A stretch of 42,257 nucleotides of DNA, from NCBI GenBank assembly GCA_903850885.1, contig CAINMU010000113.1, forward strand, positions 1 through 42,257, written 5' to 3'. The translations under genes and the position numbers were made by a program. This document shows positions 1 to 42,257 of this stretch, in pieces. How positions within the stretch are numbered: the first letter of the stretch is position 1; every line of letters begins with the position of its first letter. The notes below the pieces were generated by a model, which saw only the letters and a list, made by a program, of their open reading frames with translations, searched no databases and was not told the origin of the DNA. Origin of the DNA: an uncultured Opitutia bacterium. GTDB taxonomy: Bacteria > Verrucomicrobiota > Verrucomicrobiia > Opitutales > UBA953.

Positions 1-834
1 CTCGGTGGCAACTCTGACGCGCGTACTTCCGCCTTCCTTCCTTCGCTTTATCAAGGGGCTAACACCACCTTTAAACCAGGTGCGGCACCGAGCAAAATCA
101 TGCCGAACCTCCAGAGCGAATTCACCTCGCAGGATGCTCAGCGCAAGCAGCTCGATTTGGTTCACCAACTCAATGAGCGCCACATGCAGACCGTCCAGAA
201 GGACGAACAGCTTGAGGCTCGGATTGAATCTTTCGAACTCGCTTTCCGGATGCAGACTGCGGCCACCGATGCGTTTGATATCTCCAAGGAAGACCAAAAG
301 ACCCGTGATATGTACGGCAAGTCCGACCTCGGCGCTAAACTTCTCTGTGCTCGTCGCTTGGTCGAGCGCGGCGTCCGCTTCGTGCAAATCGATGCTGGCG
401 GCTGGGATCACCACACCAATCTCTTCACTTCCATCAATCGCACCGGCGGCGCCATCGATACCCCTGCCGCGGCTTTGATTGCCGACCTTAAGCAGCGCGG
501 CCTCTTGGACCAGACCTTGGTGATCTGGGGCGGAGAATTCGGTCGCACGCCTTCCACTCCAGGTCGCGTGAATCAAGCCAGCGGTCGTGACCACTGGGCT
601 AAGGCCTTCTGCTGCTGGATGGCTGGCGGCGGCGTCAAGGGTGGTATGGCTTACGGCGAAACGGACGAAATCGGCGCTCAGGTTGCTGCGGACGGCTGTC
701 ACGTCCACGATTTACACGCCACGATTCTTCGCTTGCTCGGCTTCGACCACACCAAGCTTACCTATCGCTACAACGGCCGTGACTTCCGCCTGACCGATAA
801 CTTCGGCAAGGTGGTCGACAAGATCATCAGCTAA
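1..834 (+). CDS. DUF1501 family protein, C-terminal part (5' end outside window)
   Basis: The frame is open from the first base, so the gene starts before the window; 277 residues are visible. The protein resembles the C-terminal half of DUF1501 proteins, a sulfatase/alkaline-phosphatase-like family abundant in Planctomycetes and Verrucomicrobia. Visible family stretches are QIDAGGWDHHTNLF, TLVIWGGEFGRTP, GRDHWAKAF, an MAGGGVKGG turn and the terminal block VHDLHATILRLLGFDH. In these phyla the gene usually sits directly downstream of a DUF1549/DUF1553 cytochrome-like gene; that partner would lie left of the window. The biochemical role of the family is not established. A strong terminator follows 20 bases after the stop. 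An internal ATG at 100 is not the true start, because the family sequence continues upstream of it (TSAFLPSLYQGANT). Confidence 0.85.
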   Translation, partial: LGGNSDARTSAFLPSLYQGANTTFKPGAAPSKIMPNLQSEFTSQDAQRKQLDLVHQLNERHMQTVQKDEQLEARIESFELAFRMQTAATDAFDISKEDQKTRDMYGKSDLGAKLLCARRLVERGVRFVQIDAGGWDHHTNLFTSINRTGGAIDTPAAALIADLKQRGLLDQTLVIWGGEFGRTPSTPGRVNQASGRDHWAKAFCCWMAGGGVKGGMAYGETDEIGAQVAADGCHVHDLHATILRLLGFDHTKLTYRYNGRDFRLTDNFGKVVDKIIS

Positions 835-853
835 GCGGTTCGCAGGCTAAGAT

Positions 854-890
854 AAAAGGGGCGTAATCCTTAGGGATTACGCCCCTTTTT
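854..890 (+). terminator. Rho-independent terminator
   Basis: A perfect 16-bp stem (854-869 with 874-889) has a 4-base loop (ttag) and a T5 tail. It ends the DUF1501 transcript and, being symmetric with an A-run on the other side, could also work on the minus strand. Confidence 0.93.
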
Positions 891-944
891 GTGCCGTCCG
901 GCCACGGGAGTTGCGGCGGCATAGATTTTCACTACATTTATTCA

Positions 945-1526
945 ATGATTTATCGCCTGTCTAAAATAGCCGCAGATGCCCTTAGGCTGGGGCTGTTCTG
1001 CGGCGGCCTGGTGGTGGCGCTGAGCGCTGCCTCGCCCGTCAAGTCCGGTGAGGTCGCGAAGGAAAAACCAGCTGCCCCGGCGGCGCTTGGTGCGAACGCC
1101 GTCGTGCTGGCCCCCGGTGCCGCTCCCAGTCAGTCGGGAGTGGTCGGGGTCGATGTTCTCGGTCAGACGCAGGTGAGGTATGACAATGGCACGACATCAA
1201 CTTCGCGGCGGGATGTCCTGGGCAATCTGACGACGCGCTTCAGTAATGGCCTGACCTCCACCTCGCGCACAGATGTCATCGGCACTACGCACACCGCTTA
1301 TTCCAACGGAGTGACGGCTACCTCGCGTACAGATGTCCTAGGTCAGAAGATAACCCAATTCAGTGATGGTACCTCGGCAACGACGCGACTCGATGTTTTA
1401 GGCCGGCAGGTCACCACCTTCGCTGACGGGAGAACGGAGATTATCCGGCCAGATCCGTTGGCGACGTCTGCTCCGCAGTCACAAGAGGCTGCCGCGACCA
1501 AGGGTAAGGGCGCCAAGAAAAAATAG
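945..1526 (+). CDS. Small secreted protein with five tandem 20-residue YD-like repeats
   Basis: 193 residues. I chose the ATG at 945 over a GTG at 891 because it places a typical signal peptide at the N-terminus (charged start, then LGLFCGGLVVALSAAS); the GTG also overlaps the preceding terminator region. After an Ala/Pro-rich linker, residues 70-169 form five gap-free 20-residue repeats of the type DVLGxxxTxFSNGxTxTSRT. The spacing of D-x-x-G and the later N/D-G resembles YD/RHS repeats, which form beta-hairpins, but the first Tyr is replaced. The C-terminus is Lys-rich (KGKGAKKK). No enzyme motif is visible. It probably lies in the periplasm or at the surface; function unknown. It sits 68 bases before a ThuA-like gene and could be co-transcribed with it. 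Confidence 0.7.
   Translation: MIYRLSKIAADALRLGLFCGGLVVALSAASPVKSGEVAKEKPAAPAALGANAVVLAPGAAPSQSGVVGVDVLGQTQVRYDNGTTSTSRRDVLGNLTTRFSNGLTSTSRTDVIGTTHTAYSNGVTATSRTDVLGQKITQFSDGTSATTRLDVLGRQVTTFADGRTEIIRPDPLATSAPQSQEAAATKGKGAKKK
1152..1451 (+). repeat. Five tandem 60-bp coding repeats
   Basis: Five units of exactly 60 bp start at 1152, 1212, 1272, 1332 and 1392, each opening with gatgt(t/c). They encode the 20-residue repeats of the 945-1526 protein. Units have diverged in sequence but keep the period without any indel, so the protein repeat is under selection and this is not a recent DNA slippage array. Confidence 0.9.
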
Positions 1527-1594
1527 GTCATGATTGGAGAAACAGGACCCTTGAAATTTTAGGAGTCCAAGGTAAGAATTTCAGCCTTCGCCCC

Positions 1595-2680
1595 ATGAAA
1601 AGAACCATCGCCACCATCGCCGCTTTCTTTGTTTGCCACTTGATGGCCTTGGCCGTCGAAGCCTTTACTTCCGGTCCAGGCTGGCTGTCTTTCGAGGGAG
1701 GCAAGGGCCCCGGTGCCAGCAAGCATGTCGTGCTCATGGCCGGAGATGAGGAGTATCGCTCAGAAGAGTCGATGCCGATGCTGGCGCGTATTCTTTCGGA
1801 GCGCCACGGTTTCAAGTGTACGGTGATTTTTTCGCATGATGACGGGGTGATTAATCCTAATAGCCAAAAGACGATGGGGAAGCCGGAGGCGCTTGATTCG
1901 GCTGATGCCTTAGTGTTGGGCTTACGTTTCCGTAATTTCGAGCCCGCGACGATGGCTAAGTTTGATGCCGCGGTTAAGCGGGGGATTCCCATTATCGGCA
2001 CTCGCACCAGTACGCACGCTTTTGGAGGCATCCCGAAGGACAGTCCTTACGCTAACTACAATTGGAATAATCAGGGTGGCTTCGGAAAGAACGTGCTTGG
2101 CGAAACTTGGGTCAGCCACTGGGGGCATCATAAGTTTGAGGCGACGCGCACCGCGGTGGAGGCGGATAATGCATCCCATCCTATCCTTCAGGGTGTTGGG
2201 GCCATTTTTGGAGATACGGATGTTTACGAAGCCCATCCTCCGGCCGACGCTAAGATTCTGCTGCGCGGCTTGGTGCTCACGGGCATGAAGGCGGATGATC
2301 AGCCAAGCGTAGTGAAGAAAAACCGTTCAAACGACAAAGCAGAGCAGGGCGTCAATGAGCCTGCGATGGCCGTGGCTTGGGTGCGCGAAGTGCCTAACGC
2401 CTCCGGTTCGAAGAATAAAATCTTATGCACCACCCTGGGGGCGGCCACTGATCTGAGTGACGAATCGTTACGTCGACTGCTGGTGAACGGGGTGTTCTGG
2501 GGCTTGGGTCTCGCGGTGCCCTGGGCGGCGGACGTGACGCCCCTTGTCGCATGGAAGCCAAGTCATTACTCCAATAACTTATTCCACCCTAACTTTAAGG
2601 CGGCAGATTTCGTGGGCGTCCTTCCTGAGCCTTTGACCGCGGCGCCCCCGACCGCGAAGAAGAAGCCTGCGGTTAAGTAA
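1595..2680 (+). CDS. Secreted ThuA-like domain protein
   Basis: 361 residues. The N-terminus MKRTIATIAAFFVCHLMALAVEA is a signal peptide. From residue 43 (KHVVLMAGDEEYRSEESMPML) the protein follows the glutamine-amidotransferase-like ThuA fold seen in many planctomycete and verrucomicrobial secreted proteins, with an RGIPIIGTRTSTHAF stretch and a C-terminal block ending in ALRRLLVNG-like sequence (SLRRLLVNGVFWGLG). ThuA-like proteins have been linked to sugar use, but no reaction is established for this secreted subgroup. The last residues are Pro/Lys-rich (PTAKKKPAVK). Upstream of the ATG is pyrimidine-rich with no Shine-Dalgarno motif. No clear terminator is seen between this gene and the convergent gene at 2737. 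Confidence 0.8.
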   Translation: MKRTIATIAAFFVCHLMALAVEAFTSGPGWLSFEGGKGPGASKHVVLMAGDEEYRSEESMPMLARILSERHGFKCTVIFSHDDGVINPNSQKTMGKPEALDSADALVLGLRFRNFEPATMAKFDAAVKRGIPIIGTRTSTHAFGGIPKDSPYANYNWNNQGGFGKNVLGETWVSHWGHHKFEATRTAVEADNASHPILQGVGAIFGDTDVYEAHPPADAKILLRGLVLTGMKADDQPSVVKKNRSNDKAEQGVNEPAMAVAWVREVPNASGSKNKILCTTLGAATDLSDESLRRLLVNGVFWGLGLAVPWAADVTPLVAWKPSHYSNNLFHPNFKAADFVGVLPEPLTAAPPTAKKKPAVK

Positions 2681-2736
2681 GTTTGGTAGCAAGATTCCCG
2701 AAGCCGTGATTCGCAGATAAGCTCGGCCCCGAATCG

Positions 2737-4566
2737 TTAAGCCTTGATACCGCGGTTGATGAACAGGCGGACGAGGGCGTCATTGTAGATAATGTGAGCG
2801 CCTTCGCGGGTCCCCGCATCGCGCACCTCGATATCATCGGTGACGACGAACCAGGGAGATTCGACGGTCTTGTCTTTAGCCACGAGATCCATGATGTCGT
2901 GGTCGGCCTTAGCTCCGGCGCGGCTGAAGGTCACTTTCATGCGTGGGTTGGTGAATTTCAGCGTGCTGGCTTGGCCGTCAAAGCACACCCAAAGATGAAG
3001 GCCGGTGGCATCGTTCGCCAGTTTCTCAAGGACTTGCACGACTTTTTGGCGGGCGGCGGGGTCGAGTAAAAGACGGGTATCTCCCTGGCTGTTCTTCTTC
3101 GTCGCCAAACGTAGGCCGAGGAATTCTTGGCGCAAGCAGGCGAAATTATTCCCATCGACGGCCAGCCGGGCTGGTTCGCCGATCGCGACCGCCCGTTCAA
3201 GCAGTGCGAGGGGGCCGGAGGTCTTGTGTTCGTGGAAGGCTTGGTCGGCCAGCTTCGAGCGACGTTTGTGGATGTCGCGGCGATAAAGGTCAGCATGGCG
3301 CGAGTCTACGAGCCCAGACTCTTCGGAGAGGCGCAAGGCGGCCTCGATTGATTTCAAGGCGGCCGCTTCGGCTTCGTTGATTTTGGCGGCAATACGTTCC
3401 AGGAAAGGGTCGGTGGGGTGGTCGCGCCGTTCTAATTCATAACGTACTTTTTCCACGTGTTCGGTGATGCGTTGCTCGAGAGCGGACATTTCCGGAAGCA
3501 CTTGACCGGCGGTGCGTTGATAGCGTCGAAGTAATTTGAGCATTTCTTCCATCTGAGGAATCGCCTGGCGAAGCTCGTGCTCTTTGGCGAGGAAGGGATC
3601 AGCGTCGCGTTGGGCCTTACGAATCTTGTCCACGTTTTCAGTCGTCAGCTGGCGAAGTTTGGCGACCTCTTCCGAGGCGGCTTTTAGCATGCGGGCATCC
3701 GCGAGCCATGGGCGAATCTCTTCGGAGAGAAGTGCTTCCGCTATTTCGCGGGCTTTTTTGGCAACCTGTTCGCGGGCCCCATCAAGCTCACCCCGGAGTC
3801 TGATGGCTTCGTCTTCGGCCTTGGCCAGTTTAGCGGCTAATGATGCGAGATTCGCCTCGTCCGCGGATTTTTTCTGGTCGAGGTTAACCTTCAGCGCGGC
3901 AATCTCGGCCTGATTTTTCTCCAGCACTAAATCAAGAGCCTTTAATTCATTGGCTTGATGGCGTTTGAGCGCGGTAATCTCTTTTTCTCGAGCCGCTTTC
4001 CCTTTATCGAGGTCTTGCTGCAGGCGTCGCAGCGTCCGGTCCGCCGGGTCGAGCGGTTCGCCGATCGCGGGTTCTTTATTGCTGGTGATCTCGCCCATCA
4101 GTTTCTGGCGAAGTGCCTGTAGCGCTTTGGCTTCAGGCTTGTTGGCCTGGGGTTTGCCAGCGGCGGCAAAGCGAGTAAGGACGTCGGCACCTAGGGCTTC
4201 CTCTTTGCTTTCCACCTTCAGGTTCCACAGCACACATAAAAGCATTGCGCGCGGTCCGCCGAGGGTTTCGTTGATAGCGTCAGCGTGTTCGAGGAAGAGG
4301 GATTTCTTCGTCGAGAGGAGGGCGGAGAACCAGGGTAAGTGATCGGCGATCGATTCCAGATCTTTGGTCAGAAAGTTTTGGCGATTTTTAAATATCCGGG
4401 AGGCGTTTTTTAAGAAGGGCACGCGGTGACTCCATCCTCCGGGGGTTTGTTTGGCCAGAGACAGCAATGGGCCGTTCGGAAGGTGGGCCAGTTCGAAGAC
4501 GAATTGTTCGGTGAGTGACTTTCGTAACGGAGCGAGGAGCTCGTTTTTAAAGGAAAATTGTCCCAT
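2737..4566 (-). CDS. Coiled-coil protein with C-terminal YacP-like NYN (PIN-fold) domain
   Basis: 609 residues, no signal peptide, so cytoplasmic. Residues 1-135 are a helical N-terminal region I do not recognise. Residues about 176-280 are a long Ala/Lys/Glu-rich coiled coil, and 300-440 are further helices. From about residue 468 the sequence fits the YacP/NYN branch of PIN-like ribonucleases: AVDGNNF (Asp471), LWVCFDG, then KVTFSRAGAKADHDI (Asp555, Asp557) and FVVTDDIEVRD (Asp577, Asp578), ending GAHIIYNDALVRLF. These acidic residues match where NYN nucleases bind metal. YacP (Rae1) in Bacillus is a ribosome-associated mRNase; the same job here is only an inference. The fusion of a long coiled coil to a YacP-like domain is unusual. 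It is transcribed divergently from the EamA gene at 4704. Confidence 0.65.
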   Translation of the reverse strand: MGQFSFKNELLAPLRKSLTEQFVFELAHLPNGPLLSLAKQTPGGWSHRVPFLKNASRIFKNRQNFLTKDLESIADHLPWFSALLSTKKSLFLEHADAINETLGGPRAMLLCVLWNLKVESKEEALGADVLTRFAAAGKPQANKPEAKALQALRQKLMGEITSNKEPAIGEPLDPADRTLRRLQQDLDKGKAAREKEITALKRHQANELKALDLVLEKNQAEIAALKVNLDQKKSADEANLASLAAKLAKAEDEAIRLRGELDGAREQVAKKAREIAEALLSEEIRPWLADARMLKAASEEVAKLRQLTTENVDKIRKAQRDADPFLAKEHELRQAIPQMEEMLKLLRRYQRTAGQVLPEMSALEQRITEHVEKVRYELERRDHPTDPFLERIAAKINEAEAAALKSIEAALRLSEESGLVDSRHADLYRRDIHKRRSKLADQAFHEHKTSGPLALLERAVAIGEPARLAVDGNNFACLRQEFLGLRLATKKNSQGDTRLLLDPAARQKVVQVLEKLANDATGLHLWVCFDGQASTLKFTNPRMKVTFSRAGAKADHDIMDLVAKDKTVESPWFVVTDDIEVRDAGTREGAHIIYNDALVRLFINRGIKA

Positions 4567-4703
4567 AGGTCAGGAGTATGCCCGCTGAGGTCGGACGGGC
4601 AAGGATGGCACAGAAAGAATTCCAAGTCCTTTCGTCGCTTCTTGGGGGTTTTCTGCTTCGGACTCGCCAAGCGGCATGATTGGGCCTTCGTTTGGGTGAG
4701 CGC

Positions 4704-5579
4704 ATGCGTTCTCCCGCTTCCATTGTCATCCCTCTCTGTTCGGCCGTGGGTTACACCTTCGCCGCGATGGCGCTCAAGCGGGCCATGGATGGCGGCCATC
4801 CCTGGCGGGTCCTCTTCATCGTGAACTTGATGGGGGCAGTCCTTTTCCAGACCTGGCTCCTTCATGGCGGCGAGCCGTTTACGGCGACAAATGTCACCCA
4901 TGCGGTCTTGGCCGGCACCGCTTTCTTTATCGGGCAAGTCTTCACGTTCATCGCCATCAGTCGCGGAGATATCTCCATCGCCACGCCGGTGCTCGGCACC
5001 AAGGTCATTTTCGTCGCGCTTCTGGTTTGTCTGGCCGGCGGCACGCTGGACTCGAAACTCTGGGTGGCTACCTTCCTGACCACGCTCGCCTTAGCTTTGC
5101 TGGGCGGTGAATGGCAGGCGAATCGGCAGCGATTATTGGTGAGCGTCGTCTTTGCTTTCCTGGCCTCGATTGCCTTTGCGGCGACGGATGTGATGCAACA
5201 GCACTGGGTGCCGGCTTTCGGCTTCGGGCATTTCGGGCCGGTGATGTTCATTACGGTGGGGCTGCTTTCGTTCACATTGATGCCTTTCTTTTCCGCCCCG
5301 TTGCGGCAGATGCCCCGTCCGATGGTCCTCTGGGCCTTCGGCGGCGGCATGATGCTGACCATCCAGGCCATGGGTATCGCCTATTGTATCGCGGTCTATC
5401 GCGAGGTCACCGTCACCAATGTGCTTTATAACACGCGAGGATTATGGAGCGTGGCGCTGGTCTGGGTTGTCGGCCATTGGTTCTCGAATTCCGAGAAGTA
5501 TGTCGGGAAGGCCATCATGACCCGCCGATTGATCGGAGCCTTGATTTTACTGGCTGCCGTCTACCTTAGCCTCGCTTGA
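4704..5579 (+). CDS. EamA/DMT superfamily transporter
   Basis: 291 residues with about ten hydrophobic segments, the usual layout of drug/metabolite transporters (two EamA repeats of five helices). I chose the ATG at 4704, which puts the first helix (ASIVIPLCSAVGYTFAAMAL) at the N-terminus; a TTG at 4680 would add eight residues with no gain. The first repeat carries GDISIATPVLGTKVIF, and the second TNVLYNTRGLWSVALVWVVGHW, both typical of the family. The substrate cannot be told from sequence. The stop codon abuts the stop of panC on the opposite strand (5579/5580). Confidence 0.75.
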   Translation: MRSPASIVIPLCSAVGYTFAAMALKRAMDGGHPWRVLFIVNLMGAVLFQTWLLHGGEPFTATNVTHAVLAGTAFFIGQVFTFIAISRGDISIATPVLGTKVIFVALLVCLAGGTLDSKLWVATFLTTLALALLGGEWQANRQRLLVSVVFAFLASIAFAATDVMQQHWVPAFGFGHFGPVMFITVGLLSFTLMPFFSAPLRQMPRPMVLWAFGGGMMLTIQAMGIAYCIAVYREVTVTNVLYNTRGLWSVALVWVVGHWFSNSEKYVGKAIMTRRLIGALILLAAVYLSLA

Positions 5580-6422
5580 TCAGAGGATGGCGTTGTCGAT
5601 CAGGCGCGTCGAGCCCAGGTGGCATGCGATCGCGAGGGCGCAGCGCCGTCCAGCGGTCGAGGGCACGGGTGCCATCGTCTCAAGGTCGACAATTTCGCAA
5701 TACTGAAGCTTCAAGGCTGGCTGGCCAGCTAGCACGATACTCGCGGCTTCCCGCAAGCGGGCGGCCTCGGTGACCCCGTTTTCCGCGAGGGCCTTGGCGG
5801 CGGCCAAGGCGGCGGGGATGGCGGTCGCCTGTGTTAGTTGTTCAGGCGAGAGATAGCGGTTACGCGAACTCATGGCGACGCCGTTGGGTTCGCGAACGGT
5901 CTCGTGAGCGATGATACGAACCGGAAAGCCGAGATCGCGCGTCAGCTGGCGGATGACGGCCAATTGCTGTAAGTCTTTTTGACCGAAGATAGCCACGTCG
6001 CATTGGACGGCATTAAAGAGCATGGCGACGACTGTCGCCACGCCTTGGAAGTGACCGGGACGAAATTCGCCGCAAAGTTTTTCCGCCACGCTTCCGACGG
6101 AGATCGAAGTGGAGGCACCCGCTGGGTAGAACTCGGCGGTCGTGGGTACGAAGACCAAATCGGCGCCAGCTTTCTCGCAACCGATGAGATCGGCCTCAAG
6201 CGTACGGGGATATTTGGAGAAATCTTCGTTAGGCCCGAATTGGGTCGGGTTGACGAAAATAGAAACGACCACGAAGCTGCTCTCTTTTTTTGCTCGGTGA
6301 ATCAGGCTGAGATGGCCCGCGTGCAGACAGCCCATGGTGGGCACAAGGCCGATGGCTTTCCCGGCTTGGCGGGCCGATTTTACCGCGGTTCGGAGTTCGG
6401 TAATAGTTTTGGCGACCACCAT
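5580..6422 (-). CDS. panC: Pantothenate synthetase (pantoate--beta-alanine ligase)
   Basis: 280 residues, the normal length. It joins pantoate and beta-alanine with ATP to make pantothenate, the precursor of coenzyme A. Class-I synthetase nucleotide motifs are present: VPTMGCLHAGH with His34 and His37 (HxGH), FVNPTQFGPNEDF, RPGHFQGVATVV (121-132), GQKDLQQL (147-154) and MSSRNRYLS (184-192, KMSKS-like). It stands alone; panB and panD are not in the window. An AGGGTG stretch about 9 bases before the ATG could act as a weak ribosome binding site. It is divergent from xylA. Confidence 0.96.
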   Translation of the reverse strand: MVVAKTITELRTAVKSARQAGKAIGLVPTMGCLHAGHLSLIHRAKKESSFVVVSIFVNPTQFGPNEDFSKYPRTLEADLIGCEKAGADLVFVPTTAEFYPAGASTSISVGSVAEKLCGEFRPGHFQGVATVVAMLFNAVQCDVAIFGQKDLQQLAVIRQLTRDLGFPVRIIAHETVREPNGVAMSSRNRYLSPEQLTQATAIPAALAAAKALAENGVTEAARLREAASIVLAGQPALKLQYCEIVDLETMAPVPSTAGRRCALAIACHLGSTRLIDNAIL

Positions 6423-6541
6423 GCCGTCACCCTAGGGCCTGCTTTCTTTCCTGCAAGTCGCAGTTATGATGCCGGCGGCTGGCCGGTTGGCTACCGTCGC
6501 TTAAATCATAAATAATAGACGGCGACGTGATGTAAATCCTT

Positions 6542-6568
6542 CTTGGCAGGGCTTACGGGAGTGCCAAG
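6542..6568. promoter_or_regulatory. Inverted repeat upstream of xylA (candidate operator)
   Basis: Perfect 7-bp inverted repeat: CTTGGCA at 6542-6548 and TGCCAAG at 6562-6568, separated by 13 bases and ending 23 bases before the xylA ATG. The left arm contains TTGGCA, one base from a consensus -35 hexamer. It could be a repressor site for the xylose genes or a short mRNA hairpin. No regulator gene is adjacent. Confidence 0.4.
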
Positions 6569-6591
6569 GTTGTCTACCGCAACCCAGCCTT

Positions 6592-7902
6592 ATGTCACAC
6601 TTCCCTAACGTCCCGGTCATCGAGTTCGAAGGCTCGAAATCCAAGAATCCCTTTGCTTTTAAGCATTATAATCCTGATGAAAAAATCGGCGGGAAGAAGA
6701 TGAAGGACCACATGCGTTTTGCGGCTGCTTATTGGCACGTGATGCGCAATGGCCTTTCCGATCCCTTCGGTGGCCCGACCGCCATCATGCCTTGGGATGA
6801 TGGTTCGGATTCCCTCGACAATGCTTTGCGCCGCGTCCCAGTTTTCTTCGAGTTTCTCGATAAGTGCCAGATAGACTTCTATTGCTTCCACGATCGCGAT
6901 GTGGCCCCCGAAGGAAAATCGCTGGCCGAGACGCATGCGAACTTGGATCGGATCACGAAAGAGCTGAAGGCCTACCAGAAGGCTTCTGGTAAGAAGCTGC
7001 TCTGGGGTACCGCCTGTCTCTTCGCGCATCCTCGTTATGCTCACGGCGCCGGCACTTCGCCTAACGCCGACGTGTTCGCCTATGCTGCCAGCCAAGTCCG
7101 TCACGCCTTAGAGGCGACGAAGGCCCTCGGTGGCGAAGGCTACGTTTTCTGGGGCGGACGCGAAGGTTATGCGACCCTGCTGAATACGGATATGAAGCGC
7201 GAACTCGACCACTTGGCCGCGCTCCTGCACCTGGCCGTCGATCATGCCAAGAAAATCGGTTTCAAAGGGCAGTTCCTCATCGAGCCCAAGCCGCGTGAAC
7301 CCTCGACCCACCAGTACGATTCAGATTCGGCGGCTTGCCTCAATTTCCTCCGTGAATACGGCTTGCTTAAGCATTTCAAACTCAACCTCGAGACCAATCA
7401 CGCCACGCTGGCTGGCCATACGATGGAGCACGAAATGGAAGTCGCTATCGCCGCTGATGCGTTGGGCTCGGTCGATGCCAATCGCGGCGATACTCTTTTA
7501 GGCTGGGACACCGACCAGTTCCCGACCGACCTGTATCTGACGACGAACATCATGCTGCGCATCCTTAAGATGGGTGGCCTTATCAAGGGCGGCCTGAATT
7601 TCGATGCCAAGCGTCGTCGTGAATCTCACGAGCCGGTCGATCTTTTCCATGCCCACATCGGCGGGATGGATGCTTTTGCTCGCGGTCTGAAGATCGCCCA
7701 CGCCATCATCGCTGACGGCAAGCTTTCGAAATTCGTTGATAACCGCTACGCCTCTTGGGACAGCGGTATCGGTAAGAAGATTGAGTCCAAGAAAGTCACC
7801 TTGGCGCAACTCGATGCTTACGCTCAGGGCATCACGCCGCCTCGTCTCAGCTCGGGCCGTCAGGAACTCCTCGAGAACCTGATCAACGAATATATCCGCT
7901 AA
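6592..7902 (+). CDS. xylA: Xylose isomerase
   Basis: 436 residues, the length of the longer (group II) xylose isomerases. It converts D-xylose to D-xylulose using two divalent metal ions on a TIM barrel. Signature stretches are all present: [10 protein letters not shown] with the catalytic His, [35 protein letters not shown] and GSVDANRGD followed by [10 protein letters not shown], which hold the metal-ligand Glu, Asp and His residues. The start is fixed by the family N-terminus ([25 protein letters not shown]). xylB follows after 3 bases, so the two are co-transcribed. No Shine-Dalgarno motif precedes the ATG; an inverted repeat lies just upstream. Confidence 0.97.
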
Positions 7903-7905
7903 CAC

Positions 7906-9435
7906 ATGGCCAAAGTACTCGGCTTGGATTTATCCACGCAGAGTGCGACGGCGCTCGTGCTGGATACGGTAGCAGGCGTCACGCTTGCCCGTGCCCGCGC
8001 GGCGTTTGGCGCTGATTTTCCTGATCGCAATCACCCCGAAGGCTTTATCCGCGGCGGGAAGGGCGGCGAGGTGCATGCCGATCCCTTGCTTTGGCTTGAT
8101 GGCCTCGAGCTTGCCCTCCAACGACTCGCCAAGCTTACAGACCTTTCCCAGATAGATGCTGTTTCGGTTTCGGGTCAGCAGCATGGGAGTGTTTACCTCG
8201 CCGCTGGTTATGAAGCGGCTTTGGCCGACGGTAATCCGGCGACCAGTCTTACGGCTAAATTTGCCTCGGTACTTTCTCGTCGGACTTCTCCGATCTGGAT
8301 GGATGCGTCGACGGAGAAAGAGTGTGCCGAAATCGCGTCTGCTTTGGGGGGCGACCAGAAGGTCTGCGACCTGACCGGCAGCGTGGCGACCCGTCGCTTT
8401 ACGGGGCCGCAGATTCGTCGGTTCGCCAAGGAAGATCCGACGGCATGGAGTAATACGAAACGCGTCCATCTCGTTTCCTCTTTCTTTGCCTCCGTGCTCG
8501 CCGGGAGGGATGCGGCGATTGATACGGGTGATGGTGCCGGCATGAATCTGATGGATATTCGGCAGGGTGACTGGGCCCCGGCTGCCTTGGCCGCCACGGC
8601 GCCGGAGCTGATGGCTAAACTCCCGCCGGTGCGTCCGGGCTCGACGGTCGCGGGCCCTATTTCAGGCTACTTTATCGCGCGCTACGGATTCTCGCCCCGT
8701 TGTCAGGTGGTCATTGGTACGGGGGATAATCCATCGAGCCTCGTCGGTATGGGGGCGTCCCTTCCAGGTAAAGTGGTCGTGAGTTTGGGTACGAGCGATA
8801 CGCTCTTTGCGGCCATTGAAGGCATCCGGACGGATGCGGCTGGGCTTGGTCATGCTTTCGGGAATCCGATGGGGGGCAGCATGAGTTTAGTTTGTGTGCG
8901 TAACGGATCTTTGGCGCGCGAAGCGATTCGTCGTGAATGCGGTCTGGCTGACTGGGTTGCCTTTTCCGCCTCAATTGAAGCTTCGCCGGCGGCGGTGGCC
9001 GCCGTTCTTCCCATGGAGGAGGACGAGATTACGCCGCGCCGTACCGCTGGTCGTATCACCTTAGGCATGTCGGCGACGCGGGACAGTTTGCCACGGGCGG
9101 CCGTCGAAGGCCAGGCCTTGAGCCTTCGCTTGCATAGCCGGTGGGTCGGAACGCCCACGACTCAACTACTCCTGACTGGGGGAGCCTCCGAGAATCCAGC
9201 GGTGGCTAAGATTTTTGCCGACGTTTTCGGCGCGCCCGTGTTACGTCTGGCGGTCTCAGATTCGGCTGCCTTAGGCGCCGCGCTTCGAGCCGCCGTGGGC
9301 GCCTGTGGGGCTAAAATGGCTGATTTAGAGAAGGTTTTCTGCGCCCCAGCTCCCGGCGTCGTCCAGCCCGACCCGACGCTTCGTGGCCGCTATGATTTGC
9401 TTGAGGCGGAGTTAGGGCAGGCCTTGGCGCGCTAG
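7906..9435 (+). CDS. xylB: Xylulokinase (FGGY family)
   Basis: 509 residues. It phosphorylates D-xylulose to xylulose 5-phosphate, the entry to the pentose phosphate pathway. The FGGY kinase fold is visible: [15 protein letters not shown] at residues 5-19 (phosphate-binding loop of the actin-like fold), [63 protein letters not shown] and the C-terminal [20 protein letters not shown]. Asp in the GDGAG-type region is the likely catalytic base. The direct link to xylA supports xylulose as substrate over other FGGY sugars. The next gene in the same direction starts 83 bases downstream. Confidence 0.95.
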
Positions 9436-9518
9436 GCATTTTTCGGCGGATTGTCAGCAATGCCCGCTTGAACATCTTAGGGGTGTTGGCTGTCATAGGG
9501 GCTCACCCCACACTCCCT

Positions 9519-10580
9519 ATGTCACAGCGTCCAGTCACTCTCTTCACCGGCCAGTGGGCCGATCTTAAAATCGCCGAACTTCTCCCTAAGGTGAAAGCTA
9601 TGGGTTACGAAGGCGTCGAACTTGCCTGCTGGGGTGATCACTTCGACGTCAGTCGCGCCTTCAACGAGCCGGGGTATGTCGAGTCCGTTTGGGAATTGCT
9701 CCAGCAAAATGACCTAGGCTGCTGGGCAATCTCCTCGCACTTAGTCGGCCAAGCGACTTGCGATAATATCGACGAACGCCACCAATGCATTCTTCCGGCT
9801 CACGTCTGGGGTGACGGCAATCCCGAAGGTGTCCGTCAGCGTGCCGCCGTCGAGATGATTCTCACCGCTCAGGCGGCCCGTAAGTTCTTCGATGCCGGCA
9901 AAACTTATATGGCGAAGAAGCCAAAGGGTTCCGGCAAGACCGTCGTCAATGGTTTTACCGGCTCTTCCATCTGGCACGCGATCTACGCTTTCCCGCCCAC
10001 CAATCAGGCTTACCTGCAGAAGGGCTATGATGATTTCGCCAAGCGCTGGAAGCCTATCCTTGAGGCTTTCGAGAAGAACGATGTCTACTTCGGTCTCGAA
10101 GTGCACCCGACTGAAATCGCCTTCGACATTGCTTCGGCCCAGCGCGCGCTCGACGCTGTCGGTAACCACAAGCGTTTCGGCTTTAACTACGACCCCAGTC
10201 ACCTCGGCTATCAGGGCGTGGATTACGTGAAGTTCATCCGCACCTTCGGTAAACAGATTCACCACGCCCACATGAAGGACGTCTGGTGGGGTCACGGTGA
10301 CGGTACGGTCGGCGTCTTCGGTGGTCACACCGATTTCTGCGACGCCCGTCGCGCCTGGGATTTCCGCTCGGTTGGTCGCGGCGACATCCGCTTCGAAGAT
10401 GTCATCGTCGCGCTTAATGACGTCGGTTATGCGGGGCCGCTTTCCGTCGAATGGGAAGACGGCCGCATGGACCGTTTCTTTGGCGCCACCGAGTCGGCTA
10501 CTTATGTCAAGAAACTCGCTTTCCCGACCAACAAGGTCGCCTTCGATGCGGCCTTCGATAAGTCGGCGCAGGGTAAATAA
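9519..10580 (+). CDS. Sugar phosphate isomerase/epimerase (xylose isomerase-like TIM barrel)
   Basis: 353 residues. I chose the ATG at 9519 because the fold begins at once after it ([15 protein letters not shown]); an upstream TTG at 9468 would add sequence overlapping a possible promoter. It belongs to the AP-endonuclease-2/xylose-isomerase-like family. Likely metal ligands sit in [12 protein letters not shown] (Glu), [13 protein letters not shown] (Asp, His), QIHHAHMKD (His) and LSVEWEDG (Glu). Members isomerise or epimerise keto-sugars or inositol derivatives; the substrate here is unknown. It is followed by two Gfo/Idh dehydrogenases with gaps of 24 and 9 bases. This trio is common in oxidative sugar and inositol catabolism. 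Confidence 0.85.
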
Positions 10581-10604
10581 TCACCTCTTACAACTAACTC
10601 CATC

Positions 10605-11687
10605 ATGGCAACCCAAGTAGGTATCATCGGCGCAGGCGGCATGCTTCAATACCATGCCGCAGGCTTTAAGCAGGCCGGCGCGGAAATTATCGCCGTCGCC
10701 GATCCGGCCCCTGGCGCCGCCCAGAAGGCGGCCGACAAGTGGGGGATCAAGTACGCCTATGAGTCCGTCGAGTCCATGCTCGCTGCGCATCAGGAGCTCG
10801 ACGCCGTCAGCGTCATCGTCCCGAACAAGTTCCACGCTGCTCTTGCCATTCAGTGCCTCAACGCGGGCAAGCACGTGTTCTGCGAAAAACCTCCGGCGCT
10901 CAGCGCCCCGGAAGTCCTCGAGATCATCGCCGCCTCCAAGAAGTCAGGTAAGCACGTGATGTTTAATTTCAATAACCGCGCCCGCCCCGAATCACAGGCG
11001 ATGATCAAATACCTCGAGCAGGGGCAGGTTGGTAAGATTAATTCCGCTCAGGCCAAGTGGATCCGCCGCACGGGTATTCCGGGATTTGGCGGATGGTTCA
11101 CGACCAAAGAACTCTCGGGCGGCGGACCGCTCATCGACTTGCTGCACATGGTCGACCTCGCGCTGTATTTCATGGGTTATCCGGAGCCGGCGCACGTGCT
11201 GGGGCAGACGTTCAACGATTTCATCCAGGACAAATCTTTCAAAGGCCCCTGGGGCATCCCTGACCGTGTCGGGGGCGTGACCGACGTCGAGAACGCCGCA
11301 CACGGCTTCGTGACTTTCAAGACTGGCCAGGTTCTCACGCTTCAGGTCTCTTGGGCCGAAATGGTGAAGCGCGAAGAAGTCTCCGTTGTCTTCCAAGGCA
11401 CCAAGGCCGGCGGTAAGGTGGAGCGTCTCTTCGGCATCGACGGCCTCGATAACACCGCGATCGATACCTGCGAAATCTACGTCCAGGAAAACGGCAACAG
11501 CGTGAATCGTACCATCGTCACCCCGGCCTGCGAGGATATGGGTCGCAGTGCTTCGGCGGCTAATTTCATCGAAGCCATCGAAGGTCGCGCCAAGCCGCTT
11601 AATACGCCGGAGCAGGCCTATCGCCTGATGCAGGTGATTGATGCGATTTATGCTTCCGCTAAGGCCGGAAAACCTATTTCTCTCTGA
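10605..11687 (+). CDS. Gfo/Idh/MocA family oxidoreductase
   Basis: 360 residues. N-terminal Rossmann fold with GIIGAGGMLQYHAAG (residues 5-19) for NAD(P), then the family FCEKPPAL motif, whose Lys is the usual catalytic residue, and a C-terminal alpha/beta domain with GGGPLIDLLHMVDLALYFMG, holding the Asp and His typical of Gfo/Idh substrate sites. Such enzymes oxidise a sugar or cyclitol hydroxyl. There is no signal peptide, so it acts in the cytoplasm. It lies 24 bases after the sugar isomerase and 9 bases before a second, diverged family member, so the three probably act on one substrate or successive intermediates. Confidence 0.9.
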   Translation: MATQVGIIGAGGMLQYHAAGFKQAGAEIIAVADPAPGAAQKAADKWGIKYAYESVESMLAAHQELDAVSVIVPNKFHAALAIQCLNAGKHVFCEKPPALSAPEVLEIIAASKKSGKHVMFNFNNRARPESQAMIKYLEQGQVGKINSAQAKWIRRTGIPGFGGWFTTKELSGGGPLIDLLHMVDLALYFMGYPEPAHVLGQTFNDFIQDKSFKGPWGIPDRVGGVTDVENAAHGFVTFKTGQVLTLQVSWAEMVKREEVSVVFQGTKAGGKVERLFGIDGLDNTAIDTCEIYVQENGNSVNRTIVTPACEDMGRSASAANFIEAIEGRAKPLNTPEQAYRLMQVIDAIYASAKAGKPISL

Positions 11688-11696
11688 TCACTCATC

Positions 11697-12866
11697 ATGG
11701 CCTCATTGAATCGCAAACTTCGCATGGGCATGGTCGGTGGTGGGCGCGGCGCCTTTATCGGCGGCGTGCACCGCATGGCCGCCGCCCTTGACGGCAAGAT
11801 CGAACTTGTCGCAGGCGCGTTCTCTTCGGATCCCGAAAAATCCAAACTCTCCGGGCAGGATTTTTTTCTCAAGCCTGACCGAGTTTATGCCTCTTATCTA
11901 GAGATGGTGAAGGCTGAGGCCAAGCTGCCTTTGGGTGAACGGATCGACTTCGTGTCAATCGTCGCCCGTAACGACCTGCACTACCCCGTGGCCAAGGCCT
12001 TTCTTGAGGCCGGCATTCACGTGATTTGCGAGAAGCCCCTCGCGTTCTCTCTCGCCGAGGGCAAGAAGCTTCGCGCCGTCGTCAAGAAGAGCGGCCTGGT
12101 CTTCGCGCTACTCCACAACTATACTGGCTACCCGATGGTCAAGGAAGCCCGCGACTTCGTGGCCGCCGGCAAGCTCGGCAAAATTAACAAAGTGCTCGTC
12201 GAGTATCCGCAGGGTTACGGCATCGGTGCGTTGCAGGCCGGCAAAATCCAGAAGATCGCCAACTGGCGCATGGATCCGAACTGCTCCGGCGTCTCGAACT
12301 GCGTCGGCGACATCGGCACGCACGCTGAGAACCTCGTCCAATATGTCACCGGTCTCGAGATTAAGGAGATTGCCGCCGATCTCAGCACCTACATCCCTGG
12401 CCGTCTGCTTGATGACGACGCCAACATGCTCGTCCGCTACAAGGGCGGCGCGAAGGGCGTGCTGCACGCCTCGCAAATCTCCACCGGCGACGAGAATAAC
12501 CTCAATATCCGCGTTTACGGTACCCTGGCTTCGCTTGAGTGGCACCAGGAGCACCCGAATGAGCTAATCGTGAAGTATCTCGATCAGCCCCGCCAGACGC
12601 ACCGTCGCGGTAATTCCTACAACGGCGCCAACGCCAAGAAGTATACCCGCACCCCGTTCGGCCACCCGGAAGCCTTCATCGAAGCGTTCGCGAATATCTA
12701 TCGCGCCGCCTCGGAAGCCATCACCGATCGTCTCGAAGGTCGCAAGGCCCCCAAGGGCGGCTACGACTTCCCGTCGATCGACGACGGCGTCACCGGCATG
12801 GCTTTCATCGAAGCCGCGGTGAAGTCCTCCAAGGGTAACGCCCGCTGGACCAAGCTCGCCGACTAA
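11697..12866 (+). CDS. Gfo/Idh/MocA family oxidoreductase
   Basis: 389 residues. The NAD(P)-binding GMVGGGRGAFIGGVHRMA motif lies at residues 12-29, followed by the catalytic ICEKPLAFS motif and the C-terminal CVGDIGTHAENLVQYVTG block with the conserved Asp and His. It is only distantly similar to the preceding gene product, so it is not a recent duplication. The YPQGYGIGALQAG and GGAKGVLHASQISTGDENNL segments are typical of the larger Gfo/Idh members found with sugar isomerases. It is the last gene of the xyl-isomerase-dehydrogenase run; a strong terminator follows 21 bases after the stop. Confidence 0.9.
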   Translation: MASLNRKLRMGMVGGGRGAFIGGVHRMAAALDGKIELVAGAFSSDPEKSKLSGQDFFLKPDRVYASYLEMVKAEAKLPLGERIDFVSIVARNDLHYPVAKAFLEAGIHVICEKPLAFSLAEGKKLRAVVKKSGLVFALLHNYTGYPMVKEARDFVAAGKLGKINKVLVEYPQGYGIGALQAGKIQKIANWRMDPNCSGVSNCVGDIGTHAENLVQYVTGLEIKEIAADLSTYIPGRLLDDDANMLVRYKGGAKGVLHASQISTGDENNLNIRVYGTLASLEWHQEHPNELIVKYLDQPRQTHRRGNSYNGANAKKYTRTPFGHPEAFIEAFANIYRAASEAITDRLEGRKAPKGGYDFPSIDDGVTGMAFIEAAVKSSKGNARWTKLAD

Positions 12867-12887
12867 GGCGCTTTACCGTCGCTCACG

Positions 12888-12913
12888 AAGGCCCCGAAAT
12901 CGGGGCCTTTTTA
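12888..12913 (+). terminator. Rho-independent terminator
   Basis: Perfect 9-bp stem aaggccccg/cggggcctt with an aaat loop and a T-run (12908-12912). It closes the sugar gene run and overlaps the stop codon of the convergent TspO gene. Confidence 0.93.
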
Positions 12914-13384
12914 TTGATTAAGCCACCAGATTGAAGCGTTGAGTACGGTGGCGAAGCTCACCCAGAGCAGGTGCGGAAGTTGAAGCAGGGCGTAGCCGCG
13001 ATGCTGCGGCCAAAGCTGCTGAATCCAGAGGACGAGTAGCGTTAGGTAGGCCAGGATGTCGATGAGCGCGAGGCCCGGCTGGTGCAGCCCGAAGAAGAGC
13101 AGGGACCAGAGCGCGTTGACCAGCAGGATGATGAAGAAGGTGCGGCGAACGGCACGGTTATCCCAGGCAGCTGAGGCGGTCAGGGCCATGAGGATATAGA
13201 GCGTCGACCACATTGGCCCGAAGGCCCAGTTGGGCGGATTGAACCATGGCTTGGCCAGCCCTGCATACCATCCTTTGATCTCCGGCATGGTAGCAGCCGA
13301 TCCGAGACTACCGACGACGGTGCAGAGTATGGCGAGCAGAACGGCCCGCCCAATGTTCCTTGGCTGCCCCGGGGATGGTTCCAT
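12911..13384 (-). CDS. tspO: TspO/MBR family membrane protein
   Basis: 157 residues, the usual length, starting at the ATG whose complement lies at 13382-13384. A frame extension upstream to 13444 is rejected because it would run through a hairpin region and lacks family sequence. Five hydrophobic helices are visible. Family residues include GLAKPWFNPPNWAFGPMWSTLYILM, of which the WxPPxxxFxxVW-like core is diagnostic, and the C-terminal WLNQ. TspO proteins bind tetrapyrroles and cholesterol-like ligands and take part in stress or porphyrin handling; the role here is unknown. It is divergent from dapL. Confidence 0.9.
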   Translation of the reverse strand: MEPSPGQPRNIGRAVLLAILCTVVGSLGSAATMPEIKGWYAGLAKPWFNPPNWAFGPMWSTLYILMALTASAAWDNRAVRRTFFIILLVNALWSLLFFGLHQPGLALIDILAYLTLLVLWIQQLWPQHRGYALLQLPHLLWVSFATVLNASIWWLNQ

Positions 13385-13413
13385 GTGGTCATTATCGCTC
13401 GGAGTCAGACCTA

Positions 13414-13442
13414 GGCAAGCCCTCGGACGGAGTCCGCTTGCC
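13414..13442 (+). promoter_or_regulatory. Two-tier hairpin upstream of dapL
   Basis: Outer stem GGCAAG (13414-13419) with CTTGCC (13437-13442), inner stem CGGAC (13424-13428) with GTCCG (13432-13436), loop GGA, and a 4-base bulge on the left side only. It lies 38 bases before the dapL ATG in the tspO-dapL divergent gap. It could be a 5' UTR structure or an operator; no known riboswitch is recognised. Confidence 0.35.
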
Positions 13443-13480
13443 ATCCGCCGTTTTGCCCCTCTTTTTAAAGCCTTAGCACC

Positions 13481-14725
13481 ATGTCAGACTCCTACATCCA
13501 GCAGCTCTTCGCCGAACGCATCGGCGGCGTTAATTACGGCAAGTCGACCGCCATCTATAAGTTCGAGAAGATCAAGCGCGCCAAGGCCGCCGCCAAGAAG
13601 GCCAAGCCCGACGTCGCCCTGATCGACCTCGGCGTCGGTGAGCCCGACGAGATGGCTTTCCCCATGGTGGTGAAGGCGCTCCAGTCCGAGGCCGCTAAGC
13701 CGGAGAATCGTGGTTATTCCGATAATGGAGGCGTCGACTTCAAGCAGGCCGCGGCGCGTTACATGAAGAATCTCTTCGGCGTGACCGTCGATGCTGACAC
13801 CGAAATCCTTCACTCCATTGGCTCCAAGGCCGCGCTCTCGATCCTCCCGGGCTGCCTTATCAATCCCGGCGACTACGTCCTGATGACCGTCCCGGGTTAT
13901 CCGGTGTTCGGCACACATGCTAAGTATTATGGTGGCTTGGTTCATAATCTAAAACTCACCGCGGAAAACAATTTCCTGCCGGACCTGAAGTCGATTCCGG
14001 CCGACATCTTGGCCAAGGCCAAGGTGCTGGTACTCAACTATCCGAATAATCCGACCGGGGCTGTCGCCACCCGTAAGTTCTTCGAGGAAGTCGTCGCCTT
14101 TGCTAAGCAGCACAATCTCGTCGTCATTCAGGATGCGGCCTACGGCTCGCTCCACTTCGGCGTCGAGCAAGTATCGATTCTGCAAGTCCCGGGAGCGATG
14201 GACGTGGCGCTCGAGCTGCATTCGCTTTCCAAGAGTCACAATATGACCGGCTGGCGCATCGGTTTCGTCGCCGGCAACGCATTGCTCGTCCGCGCTTATG
14301 GCGATGTGAAGGATAATTCCGACTCTGGTCAGTTTCTCGGCATTCAGAAAGCCGGCGCCGCGGGTCTCGATGAGATCTCCATTCCTAAGGCCATCGCCGC
14401 CAAATATTCTCGCCGTATGGACAAGCTCGTCGGCGTGCTCGCCAAGCTCGGCTTTCAAGTCCGCAAGCCCGGTGCCGGCTTCTTCCTCTATATGCCCGCT
14501 CCGAAGGCTGCCACGGGCCCTTCTGGCACAGTGAGTTTCGAGTCCGGCGAGGCTTTCTCTCAATGGATGATCACCGAACATCTGATCTCCACGGTGCCTT
14601 GGGATGATTGCGGATCATTCGTCCGCTTCTCGGTGACCTTTGTCTCCGACAAGGGTGAGGCTGGCGAAGCCGAGGTCATTGCGGAAGTTGAGCGTCGTCT
14701 GGCTGCTTGGAAATTCAGCTTCTGA
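13481..14725 (+). CDS. dapL: LL-diaminopimelate aminotransferase-type PLP enzyme
   Basis: 414 residues, fold-type I aminotransferase. It most likely converts tetrahydrodipicolinate directly to LL-diaminopimelate, a shortcut in lysine and peptidoglycan synthesis known in Verrucomicrobia and Chlamydiae. Seen: LGVGEPDEM near residue 50, GYSDNGG (79-85), NYPNNPTG (186-193), IQDAAY with Asp218 contacting the PLP ring nitrogen, and SLSKSHNMTGWRIGF with Lys251 as the PLP Schiff base. The N-terminus (YIQQLFAERIGG...KFEKIKRAK) is of the aminotransferase subgroup often annotated as DapL but differs from the classic plant/Chlamydia start, so a related amino-acid specificity is possible. The ATG is preceded by CT-rich sequence without Shine-Dalgarno. 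Confidence 0.8.
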   Translation: MSDSYIQQLFAERIGGVNYGKSTAIYKFEKIKRAKAAAKKAKPDVALIDLGVGEPDEMAFPMVVKALQSEAAKPENRGYSDNGGVDFKQAAARYMKNLFGVTVDADTEILHSIGSKAALSILPGCLINPGDYVLMTVPGYPVFGTHAKYYGGLVHNLKLTAENNFLPDLKSIPADILAKAKVLVLNYPNNPTGAVATRKFFEEVVAFAKQHNLVVIQDAAYGSLHFGVEQVSILQVPGAMDVALELHSLSKSHNMTGWRIGFVAGNALLVRAYGDVKDNSDSGQFLGIQKAGAAGLDEISIPKAIAAKYSRRMDKLVGVLAKLGFQVRKPGAGFFLYMPAPKAATGPSGTVSFESGEAFSQWMITEHLISTVPWDDCGSFVRFSVTFVSDKGEAGEAEVIAEVERRLAAWKFSF

Positions 14726-14750
14726 GGCCCTTTTTAGGCCTCTCTTCCTT
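14724..14750 (+). terminator. Terminator overlapping the dapL stop codon
   Basis: Perfect 6-bp stem gaggcc (14724-14729) with ggcctc (14737-14742), a T-rich loop, then tcttcctt. The stem starts inside the stop codon. Short but GC-rich; probably a terminator for dapL. Confidence 0.6.
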
Positions 14751-14800
14751 GTCGGATTGACAGGGCAGGGGGGCTTTGTCCTTCTTACCTTTAGTTTATT

Positions 14801-14876
14801 GGCCTGATAGCTCAGTTGGTAGAGCAGACGCCTGAAGAGCGTCGTGTCGTTGGTTCGATTCCGACTCAGGCCACCA
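14801..14876 (+). tRNA. tRNA-Phe (GAA)
   Basis: Full cloverleaf: acceptor GGCCTGA pairs with TCAGGCC, D-arm GCTC...GAGC, anticodon stem GACGC/GCGTC with loop CTGAAGA (anticodon GAA), and T-arm GTTGG TTCGATT CCGAC. Discriminator A is at 14873 and CCA is encoded (14874-14876). A TTGACA hexamer at 14757-14762 is a plausible -35 element, though I see no convincing -10. Confidence 0.97.
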
Positions 14877-14883
14877 TTTAACT

Positions 14884-14922
14884 CCAGCCCGTTTGATTTA
14901 GGTCGAACGGGCTGGTCCTTTG
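14884..14922 (+). terminator. Probable terminator after tRNA-Phe
   Basis: 10-bp perfect stem ccagcccgtt (14884-14893) with aacgggctgg (14906-14915), a 12-base loop, then tcctttga. The T-tail is weak but the place, 8 bases after the tRNA, suits a terminator. Confidence 0.65.
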
Positions 14923-14938
14923 ATAAACCGACTAAGGC

Positions 14939-15691
14939 CTAGCGGTTAAACAGCAGCTTCCAGATGGAGAACCGATCCCCGCGGTCCAGCGCCTGAGCTG
15001 GGGTCGTCTCCTTGCCGAAGCCGGTAAGCGTGAGGACTCTCTGCTCTTCGTTCACTTTATCACCTTTGATGGATTTTTCGGCCCACTTGGCTTGGACGAC
15101 ACCAAAAGGGATGGTGTCATCTTTCCAGACGGTACCGCGAATGATAATCGTCTGTTTTTTGACGAAAGGCGGGTCGATGACGGTAAAGCATTCCATCTTC
15201 ATCCGGCTGCAAGTCCAAGATTTTTCTCCGAGTTTAATAAGCTCGGCGCTGGGATTGTCGGCTTCGAGTGTGTTCGTGTTTTTGTATCCAACCTTGTCGG
15301 ATAAGGATGCCACATCCTCGGGCAGCATGTGATAAGCGCCTTTGACCGGGTTCGAGAAAACGATTTCAGCGGCCGACTCGAGCAGCTTATTGGCCCCGGC
15401 CCGATCGAGTTTTTGCGGTAGCAGAAAGCGGAGCGGAGCTTTCTCTTTGGATCCCAGCCAAGCGATGGGTTCGATGGAGAGCCAGACATAGGGCTTTCCT
15501 GTGAGGGTTCCGCCGTCGCGAACCGAGAGTCGAATAGTCGTCAGCGAGGCCGGCTCATTCGGTTTGATGCCTTCAATCTGATAGGTGGCCCAGTGTCCTG
15601 GAGCTGGTAATTTTTCTGCAAAAATACTCCATTGGGCGGAGGCACTAATGATGCCCCAGCCTAAAGCGAGAAGAGGCAAGAAGAGCCGCAT
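14939..15691 (-). CDS. Secreted protein of unknown function
   Basis: 250 residues from the ATG at 15691, which gives a clean signal peptide (MRLFLPLLALGWGIISASAQ). The open frame extends further upstream to 15817, but that part is not signal-like and overlaps the cimA leader region. The mature part is beta-rich with GHWATYQIEG, PYVWLSIEPIAWLG and SWTCSRMKMECFTV stretches and no catalytic motif I recognise. It may be a periplasmic protein of lipocalin-like or other beta fold; this is a guess from the alternating hydrophobic pattern. It is divergent from cimA and stands alone on its strand. Confidence 0.65.
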   Translation of the reverse strand: MRLFLPLLALGWGIISASAQWSIFAEKLPAPGHWATYQIEGIKPNEPASLTTIRLSVRDGGTLTGKPYVWLSIEPIAWLGSKEKAPLRFLLPQKLDRAGANKLLESAAEIVFSNPVKGAYHMLPEDVASLSDKVGYKNTNTLEADNPSAELIKLGEKSWTCSRMKMECFTVIDPPFVKKQTIIIRGTVWKDDTIPFGVVQAKWAEKSIKGDKVNEEQRVLTLTGFGKETTPAQALDRGDRFSIWKLLFNR

Positions 15692-15757
15692 AGGGTGTTT
15701 TAAGCCATAATCAGGCTGATTTGGCGAGTCTAGTTCGGCCCGCAGGCACCTTTCCCT

Positions 15758-15786
15758 TTGACTCTCCTGGGGGATGGGTTTCAAGT
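15758..15786 (+). promoter_or_regulatory. Possible promoter of the cimA leader
   Basis: TTGACT at 15758-15763 (5 of 6 to the -35 consensus), 17 bases, then TCAAGT at 15781-15786 (3 of 6 to the -10 consensus). A transcript would start near 15793, just before the leader peptide ATG at 15800. The -10 match is poor, so this is tentative. Confidence 0.3.
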
Positions 15787-15799
15787 TTGCCTCACCTTC

Positions 15800-15889
15800 A
15801 TGGCAACCTTGGCACATGCTTCGACCTCCCTCCGCTTGGCGGATGGTCGTGCCATCCTGCCTTCGATTATTACCATCATCGGGCTCTGA
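15800..15889 (+). CDS. Putative isoleucine-rich leader peptide of cimA
   Basis: A 29-codon frame in the 290-base gap before cimA. It ends AILPSIITIIGL followed by TGA at 15887-15889. Five of its last eleven codons are Ile (atc 15854, att 15866, att 15869, atc 15875, atc 15878) and two are Leu. The gene downstream makes citramalate, the first step of isoleucine synthesis in organisms that use that route. Ile-rich leader peptides before ilv genes are a known attenuation device in enterobacteria. No ribosome binding site is visible, as for most genes here. The alternative is a chance short frame; its composition, position and the hairpins that follow argue against that. Confidence 0.6.
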   Translation: MATLAHASTSLRLADGRAILPSIITIIGL

Positions 15890-15960
15890 GCCCGCTGAAC
15901 GGAACGCCCGACGGGCGACTCCCCGTTCCGCGGCACTCGGAACGGCCCCCTCCCTTTACC
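15881..15960 (+). promoter_or_regulatory. Putative ribosome-mediated attenuator of cimA
   Basis: Three segments can pair in exclusive ways. Segment A CGGAACG (15900-15906) pairs with the CGTTCCG part of B (15924-15930). B, CCGTTCCG (15923-15930), also pairs with C, CGGAACGG (15938-15945), as a perfect 8-bp hairpin with a 7-base loop, followed by a C/T-rich run (ccccctcccttt). A small hairpin GGGCT-CTG-AGCCC (15881-15893) spans the leader stop codon. A ribosome stalled on the Ile codons (up to 15880) would leave A free to hold B. A ribosome that reaches the stop at 15887 would cover A and let B:C form. The tail after C is poor in T, so B:C may act as a weak terminator or may block translation. 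Confidence 0.55.
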
Positions 15961-15981
15961 CAACCTTCCACCTACACTACC

Positions 15982-17538
15982 ATGGCTCGCTCCATCGAAA
16001 TCTACGATACCACCCTCCGCGACGGCTCGCAAGGGCAGGGGATCCATTTCTCGGTCGATGACAAGCTGCGCATCGCCGCCGAGCTCGAGCGCTTTGGCAT
16101 GAATTATATCGAGGGCGGCTGGCCCGGGTCCAATCCGCGGGACGTCGAATTCTTCGCTCGTGCCAAGAAGATCAAGTTCAAGCATGCCAAGCTGGCAGCT
16201 TTCGGCTCTACGCGGCGGAAGGGCGTGCGTGCCTCCGAGGACGCTCAGGTGCGCAGCTTGCTCGAGGTCGATACCCCAGTCGTAACGATTTATGGTAAAA
16301 CTTCAGCGCTGCATGTCCGTGAAGTGTTGCGCTGTTCGCCGGAGGAAAACCTGGCGATGATCCGTGATACGGTGGCCTTTCTGAAATCCCATCGCCGCGA
16401 AGTCGTCTATGACTGCGAACATGCGATCGATGGCTGGAAGGAAGACCCGGCCTATGCGATCGCGACCATGCTTGCGGCCGTCGAAGGCGGGGCAGACCGC
16501 ATCGTGCTTTGTGATACCAATGGGGGCTCCTTGCCTGCCACCGTGGCCGCGGCCACGCGGGCGGTGTTGGCGGCTATGAAGGTTCCGGTCGGCATCCATA
16601 CGCATGATGACGCTGGGCTCGGCTTGGCCAACGCCCTTGCTTCGCTTGAGGCAGGTGCCTCGCACGTGCAAGGCACCGTCAACGGCATCGGCGAGCGGAC
16701 CGGTAATTGCGACCTCACCGCAGTCATCCCGTGCGCCCAATTGAAGTACGGCTGGAAATGCGTCTCATCGACCTCGCTCAAGGGCCTCGCCGGCCTTTCC
16801 CGTTTCGTCGATGGCGTCGCCAATCTCGCGCCTGATCCGCGGCGTCCGTGGGTCGGCACGGCAGCCTTCGCCCATAAGGGCGGCACGCACGTCGATGCGG
16901 TCCGTAAATTCTCGGCCGCCTATGAACACATCGACCCGACGGTGGTTGGTAATGAACGCATGGTGCTCGTGAGCGATCAGTCCGGACGGAGTAATATCAC
17001 GATGAAGGCGAAATCGTTGGGCATCGACCTCGACCGCGATTCACCGGCGACCAGTACCGCGCTGGATGAACTTAAGAAACTCGAGCATGCCGGCTGGAGC
17101 TTCGAAGACGCGGAAGCCTCACTGGCACTTCTGTTGCGCCGTCACTTAGGCAAGACGAAGACCGTTCCGTTTGAAGTGATGTCTTATCATGTCACTGCTC
17201 GCGGGGCTCGGGGCTCGGCGTACTGTGAAGCCGTGGTGCGGGTCAGCGTCGGCGGCAAGGAGTCGCTCACGGTGGCGGAGGGCGACGGTCCTGTGCATGC
17301 GCTCGACCAAGCTTTGCGTTCGGCTTTGGTAAAATCCTTCCCGAAAATCGCCAAGGTCAGTCTGGTGGATTATAAGGTGCGCATCTTAGGCGGCGCGGAT
17401 GGCACGGCCGCCAAAACCCGCGTGGTCATCCGTTCCTCGGACGGTAAGACGTCATGGGGAACGGTCGGTGTGAGCGAAAACCTCGTCGAAGCATCGCTGC
17501 GCGCCATCGTCGATGGTTATGCTTACGCTTTGGCCTGA
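15982..17538 (+). CDS. cimA: (R)-citramalate synthase
   Basis: 518 residues, the usual length. It condenses pyruvate and acetyl-CoA to (R)-citramalate, feeding 2-oxobutyrate and thus isoleucine without threonine deaminase. The ATG at 15982 matches the family start (IEIYDTTLRDGSQ, metal-ligand Asp9); the upstream open frame to 15721 is non-coding leader. The HMGL-like TIM barrel shows YIEGGWPGSNPRD, LCDTNGG and HTHDDAGLG (His206 and His208, metal ligands), with GERTGNCDL after it. AFAHKGGTHVDAV marks the communication region. The last 130 residues form the LeuA-type allosteric domain, the likely site of feedback by isoleucine. The combination with GWPGSNP and the long C-terminus points to CimA over LeuA or homocitrate synthase. 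It is preceded by a putative Ile attenuator. Confidence 0.92.
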   Translation: MARSIEIYDTTLRDGSQGQGIHFSVDDKLRIAAELERFGMNYIEGGWPGSNPRDVEFFARAKKIKFKHAKLAAFGSTRRKGVRASEDAQVRSLLEVDTPVVTIYGKTSALHVREVLRCSPEENLAMIRDTVAFLKSHRREVVYDCEHAIDGWKEDPAYAIATMLAAVEGGADRIVLCDTNGGSLPATVAAATRAVLAAMKVPVGIHTHDDAGLGLANALASLEAGASHVQGTVNGIGERTGNCDLTAVIPCAQLKYGWKCVSSTSLKGLAGLSRFVDGVANLAPDPRRPWVGTAAFAHKGGTHVDAVRKFSAAYEHIDPTVVGNERMVLVSDQSGRSNITMKAKSLGIDLDRDSPATSTALDELKKLEHAGWSFEDAEASLALLLRRHLGKTKTVPFEVMSYHVTARGARGSAYCEAVVRVSVGGKESLTVAEGDGPVHALDQALRSALVKSFPKIAKVSLVDYKVRILGGADGTAAKTRVVIRSSDGKTSWGTVGVSENLVEASLRAIVDGYAYALA

Positions 17539-17599
17539 GTTGGTGGCTGACACGTTGACTGCCTTCAAGGGCGGGGTAGAAGTTTTCTACTCCCCCTTG

Positions 17600-18598
17600 A
17601 TGCGTCCGCTACTCCTTCTCCTCGCCGCAGCTTCTCTGTCTGCCGCTGATACTTCCAAGCTTAATATCCGCGAGCTGGCGAAGCCTGGTGAGAAAGTCGA
17701 AGCAGTCAGGGTGCCCGCTCTGGCTGCCGAAGCCTATGCGTCGTCGCCTGCGGTGAAGATGCCGACGCCGGTTCATCGCTTGAGCGATGTTCCCTTCCTC
17801 GGTGCTGATCGCTTGGAGAAGCTCGACCTCTATTTCCCTTCTGGTCCGGTACGCAAAGATCGGCCGGCTGTCGTCTTCATCCATGGCGGCGGCTTCACTG
17901 GAGGCGATAAAGCTGAGTATCGTTCGGCGAGCGTCAGTGCGGATCTGTGTCGGGCTGGTTATGTGGTCGTGAGTTGTAATTATATGCTCGGAGCGAAGTC
18001 GGCCCCAGGCATCTGGCCGCAGAACATCTCCGATTGCCGTAATGCCGTACGCTGGGTGCGGGCGCATGCGAAGGAACTAGGTGTCAATCCGGAGAAGATC
18101 GGCGTCGCCGGTGGCTCGGCGGGCGGCTATCTCGCGCTCATGGTCGGCTTATCCGATGACAAGTCGGGCCCTGGGGGAGAACCCACAGCAAAGTTTTCCG
18201 CCAAAGTCTCGGCTGTCATCGACCTGTATGGCGTGGTCAATTTTTCAAAACATGGCAAAGGCGATGTCCCGGGCGTACCCGCTTCCGAGCAGAATTCCTA
18301 CCTGCCAGAATTGCAGTGCGACGCGCAGGACCCGGCTGTACTGATTCTGCATGGTACGGCTGACACGACGGTCGATATCGCCCAATCGGATGATATGGCC
18401 AAAGCCCTGCGAGCCGCAAAAACACCCTATGAATATGTCGTGGTCGAGGGCGCTCCGCACACTTTCGACCTTCACCCAAACGGTAAGAGTTGGAAGCGAA
18501 CGGGCGTGATCGACGGTGCGGAAGTGAGTAGTGCCTCGAATAAGCCCGAGCTGGCCGAGGTCACGCTCACCTTTTTAGCCCGGACGATTGGCAAGTAA
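17600..18598 (+). CDS. Secreted alpha/beta-hydrolase (esterase/lipase, HSL/BD-FAE type)
   Basis: 332 residues from the ATG at 17600, which opens a signal peptide (MRPLLLLLAAASLSAAD); the frame upstream to 17513 overlaps cimA. Catalytic features: oxyanion motif HGGGF at 95-99, nucleophile motif GGSAGG with Ser173, an acid in HGTADTTVD and a His in GAPHTFD. This is the layout of carbohydrate-acetyl esterases and related carboxylesterases common in polysaccharide-degrading Verrucomicrobia. The natural substrate is not known. It is separated by only 4 bases from the convergent NYN/OST-HTH gene. Confidence 0.85.
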   Translation: MRPLLLLLAAASLSAADTSKLNIRELAKPGEKVEAVRVPALAAEAYASSPAVKMPTPVHRLSDVPFLGADRLEKLDLYFPSGPVRKDRPAVVFIHGGGFTGGDKAEYRSASVSADLCRAGYVVVSCNYMLGAKSAPGIWPQNISDCRNAVRWVRAHAKELGVNPEKIGVAGGSAGGYLALMVGLSDDKSGPGGEPTAKFSAKVSAVIDLYGVVNFSKHGKGDVPGVPASEQNSYLPELQCDAQDPAVLILHGTADTTVDIAQSDDMAKALRAAKTPYEYVVVEGAPHTFDLHPNGKSWKRTGVIDGAEVSSASNKPELAEVTLTFLARTIGK

Positions 18599-18602
18599 AC
18601 TT

Positions 18603-19763
18603 TTACTCTTTTAACCGCGCAATGACCGTCGAGCCGCGCAGGTCGACTTCGAAACAGCCCGTATCTTCGAGCATCCGGTAGAACTTGGCGTAACGCGGAG
18701 CGTCGCGTTCAAGTCCGGGGTATTCCTGGACCAGATATTTTTTGATAATTTCGACCTTCAGCCATTCGCCGGGTGGCGCGAGCCCCGTGGCCACGTCGAC
18801 GAGGGCTTCGATGATGTCCCGGCGTGAAAGCAATTCGCGACGGCGGTGGTCAGCTTCCGCTTTACCAGCGGCTTGTTGGGCGGGGGTGAGATTCGGGTTG
18901 TCGCGATAATCTTGGCCGGAGGGCTCTGCTGGTCGCCGCGGTTCGCGTTGGGGCCGCGGTTCGCGCTGGGCCCGAGGTTCACGCGCAGGGCGGGGTTCGC
19001 GGGCTGGCCGTGGTTCACGGGTCGGACGAACGGAAGCTTCGGTAAAAATAATTTCGGGCAAAAGTTTATCGAACTGATCGAGTAAGGCGGTGACTTCGGT
19101 CTTAGCCTTCGGAGTCAGTTCCCGGATGGCTTGAGCCAAAAGCGCCAGGGCCGCTCGCGGATCAGATTTGGTACGCTGTTCTTGGTCCAAGCGGTCACGC
19201 AGTTCGGTGAGGTTGAGATAGTGATGGGCCGTCGAGCGTAAGGCCTTGTGGGTGCGTTCACCCATGACAACGATGCGGACGCCAAGGCGCTTGGCGTCTT
19301 CGACGACCGGCGTGAAATCACTGTCATTGGTGACAAAGACCAAGGTGGTAGGCGGCTCGGCTCCAGCCATGAGCTTCACGGCGTCAATGGTGAGACGCAT
19401 GTCAGCCGCATTCTTTCCAGGCGTATAGCTGCGCTGATCGACGAGCTCGAGAGCCGGCCAATCGAGGGCGGCCGCGCGCCAGCCGCTGAGCCGGCCGTTG
19501 AAATCGCCATAAGCGCGGGCGCAGGCGAGGGGAGTGGCGCCGACGAAACGTAGTAAGGTGGGCAGGTGCTGGTGCGAAACATTATCCGCATCAATCAGGA
19601 TTCCGATCCGCTGATCTTTTTGTCCGCGGGCAGCTTCCGGGGTCGACGTGGAGCCGGCGGTTTCTTGGCGTGGCGCCCGCGGCTTAGGTCGGCGGTTGGT
19701 GCTGGAAGCGGATCGACCGCGTGGGGCGGCAGGTTTCTTGACTGATTTTGGACGCGGCGGCAC
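18603..19763 (-). CDS. NYN-domain (LabA-like) nuclease with C-terminal OST-HTH/LOTUS domain
   Basis: 386 residues, GTG start. Residues 1-50 are basic and disordered. Residues 52-200 form a LabA-like NYN domain (PIN fold): ILIDADN (Asp58, Asp60), GKNAADMRLTID (Asp121) and FVTNDSDFTPVV (Asp147, Asp149), followed by GVRIVVMGE. These are the acidic metal-binding positions of NYN ribonucleases. Residues 246-280 are a Pro/Arg/Glu repeat built of REPRPA-like units. Residues about 312-386 fit the OST-HTH/LOTUS winged-helix RNA-binding domain (DIIEALVDVAT...FYRMLEDTGCFEV). The set suggests an RNA-binding, RNA-cutting protein. No target can be named. Confidence 0.85.
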   Translation of the reverse strand: MPPRPKSVKKPAAPRGRSASSTNRRPKPRAPRQETAGSTSTPEAARGQKDQRIGILIDADNVSHQHLPTLLRFVGATPLACARAYGDFNGRLSGWRAAALDWPALELVDQRSYTPGKNAADMRLTIDAVKLMAGAEPPTTLVFVTNDSDFTPVVEDAKRLGVRIVVMGERTHKALRSTAHHYLNLTELRDRLDQEQRTKSDPRAALALLAQAIRELTPKAKTEVTALLDQFDKLLPEIIFTEASVRPTREPRPAREPRPAREPRAQREPRPQREPRRPAEPSGQDYRDNPNLTPAQQAAGKAEADHRRRELLSRRDIIEALVDVATGLAPPGEWLKVEIIKKYLVQEYPGLERDAPRYAKFYRMLEDTGCFEVDLRGSTVIARLKE

Positions 19764-20083
19764 GGTAGAAAGGTTGCTCCTATCTCTGCTCTTAAAGTCC
19801 CGTTGCTACAATGCGAAATGCCGAACCGATTATTTTAGGGTTTTTATTGGGATTTAATGGCATTACCTGACGGTGTCGGGAGGCGCATCGTCCCTTTGAC
19901 GAATGGCCGCGAGTTAAGCGCGACGCCCGGATGTCGCTGACTCGTGACCGAAGCGACTGCGATCGGAGACAAATTCGGGAAGCCAGGCCGTGCACCTTAA
20001 GATGGAATTAAGCGGCCGGCTTCGGAATAAATAACTAAAATATTAAGGTTGGAACTTCACGGTATTGTTGATGTTAAAAAGGC
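19764..20083. other. 320-base divergent intergenic region with several hairpins
   Basis: No convincing gene. Structures seen: TCGTC/GACGA at 19888-19902; GCGAC (19920-19924) or AGCGAC (19952-19957), each able to pair with GTCGC(T) at 19933-19938; and a strong hairpin at 19980-20022 with outer arms AAGCC-A-GGCCG and CGGCCGGCTT (one bulged A) and an inner CTTAA/TTAAG stem. An AT-rich stretch with TAAAAT at 20036-20041 could be a -10 element for the gene at 20084. The region could hold promoters for both flanking genes, a 5' UTR element or a small RNA. Confidence 0.45.
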
Positions 20084-21238
20084 GTGAAAGCCGTAAAGTT
20101 CATTCTTTGCCTAATGCTTAATTGCGGGCTCTGGGCGTCGGAAACCAAGCCGATGGAGGCTTCATGGATGGCCCATCCGGGCCCATGGGGTGAGTTGGAA
20201 GTGCATACGGTTTACCTAGCGGCCACGGATTCGCTGCTGGCGGCGGTGGCGAAGCCGAATTCCGTGACACGGTGGACCTTCGAGCAGACGACGGAACAAT
20301 CGGTCCGAGACTTGTTGGCGAGGCTGGGCGTCAATGCGGGGACCGTGACGCGTTTGTTCTCTTCGGGCCGGTCGCAGGCGAACGGTAACACGGTCGTCCT
20401 GCATCCGGAGGTTGAGGATTTGAAGTCACTTTCACCCGAGGTGCGAAGTGCCCTTTATATCGAATTAGCCAAATCAGCGGCCAACGAATATCAGCGAGAC
20501 CCGGTCTACATCTTAGGAGGTAATATCGATGAGTGGCTGATGGATGCCGAATTGAACGAGGAACAGCGGACGCTCTTCCGGCAACTGGTATGGCGTCGCG
20601 GAGAAGCGAAAGTCTTTAGCGATATCGCGGCCTTGCTCACATTGGCGAAAAATTCCGATGAGGTCTTAAATATTTTCCGCACGGTGACTCGGGTCCGTAG
20701 TTTGATCGTGGAATTGAAGCTACCGCTGAAGACGGATCGTAAGCAATTTCTGGAATATTGGACCGCCGGTCAGGTGGATGCTCCACGATTGACGTTCATC
20801 AATGCCATCACTTCACGGCGTGCTCCGCAGACGGTCGACATCACGCATTTCCTTCCCTCCCTGATGCGTCAACGGGCTTACACCTTTCCAGAGATGGAAT
20901 TAGGGCTCAAAGGCCGTTTCCCGGATTGCCATTGGACCTCGCTGAATTTTTTCAATATCACCCCCAAAGATTATTTCTTGGATACCCGGTTGGCCGCCGC
21001 CCACTTGTTGGAGAATTATACGGCGATGGACGCGCCCTATCACTTCGGCGACGTGCTGTGCTTCATCGATAACGGCGAAGGCCTGCACACCTGTGTCTAT
21101 ATCGCGGACGATATCGTCCTGACGAAGAACGGTGATAGCATTCTGGCTCCCTGGGCGCTCATGACGATCGCCGACGTCCAGTCGATTTACCGTCGGACTT
21201 CCAGTACCCGCATCCAGGGGTATCGTTTGAAGCGGTAA
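20084..21238 (+). CDS. Secreted protein with possible NlpC/P60-like C-terminal fold
   Basis: 384 residues, GTG start chosen because it yields a signal peptide (MKAVKFILCLMLNCGLWAS). Residues 40-260 are helical and not recognised. The C-terminal part has PDCHWTSLNFFN with Cys282 and later FGDVLCFIDNGEGLHTCVYIADDIVLTKNG with His335. This order (D-C-x-x-S/T... then G-D-V-x-x-F... H-x-x-x-Y) resembles the Cys and His of papain-like NlpC/P60 peptidases or amidases. The match is by eye and weak, so a catalytic role is uncertain. If right, the protein could act on cell-wall peptides in the periplasm. It converges on tRNA-Arg 5 bases after its stop. Confidence 0.6.
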   Translation: MKAVKFILCLMLNCGLWASETKPMEASWMAHPGPWGELEVHTVYLAATDSLLAAVAKPNSVTRWTFEQTTEQSVRDLLARLGVNAGTVTRLFSSGRSQANGNTVVLHPEVEDLKSLSPEVRSALYIELAKSAANEYQRDPVYILGGNIDEWLMDAELNEEQRTLFRQLVWRRGEAKVFSDIAALLTLAKNSDEVLNIFRTVTRVRSLIVELKLPLKTDRKQFLEYWTAGQVDAPRLTFINAITSRRAPQTVDITHFLPSLMRQRAYTFPEMELGLKGRFPDCHWTSLNFFNITPKDYFLDTRLAAAHLLENYTAMDAPYHFGDVLCFIDNGEGLHTCVYIADDIVLTKNGDSILAPWALMTIADVQSIYRRTSSTRIQGYRLKR

Positions 21239-21243
21239 AGAGT

Positions 21244-21315
21244 TGTCCCCGGCAGGAATCGAACCTGCATTACCAGTTTAGGAAACCAGTGTTCTATCCG
21301 TTGAACTACGAGGAC
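21244..21315 (-). tRNA. tRNA-Arg (CCT)
   Basis: On the minus strand: acceptor GTCCTCG pairs with CGGGGAC (one G-T), D-arm GTTC...GAAC, anticodon stem CTGGT/ACTGG, loop TTCCTAA (anticodon CCT, reads AGG), and T-arm GCAGG TTCGATT CCTGC. Discriminator A is at 21244. The 3' CCA is not encoded, unlike the Phe and Val tRNAs in this window. Confidence 0.95.
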
Positions 21316-21376
21316 GCAGGGTGGATTTAATGGTGGATTAGTTCCTGCGAGCAAGCCTGCATCGGATGTGAGGGGC

Positions 21377-21403
21377 TTGACAGGGTGGGGTTTCTGGTAA
21401 GTT
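21377..21403 (+). promoter_or_regulatory. Possible promoter of terC
   Basis: Perfect -35 TTGACA at 21377-21382, then TG-G-TAAGTT with the -10 candidate at 21398-21403 (extended -10 form, 3 of 6 matches), spacer 15. If used, transcription starts near 21410, which supports the ATG at 21445 as start. Confidence 0.35.
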
Positions 21404-21444
21404 CTGATGGGGTGAATGTATTCCATTTGTTCGCCGAGGCGCCC

Positions 21445-22455
21445 ATGACCATTCCGGGCTGGGCGTGGTTGGTTTTCTTGACGTTTGTGGCGGCAATCCT
21501 CGCGATCGATTTGGGCGTATTCAACAAGAAGGACCAGACGCCAACTTTCAAGGAGGCCGTGGCTTGGTGCGTGGTCTGGCTTAGCTTGGCAGTAGGTTTC
21601 GGCTTCCTGCTTTCTCACTGGAGGGGTTCCGAGGTCGCGGAACTTTTTGCGGCGGGCTACGTCTTGGAGTTAGCCCTCTCGGTCGATAACCTCTTCATCT
21701 TCATCTTAGTCTTCGCCCATTTCAATATCCCCGAATCGCTTCAGCGTCGGGTGCTTTTCTGGGGTATTATCGGCGCGATTATGATGCGCGCCGTCTTCAT
21801 CATCGTCGGAGTCGCCGCGGTGGACCGCTTTGCGATTTTGCTGCCGCTGTTCGGGGCGTTTTTATTATTTACCGGAATAAAACTGGCCTTCACCAAAGAT
21901 GAGGAGGAAGGCAAGGGGGTCGACGAGAATTTCATCGTCCGGCTGGCTCGCAAGGTACTCCCTTTGACCCCTCGGCTGCATGGTAACGCTTTCTGGGTTT
22001 TAGAAAACGGGAAGCGCTTGTTCACGCCACTATTTGTCGTCCTTCTGGTCATTGAAGGCACGGACTTGCTTTTCGCCGTAGATTCTATTCCGGCCGTGCT
22101 GGGGATTTTGCCGCCTGAAATGGCCATCGAAGAAAAACGCTTCATTGCTTTCACTTCGAATATTTTCGCCATCATGGGCCTGCGTTCGATGTACTTTGCG
22201 ATTGCCGGCTTCATGCACTTGTTCCGCTTCCTTAAGCCGGCCCTATCATTTGTCCTTGTTTTCATAGGCGTTAAGATGATTTTCCCGTGGTGTGCCGGCC
22301 TCGGTCAGCCAACGGGACACATTGCCGCTTGGGTGCCGGACGGATTGCAGCACGACGGGCGGGTGCACATCCCGACCGAGGTCTCCCTGGCGATCATCGG
22401 CTTGGTGCTGGCCGTGGCGGTCGCGCTTTCCGTCACTTTCCCTAAACGGAAATAA
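21445..22455 (+). CDS. TerC family integral membrane protein
   Basis: 336 residues from the ATG at 21445. A GTG at 21385 would lie inside the promoter candidate, and a GTG at 21412 is also possible. About nine hydrophobic segments. TerC family hallmarks are the paired acidic helix motifs LELALSVDNLFIFILVF and VIEGTDLLFAVDSIPAVLGI, whose Asp and Glu probably bind metal in the membrane. TerC/Alx proteins export manganese or serve metal loading of secreted proteins, and some carry tellurite resistance. The family is clear, the exact ion is not. A GAGG about 7 bases before the ATG may be a ribosome binding site. No yybP-ykoY manganese riboswitch is visible upstream. Confidence 0.9.
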   Translation: MTIPGWAWLVFLTFVAAILAIDLGVFNKKDQTPTFKEAVAWCVVWLSLAVGFGFLLSHWRGSEVAELFAAGYVLELALSVDNLFIFILVFAHFNIPESLQRRVLFWGIIGAIMMRAVFIIVGVAAVDRFAILLPLFGAFLLFTGIKLAFTKDEEEGKGVDENFIVRLARKVLPLTPRLHGNAFWVLENGKRLFTPLFVVLLVIEGTDLLFAVDSIPAVLGILPPEMAIEEKRFIAFTSNIFAIMGLRSMYFAIAGFMHLFRFLKPALSFVLVFIGVKMIFPWCAGLGQPTGHIAAWVPDGLQHDGRVHIPTEVSLAIIGLVLAVAVALSVTFPKRK

Positions 22456-22503
22456 GAGAGTTTTGGTGTTTCCACTGGCGGGGCTCTCCGCCACGCTGGC
22501 AAG

Positions 22504-24306
22504 GTGCTCAAGGGGCGTCATAAGATCTACATTCCTCACCTGAAGGGAAGTCGCGGCTTGTTGGCTTTGGCGATTTTCTTTGGCTTACTTTACGGTGTTT
22601 CGCAAGCTCTTGGCATCCCCTTTCTGATCGGCAAGGTCTTGCCTTTGGCCTTTGGCTCGGCCGCTGAGCGTGCCGCGCCCTTACTTTCCTTTCCCCAATG
22701 GACGGGGTGGGGGCCGCTTTTCCTGCCCAAGGGCTACGAAGTACTCTTTGCGGTCGCCTTCCTACCGATTGTTTTCGTCGTCCGTGGCATTGCGCAATTT
22801 TTCGCCAGCTTTTTGATCAACCTTGCGGGATTGCGGGTCGTCGAGTCGGTCCGCTTGGCGGTCTTCGATAAGTTGCAAAGGATGCATCTCGGATTTTTCG
22901 GGAAGATCCCGACCGGAGACCTGATGCAGCGTCTCACCGGCGACGTGCAATCAGTACGATTGGTCTTGGTGGATGTTTCGACGGATTTGATCATCCAGCC
23001 ATTCACGCTCGTGGGTGCCTTGGCGGTCGTTCTCTGGAAATGCTTCACGATGCCTGGCGGCTTATGGTTCCTGCTCTGCCTGGGCGTCGTCCCGGTTTCG
23101 GTTTTCTTGGTTCGGGCCATCGGTCAGGCTTTGCAATCTCGGGCGGGACGCGCCCTTTCCAGTTCGGCTGGGCTGAATAGTATCGTCGTCGAAAACCTGC
23201 AATCTCCCCGGGAGATCAGGGCGTATGGGTTGCAGCAGCGGGAGATGGAGCGCTTTGGCCTATGCAGCCGGGAGGGGTTACGGATGCAGGCCAAGTTGGC
23301 TCGTTACGATAAGTCTCTCTCACCTTTGCTCGAGGCGGTTTCCGCTTGCGGTATCGCTTTGGCGGTCTGGTTTGGGGCGGGTGCCGGGATGCAGTACCAG
23401 GATTTAATCACGATTATCACTGCAATCTATATCGCCTATGACCCGATTAAGAAATTAGGCCGGATGAACAATCTTATCACCATGGCGGAGTCAGGACTTT
23501 CGCGCTTAGAAGAGGTTCTCGACGCTCCTATCGAGGTCGCGGATCTGCCGGAGGCCAAGCCGCTCGCCCGGGTGCGCGGCGCCATCGCCTTTGAAGGACT
23601 TTCTTTTGCTTATGGCGACGAGGTCATCCTTAGTTCGCTCACGCTGCAAATTCCCGCCGGGCAATCGGTGGCACTCGTTGGGCCCAGTGGCGCTGGTAAG
23701 AGCACTTTCGTGAACTTAGTGCCGCGGTTTTTCGATCCCCAGCAGGGTTTAATCAAGGTCGATGGCTTGAATATCAAGGAAGTTCGGCAGGCTGATTTAC
23801 GGGCTAATATCGCCTTGGTCTCCCAGGAGCCCGTTTTGTTTAACGAAAGCATCATGGAGAATATCCGCTTAGGTCGCGCGAGCGCCACCGATGCGGAAGT
23901 CTTGGCCGCGGCGAAATTAGCCGGGGCTTCGGACTTCATCCAATCCTTCCCCGAGGGGTTTGAAACCCGCGTGGGAGAACGCGGCTCGCGTCTATCCGGG
24001 GGCCAACGCCAGCGTATCTCCATCGCCCGGGCTTTCTTGAAAGACGCACCTATCTTGATCTTAGATGAGGCCACTTCGGCCTTGGACACAGAAACGGAGC
24101 GCGGCATCCAGCAGTCGCTCTCCTTCCTGATGAAAGGCCGGACGACATTGATCGTGGCCCACCGTTTTAGTACGATTCGAGATGTGGACCGTGTCTTAGT
24201 GTTTGACGCTGGTTGCATCGTAGCGGATGGCTCGCGCGAGGAAGTCTACCGTTCCTCTGAGCTCTTCCGTCGCTTGTGGGATAACCAATCCAAGGGCCTC
24301 GCTTAA
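22504..24306 (+). CDS. MsbA-like ABC transporter, fused membrane and ATPase domains
   Basis: 600 residues, GTG start. The N-terminal 330 residues hold six membrane helices of an ABC exporter. The ATPase domain shows Walker A GPSGAGKS (393-400), Q-loop Gln441, signature LSGGQ (497-501), Walker B ILILDE (517-522) and switch His553 (VAHRFST). This is the half-transporter layout of the MsbA/lipid exporter group, which flips lipid A-core or other lipids across the inner membrane as a homodimer. The GT9 glycosyltransferase starting one base after its stop supports a role in lipopolysaccharide assembly. Multidrug export is the alternative. Confidence 0.88.
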   Translation: MLKGRHKIYIPHLKGSRGLLALAIFFGLLYGVSQALGIPFLIGKVLPLAFGSAAERAAPLLSFPQWTGWGPLFLPKGYEVLFAVAFLPIVFVVRGIAQFFASFLINLAGLRVVESVRLAVFDKLQRMHLGFFGKIPTGDLMQRLTGDVQSVRLVLVDVSTDLIIQPFTLVGALAVVLWKCFTMPGGLWFLLCLGVVPVSVFLVRAIGQALQSRAGRALSSSAGLNSIVVENLQSPREIRAYGLQQREMERFGLCSREGLRMQAKLARYDKSLSPLLEAVSACGIALAVWFGAGAGMQYQDLITIITAIYIAYDPIKKLGRMNNLITMAESGLSRLEEVLDAPIEVADLPEAKPLARVRGAIAFEGLSFAYGDEVILSSLTLQIPAGQSVALVGPSGAGKSTFVNLVPRFFDPQQGLIKVDGLNIKEVRQADLRANIALVSQEPVLFNESIMENIRLGRASATDAEVLAAAKLAGASDFIQSFPEGFETRVGERGSRLSGGQRQRISIARAFLKDAPILILDEATSALDTETERGIQQSLSFLMKGRTTLIVAHRFSTIRDVDRVLVFDAGCIVADGSREEVYRSSELFRRLWDNQSKGLA

Positions 24307-24307
24307 G

Positions 24308-25306
24308 GTGCGCATCTTGGTTGTCAAATTTTCCGGACTCCGCGGCGCGTTGGCCGCGACAGCGGGTTTGCGTTCGATCCGCGAGCGCCACCCTGGTGCC
24401 ACATTCACCTTTGTTACGCTGCCTGACTCGGAGCCAGCGCTCGAGGGGTGCCCGCCCGTCGTCGAGGTTCTGGGGGTTAACCCAACGCAGGGCCTATTCT
24501 CCGTCATCGCCCACCTGCGTCGGCAGCGTTTCGACGTGGCCATCGCTTTGGGTGGGCATCCGCGGGCGTTACGGTTGGTAGCCTTAAGCGGCGCCCGTAA
24601 GCGCGTCTGTGCGGGGCATGCCTCATTCTTATTGCGCCCGTTTTACCACCGCGAAGTTTTTGGCACCGCCGTTGATCCCCATGAAGCGGCGCGCGATCAT
24701 GAAGTGATGGCACAGGCTTTAGGTTTTCAGGCCGAGCCGCCGGCGATGTGGTTTGCGCCGTCCCGCATGCAGGAGCACGGCCTTTTGGTCGAGGATCGGC
24801 GCTATGCGGTGATACATCCTGGATCATCGCGTCCGGAGCGGATTTTGGAAATTGATAAGTGGGCTTCCGTGGCTCGAGAGCTCGTTAGTAATTATGCGGT
24901 CGATCGCATCGTGATTTCAGCGGGGGTCGCGGGCGAAGAGCGCATCATGGCGGAAGCTTTGTGCGGCCTCATCGGTCCGGTCGCAATGTCTACGGCTGGT
25001 CGGCTCCGCTTTGCGCAAGTGGCCAAACTCATTCAAGGGGCCCGCCTGTTCTTAGGTGCAGACTCCTCCGTTTTGCAATTGGCGGCGGCCGTGGGCACTC
25101 CGGTGGTCGGAGTTTTTGGGCCCTCGGACTATGCCCGTGCCCGCCCCTGGGGGACTATCAACCGAGTCGTGCGCATCGACACGGCGCATTATGAGGGTGA
25201 AGCTCGGCAGGATTATCTTGCACGCATGGATCGCGCCCTCGCACGGATCACGCCAGCGCAAGTTTCGCGGGCGGCTGAAGAAGTCTTACGGATTACAGCG
25301 CTTTGA
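24308..25306 (+). CDS. Glycosyltransferase family 9 (heptosyltransferase-like)
   Basis: 332 residues from a GTG at 24308, one base past the stop of the ABC transporter gene. The start is set by the family N-terminus (VRILVVKFSGLRGALAATAGLRSIRERHPGA). The C-terminal nucleotide-sugar domain carries YAVIHPGSS, then AKLIQGARLFLGADSSVLQLAAAVGTPVVGVFGPSD, the diagnostic GT9 block. GT9 enzymes add ADP-heptose or related sugars to the lipopolysaccharide core. Translational coupling with an MsbA-like exporter fits that pathway. The particular sugar is not predictable. Confidence 0.88.
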   Translation: MRILVVKFSGLRGALAATAGLRSIRERHPGATFTFVTLPDSEPALEGCPPVVEVLGVNPTQGLFSVIAHLRRQRFDVAIALGGHPRALRLVALSGARKRVCAGHASFLLRPFYHREVFGTAVDPHEAARDHEVMAQALGFQAEPPAMWFAPSRMQEHGLLVEDRRYAVIHPGSSRPERILEIDKWASVARELVSNYAVDRIVISAGVAGEERIMAEALCGLIGPVAMSTAGRLRFAQVAKLIQGARLFLGADSSVLQLAAAVGTPVVGVFGPSDYARARPWGTINRVVRIDTAHYEGEARQDYLARMDRALARITPAQVSRAAEEVLRITAL

Positions 25307-25349
25307 TTCCTCCGCTTGACCTCTCGCCAGCCTCCCCGACAGTGAATCG

Positions 25350-26771
25350 GTGACTCCCGCCGAGAATCATTACGACGCTGTTATCATCGGCGCAGGCATG
25401 TCGGGTCTTGCCGCTGCCGTCCGGCTGGCGATGTACGATCGCCGCGTGTTGGTCCTGGAACGTCACAACGCCCCCGGAGGTTTAAATTCTTTCTATGCCA
25501 AGGGCGGCCGCAAATATGATGTCGGCCTGCATGCCCTTACTAATTGGGTGCCGGAGGGGGTGAAGGGCGCTCCGCTGGTCAAGCTGATGCGTCAATTGCG
25601 TATCCGGCGCGAAGAATTAGACTTATGCCCGCAATTCGGATCAAAGGTGACCATGGCTGGGAAAAACCTCCGGCTTAATAATCGCTACGATGATTTATTG
25701 GCCGATGTGGCGACCGAATTTCCGAAATCAGTCGATCGGTTCCGCGAGTTAGATGGATGGATTACGGGGCTTGATGAAGCGGCGCTACAGGCGCATGGCG
25801 GCTCGGCGCGGGCTTTGCTCGATGAACGCCTCGGCGACCCGTTGTTGCGCGACATGCTGCTCCTCCCTACCTGCTTCTATGGCAGTGCGCTCGAGGATGA
25901 CATCGAAGTATCGCAGTTCGCCGTGATGTGGCGTTCGCTATTCCGCGAGGGTTTTGCGCGGCCGTTTATTGGAGTCCGTCAAGTCGTGCGCCTTCTCTTG
26001 GACCGTTGTCGCGAGCACGGCGTCGAGCGTCGCATGAAGTGCGGCGTAAAATCGATGGAGATTAAGGCAGGTCGCGTCGCCGCCCTACAGTTGGATGACG
26101 GGACGGAAGTAACCGCCGAGGCGATTTACTCATCGGCCGGAGCCGTGGAGACACAGCGTCTGCGCTTGGACGTTTCCCCGCAAGTGGGCGCCTCGGAGAT
26201 TGGACGCCTGGGCTATACCGAAACCATCGCGACTTATGAGCCCGCCGCCTTCCAGAATTTTAAATGGCAGGATACGATTATTTTCTTCTGCGACGATGAG
26301 CGCTTCAGCTATCGTTCGCCAGCATCGCTTGTCGATCCGCGTTCCGGCGTAATCTGTATCCCGAATAATTATCATTACGGCGAGGGGCGGGCCCTGGACG
26401 AGGGCTGGCTACGCGTCACCGCTCTGGCCAATCACGACGCCTGGTGCGCCTTGCCCGAGGCCGATTATCTCGCGCGCAAGCAGGAGTGGTGCGGGCGATT
26501 GAATCGCGTTGCCCGGGCGCACTTGCCCTCGGTCGCGGAGGTCGCCCATGATGCCGCGTTGACTTCGACTGATGTCTTTACCCCGCGCACGGTCCGCAAG
26601 TTTACCGGGCATTTGAACGGGGCCATTTACGGCTCGCCGGTGAAACGCCGGGATGGCCGGACGGATCTGACGAACCTCTTTCTGATTGGCACGGACCAAG
26701 GATTCCTCGGCGTCACGGGGGCAATGCTGTCTGGTATTTCGATGGCGAACCTGCATGGTTTAAAGGCGTAG
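25350..26771 (+). CDS. FAD-dependent oxidoreductase, phytoene desaturase/carotenoid isomerase-like
   Basis: 473 residues, GTG start. The FAD/NAD-binding motif AVIIGAGMSGLAAAVRLAMYDRRVLVLERH lies at residues 10-39 with GxGxxG at Gly14-Gly19, followed by NAPGGLNSFY and, at the C-terminus, NLFLIGTDQGFLGVTGAMLSG, the closing FAD block of the amine-oxidase/phytoene-desaturase superfamily. Members desaturate, isomerise or reduce polyenes and isoprenoids. There are no carotenoid partner genes here, so the substrate is open. It lies 43 bases after the GT9 gene and 9 before an MFS gene, in the same direction. Confidence 0.8.
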   Translation: MTPAENHYDAVIIGAGMSGLAAAVRLAMYDRRVLVLERHNAPGGLNSFYAKGGRKYDVGLHALTNWVPEGVKGAPLVKLMRQLRIRREELDLCPQFGSKVTMAGKNLRLNNRYDDLLADVATEFPKSVDRFRELDGWITGLDEAALQAHGGSARALLDERLGDPLLRDMLLLPTCFYGSALEDDIEVSQFAVMWRSLFREGFARPFIGVRQVVRLLLDRCREHGVERRMKCGVKSMEIKAGRVAALQLDDGTEVTAEAIYSSAGAVETQRLRLDVSPQVGASEIGRLGYTETIATYEPAAFQNFKWQDTIIFFCDDERFSYRSPASLVDPRSGVICIPNNYHYGEGRALDEGWLRVTALANHDAWCALPEADYLARKQEWCGRLNRVARAHLPSVAEVAHDAALTSTDVFTPRTVRKFTGHLNGAIYGSPVKRRDGRTDLTNLFLIGTDQGFLGVTGAMLSGISMANLHGLKA

Positions 26772-26780
26772 CCTCTCCCC

Positions 26781-28121
26781 ATGCGCGAATCCCCTATTAC
26801 CGCCGTCAATGAGCGTCCGCTCTGGCGGGACCTTGTCCAGCCGGCGGTCATCGTCGGAGCCTTGGGGTATTTTGTAGATATTTACGACCTGACGTTGTTC
26901 ATGACGATTCGGAAGGACAGCCTTACCAGCCTCGGTCTGGGGCATCTGATTAGCGGAGCTGCTTGGTATCAGGATCTGCTTTCTTGGCAGATGATGGGTA
27001 TGCTTATCGGGGGGATTCTTTTTGGTATCCTTGGGGACCGGATGGGACGGCTCACTACGCTGTTCGGTTCTATCCTGCTTTATTCCATCGCGAATATCGC
27101 CAACGGCATGGTGCATAGCTTTGAGGCTTACGCGACTTGGCGCTTCATCGCTGGTCTTGGTTTGGCGGGTGAGCTGGGTGGATGTATTGCGCTCGTCTCT
27201 GAAACGCTTTCGAAAGAACGTCGCGGCTATGGTACCGCCTTGGTCGCTACGGTTGGCGTCTTTGGCGCCGTGGTTGCTGGCTTTATGGCGGATCATGTCG
27301 GCGATATCGGCCGGGTGGTTGGAGGTCTTTTCGGTACGACGGTCGAGGGCTGGCGCATGAGTTATTTCATCGGCGGTGGTCTCGGCTTGATGCTGCTGGC
27401 TTTGCGGGTGGGGGTGCGAGAGTCCGGCATGTATCATCAGGCAAAAGAGCATGCGGAAGTCGGCTCCGTGGCCCGCGGAAATTTCTTCGCCCTATTCTCC
27501 AGCCGCGAACGCTTCGGGCGCTATCTGCGTTGTATTCTGATCGGTCTACCCACTTGGTTTATGATCGGGATCCTCGTACAGCGGGCCTCTACCGTCTTCG
27601 CTCCGGCCGCTGGGATCCAGGGCGAGGCGATCAAGGATAACTGGTCCGTCGCCGCTTTTTATCTCGGGCTTACTTTCGGCGACCTTGCCAGTGGCATCGC
27701 GAGTCAGCTGCTTCGTTCCCGCAAGAAGGTCGTACTCGCCTTTCTGTTATTCAGTCTCGGATGCGTCGGCGTGTATCTCTTCGGGGCAACGGGCTGGACT
27801 TCCACCGCTTACTACCGGCTTATTTTCCTAATGGGCTTCGGTATGGGCTATTGGGCGCTCTTCGTGACGATTGCGGCCGAGCAGTTTGGCACGAACCTGC
27901 GGGCCACCGTTGCGACCACGGTGCCTAATTTTGCTCGTGGTTCGTTGGTGCCGTTGACCTTCCTTTTCACGTTTTTGGCGATGCCCTTGAATCAGGCGCG
28001 GGTCGTGCCTTCGGTGGCAGGGGCAATCCTTGGCCTGATTTGCTTCGGCGCTGCTTTCATCGCCCTATGGACGATGGAAGAGACCTTTGGCAAGGACCTG
28101 GATTATCAGGAAAAAGAGTAA
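26781..28121 (+). CDS. MFS transporter (sugar/metabolite-proton symporter type)
   Basis: 446 residues with about twelve membrane helices. N-half features are GALGYFVDIYDLTLF with the acidic pair in helix 1, and LFGILGDRMGRLTTLFGS, the loop 2-3 G-D-R-x-G-R motif of major facilitators; RFIAGLGLAGELGGCIALVSE marks helix 4-5. This pattern fits the metabolite/H+ symporter and sugar-porter groups (similar to MHS proteins). Substrate unknown. It sits 9 bases after the FAD oxidoreductase, so the two may share a transcript. Its stop is 2 bases from the stop of the convergent FGE gene. Confidence 0.85.
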   Translation: MRESPITAVNERPLWRDLVQPAVIVGALGYFVDIYDLTLFMTIRKDSLTSLGLGHLISGAAWYQDLLSWQMMGMLIGGILFGILGDRMGRLTTLFGSILLYSIANIANGMVHSFEAYATWRFIAGLGLAGELGGCIALVSETLSKERRGYGTALVATVGVFGAVVAGFMADHVGDIGRVVGGLFGTTVEGWRMSYFIGGGLGLMLLALRVGVRESGMYHQAKEHAEVGSVARGNFFALFSSRERFGRYLRCILIGLPTWFMIGILVQRASTVFAPAAGIQGEAIKDNWSVAAFYLGLTFGDLASGIASQLLRSRKKVVLAFLLFSLGCVGVYLFGATGWTSTAYYRLIFLMGFGMGYWALFVTIAAEQFGTNLRATVATTVPNFARGSLVPLTFLFTFLAMPLNQARVVPSVAGAILGLICFGAAFIALWTMEETFGKDLDYQEKE

Positions 28122-28123
28122 GC

Positions 28124-29191
28124 CTACTTGCTGGCTGGACCGGCTTTATCCGAGACGCAGCGGAAGCCGACATGGTTCGTCGAGGTCAAGGTGTCGAGAC
28201 CTTGACGGGCAGTGGCACGGTAACGGAAGCAATAAGCCTCGTCGCAGAGCCATGAGCCGCCGCGGATGACGTGCTGGCCGTAGCCGGTGTTTTCCGGGTC
28301 ATGGCCGATGGCGGGCCCGACGGGATTTTCTTTGGCGGATTTGGCATACCAGTCGATGCCGTACCAATCTTCGCACATCTCCCAGACGTTGCCGGCCATA
28401 TCGTAGAGCCCGTACCCATTGGGCGGGTAGGATTTTACGGGCGCGGCATAATTAAATCCATCCGAAGCCAGGTCGGTGGCGGGGAATTTTCCCTGCCAGT
28501 GGTTGCACATGTATTTGCCGTTGGGACGTTCTTCGTCGCCCCAAGTATAGTTTTTATCTATTAAGCCGCCGCGAGCGGCGTGTTCCCATTCAGCTTCGGT
28601 GGGGAGGCGTTTGCCTGCCCACTTGGCAAAGGCTTGGGCGTCTTTATAGGTGAGGCAAAGGACCGGGTGGTTCATGCGATCCTTGATCGAGGAGTCGGGC
28701 CCTTCCGGTTGGCGCCACGTTGCCGCGACGGTAAATTTCCACCAAGGCAAGTCGCCGACGCCACACTGAAAGGGGTTCACGCCAGCAGTGTGTTTGAACA
28801 GGAGTGATCCGCCTTTGAGGTATTCGGGTGAGGGAACGTCAGGAAAATCGCGCGGGTCGAGGTTCTTTTCGGCGTCCGTGAGATAGCCGGTGGCATCAGC
28901 GAAGACTTTAAACTGGGCATTGGTCACTTCGGTGACGTCCATCCAAAGCCCTTTTACTTGGACGGCGTGCCCGGGTTTTTCTTCATTATGTTTTTCATCC
29001 GCCTTATCGCTGCCCATGGTGAACTCTCCGGCTGGGATCCAGGCCATCTCGCAGACTTCGGACGGGTTGATGATGGCCGGCTTGTTCTTCCAGAAAGAGA
29101 CGGCAAAGGGGGCGACGATGAGGATCGCGGCAATCGCAATGATGAGCCGGCGGGCTTTGGTCGCTTGGGGGGTGGGGGCAGTAGGGTCCAT
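28124..29191 (-). CDS. Formylglycine-generating enzyme (sulfatase-modifying factor), membrane-anchored
   Basis: 355 residues. An N-terminal hydrophobic segment (residues 15-33) is a signal anchor, so the catalytic domain faces the periplasm. The FGE-sulfatase domain begins at MAWIPAGEFTMGSD and includes LPTEAEWEHAARGG, YGLYDMAGNVWEMCEDWY and GGSWLCDEAYCFRYRATAR. Cys316 and Cys321, four residues apart, match the copper-binding catalytic pair of true FGE (Cys336 and Cys341 in the human enzyme), which most FGE-like proteins lack. FGE oxidises a sulfatase Cys to formylglycine. No sulfatase gene is in the window. It is divergent from pyrE. Confidence 0.9.
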   Translation of the reverse strand: MDPTAPTPQATKARRLIIAIAAILIVAPFAVSFWKNKPAIINPSEVCEMAWIPAGEFTMGSDKADEKHNEEKPGHAVQVKGLWMDVTEVTNAQFKVFADATGYLTDAEKNLDPRDFPDVPSPEYLKGGSLLFKHTAGVNPFQCGVGDLPWWKFTVAATWRQPEGPDSSIKDRMNHPVLCLTYKDAQAFAKWAGKRLPTEAEWEHAARGGLIDKNYTWGDEERPNGKYMCNHWQGKFPATDLASDGFNYAAPVKSYPPNGYGLYDMAGNVWEMCEDWYGIDWYAKSAKENPVGPAIGHDPENTGYGQHVIRGGSWLCDEAYCFRYRATARQGLDTLTSTNHVGFRCVSDKAGPASK

Positions 29192-29315
29192 GAAAGTTAA
29201 GGGGAGGGCTCATGGTAGCAGGGGGGCGTGCGTGGTCGAACCTTTGTTGGGGGGCTTGGTCTATGCTATCGTCTCGCCCTTGGCCGATTTTGTCTTTTAA
29301 ACCTAAGTTTCATCT

Positions 29316-29885
29316 ATGAGTTCGACCCAAGCAGAGGCCCTCCAGATTTTTCGGGATTCCAAGGCTTTGTTGCAGGGGCACTTCCTTTTGCGATCTGGGC
29401 TGCACAGCGGGCATTTTTTCCAATGCGCTCAGGTGTGCCAATATATGGACAAGGTCACGCGTCTCATCGAGTTACTGAAGCCAAAACTGATGGCATACCC
29501 TTGTGATACTGTGCTGGCTCCAGCCATTGGCGGCTTGGTGGTCGGGCAGGAAGTTGCCCGCCAATTAGGCGTGAGGTTTGTTTTTGCGGAAAAAGACAAT
29601 GACCGTCTCGTCTTGCGGCGGAATTTTACCTTCCGCCCGGGCGAACGAGTCTTGATCGCAGAGGACGTCGTGACCCGCGGGGGCCGCGTGCAGGAATGCC
29701 TTGATATCTTGAAGGCCCACGGGGCCGAGGCGGTAGCAGTGGCGACCCTGGTCGATCGATCTGGCGGGCAGGCAAAATTTACGACCCCCTTCGTTTCGCT
29801 GTTGGAACTGACCTTTCCGACCTATGCGGCCGATAGTCTGCCGCCAGAGTTGGCTAAGTTACCGGTAACCAAGCCCGGCTCCTAA
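29316..29885 (+). CDS. pyrE: Orotate phosphoribosyltransferase
   Basis: 189 residues. It joins orotate to PRPP to give orotidine 5'-phosphate in pyrimidine synthesis. The PRPP-binding loop VLIAEDVVTRGGR lies at residues 112-124, with the two acidic residues Glu116 and Asp117; the N-terminal SGLHSGHFFQCAQV and LAPAIGGLVVGQEVA blocks fit the short PyrE type, which takes orotate. It stands apart from other pyr genes. A TTGTTG-N17-TATCGT pair at 29244-29272 might be its promoter, but the match is weak. The ATG has no Shine-Dalgarno motif. Confidence 0.93.
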   Translation: MSSTQAEALQIFRDSKALLQGHFLLRSGLHSGHFFQCAQVCQYMDKVTRLIELLKPKLMAYPCDTVLAPAIGGLVVGQEVARQLGVRFVFAEKDNDRLVLRRNFTFRPGERVLIAEDVVTRGGRVQECLDILKAHGAEAVAVATLVDRSGGQAKFTTPFVSLLELTFPTYAADSLPPELAKLPVTKPGS

Positions 29886-29904
29886 GCTTCGCCTGTGAGG
29901 CTTA
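29883..29904 (+). terminator. Weak hairpin at the pyrE stop
   Basis: A 9-bp stem with two G-T pairs (taagcttcg/tgaggctta) starts at the pyrE stop codon, loop cctg. Only a distant short T-run follows, so termination is doubtful. Confidence 0.3.
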
Positions 29905-30007
29905 ATTGAGAGCCTTTTGATGGTATAATCGCCATTAAGTAGGGGTTAGGTCGCCTTGTGCCTTGCGCCTTGTCGGCGGCTTCCTTACGCCAGCGTTCTC
30001 TTTTTCT

Positions 30008-31765
30008 ATGGATCGCAAAAACTTCCTTCTCGGTATGGCGTGCATGGTCGGCGCCTTCGCTCTTTTCTTCTTTACGAAGCCAGCTCCCGCGCCAGTCGGT
30101 AAGGCCCCCGTGGCCGCGGTTAGCCCGGGTGCGCCTGCAGTGGCGGTGGCTAAGACGGTCCCAGCCCTGGCCGCTTCCGGTATCACGGGGCAGGCCGTGG
30201 AAGCCGCTACCGCCCAGCGTTTTGTCCGAGAGAATGGCGCGATCCGTGTGACTTTTACGAGCCGCGGGGGTGCGGTGGAGAAAGTAGAGTTGATTCATGA
30301 ATACGCTGATGTCGAAAAACATGACCGGGTTTTCTTTAATCAGGGGAATAGTGAATCTGCTCTCACGTTGGCGGTCCAGAATCCGATCACGAAGTCGATT
30401 GATGTCCTGCACTCCGAGTTCAAGGTCCAGACGCCAGAAGTGGCGAATGCGATCACCTTGGTCGGCACTTTGGCTGACGGCTCAAAGGTCATCCGGAGCT
30501 ACTCTTTTGCCGCCAAGGAAGTTGAAAACGCCGAGCCTTACTCTTTACGCTTTTCGACTAAGGTCATCCCGGCGACGGCAGGCGTTCCGGCGCCCCGAGT
30601 TTGGGTCTCGACGGGCTGTTGGCGTCCGACCGTCGGTGATTCGGCCAATCAATTCCTGTCCGTACTCGCTTCCGACGGCGATGAGCTCACTCGCGTAGGA
30701 CTTGATGTCTTTACGGATTCAAACGGCCTCTTCGGCTTAGGTGCACACAAAGCTCAGGTTGAACACCCTGTCGCCTCGGCGGCCAAGCCCCTCGCTTGGG
30801 TGGCCTCCGGCAACCAGTTTTTCGCTTCGATTGTCCGGGCTGATCCAGCGGTACGCGGAGTGCGGACGGATGTCCTGGTCCGTCCCGTCGAATTTGATGG
30901 CGGCAAGCGGGGCGTACAGGCCTTTGCGTCCTGGGAGTCGCCGCTGGGGGCTGATTTATCTTCTTATGTCGAAGGGGATTTCTTCGTCGGCCCAAAGGAG
31001 TATGCCCGACTGGCGGCATTGCCTGACAGTCAGGTTTCCGTCCTGCAATTCTCCAAGCTGCTGGGGTTTATTTCTTTCGGCGCGATCTGTAAATTACTTT
31101 TAGCCTGTTTGGGTGGCGTGCATTGGTTGCTGGCTTGGAGTGGTAACTGGGCTTGGGGTTGGGCCGTCGTCGTGCTGACGATTTTGATCAAAGTGATCAC
31201 CTGGCCGCTGACCGCTACGCAGCAGAAGGCGGCGAAGAAGATGCAAAAGTTTGCCAAGCCGATGCAGGATATCCGCGAGAAGCATAAGGATAATCCCGAG
31301 AAGATGCAGAAGGAGCTTATGAAGCTTTACCAAGAGAACAAAATCAACCCGTTCGCAGGTTGTCTGCCGATTCTCATCCAGATGCCGATTTTCTTCGGCC
31401 TCTATACGGCTTTCCAGACTACCGTAGAATTGCGGCTGCACTCGTTTCTTTGGGTTTCCGACCTTTCGGCGCCCGACACCTTGTTCCATATCGCTAATAT
31501 CCCCGTGAACATCTTGCCGATTCTCATGGGTCTGACCATGTGGCAGTCGATGCGGATGACGCCCAATCCGTCGGCGGATAGCTCCCAGAAGACGATTTTC
31601 CTGATGATGACGCTGCTTTTCCCCGTCATCTGTTACACCATGCCGGCTGCTTTGACCCTTTATATGACGGTGCAGAACCTGTTGACGATGCTGCAGGCTT
31701 GGCTTACAAAAGATGAGGCCGTCGAAGTGATTCTCCCTCCTTCGGGCAAGAAAGCTAAAGGCTGA
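30008..31765 (+). CDS. yidC: Membrane protein insertase YidC
   Basis: 585 residues from the ATG at 30008, which gives the standard YidC start (MDRKNFLLGMACMVGAFALFFF, first membrane helix). Residues 60-345 are the periplasmic beta-sandwich domain of Gram-negative YidC. The conserved five-helix core follows, with TWPLTATQQKAAKKMQKFAKPMQDI, the cytosolic coiled loop KHKDNPEKMQKELMKLYQENKINPFAGCLPILIQMPIFFGLY, and the last helices (VICYTMPAALTLYMTVQNLL). It inserts inner-membrane proteins, alone or with SecYEG. It is not beside rpmH/rnpA as in many genomes; yebC follows 20 bases downstream. Confidence 0.95.
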   Translation: MDRKNFLLGMACMVGAFALFFFTKPAPAPVGKAPVAAVSPGAPAVAVAKTVPALAASGITGQAVEAATAQRFVRENGAIRVTFTSRGGAVEKVELIHEYADVEKHDRVFFNQGNSESALTLAVQNPITKSIDVLHSEFKVQTPEVANAITLVGTLADGSKVIRSYSFAAKEVENAEPYSLRFSTKVIPATAGVPAPRVWVSTGCWRPTVGDSANQFLSVLASDGDELTRVGLDVFTDSNGLFGLGAHKAQVEHPVASAAKPLAWVASGNQFFASIVRADPAVRGVRTDVLVRPVEFDGGKRGVQAFASWESPLGADLSSYVEGDFFVGPKEYARLAALPDSQVSVLQFSKLLGFISFGAICKLLLACLGGVHWLLAWSGNWAWGWAVVVLTILIKVITWPLTATQQKAAKKMQKFAKPMQDIREKHKDNPEKMQKELMKLYQENKINPFAGCLPILIQMPIFFGLYTAFQTTVELRLHSFLWVSDLSAPDTLFHIANIPVNILPILMGLTMWQSMRMTPNPSADSSQKTIFLMMTLLFPVICYTMPAALTLYMTVQNLLTMLQAWLTKDEAVEVILPPSGKKAKG

Positions 31766-31785
31766 TTTTCCACCCCCAACTCCTC

Positions 31786-32526
31786 ATGTCTGGTCATAGT
31801 AAATGGCACACGACGAAGCGGCACAAAGCCGTGATCGACGCTAAACGCGGAAAGATCTTTTCCAATTTAGCGAAGGAGATCACCTTGGCGGCCCGGGCCG
31901 GCGGCGGAAACCCTGAGACGAATAGCCGCTTGCGCACCCAGGTTGATAAGGCCCGCGGCGCCAATATGCCCGCCGACAACATCAAGCGTGCCATCCAGAA
32001 GGGTACGGGCGAAATCCCTGGCGTCGTCTACGAAGAAATCACCTACGAGGGCTACGGTCCAGCCGGCGTCGGGCTGATTGTCGAAGTCACGACGGATAAC
32101 AAGAACCGTGCGGCGGCGGAGATCCGCCAAGCTTTCGGCGATAATGGCGGTAACATGGCGCAGACGGGGGCCGTTTCGCACAGTTTCCAGCGCAAGGGAC
32201 AATTTCTGATTGGGTCATCCCAGATGGGTGAAGATGCCCTCATGGAGCTTGTACTCGAAGTCGGTGCCGATGACGTGGTCAATCACGGCGATCACTTTGA
32301 AGTCCTCTGCGCGGTCGCCTCTTATGATGTCGTCGCGAAAGCCTTGCAGGGCAAATCCGTCAAGCCGGAGTCGAGCGAGATCGCTTATATCACGAGCTTA
32401 CCTATGCCCGTGACGGACGCTGCGGTGGCGAAGCAAGTCTTCGAGCTTATTGATGCGTTAGAGGCCCTGGATGACGTGAAGGCCGTGCACGGTAATCACG
32501 AGATTGACGAAAAGTTGATCGGGTAA
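31786..32526 (+). CDS. yebC: YebC/PmpR family protein
   Basis: 246 residues, standard length. The family start MSGHSKWHTTKRHKAVIDAKRGKIFSNLAKEI is intact, with RGANMPADNIKRAIQKG and YEEITYEGYGPAGVGLIVE after it. Members are described as DNA-binding regulators, and some YebC proteins have been shown to help ribosomes through proline stretches. Which applies here cannot be told. It probably shares the yidC transcript (20-base gap). No Shine-Dalgarno motif: the upstream bases are ccacccccaactcctc. Confidence 0.95.
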   Translation: MSGHSKWHTTKRHKAVIDAKRGKIFSNLAKEITLAARAGGGNPETNSRLRTQVDKARGANMPADNIKRAIQKGTGEIPGVVYEEITYEGYGPAGVGLIVEVTTDNKNRAAAEIRQAFGDNGGNMAQTGAVSHSFQRKGQFLIGSSQMGEDALMELVLEVGADDVVNHGDHFEVLCAVASYDVVAKALQGKSVKPESSEIAYITSLPMPVTDAAVAKQVFELIDALEALDDVKAVHGNHEIDEKLIG

Positions 32527-32530
32527 AATT

Positions 32531-32701
32531 TTGACGGATTTACGGGAGGGCGATTCGAATGAATTTGATACGATAACTTCGCACCTGTTGATTCATGAAG
32601 TTCCGCGGTATCTGGTGCTGGTCGGCGCTAAGCCGGAACATCAGCGATTAATGGCTAAGTTTGGTCTACCGATCATTTCATTAGATCAACTGCTTGCGTG
32701 A
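32531..32701 (+). CDS. Small protein, 56 residues, unknown
   Basis: A TTG-started frame begins 4 bases after the yebC stop and ends at TGA 32699-32701. The first part is acidic (DLREGDSNEFD). The second half, RYLVLVGAKPEHQRLMAKFG then LPIISLDQLLA, resembles by eye the C-terminal end of BRCT domains, where a conserved G-x-K is followed by K-A-x-x-L-G-I-P-I-I-x-x-x-x-L. A full BRCT domain is about 80-90 residues, so this could be a small free-standing protein or the remnant of a larger gene. The position directly after yebC suggests co-expression. A chance frame cannot be ruled out. Confidence 0.4.
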   Translation: MTDLREGDSNEFDTITSHLLIHEVPRYLVLVGAKPEHQRLMAKFGLPIISLDQLLA

Positions 32702-32791
32702 CGACAGGAGCTCGCCGAGAAGCGGCTTCCCCAAGGTTTATTTCGTAATATCCTTCTCAGGGGCGGGACATGACTGTAAGGTAGCAGGGAA

Positions 32792-33286
32792 GTGGCCGTA
32801 CCTTATCGTAAATCTAGCCGAGATGCTTCTGGGGTTCGCACCGCGGCTCGGGCGGTGATTTTGCATGAGGACAAAATCCTTGCCGTTCGAATCCGGACGG
32901 AGGAGGGGGAATTTCTGGTGCTTCCCGGGGGCGGCCAAAATCATGGCGAGACCCTTACCGATACCGTGCGGCGCGAGGTGCTGGAAGAATTGGGCTTAAA
33001 GGTGACCCCACTGGCCTTGCTCTACGTCCGGGAATACGTCGGCAAAAATCATGGGATGTACCGAATCCACGGGCATTTCCACCAAGTCGAGGCGGTCTTT
33101 CATTGTAAGTGCGAGGATTTTTCGCCGATCGGAGCTGGGCAGGAACGCGATCGGCGTCAGGTCGGCTTCGAATGGCTGCCCTTGGCCAATCTGGCCGATT
33201 ATCCCCTATCGCCGAAGGGCTTAGGGGGCGTGATTGCTAAGGCCTTAAAGGACGGTGCCGCGACGTATCTGGGCGATATTCATTGA
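32792..33286 (+). CDS. Nudix hydrolase
   Basis: 164 residues, GTG start with AGGGA just upstream. The Nudix box fits the pattern GX5EX7REUXEEXGU at residues 47-69 (GGQNHGE...RREVLEELGL), with the metal-binding Glu62, Glu65 and Glu66. The flanks (AARAVILHEDKILAVRI and GFEWLPLANLADYPLSP) are typical of the fold. Nudix enzymes cleave nucleoside diphosphates linked to another group; the substrate is not predictable. It lies upstream of tRNA-Val. Confidence 0.92.
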   Translation: MAVPYRKSSRDASGVRTAARAVILHEDKILAVRIRTEEGEFLVLPGGGQNHGETLTDTVRREVLEELGLKVTPLALLYVREYVGKNHGMYRIHGHFHQVEAVFHCKCEDFSPIGAGQERDRRQVGFEWLPLANLADYPLSPKGLGGVIAKALKDGAATYLGDIH

Positions 33287-33335
33287 AGGCTTGCCAGCGG
33301 GCAGCTGCCTCACTTTGTTCACCTTCCGCCTTTTT

Positions 33336-33412
33336 GGGGGTATAGCTCAGTTGGTTAGAGCGCCTGATTGACATTCAGGAGGTCGATGGTTCAAGTCCAT
33401 CTACTCCCACCA
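33336..33412 (+). tRNA. tRNA-Val (GAC)
   Basis: Acceptor GGGGGTA pairs with TACTCCC (one G-T), D-arm GCTC...GAGC, anticodon stem CCTGA/TCAGG with loop TTGACAT (anticodon GAC), and T-arm GATGG TTCAAGT CCATC. Discriminator A is at 33409, and CCA is encoded at 33410-33412. Confidence 0.97.
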
Positions 33413-33418
33413 CTTCGA

Positions 33419-34862
<1,444 letters not shown>

Positions 34863-34882
34863 GTCCTGGATATAGGCAAAGC

Positions 34883-34910
34883 AAAAGGCCGCCCAGTGGG
34901 CGGCCTTTTT
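34883..34910 (+). terminator. Rho-independent terminator of eno
   Basis: Perfect 12-bp stem aaaaggccgccc (34883-34894) with gggcggcctttt (34898-34909), loop agt, T5 tail. Its symmetry would let it serve the convergent gene at 34932 as well. Confidence 0.95.
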
Positions 34911-34931
34911 ATTGGTTTGATCGATGAGGTC

Positions 34932-36224
34932 TTACTTCGACTCGAGGCCAGCCGTATTAACCGTAATTATTTTATACGTCGCGCCAGGTTTGGCGCCCTT
35001 GTCGACGAAGCGCATTTGCGCCAAGGGCTGATTGGGAGTGTCGCCGTAACTCATGCCCTGAAAGAGGGGTCGGCCAAAGGGGTTGACCAACTTTTCAGGG
35101 ACCCGGCCGAGGACTTGTCCGTCTTTCAGGATGATGAACTGGCGAATGCCGCTTTCGAAATCAGCATAAGTATCCCAAGAGATTTCAACGCCGTCGCTGG
35201 TGGGCTTGACGGCGACGTTGAAGGGCGCGGGCGGCGGGGTGGTGTCAGAGGTCGAGCCCGTCTTGACGTATTCCGTCCAGGCCTTGGCGAAGGTCGCATT
35301 GGGTAGCCAGTTGGATTCGGTCTTGTCGCCCGAATATTCGCTTGAAGGTTTCGCTTCGCTGCCGAGCAGAGGGGACAGCCAGCCTTTTGATTGGTCGATT
35401 TTACGTAGCACATTACCGGTGGCGGGCAGGCGCAGTTCGAGGCAAGCGTCGAAGAAAGCGATGGAGGCGTAGCGCTGGTCGCCAGTCTGGTGCGAGGTGA
35501 GCGGATCCGGGGCGAAGCCGATCGGGGCGCCCTTGGCGCGGTAGGCCTTGAACATCGCGAGGTTGCCGGTCCAGGCGGTGTTGAAGCGCTTGTCGCCATT
35601 CTCTTTCATGCCCGGATTGGACATCATGGGAATTTCGTAGGCTTCGGGCGGCAGAACGACTTCGGGGATCTGGCGATCGAGTTTGGGGTCCTCGGGCTTC
35701 TGCCAGTAGGAGTAGGCCGTGCCGGAGCGGAACCAGATGGCCACGATGCGCTCGGGGTATTTGGCCTGCATGATGCTCGACCAGAAGCCGCCGCCGCTGT
35801 GGCCCCAAAGGCACCAAGGGGCGGTCGCGATCTCGGGGTGGCTGGTCTGCTTGGCGAGGTCGGCAAGGGCCTGCAGGTAGGTCTGGTCGGAGCCGTTGCG
35901 GGGGTCGCACCACATGCGGCAGTTGGCCTTGTCGGGCTCATGCAGGACGGGTCCGACGAGGGCACAATCCCACTTGCGCGCCAGCGCTTGCCAGTGGAGG
36001 TCGTCAGCGACGGTGACGGCGCTTTTATTTGAGCCTGCGCCGCAGCCGTGCTGGTGGACAATGATACCGCGGACGGTCTTCACGCCCTCGGGGAGCCAAA
36101 GATTATAAGTCGAGGCGAAGATCAGTTCGCCGGGCTTGTCCGACGCCGGGTAGCTGACCGAATATTTGGTGCCATCGGCCAGGGCGGCCAAAGGCAGGAG
36201 GAGCAGGGCGAGGAGGGGTCGCAT
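34932..36224 (-). CDS. Secreted alpha/beta-hydrolase with C-terminal Fn3-like domain
   Basis: 430 residues. Signal peptide MRPLLALLLLPLAALA. The hydrolase core shows GIIVHQHGCGAG (oxyanion region) and the nucleophile elbow LWGHSGGGFWSS with Ser143. After about residue 328 a Pro-rich linker (TTPPPAPFNVAV) leads to a fibronectin type III-like domain (DGVEISWDTYADFESGIRQFIILKDG), and the protein ends in TYKIITVNTAGLESK. Such a layout occurs in secreted esterases and depolymerases of polymer-degrading bacteria. The substrate is unknown. It is divergent from 36334. Confidence 0.75.
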   Translation of the reverse strand: MRPLLALLLLPLAALADGTKYSVSYPASDKPGELIFASTYNLWLPEGVKTVRGIIVHQHGCGAGSNKSAVTVADDLHWQALARKWDCALVGPVLHEPDKANCRMWCDPRNGSDQTYLQALADLAKQTSHPEIATAPWCLWGHSGGGFWSSIMQAKYPERIVAIWFRSGTAYSYWQKPEDPKLDRQIPEVVLPPEAYEIPMMSNPGMKENGDKRFNTAWTGNLAMFKAYRAKGAPIGFAPDPLTSHQTGDQRYASIAFFDACLELRLPATGNVLRKIDQSKGWLSPLLGSEAKPSSEYSGDKTESNWLPNATFAKAWTEYVKTGSTSDTTPPPAPFNVAVKPTSDGVEISWDTYADFESGIRQFIILKDGQVLGRVPEKLVNPFGRPLFQGMSYGDTPNQPLAQMRFVDKGAKPGATYKIITVNTAGLESK

Positions 36225-36333
36225 GGAGATATCTTATGGACAGCCAGAATCCGTTTTGGTTCAAGCCAGCGTTGGCTCATTGCCGACACGATAGCGGATT
36301 GCGCGGGTTAGTACGTTCGGCCAATTTCTCCGC

Positions 36334-36999
36334 ATGGGCATACGTGAAGACTTCCTCGCCAAGCTCGCCGCATTGAAGGAATCGGCGAGGGCGCGGAACG
36401 CCGCGCTACTCGCCGGACGTCCGGCCAAGGCGCTATCGGCCGAGGAACTCGGCAAGGGTCATCCCAAAGTTTCTTCGATCATCGGATTTCAGGCGACCGT
36501 CTACGAGACCCGCATGGGTGGCTGTTTCGGCTGGTTCTGGCTGACCTTCACCTCTGTCCATTGCGTCGCCATGTTCTACGGGCTTTCCCGCGGCTCTGTG
36601 AAGGTGAGTGGTGCTCTTGTTGCGGAGGCCGCCTGGTGGCACTATCTTGGCCTGGCGTTGTTCTACGTCCCCTTCTTCCTCGTGGGCTTCGCTTTCACCG
36701 TCGCCCGCTATCGCGTCGAGCTGACGGATGCCATGATCGTCGTGCGCTGGCGAATCCTGCCCTATGTCGGTTGGACTTGGCGCCTGCCGGTTGGCGACGA
36801 AGTCAAGGTGTCGCTGGCCTATCGAGGTTCGAGCGAGAACGATAAGCCCTCAGCGGCAATCGTGGTGGCCTCTCAGGGCAAGGATATCGACTTCGGAGCC
36901 TTCCTGGCCGATGACGTGAAGGAGTTTCTCGCCGGCGCCATCCGCTACTACTACGGCGTCGACGAAGGTGCCTCGACGCCGTTCATCCCTAACGACTGA
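36334..36999 (+). CDS. Small membrane protein, unknown (possible PH-like C-terminus)
   Basis: 221 residues. A helical N-terminal part (residues 1-50) precedes two hydrophobic segments (about 62-85 and 98-122), after which VARYRVELTDAMIVVRWRILPYVGWTWRLPVGDEVKV reads like the strand pattern of bacterial PH-type (bPH2) domains: a membrane pair followed by a beta-rich domain. No catalytic residues. It stands alone between two minus-strand genes, stopping 3 bases before the sialidase stop. Function unknown. Confidence 0.65.
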   Translation: MGIREDFLAKLAALKESARARNAALLAGRPAKALSAEELGKGHPKVSSIIGFQATVYETRMGGCFGWFWLTFTSVHCVAMFYGLSRGSVKVSGALVAEAAWWHYLGLALFYVPFFLVGFAFTVARYRVELTDAMIVVRWRILPYVGWTWRLPVGDEVKVSLAYRGSSENDKPSAAIVVASQGKDIDFGAFLADDVKEFLAGAIRYYYGVDEGASTPFIPND

Positions 37000-37002
37000 T
37001 GT

Positions 37003-38091
37003 TCAGCGCGTCGTCGGATCAATCACGCGGAATTTGACGACAGTGTTGCTGGCCGGCTCATAAAGCACGCCGATACGTCCGTCTTTGAGGAGGGCCATGC
37101 TGCTGTAAGCGAAGGGGCCGGGGAAGGTCAGGCGCGAGCTCGCCCAAGTGCGGCCGTCGTCGTGCGTGAGGCGTAGTGTACCGTTCGCGCGCTTGGGTCC
37201 CGCCGCATTAAGGAAGGCGATCGTACGATCATCCAAGCGAAGCAGGCTGCCTTGGCAGATCGGGTCAGGTAGCTTGGCGTCTTCGGCGGCTTGGCTCCAG
37301 GTCTCGCCGGCGTCTTGGGACCAGGAGGTCTTGCGCAGGCCCGCACCTTTTCGCCAACTGCGCGAATTCAGGTAAAGGCCGCCGCCGACTGACTCGGCCA
37401 CTTGGACTTCGTTCAGCTGGATCGTTTCGGTCTGCGGCACTTTCTCGCCGCGCTTCCAGGTAGAGCCGGCGTCGTCACTATAGGCGACCCAGTTGAAGAA
37501 GTTCTTCTTCGCGTCTTGGGAATTGAAAGGAATAATTAGTCGGCCTGCTTTGGGGCCAGTCTTGAGCTGGATGCCGATGCCGGGGCCGGAAGCGGTGGTG
37601 ATGGCTTCGGCGGGCTTCAGCGTCGCGGAGACATCGGTCGGTTTGTTCCACGTCACGCCATCATCGTCGGAGGTGATGAAGCATGAGCGATTGCCCTTGG
37701 GGTCGGCGGGGCCTACCGGCAGTCCACCAAACTCTTTTCCGCCGGCCGGGAAGGTTTGATAGAAGAGGAAGATGCGGCCCGATTTCGTTTCCTGGATGAG
37801 GCATGGGTTGTTGCAGCTATCATCCCCTTGTTCGTAGGCGATACGTGGCTTAGACCAAGTCGCACCTTCGTCCTTGGAGAAGGAAATCACCAGGTCGTTG
37901 CCGGCCTGGTCAGTGGGTTTGTCGCGTCCTTCGGCGACGGCGAGTAGCGTACCTTTCTGCGTACGCAGTAACGAAGGAATCCGCACCGAAGGGTGCGACA
38001 GGTTCTGCTTGGCTTCGAAGACGACAATGTCCGTTCCATCCGCCGCCAATGATCTGAGGCAGAGTAGGCTGAGGAGGATAGCGATTCGCAT
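37003..38091 (-). CDS. nanH: Secreted exo-alpha-sialidase (GH33-like)
   Basis: 362 residues. Signal peptide MRIAILLSLLCLRSLAA. It should release terminal sialic acid from glycans. The RIP motif is VRIPSLL (Arg37). Five Asp boxes of the S-x-D-x-G-x-T-W type lie near residues 72, 141, 205, 258 and 309, marking the blades of the beta-propeller. Catalytic features: Glu228 in LNEVQVAE, the nucleophile Tyr329 in FAYSSM and Glu345 in GVLYE, with Arg in LNSRS (244) and further Arg residues at 305-307 for the carboxylate-binding triad. It is the last gene of the sialic acid operon; the lyase stop is 1 base upstream. Confidence 0.92.
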   Translation of the reverse strand: MRIAILLSLLCLRSLAADGTDIVVFEAKQNLSHPSVRIPSLLRTQKGTLLAVAEGRDKPTDQAGNDLVISFSKDEGATWSKPRIAYEQGDDSCNNPCLIQETKSGRIFLFYQTFPAGGKEFGGLPVGPADPKGNRSCFITSDDDGVTWNKPTDVSATLKPAEAITTASGPGIGIQLKTGPKAGRLIIPFNSQDAKKNFFNWVAYSDDAGSTWKRGEKVPQTETIQLNEVQVAESVGGGLYLNSRSWRKGAGLRKTSWSQDAGETWSQAAEDAKLPDPICQGSLLRLDDRTIAFLNAAGPKRANGTLRLTHDDGRTWASSRLTFPGPFAYSSMALLKDGRIGVLYEPASNTVVKFRVIDPTTR

Positions 38092-38092
38092 C

Positions 38093-39010
38093 TTAGAAAT
38101 TCCAGCTGAAGAAACCGATGGCTTCGAGTTCGCCGATCATCTTCTTGGTCTCGGCGGCGTCGGGATTGCCATTCGGCAAGCGGGCGGGGCCGAGCGGCAC
38201 GCCGAGGTGGCCCATCAGGGCTTTAGCGGCACCCATGTAGCCACGTTTGGCTAAGATATCTACGACGGGTTGCACTTTAGCCTGTTCGGCTTGAGCGGCC
38301 GTAAGGTCGCCTTTCGCCAAGGCGGCGATGACGCGCTGTAAGGGGCCGGGGTTGAAGTTATAGGTGCTACCCACGCCGGCGGTCGCGCCAGCTTGCATCG
38401 CTGCCAGGAACATTTCGTCGACGCCAAAAGGCATGTCGAAGCGGCCACCTGCGAGCGCCCGCGCCTTGCGGTAAGCGGCTAGGTCAGGGTTAGAGTATTT
38501 GATGCCAGCGAGATTCGGGATACGGTCTGCAGCCTGCTCGAGGAACTGGTCCGCGGGGAATCCGGTAATACCGGTCATACCCGGGATGTCGTAATAATAA
38601 AAAGGCGTGTTTGGCGCCGCCCGCGCGACCATCTCGCAGCAACCGATGAGGTCATTAATCGTGCGTGGCTTGAAATAGGAGGGCGCGATCATCGAGACGG
38701 CCTTGGCTTGGTTGCGTTCGGCCCGGGCGGCGAGCGCCGCCGCGTCGGTCAGGCAATTGGCGCCCACGTGGACGATGACGTCGATGCCGACATCGGGACC
38801 GACTTTTGCCCATCGGTCGCTGAGGTCGAGGCGTTCTGCGACCGTGAGGGAACTGCTTTCGCCGGTCGTGCCTCCGATGAAGACCGAGGTGATACCATGC
38901 GAGCGCAGGAACTTAGCCTGCGGCTCGACGGCCGCAAGGTTGAGTCCACCTTCCGCGTCGAAGGGAGTATGCGTGGCGGTACAGAGACCGGTGAATTTGA
39001 AGGAGGACAT
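38093..39010 (-). CDS. nanA: N-acetylneuraminate lyase
   Basis: 305 residues, class I aldolase TIM barrel of the DapA/NanA family. It splits N-acetylneuraminate into N-acetylmannosamine and pyruvate. Schiff-base Lys171 is in LAGIKYSNPDL, the catalytic Tyr in YYYDIPG (138-144), and the pyruvate-binding GGTTGESS at 46-53. The stretch GVGSTYNFNPG matches the GSTYN signature that separates NanA from dihydrodipicolinate synthase. Its place between a sialidase and a transporter confirms the call. Gaps to neighbours are 1 and 2 bases. Confidence 0.92.
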   Translation of the reverse strand: MSSFKFTGLCTATHTPFDAEGGLNLAAVEPQAKFLRSHGITSVFIGGTTGESSSLTVAERLDLSDRWAKVGPDVGIDVIVHVGANCLTDAAALAARAERNQAKAVSMIAPSYFKPRTINDLIGCCEMVARAAPNTPFYYYDIPGMTGITGFPADQFLEQAADRIPNLAGIKYSNPDLAAYRKARALAGGRFDMPFGVDEMFLAAMQAGATAGVGSTYNFNPGPLQRVIAALAKGDLTAAQAEQAKVQPVVDILAKRGYMGAAKALMGHLGVPLGPARLPNGNPDAAETKKMIGELEAIGFFSWNF

Positions 39011-39012
39011 AA

Positions 39013-40245
39013 TTAAGAAGTTTTAGATACCGATGGTTGTAAGCGAATGGAAAGGGCGATGCCTACGGAAAGCAAAGCGATACCCGCGAAGACCCCGAAA
39101 ATGCCGTTGAGCGGGACGGCTTGATCGCGCAGCGCCCCGAAGATCCAATCCGCGAAACCACCACAACTGATGCTGACGAAATTCATCAGGCCATAGCCAG
39201 CGGCGCGGTTTTCTGGGCCCACGAGCTGACAAAGGATGGGCATACTATTGCAGTCAAAGAAACCCCAACCGAAGCCGAAGACGACCAGGAAGGATAGCGC
39301 AACGATGAGCGTCGAGGCGTTGCCGACGCCGAAGAGGGCAGGCAGAAGCAGCAGCACGCCGATCGCGCTGACATAGATGCGCCCGCGCGGATTCTGCCTC
39401 GTCCAGCGGTCGGCAATCCAGCCACCGATGAGCACGCCGGCAATCGCCGCTACTTGCCAGTAGAGTACCGCCGAGACTCCCGCCTTGCCTTGGCCCAGGT
39501 TGAAGCGCTCGCGCAGGATATCAGGCATCCAATCTCGCACGATCCATGCCGCCATGGCTGGCAGCGTGAAGTAGAGGACGAGCTTCAGGAATTCGCGGTT
39601 GCGAGCCAGGGAGGCCATGGCTTGCCCGGGGTTGATTCCGGGCACGGCCTCCGGCGCGGCCGGCTTATTCTTAAGAAAGATAAATAGGGGTAACGCGTAG
39701 AGGATGCCGAGGAGACCGCACCAACCGAAGGCGCCGCGCCAGCCGAAGTCTGGACTATCGGCCGCATAGCCCGCGAAGCCTCCGATGATTACGCCGAGAT
39801 AGATACCCATCTGGTGCAGCCCGATGGCGCGCGAGCGGGTGGCGCCGACGTGGTAATCGGCGATGAGCGCGAGCGCGGCAGGGATGTAAAAGGCTTCGCT
39901 GATACCCATCACGGCGCGTGTCGCCAATAGTTGATCGTAGCTGTGGACGTGGCCTGTCGCCCAGGTCACGACGGACCAGGTAAAAAGACTGAAGCAAATC
40001 ACGTGGCGTCGGCTTATTCGGTCGGCCAGGAAACCGCCGATTGGGCTGAAGATCGCGTAGACCCATTTGAATGAACCGAGAATGAAGCCCCAGTTCGCCG
40101 CCGTGGCGATGTCGGGCAAATCCTTCATCATTGAAGGTTTCATCGTCGCGAGCATCTGCCGATCTAAGTAGTTAAGAAGCGCTACGGGGATGAGCAGGGC
40201 GACGACGAGCCAAGCGGTGCGGCTGACGGAGGATGTTGGGTTCAT
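39013..40245 (-). CDS. MFS transporter, probable sialic acid importer
   Basis: 410 residues with about twelve membrane helices. NYLDRQMLATM in helix 1 and GFLADRISRRHVICF in loop 2-3 are of the anion:cation symporter type of major facilitators. Its start overlaps the stop of the kelch gene by 4 bases (ATGA), and it precedes nanA by 2 bases. From this context N-acetylneuraminate is the likely cargo (NanT-like function), but it is not a close match to the classic NanT, which has two extra helices. Confidence 0.85.
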   Translation of the reverse strand: MNPTSSVSRTAWLVVALLIPVALLNYLDRQMLATMKPSMMKDLPDIATAANWGFILGSFKWVYAIFSPIGGFLADRISRRHVICFSLFTWSVVTWATGHVHSYDQLLATRAVMGISEAFYIPAALALIADYHVGATRSRAIGLHQMGIYLGVIIGGFAGYAADSPDFGWRGAFGWCGLLGILYALPLFIFLKNKPAAPEAVPGINPGQAMASLARNREFLKLVLYFTLPAMAAWIVRDWMPDILRERFNLGQGKAGVSAVLYWQVAAIAGVLIGGWIADRWTRQNPRGRIYVSAIGVLLLLPALFGVGNASTLIVALSFLVVFGFGWGFFDCNSMPILCQLVGPENRAAGYGLMNFVSISCGGFADWIFGALRDQAVPLNGIFGVFAGIALLSVGIALSIRLQPSVSKTS

Positions 40246-41273
40246 CGGTATTCGAGAGGGATCGTCCAGCTGCTGATCTTGGCGGTCCGGAAGCCAGGTT
40301 TATTTTCACCACCGACGGTCACGAGGTCATTGCCGAGTCGTAGCAACGGCGCGGTGACCACGGGATGGGGCCATTGCCCGACGACTTTGATTTGCAATCC
40401 GGTCACGGCAATGATGTCGCGGGAAAGCCCCGGGTGGTCTTGGACTGGCTTAGGATAATGCTGGCCATCGTCGCCGCCGACGAAGAAAAGCGTAGGGCCG
40501 ACGGCGACGCCTGGCCCGGCGGCCGCGACGATAGGACGAGTGAGCTGAGCGTCTTTGGGTGCGGTCCGGAAGTCATTCGAGAAGATCTTGCTTTGGTAGA
40601 TGCGCGTGGATTTGCCATCAGTTCCGGTGAGTAAGCAGCCGCTACCGTAAAAGAGAAAATCTCCCGTCGACCCGCAGAGAGGGAGGATGCCATGCGGGGC
40701 AGTGGCTTCGAAGGTGCGCCAAGCGGAGTCGGGTTTGCTGAGATCAAAATCACTCCACTCCAGTTCGGACTTAAGCGCGTCAGGCTCGGATGAGCCACCA
40801 AATAGAGTGAGCCGACCTCGATGGATCGTATGGCCGGCGTAAGCACGTGGCGTGGGCAAAGGGGCAAGCGGTTTGAACTGTCCCTTGGCGTTGATCTGCC
40901 AAGTGTTTTTGAGATGGGTGGTGGCATTACAACCGCCCGCGAGGATCATCGACTTGCGGTCGGCTGACGGGCAGAACGCAGCGTAAGCGACTGGCTCGGG
41001 CATCTCGCCGATTTTGTGCCAATGCCAGGAACCAGTTGCTCGGCTCAGCAGCAAGATATCGCCGTAGAATTTCTTGATGCCGCCATCCCAAGGTTTTTTA
41101 TCTGGGAAATTCGAACCGCCGATGGCGAGAATCGCCTCGTGTCCGGCGTCATCCATAATCGTCACGGCTGCCATGCCGCCCCGGCCGAGACTGTCGGGTA
41201 AATCCGGTAAGGCTTCGGCGGCGAAAGAAGCGGAGCCGCTGCAGATTATCAGGATGAGTAAGATGAACGGCAT
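40242..41273 (-). CDS. Secreted kelch-repeat N-acetylneuraminate epimerase-like protein
   Basis: 343 residues. Signal peptide MPFILLILIICSGSASFAA, so periplasmic. Kelch beta-propeller of the NanM/cyclically permuted mutarotase family: AILAIGGSNFPDKKPWDGGIKKFY is the family block, with repeats AAFCPSADRKSMILAGGCN, TIHRGRLTLFGGSSE and LFFVGGDDG. NanM interconverts the anomers (mutarotation) of sialic acid in the periplasm, speeding its uptake. It overlaps the MFS gene by 4 bases. A second family member lies just upstream in the transcript. Confidence 0.85.
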   Translation of the reverse strand: MPFILLILIICSGSASFAAEALPDLPDSLGRGGMAAVTIMDDAGHEAILAIGGSNFPDKKPWDGGIKKFYGDILLLSRATGSWHWHKIGEMPEPVAYAAFCPSADRKSMILAGGCNATTHLKNTWQINAKGQFKPLAPLPTPRAYAGHTIHRGRLTLFGGSSEPDALKSELEWSDFDLSKPDSAWRTFEATAPHGILPLCGSTGDFLFYGSGCLLTGTDGKSTRIYQSKIFSNDFRTAPKDAQLTRPIVAAAGPGVAVGPTLFFVGGDDGQHYPKPVQDHPGLSRDIIAVTGLQIKVVGQWPHPVVTAPLLRLGNDLVTVGGENKPGFRTAKISSWTIPLEYR

Positions 41274-41333
41274 GGACGACCGCAGGGAATGTGATTAATG
41301 CCCGAAATTGACTTACCTCACCAGCCTCAATAT

Positions 41334-42257
41334 TTAATCGTTACGTAGCAACCAGCCTTCGGCCGAGCGAACGAAAGGGCGGATTTCGCCGTTCACGATT
41401 GCAAACCCATTGCTCCACTTGGTGCACCCGGTTGAGAGGACGGCGGACGAACCTTCTTCTTCGGATGGCTTCCAGGTATCCGTCGTGCGGTTGTACGAAA
41501 GAATCTGCTTGGAGTAGCCTGGATGTTTAAGGGCTTCTACTTTGCCTGCTAATTTGCCGTCATCTCCGCCCAGAATCAGGATCTCATCATCCATGACCGG
41601 GCAGGGCGAAGGAGCGGCGGCCAGCGCATGAGGGAGAGAGGCCAGTCGGCGCCATTCTTTACCGAGCGTGAAGGCGTGACAATCGGTCAGGTATTCGCGC
41701 TCGACGTTTTTTACGCCGGGAGTGAGCGCCACGCCGCCGAACATATAAAAAGTATCTTTGGTGCCGGCGGATTGCGCGAGCATCCGGCCGGAACCCGCCC
41801 AGAGGGGGAGCTCTTTCCAGCCGCCGTTCAGATTTGCCAAATCAATCGCATAGGCGGCGGAAGATGCCGAAGTGGCCTCGGGGCGTTCGGTGCCTCCGGC
41901 GACAATGACTTTGCTACCCACGAGCGCCCCGGTGGCGTAAGCTAATGGACGGGGGAGGAAAGGGAAGGGGCGCACCTTGAGTTCGCCTTCTTCGATGGCG
42001 AGCGTGTAGCAATCCGCATAGTGCCGGTGAGCGTCGGCGCCACCAATCGTCAGGAGGCCTTGGCGAATGGTAATGCCGACACCGTAGGCGATGGGCCGAG
42101 GAAGTTTACCGGCGATGGCCCATTTCTTGGAGCGCGTGCTGGCCAGGGTGTAAACCTGATCGTGCCAGGCTTTGACGCCGCCCTCCCAGGCTGGCTTATC
42201 CGGGTAATTCGAGCCACCTGCACAGAGCAGTAGATCGGATGAGGTGCCAACGAAGGC
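41334..42257 (-). CDS. Kelch-repeat N-acetylneuraminate epimerase-like protein, N-terminus outside window
   Basis: The frame stays open to the last base of the window (codon phase starts at 42257), giving 307 visible C-terminal residues; the true start lies to the right. An internal GTG at 41975 is not the start, because family sequence continues past it (CAGGSNYPDKPAWEGG, GLLTIGGADAHRHYADCYTL). Kelch units include KVIVAGGTERPEA, FYMFGGVALTPG and DEILILGGDDGKL. Same NanM-like family as the next gene but clearly diverged from it. The gap to that gene is 60 bases, more than elsewhere in this operon. Confidence 0.85.
   Translation of the reverse strand, partial: AFVGTSSDLLLCAGGSNYPDKPAWEGGVKAWHDQVYTLASTRSKKWAIAGKLPRPIAYGVGITIRQGLLTIGGADAHRHYADCYTLAIEEGELKVRPFPFLPRPLAYATGALVGSKVIVAGGTERPEATSASSAAYAIDLANLNGGWKELPLWAGSGRMLAQSAGTKDTFYMFGGVALTPGVKNVEREYLTDCHAFTLGKEWRRLASLPHALAAAPSPCPVMDDEILILGGDDGKLAGKVEALKHPGYSKQILSYNRTTDTWKPSEEEGSSAVLSTGCTKWSNGFAIVNGEIRPFVRSAEGWLLRND

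Follow-up and report, generated by a model that had tools for sequence, protein, structure and literature searches.

A long helical protein with a C-terminal YacP-like NYN nuclease domain in a freshwater Opitutales genus, and its relatives in Verrucomicrobiota

The window considered here is a stretch of 42,257 nucleotides from an uncultured Opitutia bacterium (contig CAINMU010000113.1, assembly GCA_903850885.1), and the gene under study lies on its minus strand. An EamA transporter gene diverges from it in 40 of 42 loci, and a gene without a Pfam match, which from its sequence we take to be ThuA-like, converges on it in 39 of the 42. The gene and the parts of its product are as follows.

2737..4566, minus strand: whole open reading frame, 609 residues, ATG start, stop included (orthologues; dN/dS 0.05–0.07)
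4099..4545, minus strand: N-terminal all-helical domain, residues 8–156, with invariant GG at 43–44 and 103–104 (models, fold searches)
4039..4098, minus strand: flexible linker, residues 157–176 (pLDDT below 50 at 159–177)
3781..4038, minus strand: variable part of a long amphipathic helix, residues 177–262, a probable coiled coil (model helix 177–322; 47% mean identity)
3172..3780, minus strand: conserved helical middle domain, residues 263–465 (81% mean identity, 56% invariant columns; pLDDT only 51–87)
2740..3171, minus strand: YacP-like NYN (PIN-fold) nuclease domain, residues 466–609 (PF05991; Rae1 fold match)

The reading frame is not a chance one, since 33 of the 57 related genomes have an orthologue (these 33 all belong to the window's genus, which has 37 genomes in the set), and dN/dS is 0.05–0.07 over the whole length against three close orthologues, which indicates purifying selection. 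NYN_YacP (PF05991) is the single Pfam match over its cut-off in the 609-residue protein, and the same scan recognised no RNA-binding domain outside the NYN part; an NCBIfam scan gave no match near cut-off. A full-length AlphaFold2 model (alignment of 30 rows, mean pLDDT 78) runs from a helical N-domain (8–156) through a disordered linker, a helix (177–322), a hairpin (324–382) and further helices (387–446) to a strand-helix core (466–604). Its pTM is 0.32, and the relative arrangement of the domains therefore cannot be read from it.

The assignment of the C-terminal domain to the PIN/NYN fold and to NYN_YacP appears secure from both profile and model. PF05991 matches residues 504–599 with 28.3 bits against a cut-off of 24.6, over profile positions 26–124 of 166 and not the full length (in other long members the match ends at 106–130), and a sister sequence in genome G019 falls just below the cut-off at 24.0 bits. 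The Rossmann-like core is modelled at residues 466–604 with pLDDT 63–91 in ten-residue blocks, and in a Foldseek search of the PDB its sole match at E ≤ 0.001 is Rae1 (YacP) of Bacillus subtilis (5mq8, E 5.8e-4). VIA-align superposes model residues 466–607 on Rae1 2–133 with Z 14.2 (rmsd 2.6, 127 aligned, 21% identity). The next PIN/NYN nuclease, the protein-only RNase P HARP of Halorhodospira (7og5), shares the PIN-like core with 113 aligned residues but reaches only Z 8.2, far below Rae1. An earlier sequence-only reading, which had proposed a YacP/NYN nuclease on a long coiled-coil protein, is thus borne out, and the predicted structure contains the PIN-like Rossmann core that it had expected. 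Searching solved structures by sequence found no relative with the protein, its NYN profile or one canonical YacP, whereas a profile of canonical YacP did find Rae1.

Four aspartates of the domain correspond to those of Rae1 (residue numbers of Rae1 counted from the alignment line, whose first listed residue is L4), each being invariant and placed by alignment to Rae1.

3154..3156, minus strand: codon of D471 (Rae1 D7), motif D-G/A-N-N
2977..2979, minus strand: codon of D530 (Rae1 D53), FDG motif
2902..2904, minus strand: codon of D555 (Rae1 D81), KAD motif
2833..2835, minus strand: codon of D578 (Rae1 D104)

Rae1 D7 and D81 are demonstrated catalytic residues. All four positions are invariant in 30 of 30 genus alignment rows and in 7 of 7 rows of a divergent set, and they agree in alignments to Rae1, to canonical YacP and to three divergent long members, as well as among 16 long members from other classes; all four are kept in relatives with 18–22% identity. 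The acidic residues originally named were D471, D555, D557 and D577, of which the first two hold. D557 aligns with Rae1 R83 and shows no conservation beyond the genus. D577, aligned with Rae1 S103, is replaced by N or A in the three divergent members; the conserved set is completed by D530 and D578. Superposition on Rae1 suggests that the four cluster in the fold.

Rae1 and the window protein share the NYN fold (5mq8, 5mq9; PF05991) and these aspartates, but differ in much else. Rae1 is short and stands alone, whereas the window protein has ~460 residues of helical domains ahead of the nuclease and ends at the equivalent of Rae1 residue 133, so that the segment of Rae1 from residue 134 on is missing. 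In B. subtilis rae1 sits with the rlmB homologue yacO, described as a yacO-rae1 operon (PMC6613710), whereas the window gene adjoins the EamA and ThuA-like genes. The protein fails as a Rae1 orthologue on length, missing tail and gene order.

Upstream of the nuclease, the N-terminal domain folds with confidence when modelled alone (22 rows; pLDDT 92, pTM 0.87). The earlier reading could not place it, and even with this model no PDB match was found: the best Foldseek hit has E 1.9 (0 of 65 at E ≤ 0.001) and the best VIA-align Z is 2.8, with two FliG chains at Z 2.5 and 2.4 over residues 78–159. The result falls short of proving a new fold, because VIA-align only re-aligned Foldseek candidates. 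The long helix that follows is amphipathic over residues 177–322 with a period of 3.58, a value reached by none of 500 shuffles; it is a probable coiled coil and is put no more firmly because a plain heptad coil would have a period of 3.5. Of the 100-residue coiled coil first proposed ahead of the nuclease, the long helix stands, but residues 263–465 form a separate, very conserved helical region made up in the model of the end of the long helix, the hairpin (324–382) and the helices (387–446).

This middle domain is the most conserved part of the protein. Across 15 rows (the window protein and 14 orthologues with 56–92% identity to it), mean pairwise identity is 55% for residues 1–120, 47% for 176–262, 81% for 263–465 and 74% for 466–609, reaching 98% at residues 321–340, and dN/dS of the middle domain is 0.013 (against L075). 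A domain more constrained than the nuclease itself points to a fixed binding partner. The same fact could be read as a sign that the whole is a structural or adaptor protein whose NYN part is a non-catalytic RNA-binding fold, as could the NYN profile match, which begins no earlier than position 26 of 166. Of the readings weighed here we consider this one the most improbable, since one would expect an inactive domain to have lost some of its metal-site aspartates, and all four are kept at 18–22% identity. An oligomeric or scaffolded RNase, as was first suggested, would be plausible.

Within the window's class, the gene was found only in one freshwater Opitutales genus. A search across the order (223 genomes) recovered it in 9 of 12 genomes of the genus, in 0 of 11 from other genera of the family and in none elsewhere, and a contig scan for close relatives of the genus form returned 41 loci from freshwater and other Opitutae MAGs and a few bins labelled otherwise. 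Two of the latter (L076 and L094) are labelled Akkermansia muciniphila and Polynucleobacter meluiroseus, and the labels look wrong because the bins carry an Opitutales gene. In the genus the gene is present as one copy in nearly all genomes. It is dispensable, since it is absent from some near-complete genomes such as G057 (99% complete); no clean empty site was seen, the EamA gene of G057 having other neighbours. Genome G029 of the same genus encodes another long NYN protein, 606 residues in length and very divergent (L114:1788–3605, minus strand; also in L167). It has the motif DGYN, and RPWL in the middle domain, and occurs in 1 of the 57 genomes; the gene after it, on the same strand, encodes an AAA_17 kinase-HAD fusion.

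Short, canonical YacP is lacking in the window's genus, and in the window's genome (2.34 Mb, 152 contigs, 96% complete) PF05991 is matched once only, by the protein described here. Over the order, 132 of 223 genomes have a PF05991 match; 8 of these are the long form, and the other 124 as a rule score much better and are nearly all short frames. The 11 genomes from sister genera of the family yielded no canonical YacP in a PF05991 search. One candidate exception in the order, a YacP frame of 802 codons, was rejected: it is a short YacP at the end of an open frame that is too long and lies antisense across the neighbouring gene. Canonical YacP of other Opitutales has the same nuclease domain by profile comparison (92%, P 6.1e-7, 95 columns), and in a tree of NYN domains it forms one clade of 28 rows (99/99), separate from the window's genus. 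The genus likewise forms one clade (100/100), on a long branch beside L070 (95/88). The tree cannot decide between origins, as a grouping of the genus with canonical YacP is not rejected by the AU test (p 0.216). It holds 68 of 69 rows, L175 having been dropped because its motif pick lay 3.2 kb from the locus centre, and L138, L173, L040 and L053 gave no row by motif search.

Beyond the class the long form recurs. Among 337 genomes of the phylum, profile A4 (seven rows, including the three divergent members L070, L072 and L114, the first two of which come from searched genomes) matches 53, and by hand count 26 of them have long proteins matched beyond the NYN domain. These belong to families f1, f41, f42, f48, f58, f60, f61 and f91, and all except the window's genus lie outside its class. 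Canonical YacP (PF05991 at ≥ 50 bits in a short frame) occurs in 1 of the 26 against 104 of the other 311 (hand counts; Fisher p 7e-4), twelve genomes with NYN in long frames not clearly matched outside NYN (f57 and others) being counted among the 311. The pattern lends weak support to a replacement of canonical YacP by the long form, weak because 11 of the 26 genomes come from one genus (f48). The PF05991 cut-off itself is passed by only 4 of 12 divergent members scanned (L070, L122, L136 and L171), and in L072 Pfam matches nothing; a large share of the family may therefore escape standard annotation.

Long NYN proteins of the other classes (f48, f58, f60, f61, f91, f41 and f42) appear to share the full-length layout of the window protein. 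Their nuclease motifs differ, reading DGHN ... YSGG-GEHRAD ... NDN where the window's genus has DGNN/DANN ... SRAG-KAD ... DD, and their gene neighbours vary. Profile against profile, the genus (A3, 30 rows) matches 16 members of other classes (A7, no genus row) at 99.6% (P 1.3e-24) over 527 colinear columns, a comparison that measures alignment strength and not an unbiased sample, since the A7 members were found through A4; the reversed control over the full length gives 11.1% (P 0.0027). Separate regions were compared with one reversed and four shuffled controls each, leaving out rows with ≤ 40% of the region filled. The middle domain alone, without NYN, gives 97.1% (P 6.5e-11; reversed 0.6%, shuffled 0.1–0.3%), NYN alone 96.5% (reversed 1.2%), and the two together 99.2% (reversed 0.5%). 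The N-domain alone aligns colinearly at 30% (P 5.5e-4, against 0.4 for the reversed control), a possible homology, and the coiled coil, at 24.6% against 22.0% reversed, is uninformative. From these sequence comparisons, the order of N-domain, coiled coil, middle domain and nuclease appears to be old and to recur in other classes of the phylum; a fusion in the sense of a local novelty is not supported. A recent fusion of a resident YacP within the genus was rejected as the simplest story, the middle domain without NYN being homologous to those of other classes. The long NYN proteins are apparently an undescribed family, patchy across Verrucomicrobiota: a literature search of titles and abstract starts found neither the architecture nor a link between an NYN nuclease and EpmB.

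In the window itself no translation gene stands beside the gene, and its own neighbours give no functional link. The window's genome has no EpmA over cut-off, and its sole EF-P-family match (L203, G000:C99:1010–1561) lies below the EF-P cut-off. That EF-P-family protein has an odd tip, RTPPNNASY, where the lysine loop is expected.

The neighbourhoods of relatives across the phylum (29 loci) offer more. In all 11 f48 loci (L151–L160 and L162), a VWA gene, the long NYN gene and a KamA-family gene follow one another on the same strand, with little variation in stop-to-stop distance (1712–1748 and 937–976 in 10 of the 11). The locus left out, L156, has two long NYN genes in a row, the second standing in between. 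Two of the KamA-family proteins were tested; they pass TIGR00238 (206 and 231 bits against 199.2) and fall below the cut-offs for EpmB (199.5 and 202.9 against 369.3) and lysine 2,3-aminomutase. By elimination the gene probably encodes EpmB, an EF-P enzyme, because none of the 11 genomes has another KamA-family match, while EpmA and EF-P are encoded elsewhere in this set: EpmA (TIGR00462, cut-off 286.9) is over cut-off in all 11, in some as joined pieces, and EF-P with the tip KPGKGQ is found in 10 of 11, the exception being G290. Elsewhere, an MTS methyltransferase gene follows the long NYN gene on the same strand in three f58 loci (best NCBIfam match RsmC, 66–73 bits against 295, in the two tested), and in one f61 locus ObgE lies ~14 bases before it.

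What the nuclease might cut can be read in more than one way from this evidence. A coiled-coil-scaffolded NYN endoribonuclease could act on free RNA, in decay or maturation, like RNase Y and other NYN enzymes, and have nothing to do with the ribosome. The nuclease domain seen by profile and fold speaks for such a role, and the genus of the window has neither a translation neighbour nor the Rae1 tail; on the other hand, translation genes do adjoin the gene in f48, f58 and f61 relatives, and outside the NYN part there is no recognised RNA-binding domain. We regard this as possible, though on balance unlikely. A conflict, defence or stress-response nuclease, switched on by the N-terminal or the middle domain, seems to us improbable. 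NYN domains do serve as effectors in conflict and defence systems, and two f57 loci (L171:5225–9811 and L174:2384–7471) have a Ser/Thr kinase gene directly after the long NYN gene, the one scanned carrying a C-terminal FGE-sulfatase domain; a CRISPR-associated NYN ribonuclease has also been reported (PMC11346440). Yet a fixed chromosomal place in the genus, a single copy in nearly all genomes and a very low dN/dS look like those of a housekeeping gene, not of a fast-changing defence gene.

The explanation that we prefer, and hold with about even confidence, sees in the protein a helical stalk tipped by a metal-dependent NYN endoribonuclease; it would self-associate, be guided by a partner and cleave mRNA in a translation-coupled manner. 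The fold, the conserved aspartates, the pattern of conservation, the old layout across the phylum and the gene order in relatives are observed, whereas catalysis, RNA as the substrate, self-association and the tie to the ribosome are inferred. The long helix would hold two or more C-terminal nuclease domains together, while the N-terminal globular domain and the conserved middle domain would recognise a fixed partner, and the nuclease would cut the RNA which that partner brings. The partner would most likely be the ribosome, either translating or stalled, as with Rae1, or else a complex linked to translation; lineages mostly without short YacP would in this way have translation-coupled mRNA cleavage. 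In B. subtilis, loss of rae1 suppresses the swarming defect of efp, and the A site of the ribosome is where Rae1 acts (PMC6613710). Given these reports and the probable EpmB gene order, a role linked to translation is our best single guess, although the clues come from relatives and not from the window's own genus. Any binding to the ribosome could not quite match that of Rae1, because the R166P substitution, a loss of function in B. subtilis (PMC6613710), lies in the segment absent here.

A narrower form of the preferred reading, which we put forward only tentatively and think doubtful as it stands, would place the protein in translation quality control: a scaffolded NYN RNase with a new N-terminal fold and a highly conserved middle domain that binds a partner, replacing Rae1, would cut mRNA on ribosomes that stall when EF-P action is lacking, and in one branch share an operon with EpmB. 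Few nucleases of bacteria are known to cleave mRNA at stalled ribosomes, and most knowledge of Rae1 comes from Bacillus. A phylum-wide family with a Rae1-type catalytic domain on a large conserved scaffold, near EF-P genes in one branch, is thus a testable candidate for EF-P-linked mRNA surveillance.

Shorter NYN proteins were also encountered among the relatives. At L164 (6194–11157, minus strand), FtsA, FtsZ, a shorter NYN protein (430 residues, without most of the middle domain) and a methyltransferase are encoded in that order on one strand. In f58, the short NYN proteins of L143–L146 have a brief coiled coil ahead of the NYN domain, carry the motif YTGG/YSGG-G-HRAD and form one clade (100/99).

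Follow-up and report, generated by a model that had tools for sequence, protein, structure and literature searches.

One of the major routes by which bacteria make isoleucine runs through citramalate, and cimA, the citramalate synthase gene, stands at the start of isoleucine synthesis. What, then, controls cimA in a verrucomicrobial lineage? In the window analysed here, a stretch of 42,257 nucleotides from an uncultured Opitutia bacterium, a cimA encoding 518 amino acids (15982–17538, + strand; scoring 653 bits with TIGR00977, whose cut-off is 450) is preceded by a short reading frame, located between cimA and a divergently transcribed gene. A preliminary description of the sequence proposed that this frame and three short pairing segments behind it subject cimA to isoleucine-dependent attenuation. 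The models for such an arrangement are the ilv and leu attenuators of enterobacteria (ilvL, ivbL and leuL) and the trp paradigm, in which an end-product-rich leader is combined with four segments forming competing hairpins. The proposal proved largely right: with the readout set apart, the leaders and helices of the genus, together with independent Ile leaders in a second family and in the window's own order, make an isoleucine-responsive, ribosome-mediated attenuator of cimA very likely.

The leader frame, MATLAHASTSLRLADGRAILPSIITIIGL, runs over 29 codons (15800–15889, + strand) from an ATG at 15800 to a TGA stop at 15887–15889, and its five Ile among the last eleven codons are all present as first described. 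A search of 55 genomes from the genus, together with a species-level collection, gave 46 distinct full-length cimA upstream regions, most of the records being titled Opitutae or Verrucomicrobia MAGs. The leader is retained in 43 of them with its frame, Ile codons and stop position, nearly always with a length of 27 or 29 codons. The putative regulatory run, ATT ATT (ACC) ATC ATC at 15866–15880 (+ strand), keeps its Ile positions while ATT and ATC interchange; counting the stop as codon −1, Ile occupies codons −4, −5 and −7 in 41, 41 and 40 of the 43 leaders, respectively. The stop is found at the same place as TAA (26 leaders), TGA (13) or TAG (4), and length changes within the genus are in-frame only. 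A stop that is kept though its triplet varies, along with exclusively in-frame indels, is a signature of translation, so that codon and stop conservation argue for a translated leader carrying a codon run for the end product of the pathway. Further, in the last 15 codon positions of 33 distinct genus sequences, 164 Ile codons fall in the leader frame against 0 and 1 in the other two. Taken over its full length, the leader shows only a slight excess of synonymous changes (0.32 versus 0.28), which was not relied on as primary evidence; the signal is clearer in the last seven codons (675 of 1415). Three genus members (L096, L097 and L102) and a sister-genus sequence (L239) have cimA without the leader. 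This absence looks like a loss in one subclade, and L097 and L239 group together in the cimA tree.

The leader region folds more than chance would allow (z-score −4.0), and pairing scored on an alignment of 32 distinct genus sequences (A1) gave 98–99% paired positions for each of three helices, P1, P2 and P3, and for a hairpin nested in P2. P1, the hairpin of segments 1 and 2 (15880–15884 with 15890–15894, + strand; 99.4% paired), encloses the leader stop codon and has a single compensatory position, at which 2 sequences carry G-C instead of C-G. The antiterminator-like P2 joins segments 2 and 3 (15892–15895 and 15897–15902 with 15923–15928 and 15930–15933, + strand; 98.4% paired in the 32 relatives) through the arms CCGC-u-GAACGG (15892–15902) and CCGTTC-c-GCGG (15923–15933), most pairs of which are invariant; the small hairpin nested in it (15905–15908 with 15914–15917, + strand) has compensatory changes at three of its four pairs. 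P3, formed by segments 3 and 4 (15923–15930 with 15938–15945, + strand; 98.4% paired), is not followed by a T-run. The preliminary description had recognised P3 as its pairing of segments B and C, which is indeed 98% paired in the 32 distinct relatives. Its alternative pairing of A with B stood only in part. The window does contain the A segment CGGAACG (15900–15906), yet in that register two pairs hold in only 24 and 13 of the 32 relatives; the register belongs to a local repeat, GAACGGAACG, with a second half that is not conserved, and it was replaced by the arm 15892–15902. P1 is a structure beyond the three segments first described, and it competes with this arm. Because P1 and P2 share 15892–15894, the segments are arranged as in the four-segment trp and ilv attenuators, in which the 1:2 protector hairpin (15880–15894) overlaps the antiterminator arm, and the mutually exclusive antiterminator and terminator-type helices are kept in relatives. 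Segment 3 belongs to both P2 and P3 and has to match two partners, so little variation is expected, and both helices indeed hardly vary; covariation therefore says little for these two helices, and compensation is seen only in P1 and the nested hairpin.

How a ribosome on the leader might set this switch was addressed by folding with the ribosome-covered bases masked. A ribosome placed on the last Ile codon gave mean probabilities, over 38 sequences, of 0.86 for P2 and 0.11 for P3. With the ribosome at the stop, the corresponding figures were 0.01 and 0.81, which are partly built in because the A arm itself is masked. This agrees with the stall-or-stop logic that had been proposed, P2 being favoured in the stalled state and P3 at the stop. 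Without a ribosome the result varies by species, and the predicted switch is weak in some species, for example L024, L025 and L092. According to this scheme, scarce Ile-tRNA would stall the ribosome on the Ile codons at 15866–15880, melting P1 and freeing 15892–15902 to pair with 15923–15933; the resulting P2 would block P3, and cimA would be expressed. Under plentiful isoleucine the ribosome would reach the stop codon and cover about 15892–15900, so that segment 3 would be left free to pair with segment 4 as P3, and cimA expression would drop. Directly shown are the conservation of the frame and of its Ile codons, the exclusive pairing and the switch in the masked folds; that ribosomes stall in vivo and that P3 reduces expression is inferred.

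Two other explanations of the conserved region dispense with the ribosome. In one, the RNA would bind a ligand or a protein, and the short frame would be incidental. The sequences of segments 2, 3 and 4 scarcely vary and to that extent resemble aptamers; yet such invariance is expected wherever one segment pairs with two others, and an incidental frame does not account for three interchangeable stop codons, in-frame indels and Ile confined to a single frame, nor for Ile being kept in another family, f82, despite an otherwise diverged peptide. The Rfam leader families gave no match at the gathering threshold, nor at E 1 for 15700–16000, which likewise speaks against a binding element, and we consider this reading very unlikely. 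The other is chance, a short frame and weak hairpins that happen to fall in an intergenic region. Short frames with one Ile cluster do arise in 1.5–2.9% of Markov-simulated upstream regions, but conservation in 43 of 46 genus upstream regions and in the independent f82 set refutes it, leaving it with hardly any probability.

The attenuator of ribosome-controlled type has a sister element in f82, the family whose cimA is closest to that of this genus. A genus model, R1, scanned over 384 genomes of the class, found genus members and, as the best other match, a locus directly upstream of cimA in f82 (G439), which was the only R1 match at cimA outside the genus in those genomes. Weak R1 matches at L118 and L125 (both inside a thiamin-biosynthesis gene) and at L124 (coding-like sequence) were taken as chance. 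cimA is present in 34 of the 39 f82 genomes searched and, among the matches listed, is 56–64% identical to the cimA of the window. Nearly all f82 upstream regions of sufficient length contain (C/T)TGA(A/G)CG including the leader stop, then CCCCGTTCCG..CGGAACGGGG-TTTT, and then cimA. In 26 distinct f82 leaders the Ile counts per frame are 87, 7 and 7, with peptides that otherwise differ widely; 17 of 27 upstream regions have Ile clusters, where Markov controls lead one to expect 0.1, and Ile is alone among the amino acids in being enriched to such a degree. Pairing reaches 97.7% in the f82 terminator, which has two compensatory positions, and 91% in the antiterminator, whose covariation is no greater than in shuffles. 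Because the terminator dominates equilibrium folding, the nascent RNA was folded instead; before synthesis of the 3′ arm, a ribosome on the last Ile codon allowed the antiterminator to form in 18 of 22 cases and a ribosome at the stop in none, and it is only in nascent RNA that the antiterminator wins.

The f82 attenuators (L207–L236) share with those of the genus the Ile leader, the TGAACG arm, which starts about 20 nt 3′ of the last Ile codon, the hairpin with the core CCGTTCCG/CGGAACGG, and cimA. P3 is therefore the counterpart of the f82 terminator hairpin, having the same core. They differ in that f82 has a canonical terminator with a T-run and the antiterminator GTTTTC/GAAAAC, and the Ile cluster usually lies 6–7 codons from the stop in f82 as against 2 in the genus. 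A second model, R2, built on the f82 element with its terminator structure and run over 388 genomes of the phylum, gave matches that look mostly like generic, often bidirectional terminators and were not used.

The readout is where the genus departs from the classical scheme. The suspicion that the T-tail behind P3 is poor was right for all species of the genus, since none of the 43 sequences has a T-run immediately behind P3; a terminator hairpin followed by a U-tract is found in f82 and in f3, a family of the window's order. Classical intrinsic termination at P3 was accordingly rejected, and the earlier caveat that the readout may be translation stands. Canonical T-tailed terminators do occur elsewhere in the window. 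A bidirectional terminator, AAGGCCGCCC..GGGCGGCCTT with T-runs on both strands, lies between convergent genes at 34885–34915, and another at about 857–887. Between P3 and the cimA ATG the genus has instead a C-rich tract (15946–15981, + strand) with 21 C and no G in 36 nucleotides. The distance from P3 to the ATG ranges from 21 to 49 nt and is C-rich and almost G-free throughout the genus; in the last 30 nt before cimA, 37 distinct genus tracts average 0.32 G versus 5.2 in f82 and the order. Equilibrium folding, the only kind applied to this question, left the cimA start unpaired at 0.72 and 0.74 in the two states, which does not support a start codon occluded in one state only. As the U-tract is missing and start accessibility is unchanged, neither simple termination nor simple occlusion is directly supported.

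One rival reading takes translation as the step that the switch controls, with the same leader and the same helices, P3 cutting ribosome loading on cimA rather than transcription, and the C-rich G-free tract acting as a protein S1-type landing site for initiation without a Shine–Dalgarno sequence. The missing U-tract, the lack of such a sequence before cimA, the conserved unstructured G-free tract reaching up to the ATG, and the position of P3, 21–49 nt 5′ of the ATG and near the edge of a 30S footprint, all agree with it. The equal predicted accessibility of the cimA start in both states does not, and the closest homologous element, in f82, is an intrinsic terminator; we hold translational attenuation to be possible but doubtful. 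Alternatively, Rho could load on the C-rich tract and terminate early in cimA unless the state of the leader ribosome or P2 prevents it. A stretch of 36 nt containing 21 C but lacking G is unusual among the 20 window genes compared and is conserved in the genus, and Rho has been proposed to act on leader peptides that lack terminators and carry polyY tracts (PMC1262725). However, neither of the two predicted states sequesters the tract, and P2 and P3 therefore provide no obvious gate; it is also shorter than a typical rut site, and leuA of the same genome, which has no such leader, likewise has a C-rich 5′ region. Rho-dependent attenuation appears rather unlikely. We weakly favour premature transcription termination of some kind at or after P3, at about even chances; with no U-tract, it would probably be aided by Rho or by pausing at the C-rich G-free tract. 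Termination is also the likely ancestral readout because the f82 sister element is a classical intrinsic terminator, which suggests that an ancestral intrinsic terminator was altered into something else in this genus.

The history of the gene bears on this alteration. In a quick tree of 72 cimA proteins, made without bootstraps and having a long stem branch for the genus, the genus joins f82 (SH-aLRT 99) and stays apart from its own order, whose 16 proteins form a clade with support 100; forcing the genus into that clade is rejected (p-AU 8.6e-5). As cimA of the genus groups with f82 and not with its own order, the attenuator probably travelled with the gene. The most economical account is that cimA was transferred horizontally along with it, an old duplication followed by loss being a possible alternative. 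Whether an intact Ile attenuator of the terminator type accompanied cimA out of an f82-like lineage and in this genus lost its U-tract, kept the ribosome-controlled switch and gained the C-rich G-free tract as a new off-step is, in our judgement, evenly balanced. If so, that off-step would depend on Rho, on pausing at a hairpin or on translation, and the readout would have changed in nature while the sensor stayed as it was. The pair of genus and f82 offers a direct test of an attenuator keeping its sensor while its output changes.

Among known systems, leader-peptide control of ilv and leu genes is described in the open-licence full-text literature. The first description's remark that it had not seen such control of cimA in Verrucomicrobiota described agrees with those texts, in which a search found no leader-peptide attenuator of cimA and none in Verrucomicrobiota; subscription papers could contain one. 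With the enterobacterial ilv, leu and trp systems the present one shares a stalled ribosome choosing the antiterminator; unlike them it serves cimA alone, uses only Ile codons, has no U-tract after the last hairpin and is unrelated in sequence. The ilvB leader peptides of Corynebacterium, Mycobacterium and Streptomyces are short frames with Ile, Val and Leu codons (PMC1262725; PMC10272879; PMC11857589), alike in being a short frame before a branched-chain biosynthesis gene but differing in the gene (ilvB), the polyU terminators and the phylum. A further analogue is provided by the leader peptides of mycobacterial cys operons, for which Rho is suggested (PMC1262725). They too combine a conserved leader peptide, no canonical terminator and a pyrimidine-rich tract before the gene, but they concern cysteine and have no conserved alternative hairpins.

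Why should isoleucine alone be the signal? No TIGR01127 match to an ilvA-type threonine deaminase was found in the window's own genome, an identical search being positive in 14 of 14 control genomes; as the assembly is about 96% complete, this absence is not certain. cimA is hence probably the sole entry to 2-ketobutyrate in this genome, which would make isoleucine by itself a sensible signal. ilvB and leuA of the same genome have no branched-chain leader, and the Ile-specific logic is strengthened by this and by the missing ilvA. The attenuator would give the citramalate route an isoleucine-specific control in freshwater Verrucomicrobiota. Upstream of the leader, a −35-like TTGACT (15757–15762, + strand) goes with TTTGACTC in 43 of 43 leader-bearing genus sequences; the conserved TTTGACTC lies about 37 nt 5′ of the leader ATG (15757–15799), with no Shine–Dalgarno sequence. 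A consensus scan returned no full sigma-70 promoter; the TTGACT element may nevertheless act as one, with transcription starting a few bases 5′ of the leader ATG, and the leader mRNA may be almost leaderless. A minus-strand ORF at 14939–15817 overlaps the leader only via an unlikely upstream start; its real start is probably near 15691, with the signal-peptide-like MRLFLPLLALGWG, and it would hence be divergent to cimA. Rfam also places three tRNA genes in the window, at 14801–14873 (+), 33336–33409 (+) and 21244–21315 (−).

For other lineages the locus provides a search rule: a frame rich in Ile codons, followed at a distance of about 20 nt by an arm whose pairing competes with a hairpin. Across 191 further upstream regions of the phylum an Ile cluster occurs in 19 against 3.8 expected, and several families of the window's own order have Ile leaders before cimA. 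In family f3 a few genomes have ATTATTAC-type leaders and a strong terminator, CCCCGGGC..GCCCGGGG-TTTTTT or close variants; SHQLxLGLIIGxLIIS is kept in two genomes of family f4, and MASQxAIFxIRIIxGLLCA in three of family f11. A contig of f11 that also carries an Ile-leader cimA has an Acido-Lenti-1 RNA (RF01687) just above the gathering score (L045:652–714). In a different family of the order, the region upstream of cimA at L249 has the frame MNFLITAGQTKSISAEIISIII with its stop and then a CGCTCGC/GCGAGCG hairpin without a T-run, possibly another Ile attenuator devoid of a U-tract. Finally, in a record titled Chloroflexi bacterium (L108), a frame with Ile clusters (MTPAAASATIAIIWTRTSIIEG...) stands before cimA together with a AAGGCCTTCC..GGAAGGCCTTTTTT terminator.
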